Positions 1 to 9,668 of a stretch of 9,668 nucleotides of DNA are shown here, in pieces. Source of the DNA: Candidatus Desantisiibacteriota bacterium. Its GTDB lineage: Bacteria; JACRDZ01. The notes beneath the pieces are model-generated. The model searched no databases. It saw only the letters and a program-made list of their open reading frames with translations, and was not told the DNA's origin. How positions within the stretch are numbered: position 1 is the stretch's first letter; each line of letters begins with the position of its first letter. The stretch is taken from NCBI GenBank assembly GCA_016209155.1, contig JACQWU010000083.1, positions 1-9,668 on the forward strand, in the 5' to 3' direction. Made by a program: the position numbers and the translations under genes.

Positions 1-15
1 AAGTTATGTCTGATT

Positions 16-1200
16 TCATGATATTTTCTCGACTTCCTGCTCAATTTTTAATTTTTTGCCGGAACTTTCAATAAAAAAACTAACTAATTTTCTAAAATCA
101 CCCAGTTTCTTAATATCAACCTCATCTTTTTCTGTTTTTGTTTCTTTAGGATTCCATTCCCCCTGCCGTCCACCAATAATAACTTTTGTAGGACCATACG
201 CGCTTAAATTCATTTGAGAAATAGAATGATTGGTCATTACATTTATAGGTTCATCGTCAAACAAAACAGCTGCAATATGTAACCTATTGTTTTGTTTGAT
301 GGAATTAAATATAATCTGGTTAATATGCTGATCTAAAAATGAATAACCACTAATTATAAATAATCCTTCGCCATCTTGTAAATAACTATTTAAACGGTCA
401 AAATATGTAATAAAAGGTTGTTTTCTTGAAGCTTCATATTTTTCCCGAGACGGATATATCACCAATTCACCTGTATTCCCGTCTGAAGGTTTTGAATGTG
501 CCCCCATCCGTACTACACGATATGAATCGATTGATTTATTTTTTTTCCAAAACCAATTAAATGATCCATGCAATTTCCATAATCTAATCCATGACAAAGG
601 TATCATTTCTGACTTGTCTTTTGGTTCTATACTTTCAGGATAAAAAAAAGCTTCATTCCCTCCAACAAAACCATCGAAATATGGAATTTGTAAACCTTCT
701 AATGATTTTTCTAAAATAAGATCATAATTTGTCGTGAATATTTCTTTAGTGAAATCACGATTTAGCCAATTTAACCATGATAAAAATTTTTTAATTAGAG
801 AAAGATCCGCTGTTTGTTCTTTTTCCGATATTATTTCGGAAATTTTGTCGCAAACATCTTTGTCAAGTTTTTCAGAATCACTTCCAGAAATAGAATTAAA
901 CTCTTGAGTCTCAAGTCCCTTGGTTAACATTCTAATTAATCGTATCTGATTTAAAATATCTTCGATAGTGGGTGCTGAATTTCCATGCGCAAACAAACAT
1001 TCTTTTATTTTTTTAATTTTCGGTTGATCGTTGGGGTCAATTCCTGCTTCAACCAATTTTGTTAATTTTTTAATGTCAGGTAATTCTAATGCGGCAGAAA
1101 TCCCTGCCCCTAAAAAGAAACCAACTCTCCGAGATATAGATAATTGATTTGTAAGTTCATTAAGTTCTTTTTTTGTATCAAATATCGCAGTTTCGGTCAT
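16..1200 (-). CDS. SIR2-like (SIR2_2-type) putative NADase, likely anti-phage effector
   Basis: 394 aa and complete. The nucleotide-binding loop GAGIS is at residues 31-35, TTNYD at 156-160 (the N/D pair of the sirtuin core), LHG at 210-212 with His211 in the catalytic position, and a FIISGYSFLD strand at 281-290 that resembles the closing GxGxxD segment of SIR2_2 proteins. No zinc-ribbon cysteines are visible, so this is not a canonical deacetylase; prokaryotic members of this type usually cleave NAD+ during phage infection (family knowledge). There is no signal peptide or membrane segment, so it is probably cytosolic. The start is supported by AGGAGA (1206-1211) five bases before the ATG. 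It lies 59 bp downstream of a YhcG/DUF1016 remnant on the same strand, at the end of a row of broken defence-like genes, and is the only intact member. Its regulator or partner is unknown. The sequence does not show whether it acts alone or has lost a partner. Confidence 0.85.
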   Translation of the reverse strand: MTETAIFDTKKELNELTNQLSISRRVGFFLGAGISAALELPDIKKLTKLVEAGIDPNDQPKIKKIKECLFAHGNSAPTIEDILNQIRLIRMLTKGLETQEFNSISGSDSEKLDKDVCDKISEIISEKEQTADLSLIKKFLSWLNWLNRDFTKEIFTTNYDLILEKSLEGLQIPYFDGFVGGNEAFFYPESIEPKDKSEMIPLSWIRLWKLHGSFNWFWKKNKSIDSYRVVRMGAHSKPSDGNTGELVIYPSREKYEASRKQPFITYFDRLNSYLQDGEGLFIISGYSFLDQHINQIIFNSIKQNNRLHIAAVLFDDEPINVMTNHSISQMNLSAYGPTKVIIGGRQGEWNPKETKTEKDEVDIKKLGDFRKLVSFFIESSGKKLKIEQEVEKIS

Positions 1201-1205
1201 TAGAA

Positions 1206-1211
1206 TCTCCT
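1206..1211 (-). promoter_or_regulatory. Shine-Dalgarno of the SIR2 gene
   Basis: AGGAGA on the minus strand, five bases before the ATG at 1200. It fixes the start. I see no convincing -10/-35 pair between here and the YhcG remnant, so the gene may once have been transcribed from upstream. Confidence 0.7.
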
Positions 1212-1259
1212 TTTTATTAGTTAAAATAACAAATATATTTTTTTTCTATTATTTAATAC

Positions 1260-1440
1260 TCATCTTTTCTTTTTCCCATCCCCGCTCAATTCCGCCACAA
1301 TATCTTTAATAGAAGGCAGGCTGGATTTAAACTTCTTTGGCAAAAGATTGCATTAACCGGTATTCCGAAACACCAATAGACTTTTTAATATCGCTTAAAG
1401 CATATTCAGCAATTAGTTTTTTTTGCAAATCAAATTTTGG
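1260..1440 (-). pseudogene. C-terminal remnant of a YhcG/DUF1016 PD-(D/E)XK nuclease, frameshifted
   Basis: The minus strand encodes two abutting segments in different frames. The first, from about 1440, reads KKLIAEYALSDIKKSIGVSEYRL; it then shifts at about 1344-1347 to LPKKFKSSLPSIKDIVAEL and stops at TGA 1260-1262. Together these match the very C-terminus of the YhcG family, where an EYAL...IGVSEY strand is followed by a LP..LPSIEEIEAEL-like helix (recalled family pattern). One extra base (near 1347) accounts for the break. The nuclease core upstream (FxVDLVFY, IDLK) is missing, so this is a 3' remnant and not an active gene. Its C-terminus differs from that of the intact YhcG gene at 4734-6356, so it derives from another subtype rather than a recent duplication. 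It lies 59 bp upstream of the SIR2 gene in the same direction. Confidence 0.7.
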
Positions 1441-1455
1441 AATTATTACGAGACT

Positions 1456-1501
1456 ATTATTAGCCCTTAATTATTCCTTTTAGCCCATTATTAGCCTTTA
1501 A
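1456..1501 (-). repeat. Repeat array A: three copies of GGCTAA
   Basis: On the minus strand GGCTAA starts at 1496, 1485 and 1465, giving spacings of 11 and 20 nt. On the plus strand the two outer copies form a 15-nt direct repeat, ATTATTAGCC(C/T)TTAA, at 1456-1470 and 1487-1501 with one mismatch. It lies directly upstream of the YhcG remnant and may be what is left of that gene's repetitive linker, or an independent intergenic array. Confidence 0.55.
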
Positions 1502-1504
1502 CTT

Positions 1505-1549
1505 TTATCGGACATTATTTCGGACATTTTTAACTTATTTCGGATAGCT
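1505..1549 (-). repeat. Repeat array B: three copies of TCCGA(A/T)A
   Basis: Minus-strand copies of TCCGA start at 1544, 1524 and 1512, with spacings of 20 and 12 nt. The middle and last copies are preceded by ATG, so one frame reads MSEIMSDK. This resembles the QTMSDQF peptide in the linker of the intact YhcG gene (residues 272-278). It adjoins array A. Confidence 0.55.
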
Positions 1550-1793
1550 TTTACAATTAAATTATAAAAAATATGTGCCATTATATGAGCCGCATTTCAA
1601 TTTTGTGTGCAACTTATTGATTTATCTTTCATCTAAATCAAATTTTTCAGGACATTTATAAGTACAATTTTATCTCAAAAATACTTATCCTATATTTTTT
1701 ATGTTTTATGATTTTTTTAAATCTCCTTTAAAATTTTATCGCCAAATATTATTAAGAATTAAAGATGATACGTTTATAATAATTTTACTATCA
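1550..1793. other. AT-rich gene-free stretch
   Basis: I see no gene here. A Shine-Dalgarno-like AAAGGAGAT on the minus strand (1729-1721) has no ATG, GTG or TTG within a usable distance, so it may be the relic of a lost gene start, for example of the YhcG gene whose 3' end survives at 1260-1440. Every longer frame is closed by stops. Confidence 0.5.
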
Positions 1794-1885
1794 TAATCGT
1801 GTAGTTAATCATGTAATAATTGGTATAATCGTGTAAAAATAATCGTGTAATTAATCGTGTAATTTTATCCATAATCGTGTAATTA
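1794..1885 (-). repeat. Repeat array C: six copies of TTACACGATTA in a duplicated 46-bp unit
   Basis: On the plus strand TAATCGTGTA occurs at 1794, 1806 (one mismatch), 1826, 1840, 1852 and 1872. The spacings are 12, 20, 14, 12 and 20, so a 46-bp block (1794-1839) is repeated at 1840-1885 with 36 of 46 positions matching. The cores are conserved and the spacers differ. It begins in the stop codon of the winged-helix fragment at 1883. One minus-strand frame stays open across it, but spacings of 20 and 14 are not codon multiples, so it is not kept as a protein repeat. It could be an operator-like array or iterons, or a DNA-level expansion. Confidence 0.8.
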
Positions 1886-2158
1886 CCTTGCCAGATACAC
1901 AACGTTTCTTCCTTTGCCTTGAATTAGCGCCATATCTTTTTGAACAAGATGATTTAAATCCGTTGCAGCAGTTTTATTAGTTACTTTGAAAATATTTCTA
2001 TATATCTTATTGGTAATCCTTTTACCTTCATTCACCATCAATCTCAATGCTTCAATCTGCCTCTCATTTAGTCCCAGTTTTTTCAGATCAGTCTGGCGTT
2101 CTTCAGGAATGCTCGATACAAGATCCAAGATCTTCTCTCCGGGCCCATAAAATTTCAC
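1883..2158 (-). CDS. Fragment: C-terminal winged-helix domain of the DUF4062/ATPase protein
   Basis: 91 codons from a GTG at 2158, overlapping the TGA of the previous fragment (GTGA). It opens with KFYGPGEKILDLV, which in intact relatives follows directly on the ATPase domain, so the GTG is probably an internal valine and not a true start. The winged helix runs from LGLNERQIEALRLM to LVQKDMALIQGKGRNVVYL and is predicted to bind DNA or to serve as a regulatory module. Translational coupling through the overlap could give a separate product, but a frameshift is simpler. Confidence 0.6.
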   Translation of the reverse strand: MKFYGPGEKILDLVSSIPEERQTDLKKLGLNERQIEALRLMVNEGKRITNKIYRNIFKVTNKTAATDLNHLVQKDMALIQGKGRNVVYLAR

Positions 2159-2598
2159 AACAAAAAATCGCCTTCTTCTGATAAATCAGGCACCGAAAGA
2201 CCATGTTCTTTCATCAACTTCTTTATTTTGCCTATCCCTGTTCCAAATCGCTCCATATCCATGGTTTCATGGAAAATATTACAAATTTTTTCATTACGTG
2301 TAACATGATTACCTTCTAATTTTTTTATATTCAGTCCCGGTAAAAGGCCTCCGGGGTTTCTAACTTCAACACGATCGTCAAAAATCGATACCATAATAGG
2401 AGCACCCATGCGGGTATAATCTCGATGCGCAATAGCATTAATAATAGATTCACGGATAGCTTCAAATGGATACTCCGGAATATCCACTCGTTTAAATTCA
2501 ACTATTTTATTTGCTAATCGTGTGTTTCTTTTAAAAAAGTTTTCTACTTCATCCAGCATTTTGTAAATTGTCCCTTTTATCTCCTGAGAATCAATCAT
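2155..2598 (-). CDS. Fragment: GHKL-ATPase (HATPase_c_4) domain of the DUF4062/ATPase protein
   Basis: 147 codons from the first ATG after the nonsense codon. It contains the helix IRESIINAIAHRDY (the N-box-like Asn of GHKL ATPases), the strand DDRVEVRNPGG, and the motif MERFGTGIGKIKKLM. The open frame continues upstream to 3036 with good family similarity (KGPFDV, LFPTNAALLFFGKNP, EIRIARFQG), so the ATG at 2598 is internal, with no evident Shine-Dalgarno. It ends early at TGA 2155-2157 because of the T6 frameshift. Confidence 0.65.
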   Translation of the reverse strand: MIDSQEIKGTIYKMLDEVENFFKRNTRLANKIVEFKRVDIPEYPFEAIRESIINAIAHRDYTRMGAPIMVSIFDDRVEVRNPGGLLPGLNIKKLEGNHVTRNEKICNIFHETMDMERFGTGIGKIKKLMKEHGLSVPDLSEEGDFLL

Positions 2599-3022
2599 CG
2601 CAAGTCTTGAAGTACCTTGAAATCGGGCAATACGGATTTCATGATGAGAAATATGTTCAGTAGGATTTTTACCAAAGAAAAGTAGTGCGGCATTGGTTGG
2701 AAATAAATCGTTATTTTCTTTTTTAACTACTTTAAGCGTATCAATAAGAAAATTTTTTATTGAAATATCAGGAATTGAAACCTTCAGTTTAATAGCACGA
2801 TTCTGTAAAAAATCTTTTACTGCTTTTTCATCAATAGCATCGTAATCAAGATCTTTGCGTATAGAAACATCAAAAGGGCCTTTTCTGAATTCCCCTTTAT
2901 CATCAAGAAAGGAAATGAGGCTATTAAGAATCTGAGTTTTTAGGTCATCTATATTATTAAATCGTTTATAAATAAATGATGATTTTATATTTTTGAAAAA
3001 AGTTTGTGTGTCAGAATCTCGG

Positions 3023-3038
3023 TTTTTTTTTTTTTTTT
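3023..3038 (-). repeat. Homopolymer A16 on the coding strand, beside an in-frame stop
   Basis: Sixteen consecutive T on the plus strand (A on the coding strand). The preceding TAA uses the first two A. Intact relatives carry a polar loop here, so the tract may have replaced it. Slippage in the tract cannot bypass the stop because the TAA lies at its 5' end. Confidence 0.9.
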
Positions 3039-3357
3039 AACTACCATTAATAAAAGCTAGAATATCTCCATTTGATTTGGATTTCAGGAAATGTCTAAAT
3101 TCTCGTTCTGTCGCTGAAAGACCATCTTTGCCCTTATCTCCGTAATTATTCCCAATGATACAAATATATACATCGCTATTAGCAACGTTTTTCAGATAGA
3201 TTGAGAGCGCAGAGTTCCCTTTAGCGGGGAGATCTTCAAACAGAAAAACGTTAAAATATCCGCGAAGGACAGAATTGTTGTTAATTATCTCCTTAATGGC
3301 AAATCGTTCATTTTTAAGTTCTTTTTGATTGGCGCTTATAAATAATTTATATTTCAT
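3037..3357 (-). CDS. Fragment: DUF4062 N-terminal domain
   Basis: 106 codons from an ATG with AGAGGA five bases upstream. It matches the DUF4062 pattern: YKLFISANQKELKNERFAIK, then VFLFEDLPAKG, SDVYICIIGNNYGD and SATEREFRHFLK. The domain normally heads a protein of about 500 aa. Here it stops at TAA 3037, just where the linker to the ATPase part should begin. As a stand-alone product it would be a bare sensor or TIR-like domain. It follows the helicase fragment by 15 bp on the same strand, so the two were probably one transcript. Confidence 0.7.
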   Translation of the reverse strand: MKYKLFISANQKELKNERFAIKEIINNNSVLRGYFNVFLFEDLPAKGNSALSIYLKNVANSDVYICIIGNNYGDKGKDGLSATEREFRHFLKSKSNGDILAFINGS

Positions 3358-3372
3358 ATTAATCCTCTGTCT

Positions 3373-3600
3373 CTAAATTATTTTCCATTTTATCCAAAAT
3401 AATTCCTGCTTGGATATTTTTTGTTTTAGACATACTTCTATATCGTTTATTAATGTTTCTTTTTTATTATCGACTTCGTCCTGGGTTTTATAAAGGTTTA
3501 GACGCATTTCATTGCGTTTCTTTTCGGAATCTTTTATTGACCGCTGAGCTTTAAGCTTGTCTTCAAGATTAACAATTCTGTTAGCATATTTCCGTTTCAA
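3373..3600 (-). pseudogene. C-terminal tail of a SNF2-type (DEAD/DEAH-like) helicase, truncated at its 5' end
   Basis: 75 codons that open on a TTG with no Shine-Dalgarno; a TGA closes the frame four codons further up. It is charged and coiled-coil-like (NLEDKLKAQRSIKDSEKKRN, then LNLYKTQDEVDNKKETLIND) and ends in ELFWIKWKII. I recognise this as the extreme C-terminus of large SNF2-related helicases of defence islands, where a KRxxxRxxLYxxQDEID block is followed by an LFxIRW ending (recalled pattern, not checked). The helicase motor is absent, so the gene was cut at about 3600, next to the divergent SWIM gene. It is probably non-functional. Confidence 0.5.
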
Positions 3601-3685
3601 TTTTATATTTCAATTGATAATTCCTGTCGATTATTATAATATTCAATTTATTTATTGTCTATGGAATATATTAATAATTTAAAAC

Positions 3686-3690
3686 AGGAG
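3686..3690 (+). promoter_or_regulatory. Shine-Dalgarno deciding the SWIM gene start
   Basis: AGGAG lies six bases before ATG 3697. The longer frame from TTG 3655 has no ribosome binding site and adds 14 residues not expected in the family. Confidence 0.75.
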
Positions 3691-3696
3691 AAAAAT

Positions 3697-4482
3697 ATGT
3701 CATTTTATGATTATTACAGATTTCCCAGATATGTATCTGTGGGAGAAAAGCGGGCAAAGGCTGAAAAAAGTCTAAAACAATTGAAGAAGAAAAATCCGGA
3801 TATGAAGCCGGTAATTATCGAAGGACAAAAGCTTGCGCGAACATGGTGGGGGGAAGCGTGGAATAAAAATCTTGAAAAATACGCGGATTATTCTAATAGA
3901 ATCGGCAGAGGCCGCTGTTATTTAAGACATGGGGCAGTTCTGGATCTTAAAATAACTCAGGGTGAAGTTAAATCTCTTGTGCAGGGCAGCAGCGCAAAAC
4001 CATATTCAATAACAATAAAAATAAAACCCATAAATAAAAATATCTGGGAGAAAATTAAAAAAGAATGTGAAGGAAAAATAGAATCGTTACAGGAACTTTT
4101 AGAAGGCGGTTTTCCAAAAGCATTGAGAGAAATTTTTACGACAAAAGGATGCGGTTTATTCCCATCACCGGATGAAATAAATTTTGAATGTTCATGCCCT
4201 GATTGGGCATCCATGTGCAAGCATGTTGCCGCAACTTTGTATGGTATTGGAGTGAGGTTAGATGAAGATCCAAAGCTTTTTTTCACACTTAGAAAAGCTG
4301 AAATGGATGATTTGATAACACAAGCTCTGCAGAGTAAATCTAAAAAGATGCTTAAAAAAGCAAAGAAAAAAACTGCCAGAGTTATAGATAAAAAAGATCT
4401 CTCCGGTATTTTTAATATTGATATGGATGAAAAAGTCGAAATCAGGAAAAAACATAAAAAAACTGTGATTAAAAAAGATTAA
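3697..4482 (+). CDS. SWIM zinc-finger family protein
   Basis: 261 aa with the start chosen at 3697. The N-terminal family signature is RYVSVGEKRAKAEKSLKQLK, followed by the conserved LARTWWGEAWNKNLEKYADY and GRGRCYLRHGAVLDLKI. The SWIM zinc ligands are C165, C167, C174 and H176 in FECSCPDWASMCKHVAAT (CxCx6CxH), followed by LDEDPKLFFTLR. The tail from about 212 is very lysine-rich (KSKKMLKKAKKKTARV), which suggests nucleic-acid contact. SWIM proteins of this type are often encoded beside a SNF2 helicase, as in the ywqA/ywqB pair of Bacillus subtilis. No intact helicase is present here, only a helicase tail on the opposite strand. A DNA-binding or helicase-accessory role is inferred. The gene is intact and diverges from the minus-strand island. 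Confidence 0.85.
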   Translation: MSFYDYYRFPRYVSVGEKRAKAEKSLKQLKKKNPDMKPVIIEGQKLARTWWGEAWNKNLEKYADYSNRIGRGRCYLRHGAVLDLKITQGEVKSLVQGSSAKPYSITIKIKPINKNIWEKIKKECEGKIESLQELLEGGFPKALREIFTTKGCGLFPSPDEINFECSCPDWASMCKHVAATLYGIGVRLDEDPKLFFTLRKAEMDDLITQALQSKSKKMLKKAKKKTARVIDKKDLSGIFNIDMDEKVEIRKKHKKTVIKKD

Positions 4483-4545
4483 CACTAAATCCTGTATGTT
4501 TCGAAATAACTTTGATAAACAGACCCGTTCAAACAAATATCAATT

Positions 4546-4733
4546 ATGTTTAAAAAATCTGGATGCGATAAAAAAATGAAAAAAAGAAAAAATATCAAAC
4601 AGAATATAAATGTTACAGGCAGTTCTAATGTGAAAATTTTCCGAATATTGATAAACCTAATATAGTTCTCTCTTTATTTGGCGGTTTAAAAGACAGCCCA
4701 TCAATAATAAATTATTTAGTTGGTGAAATAACT
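4546..4733 (+). other. Coding-like remains upstream of the YhcG nuclease
   Basis: A 39-codon frame (ATG 4546 to TAG 4663-4665) contains KQNINVTGSSNVKIF, a low-complexity Asn/Gly style often seen in linkers. A second frame, open from 4629 and in phase with the nuclease ATG at 4734, reads ENFPNIDKPNIVLSLFGG and then DSPSIINYLVGEIT. The two frames overlap and differ by a single-base shift, so they look like one older N-terminal extension broken by an indel near 4625-4632. The bounding gap from 4483 holds nothing else I recognise. Confidence 0.35.
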
Positions 4734-6356
4734 ATGAAAAATAAATTAGAGCAACAACCTTTAGAAGTTATTCTTGATAAAATGAATCCAGTAACAGATA
4801 AACAAAAAGAACAATTTAAAAAATTTAAAATATATTTTTGTTTTTTTGTTGGTTTTATTGACAATATATTCCAAAATGAATTAAAAAAACTTGACTTTAA
4901 AAATGTTGAGGAAATTTATTCATTTACTAAATTAGAAGAAAGTATTGGTTGTTTTCATAAAGCATCGACAATATTTGAGCCACAAGAAAGAATTGATTTT
5001 ATGAATTTAGCTGAAAAAATCGGTATTCAACTTTTGCAACAAAAGAAAATTGAAAAAAATTGGACGGATGAAATAGTAAAAGAACGAAGTTTAGGTTATG
5101 GAAACTCACAAAAACTTATTGTCTTTTTCTATAATACGCCAACCTCAACTTTGCCAATCCTATGGGAAAAAGGAACATACAATGGTAAAGAATGGTTAAA
5201 ACCTACCAAGAGAAATATTTTTGATAACAAAACTTTATTTAGAGAAATTCGCGAGTTAATTCTTTCAGCGAGAAACACTGTTGTAAGAAATGTTGATACC
5301 ATTCAGGTTATTACGAGTTTTGAGATTGGCCGCAGAATTGTGGAGTATGAACAAAAAGGTGCCTTTCGAGCTGAATATGGTAAAGAACTTTTGGTCAATC
5401 TTTCCCGCAGCTTAACAGCAGAGTTCGGGACAGGTTTTTCTGATCGGAATTTACGAAATATGCGTAAATTTTATTTAGTCTATCAAGACCGATCCCCTCA
5501 CATTTGGCAGATGGCATCTGCCAAATTGATTGAAGGACAAAAAAGTCAGACTATGTCGGACCAATTCAAGGATGTTCAGGTTCCCGGAATTTCGCAGATA
5601 CCATCTGCCAAATCAGGAAAACTGATATTTGGTCTTAGCTGGTCCCAATATGTTTTCCTTATCGGGATTAAAGACGATAATACCCGCAGTTTTTATGAAA
5701 TAGAAGCGGAAAATAATGGATGGACATTGCCTGAGCTCACGCGTCAATTTAACTCTGGACTCTATGAACGATTGGCATTGAGCCGTGATAAAGAAGGTGT
5801 TCGGAAATTAGCAAAGGAAGGCCAAGTTATCACAAAGTCTGAGGATTTGTTGAAAGAACCGTACGTCTTGGAATTTCTTGGTCTTGAGGAAAAATCAAAA
5901 TATTCAGAATTCGATTTGGAATCTGCGATTATTGACAAGATTGAGCAGTTTCTTCTTGAACTTGGCAAAGGGTTTCTTTTTGAGGCGCGACAGAAAAGAT
6001 TTACTTTTGACGAGGATCATTTTTTTGTCGATCTTGTTTTTTATAACCGCTTGCTTAATTGTTATGTTTTAATTGATCTTAAAATTGGCAAAATAACGCA
6101 TCAAGATTTAGGACAAATGCAGATGTATGTTAATTATTTTGACCGATATGTGAAAACAGAAAAAGAAAGCTCAACTATCGGAATTATTCTTTGCCGCAAA
6201 AATCGCGAAGCCATGGTTGAAATTACACTTCCAAAAGACGCTAACATTCACGCGAAAGAATACCGACTATATCTGCCGTCAAAGGAAGAGCTAAAACGCA
6301 AACTTCTCGATTGGACAAGCGGGAAGGATGTATTGGTAAAAAATGAACAAAGTTGA
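4734..6356 (+). CDS. YhcG/DUF1016 PD-(D/E)XK nuclease with an unusual N-terminal domain
   Basis: 540 aa. Residues 1-160 are unrecognised. Residues 165-350 match the DUF1016 N-terminal domain (LFREIRELILSARNTVVRNV, SFEIGRRIVEYEQKG, FSDRNLRNMRKFYLVYQ, LSWSQY, FYEIEAENNGW). Residues 373-520 are the nuclease: EFLGL, ESAI and IEQFLLELGKGFLFEARQ, then FFVDLVFYN with D433, IDLK with D448 and K450, GQMQMYVNYFDRY with Q461/Q463, and TIGIILCRKNREAM. These give a plausible complete active site. Family members are common in defence and restriction-linked islands (known); the substrate here is unknown. The usual family start lies near residue 165, so the N-terminus is a fusion. It is also far richer in A+T (8 of 60 G+C at 4801-4860 against 27 of 60 at 5701-5760). 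Start: GGTGA (4722-4726) seven bases before the ATG. The linker at 255-300 carries repeats. Confidence 0.85.
   Translation: MKNKLEQQPLEVILDKMNPVTDKQKEQFKKFKIYFCFFVGFIDNIFQNELKKLDFKNVEEIYSFTKLEESIGCFHKASTIFEPQERIDFMNLAEKIGIQLLQQKKIEKNWTDEIVKERSLGYGNSQKLIVFFYNTPTSTLPILWEKGTYNGKEWLKPTKRNIFDNKTLFREIRELILSARNTVVRNVDTIQVITSFEIGRRIVEYEQKGAFRAEYGKELLVNLSRSLTAEFGTGFSDRNLRNMRKFYLVYQDRSPHIWQMASAKLIEGQKSQTMSDQFKDVQVPGISQIPSAKSGKLIFGLSWSQYVFLIGIKDDNTRSFYEIEAENNGWTLPELTRQFNSGLYERLALSRDKEGVRKLAKEGQVITKSEDLLKEPYVLEFLGLEEKSKYSEFDLESAIIDKIEQFLLELGKGFLFEARQKRFTFDEDHFFVDLVFYNRLLNCYVLIDLKIGKITHQDLGQMQMYVNYFDRYVKTEKESSTIGIILCRKNREAMVEITLPKDANIHAKEYRLYLPSKEELKRKLLDWTSGKDVLVKNEQS
5502..5526 (+). repeat. Perfect palindrome in the YhcG linker, copy 1
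   Basis: The arms ATTTGGCAGATG (5502-5513) and CATCTGCCAAAT (5515-5526) are exact reverse complements around a single G. It is read in frame as part of IWQMASAKL, residues 257-265. Confidence 0.85.
5589..5613 (+). repeat. Degenerate second copy of the 25-nt palindrome
   Basis: It is identical to copy 1 at 22 of 25 positions and keeps the right arm CATCTGCCAAAT exactly. It starts 87 nt (29 codons) after copy 1, so it stays in phase and encodes ISQIPSAKS (residues 286-294). Confidence 0.8.
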
Positions 6357-6399
6357 TTTTTTAGAATTTATTAAATTTTAGCTGGAAATTATTGTAGTT

Positions 6400-6427
6400 T
6401 TGATGTATATATATTCTTTACTATATT
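6400..6427 (+). promoter_or_regulatory. Possible sigma70-type promoter of the efp-hisBH operon
   Basis: TTGATG (6400-6405), a 16-nt spacer and TATATT (6422-6427), followed by the efp Shine-Dalgarno about 15 nt later. The match is moderate and the region is AT-rich, so chance similarity is possible. Confidence 0.35.
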
Positions 6428-6453
6428 AAAAAGAATTGAAAGGGGATTTTTTT

Positions 6454-7026
6454 ATGATTGATACTGCGGATTTTAAAAACGGGATGAAACTTGAACTTGA
6501 TGGGGTGCTTTATGAAATTGTTTATTTTCAGCATGCGCGTACAGCTCAAAGAAGAGCTTTTGTAAGGACTAAACTAAAAAGTTTATCCACAGGTTCAGTA
6601 GTTGAAAAAACTTTTGCTGCCGGAGAAAAATTTCCGGATCCTGATTACTCAGAACACAATATGCAATTTTTATTTCAAAGCGGTGATGATTATACTTTTA
6701 TGGATACACGCAATTATGAGCAAATAGTAATTAAGAAAAATCAATTAGGTGACGCATGGAAATATTTTCATGAGAGCATTGAAGTTGCTGTGCAGTTTCA
6801 TAAAGGAGTAACAATAGGAGTTAGATTGCCTATTACAGTTGTATTTAAGGTAATAGAGACTGAACCCTCATTCCGCGGGGACACTGTTTCAGGAGGAGGC
6901 AAACCCGCAAAAATAGAGACAGGAGTTATGATTTCAGTCCCTGTATTTGTCAATATCGGAGATTTGATAAAGATAGATACACGTACAGGTGAATATATAG
7001 AAAGAGTAAAAGATAAGGATAAATAA
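6454..7026 (+). CDS. efp: Elongation factor P with a non-canonical tip loop
   Basis: 190 aa, close to the family's 185-190. EF-P binds between the ribosomal P and E sites and relieves stalling at polyproline. The N-terminal KOW-like domain (1-62) is followed by two OB domains (about 65-128 and 129-190). The C-terminal signature is GDTVSGGGKPAKIETGVMIS, then GDLIKIDTRTGEYIERV. In the tip loop the usual KPGKG is replaced: QHARTAQRRAF spans residues 26-36, and Q32 falls where E. coli has the modified Lys34, with R33 and R34 next to it. Neither the Lys nor the Arg modification signature is present. Start: GAAAGGGGA (6438-6446) seven bases before ATG 6454; a longer frame from TTG 6436 would run through that site. 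The stop overlaps the hisB ATG by one base. No EF-P modification gene (epmA, epmB, earP) is in the window. Confidence 0.95.
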   Translation: MIDTADFKNGMKLELDGVLYEIVYFQHARTAQRRAFVRTKLKSLSTGSVVEKTFAAGEKFPDPDYSEHNMQFLFQSGDDYTFMDTRNYEQIVIKKNQLGDAWKYFHESIEVAVQFHKGVTIGVRLPITVVFKVIETEPSFRGDTVSGGGKPAKIETGVMISVPVFVNIGDLIKIDTRTGEYIERVKDKDK

Positions 7027-7610
7027 TGCGAAAAGCATCTATAACCCGTAATACGAAAGAGACTCAGATTACTTTAAAAATTAATCTTGACGGTAAAGGT
7101 AAATCAAAAATAGATACTGGAGTCCCTTTCATTGATCACATGCTTAATCTTTTTACCTGTCATGGTTATTTTGATTTGGAAATAAAAGCAAAGGGTGATC
7201 TGAATGTTGATTGTCATCATACGGTTGAGGATATAGGAATTTGCCTTGGGAAAGCGTTATCTCTTGCTTTGAAAGATAAAAAAAAGATTACCCGCTATGG
7301 AATGGCCGTTATTCCAATGGATGAAACACTTGTTCTTGTAAGTGTTGACATAAGCGGAAGATCTTATCTTGGTTATAAACTACCTCATAAAAAAGGGAAA
7401 ATAGGTAATTTTGATCTGGAAATGATTGAAGAATTTTATAGAAGTGTTGTGAATAATTCTGAAATCACATTGCATATTCAAGCCCTTGCGGGAAATAATT
7501 TGCATCATCTGGCAGAAGCAACTTTCAAAGCTTTTGCCCGCGCTTTATCTCAAGCTGTATCAATTAATCCGCGCTCAAAAAACATTCCCTCCACAAAAGG
7601 GATATTGTAA
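7026..7610 (+). CDS. hisB: Imidazoleglycerol-phosphate dehydratase (monofunctional HisB)
   Basis: 194 aa, the length of the stand-alone enzyme (EC 4.2.1.19), which converts imidazole glycerol phosphate to imidazole acetol phosphate in histidine synthesis. The Mn-binding motifs are present: FIDHML at 35-40 with D37 and H38, DCHHTVED at 62-69 with H64, H65 and E68, and LHHLAEATFKAFARAL at 159-174 with H160, H161 and E164. IPMDET (96-101) and the C-terminal PSTKG are also conserved. There is no fused phosphatase domain. The ATG shares a base with the efp stop (TAATG), and AAGGAT (7015-7020) serves as ribosome binding site within efp, so translation is probably coupled. Confidence 0.95.
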   Translation: MRKASITRNTKETQITLKINLDGKGKSKIDTGVPFIDHMLNLFTCHGYFDLEIKAKGDLNVDCHHTVEDIGICLGKALSLALKDKKKITRYGMAVIPMDETLVLVSVDISGRSYLGYKLPHKKGKIGNFDLEMIEEFYRSVVNNSEITLHIQALAGNNLHHLAEATFKAFARALSQAVSINPRSKNIPSTKGIL

Positions 7611-7640
7611 TACCTGAATCTTGTACTTCAGATTCAGGTA
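7611..7640 (+). promoter_or_regulatory. Intercistronic hairpin between hisB and hisH
   Basis: TACCTGAATCT (7611-7621) pairs perfectly with AGATTCAGGTA (7630-7640) around an 8-nt loop, directly after the hisB stop. The T tract that follows is short and interrupted, so a strong terminator is unlikely. An mRNA-stability or processing element, or partial attenuation, fits better. Confidence 0.6.
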
Positions 7641-7666
7641 ATAACATATTTTTCAGGAGTAAATCA

Positions 7667-8275
7667 ATGATTGCAATAATAGATTACGGGGTAGGTAACC
7701 TGCGAAGCGTTCAAAAAGCGTTTGAGATAAATGGATATGAAACCCTGATTACAAATGATATTGAAATTATAAACAAAAGCAGTGGCGTAATTCTGCCCGG
7801 TGTGGGGGCATTTGGGCAGGCAATGAATGAACTTGTAAAAACAGGACTTGATAGAGCTGTACATGAAAATATAAAATCGGGTAAACCTTTTCTTGGAATA
7901 TGTCTGGGGATGCAGCTTCTTTTTTCTCTGAGTGAAGAATTTGGCATGACAAAAGGGCTTGATATTATTTCCGGAAAAGTTAAAAAATTTACCGGTAAAT
8001 TAAAAATACCTCACATGGGATGGAATAAAATAGAATTTAACCAGGACTGTCCTATCTTAAAAGATGTACCTCCGGGATCGTATATGTACTTTGTACACTC
8101 ATATTATGTTGTCCCGGATAATCCCTCCTATATCGGAGCCACAACTGAATATGGAGTAAAATTCACAAGTTTAATCTGGCACGACAATGTTTTTGCATGC
8201 CAGTTTCATCCTGAAAAAAGTCAGGATATAGGATTAAATATAATAAAAAATTTTGGCTCTATTTGTTTATCATAA
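7667..8275 (+). CDS. hisH: Imidazole glycerol phosphate synthase, glutaminase subunit HisH
   Basis: 202 aa, typical length. It is a class I glutamine amidotransferase that supplies ammonia to HisF for synthesis of imidazole glycerol phosphate and AICAR. The N-terminus IDYGVGNLRSVQKAF, the oxyanion strand LPGVGAFG (43-50), the nucleophile elbow GICLGMQLL with Cys79, PHMGWN (115-120), YFVHSYY and FHPEKSQ with His181 and Glu183 complete the catalytic triad. Start: AGGAG (7655-7659) seven bases before the ATG. It follows hisB in the same operon. The HisF partner is not in the window and must lie elsewhere. Confidence 0.95.
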   Translation: MIAIIDYGVGNLRSVQKAFEINGYETLITNDIEIINKSSGVILPGVGAFGQAMNELVKTGLDRAVHENIKSGKPFLGICLGMQLLFSLSEEFGMTKGLDIISGKVKKFTGKLKIPHMGWNKIEFNQDCPILKDVPPGSYMYFVHSYYVVPDNPSYIGATTEYGVKFTSLIWHDNVFACQFHPEKSQDIGLNIIKNFGSICLS

Positions 8276-8299
8276 ATTTAAAAATATTCAAGGATAAAC

Positions 8300-9481
8300 A
8301 TGCTGTTTAAAAAATTTTTAATTACACTTCTGTTTTTGCTTATTATTATTTTTCCAATTATAAATTATGCGGGGACTGTTTATATTGATGAAATAATTAC
8401 CTCTAATCCTGCAAATGCAACAGTTAAATTTTTTTATTATTTACCGGATAAAATTTTAAAAATCAATTCTAAAGCTAATGTATTGGTTTGTGTGGGCGGG
8501 CTGGATAGTTCAGGTGATCAGTTTATGACTGATACATGGAAAAATTTTGCGGATAAAGTTGGATATATTATCCTTGCTCCGTATTTTCGTTTTAATAATG
8601 ATGATTGGCTAAATGGAACCAGTTATCAATATCCTTACTCATGGTCCGGAGAAGCTTTAATAAATATGTTAGATAAAATAAATACAACTACTCCGTATCA
8701 ATTATATATGTTTGGATTTTCTGCCGGAGCTCAATTTGTTCATCGTTTTGCTTTATTGTACCCTGAAATAACAATCGCAGTTCATGCTCATGCGGCCGGA
8801 GAATATACTTATCCGCAAAAAAAAATAAATACTCACTTTTTAATTTCCGTCGGGCAGAATGATACAGATCGATTGCCCAAAGCGCAAAATTTTTATGATC
8901 AGTGTGTTTATTTAAAAATCCGGGCTGAATTAATTATATATCCAAACCTTGGACATGCATTAACACAAAAACAAATAGATGACGGGCAAAATTTTTTAAT
9001 CCCAAATCAACCTCCAATTGCAAATAATGATTCTAAAGTGGTTAAAGGCACTGCTCAAACAATAATTGATGTACTCGCAAATGATATAGACCCGGATGGT
9101 GATAAAATATCAATAAAAGAAGTTGCAAATGGAGCAAACGGTACAGTAATGAATAATGGAGATGGAACAGTAACATATACTGCAAATTCAAATTTGAAAG
9201 GGATCGATAGTTTTTTATACATCATAGCTGATGAGGAAGATTCATATGATACAGGAATTGTCAACATAACTATTGTTCCGGTAGTACCGGGTAATAATGA
9301 CCCGGTAGCAAATGATGATTTTGTACCAATAGATTATGATACTTCAGTTATAATTGATTTACTTGAGAATGACACTGATATAGATGGCGATCTTTTAACG
9401 GTTATAGAAGTTGCAGAAAGTACAAACGGCATGGTAATAAATAATGGGGGATGGAACAATAACCTATACTCCGGTGATTAA
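8300..9481 (+). CDS. Secreted alpha/beta-hydrolase with C-terminal Ig/cadherin-like repeats, frame interrupted
   Basis: 393 codons before a premature stop; the real protein is longer. A signal peptide occupies residues 1-24 (KK, a long hydrophobic core LITLLFLLIIIFPII, then NYA before GTV). The hydrolase domain (about 27-235) has VLVCVGGLDSSGDQF, the nucleophile elbow GFSAG with Ser141, a probable acid in VGQNDTDRL (Asp188 or Asp190) and His219 in LGHALT. This looks like an esterase or depolymerase; the substrate is unknown. Two Ig/cadherin-like (Big_9-type) repeats follow, at 238-326 (PPIANNDSKVVKG, LANDIDPDGDKI, NNGDGTVTYT) and from 334 (DPVANDD, LENDTDIDGDLL). The reading frame breaks at the G5 run 9446-9450. 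Start: AGGATA just before ATG 8300, 24 bp after hisH. Its place behind hisH may be incidental. Confidence 0.8.
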   Translation: MLFKKFLITLLFLLIIIFPIINYAGTVYIDEIITSNPANATVKFFYYLPDKILKINSKANVLVCVGGLDSSGDQFMTDTWKNFADKVGYIILAPYFRFNNDDWLNGTSYQYPYSWSGEALINMLDKINTTTPYQLYMFGFSAGAQFVHRFALLYPEITIAVHAHAAGEYTYPQKKINTHFLISVGQNDTDRLPKAQNFYDQCVYLKIRAELIIYPNLGHALTQKQIDDGQNFLIPNQPPIANNDSKVVKGTAQTIIDVLANDIDPDGDKISIKEVANGANGTVMNNGDGTVTYTANSNLKGIDSFLYIIADEEDSYDTGIVNITIVPVVPGNNDPVANDDFVPIDYDTSVIIDLLENDTDIDGDLLTVIEVAESTNGMVINNGGWNNNLYSGD

Positions 9482-9668
9482 AAGCAGCGGGATAGATAGT
9501 TTTTCTTATACTATAACTGATGATAAAGGCGGATTTGATACAGGAACAATTAATATAACTATTAAAGTAAATGTTGAACCAATTGCTAATGCAGGGGAAG
9601 ATCAATCAGTTAATACCGGCACACAGGTAACAATTAATGGTACATTAAGTTCTGATCCAAATGGAGAT
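9447..9668 (+). pseudogene. Frameshifted continuation of the repeat-bearing hydrolase, cut by the window edge
   Basis: Removing one G at 9446-9450 restores NNGDGTITYTP, which matches NNGDGTVTYTA of the first repeat, then SSGIDSFSYTITDDKGGFDT and GTINITIKV complete the second repeat. A third domain begins EPIANAGEDQSVNTGTQ, the typical start of a PKD/Ig-type module, and is still open at 9668. The frame at the right edge is therefore coding. Whether the break is real or an error cannot be told from one sequence. Confidence 0.75.

Follow-up and report, generated by a model that had tools for sequence, protein, structure and literature searches.

Can an elongation factor P (EF-P) work when its tip carries neither the lysine nor the arginine that well-studied modification systems use, and which residue would then take over? 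The question is raised by the efp gene in a 9,668-nucleotide contig of a Candidatus Desantisiibacteriota bacterium (JACQWU010000083.1), the whole of which is called the window here. The tip residue of EF-P and its modification are regarded as the heart of the action of the factor. An earlier note on this DNA read the tip loop as QHARTAQRRAF, with Gln32 at the site of Lys34 of E. coli EF-P, flanked by Thr-Ala and followed by two arginines. Its premise, a tip of either Lys or Arg in known EF-Ps, was too narrow: in a census of 1,166 EF-Ps, the tips A, M, N, and Q are also on record, and Gln accounts for 0.6% (PMC6544042, 2019).

The remainder of the protein is that of a standard EF-P with a clean reading frame, as the earlier note had described it. 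The open reading frame is complete from ATG to stop, and the sequence upstream of the ATG is GAAAGGGG. The protein has the KOW-like and two OB domains of bacterial EF-P, scores above the family cut-offs, and reaches 227 bits with the NCBIfam model TIGR00038 for efp (cut-off 185.8). Its AlphaFold2 model has a mean pLDDT of 89 and matches EF-P structures over its length with Z-scores of 18–22; 185 residues align with the EF-P of C. glutamicum at 2.3 Å. A profile search for EFP_N in the window genome gave a single match, which is this efp. The window genome is 79% complete and its relatives are 98–100% complete; therefore, absences from the window genome are weaker evidence than those from the relatives.

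The reading of the loop was confirmed by translation. No gaps are needed to align the tip region with more than 130 EF-Ps, or with solved EF-Ps, and the alignment places Gln32 at the Lys34 site, Thr30-Ala31 at the Pro-Gly site, and Arg33-Arg34 following. Because the strands of the predicted model span residues 18–28 and 36–43, the loop consists of the seven residues R29-T30-A31-Q32-R33-R34-A35, with Gln32 in the center. The structure-based comparison that could have revealed an aligned Lys or Arg at the tip thus agrees with the sequence alignment: the tip is Gln, and misalignment of a Lys or Arg does not explain it. The Pro-Gly-Lys of the lysine type is absent from the tip, which reads Thr-Ala-Gln in the alignment, as is the tip Arg of the rhamnosylated type, the site of which is held by Gln32 in both the sequence and the model. 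The loop also contains no Lys acceptor, which a YmfI-dependent EF-P needs; YmfI is itself one of a very large superfamily of oxidoreductases.

Table 1. Positions of efp, its tip loop, and other features of the window.
Feature	Positions	Strand	Basis or remark
efp, elongation factor P, 190 aa	6454..7026	+	Pfam EFP_N, EFP, Elong-fact-P_C; TIGR00038
Tip region QHARTAQRRAF, residues 26-36, beta3-beta4; DNA CAGCATGCGCGTACAGCTCAAAGAAGAGCTTTT	6529..6561	+	Translation; R29-A35 loop in predicted structure
Gln32 tip codon CAA (E. coli Lys34 position)	6547..6549	+	Ungapped alignment with EF-Ps and solved structures
Arg33 codon AGA, tip+1, proposed substitute for the tip residue	6550..6552	+	Tip+1 Arg rule
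YhcG-type PDDEXK nuclease, just upstream of efp	4734..6356		N-terminal region matching PRTase-CE
SIR2-like gene	16..1200	-	
Several short open reading frames	1883..3357	-	By eye, pieces of larger genes
Esterase-like protein with bacterial Ig repeats	8300..9668		Apparent frame change near 9450
Open reading frame resembling the esterase-like protein	from 9444		

The loop is not peculiar to the window. In a scan of species genomes, the eight residues ARTAQRRA turned up again in CP070770.1 (L032, filed as Deltaproteobacteria), in the Zixiibacteriota genomes L034 and L035, and in L053 and L059, which are filed as Omnitrophota. The hosts of the loop comprise part of the phylum Zixiibacteriota, one "Deltaproteobacterium", two "Omnitrophota", and one further small phylum. 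With all eight residues found unchanged in independent genomes, neither chance nor error can be the source of the loop. An origin by compensated frameshift was considered and dropped, as the near neighbors TARRRA (L226) and MARRGA (L126, L151) exist. When a profile of the loop domain was compared with 386 genomes from across Bacteria, G000, G001, G003, G012, G160, and G190 ranked at the top, followed by a drop in score. G012 and G160 belong to the phylum Zixiibacteriota, since the same contigs and coordinates came up in a search of that phylum. Matches were obtained in 118 of 132 genomes of this phylum, and of 70 loops read, 32 have a Gln tip and the rest an Arg tip. Within the phylum of the window, G001 and G003 carry the loop TAMRKA and G002 carries VNPGKGSA; a further Gln motif, SK[IM]AQRSP, occurs in L048 and in the genus g74. 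Many uncultured bacteria have ARTAQRRA, with little or no variation, in their sole true EF-P. The Gln-tip loop is real and widespread in a few uncultured lineages.

EF-P is a single-copy protein in nearly all Gln-tip genomes examined, including relatives up to 100% complete, and the second efp that the earlier note proposed to look for was not found in the window genome. The genome SM1_73 (G392; L171, L184, L186) contains three EF-P stretches, two of them at contig ends; one of the contig-end stretches has the full ARTAQRRA, and the third stretch is of the VTPGKGQA type and possibly a contamination.

The residues around the tip follow a rule that depends on the tip itself. It was derived from 220 distinct EF-Ps. 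Relatives of the window are over-represented in this sample, which means that the following counts are not frequencies; related sequences are, moreover, not independent. All 90 Lys tips stand between Pro-Gly and Gly. The residue after the tip (tip+1) of the 78 Arg tips is Gly in 73, Arg in four, and Asn in one. Each of the 41 Gln tips is preceded by Ala and followed by Arg, and the three Met tips are also followed by Arg. Taken together, Gln and Met tips have Arg at tip+1 in 44/44 sequences and Pro-Gly before the tip in 0/44, and this rule holds in at least three separate places of the tree. The eight Asn tips (L082, L094, L122, L129, L135; L031, L115, L127) display a second compensation-like pattern, PGN[WL]R, in which Pro-Gly is kept and the tip is followed by Trp or Leu and then by Arg at tip+2.

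Trees of EF-P built without the loop columns do not group ARTAQRRA proteins into the one clade that the earlier note had raised as a possibility. The window protein clusters with L032, G001, and G003 (support 96/94), and the set from Zixiibacteriota, Omnitrophota, and G190 forms another clade (support 100/100). The two Gln-bearing clades may be sisters: joining them costs almost nothing and is tolerated by the AU test (p 0.51). Within the clade that contains Zixiibacteriota, loops of the KMGRGG, KVARGG, and QTGRGR types are scattered among ARTAQRRA proteins, and the TARRRA protein of L226, which differs by one residue at the tip, is sister to an ARTAQRRA protein. Within Zixiibacteriota, a test on a quick tree rejected a single clade of all Gln tips (AU p 0.0018) and likewise a single clade of all Arg tips (p 0.0008). 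Histories with one switch of the tip are thus rejected, and a single origin of ARTAQRRA, tolerated at the level of the two clades, fails within Zixiibacteriota. The interleaving of Gln and Arg tips and the rejection of single clades indicate that one loop has been exchanged for the other while the body of the protein hardly changed. The loop has thus switched several times while the body stayed EF-P, and the best explanation is that both loops perform one and the same task.

EpmA and EarP, two of the modification enzymes named by the earlier note, were sought by profile search, and neither was found. All strong hits with the EpmA model in the genomes tested are LysRS-like proteins of 477–528 residues that score below the EpmA cut-off, and the 79%-complete window genome contains only such long hits. 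EarP was found in none of the 33 test genomes; the same model gives a match in the control genome G025, beside an efp of the SGRNA type. A modification enzyme encoded beside efp was dropped as a candidate: the neighbors vary between lineages, and none of those compared is a likely modifier of EF-P. Efp is accompanied by hisB-hisH in the window and by RNase H-like and IF-2B-like genes in Zixiibacteriota. PPG and PPI are present in HisH and in the neighboring esterase, which counts in favor of a working EF-P.

Several other features of the window were recorded (Table 1). Either an assembly error or a genuine frameshift could account for the apparent frame change in the esterase-like gene. The PDDEXK nuclease and the SIR2-like gene possibly constitute a defence region, and the short open reading frames on the reverse strand suggest decayed genes.

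We consider it probable that the window encodes a genuine, sole, and working EF-P of a Gln-tip subtype, in which Arg33 replaces the tip residue and no known modification pathway is employed. This reading is favored by the single copy, the recurrence of the loop, its interchange with Arg tips, and the failure to find EpmA, EarP, or a modifying neighbor. The strict occurrence of Arg at tip+1 makes Arg33 the likely contact to the tRNA. Arg33 would supply the positive side chain that stabilizes the tRNA, assisted by Arg29 and Arg34, and Gln32 would form a neutral apex. The protein would probably be unmodified and may relieve polyproline stalling. A functional unmodified Arg tip has a precedent in EfpL (PMC11611912). 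The N. meningitidis EF-P, which works poorly when its Arg32 is unmodified, counts against this reading (PMC4739656). Furthermore, the substitutions K34Q, P32S/G, and G33A/S each abolish the activity of E. coli EF-P (PMC6544042), and a different loop geometry or ribosome context would therefore be needed. These single changes would fit a weakened or inactive EF-P whose role has passed to ABCF ATPases, YebC, or other factors. Such a loss is improbable: drift or disappearance would be expected of a decaying factor, but the individual residues of this loop are kept from phylum to phylum, and the loop trades places with Arg tips. Among the options offered by the earlier note, an unmodified subtype and the use of Arg33 fit jointly. 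Its third option, a paralogue with another job, could account for the several positions at which the loop departs from the Lys and Arg types; it is highly improbable for a protein that is the only EF-P of its genome and of relatives up to 100% complete, and that scores as a canonical efp, far below the EfpL cut-off.

A new modification of Gln32 or Arg33, introduced by an enzyme so far without a known link to EF-P, has a modest chance of being correct. Most characterized EF-Ps are modified at the tip, and the majority of Gln-tip genomes contain a deoxyhypusine-synthase-like (DHS-like) gene: in Zixiibacteriota, 28 of 32 have it, as opposed to 8 of 37 non-Gln genomes read; in the broad sample, 7/7 have it, as opposed to 145/386 overall. 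The catalytic-type WGK motif is intact in the five proteins checked; genes with WGK include G000:C146:4113-5009 and those of L207, L208, and L209. Bacterial members of the DHS family often make polyamines, and there is a small chance that novel chemistry on Gln32 or Arg33 is tied to enzymes of polyamine metabolism, for example the DHS-like protein. However, deoxyhypusine chemistry requires Lys, which the loop lacks; the TAMRKA genomes are without the DHS-like gene; and no modifying gene adjoins efp. The widely varying match strength and profile coverage of the DHS-like genes suggest different subfamilies. The uncorrected association in Zixiibacteriota is strong, but a phylogeny-aware test had only four secure, independent contrasts, so the association cannot be called significant. 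The DHS-like enzyme as a partner of EF-P is thus suggested by the counts and unsupported once relatedness is considered.

Compared with known systems, the preferred reading, an EF-P acting through Arg33, differs from each characterized type. The lysine type (EpmA/YmfI) and the unmodified actinobacterial subfamily share the three-domain fold, but the window loop is wholly without Pro-Gly-Lys-Gly. The reliance on an unmodified Arg that is proposed for the window protein is shared with EfpL (YeiP); however, EfpL is a second copy with a longer loop, whereas the window protein is the only EF-P of its genome, has the standard seven-residue loop, and scores 110.5 bits against an EfpL cut-off of 216 bits. 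The arginine type, rhamnosylated by EarP, also lacks Pro at −2, and Arg-tip relatives are interspersed with Gln tips in Zixiibacteriota, but in the window protein the tip is Gln and Arg follows one position later, and EarP is absent from the test genomes. Searches of the literature for the TAQRR loop and for EF-P in Zixibacteria found no study of Gln-tip EF-Ps. In the literature found, including the accessible part of PMC6544042, Gln tips are otherwise uncharacterized and known as a bare residue frequency: that part counts them and tests the E. coli K34Q point mutant, and does not describe the tip+1 Arg, the near-invariance, or the switching. A natural, conserved loop that combines several changes, each inactivating in E. 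coli, with Arg moved by one position, and that has repeatedly been swapped with Arg tips, is a convenient means of testing which features of the tip the ribosome requires and whether modification is necessary. The Gln-tip class counted in the census is defined by Gln at position 34 and no Pro at position 32, and the window EF-P has both.
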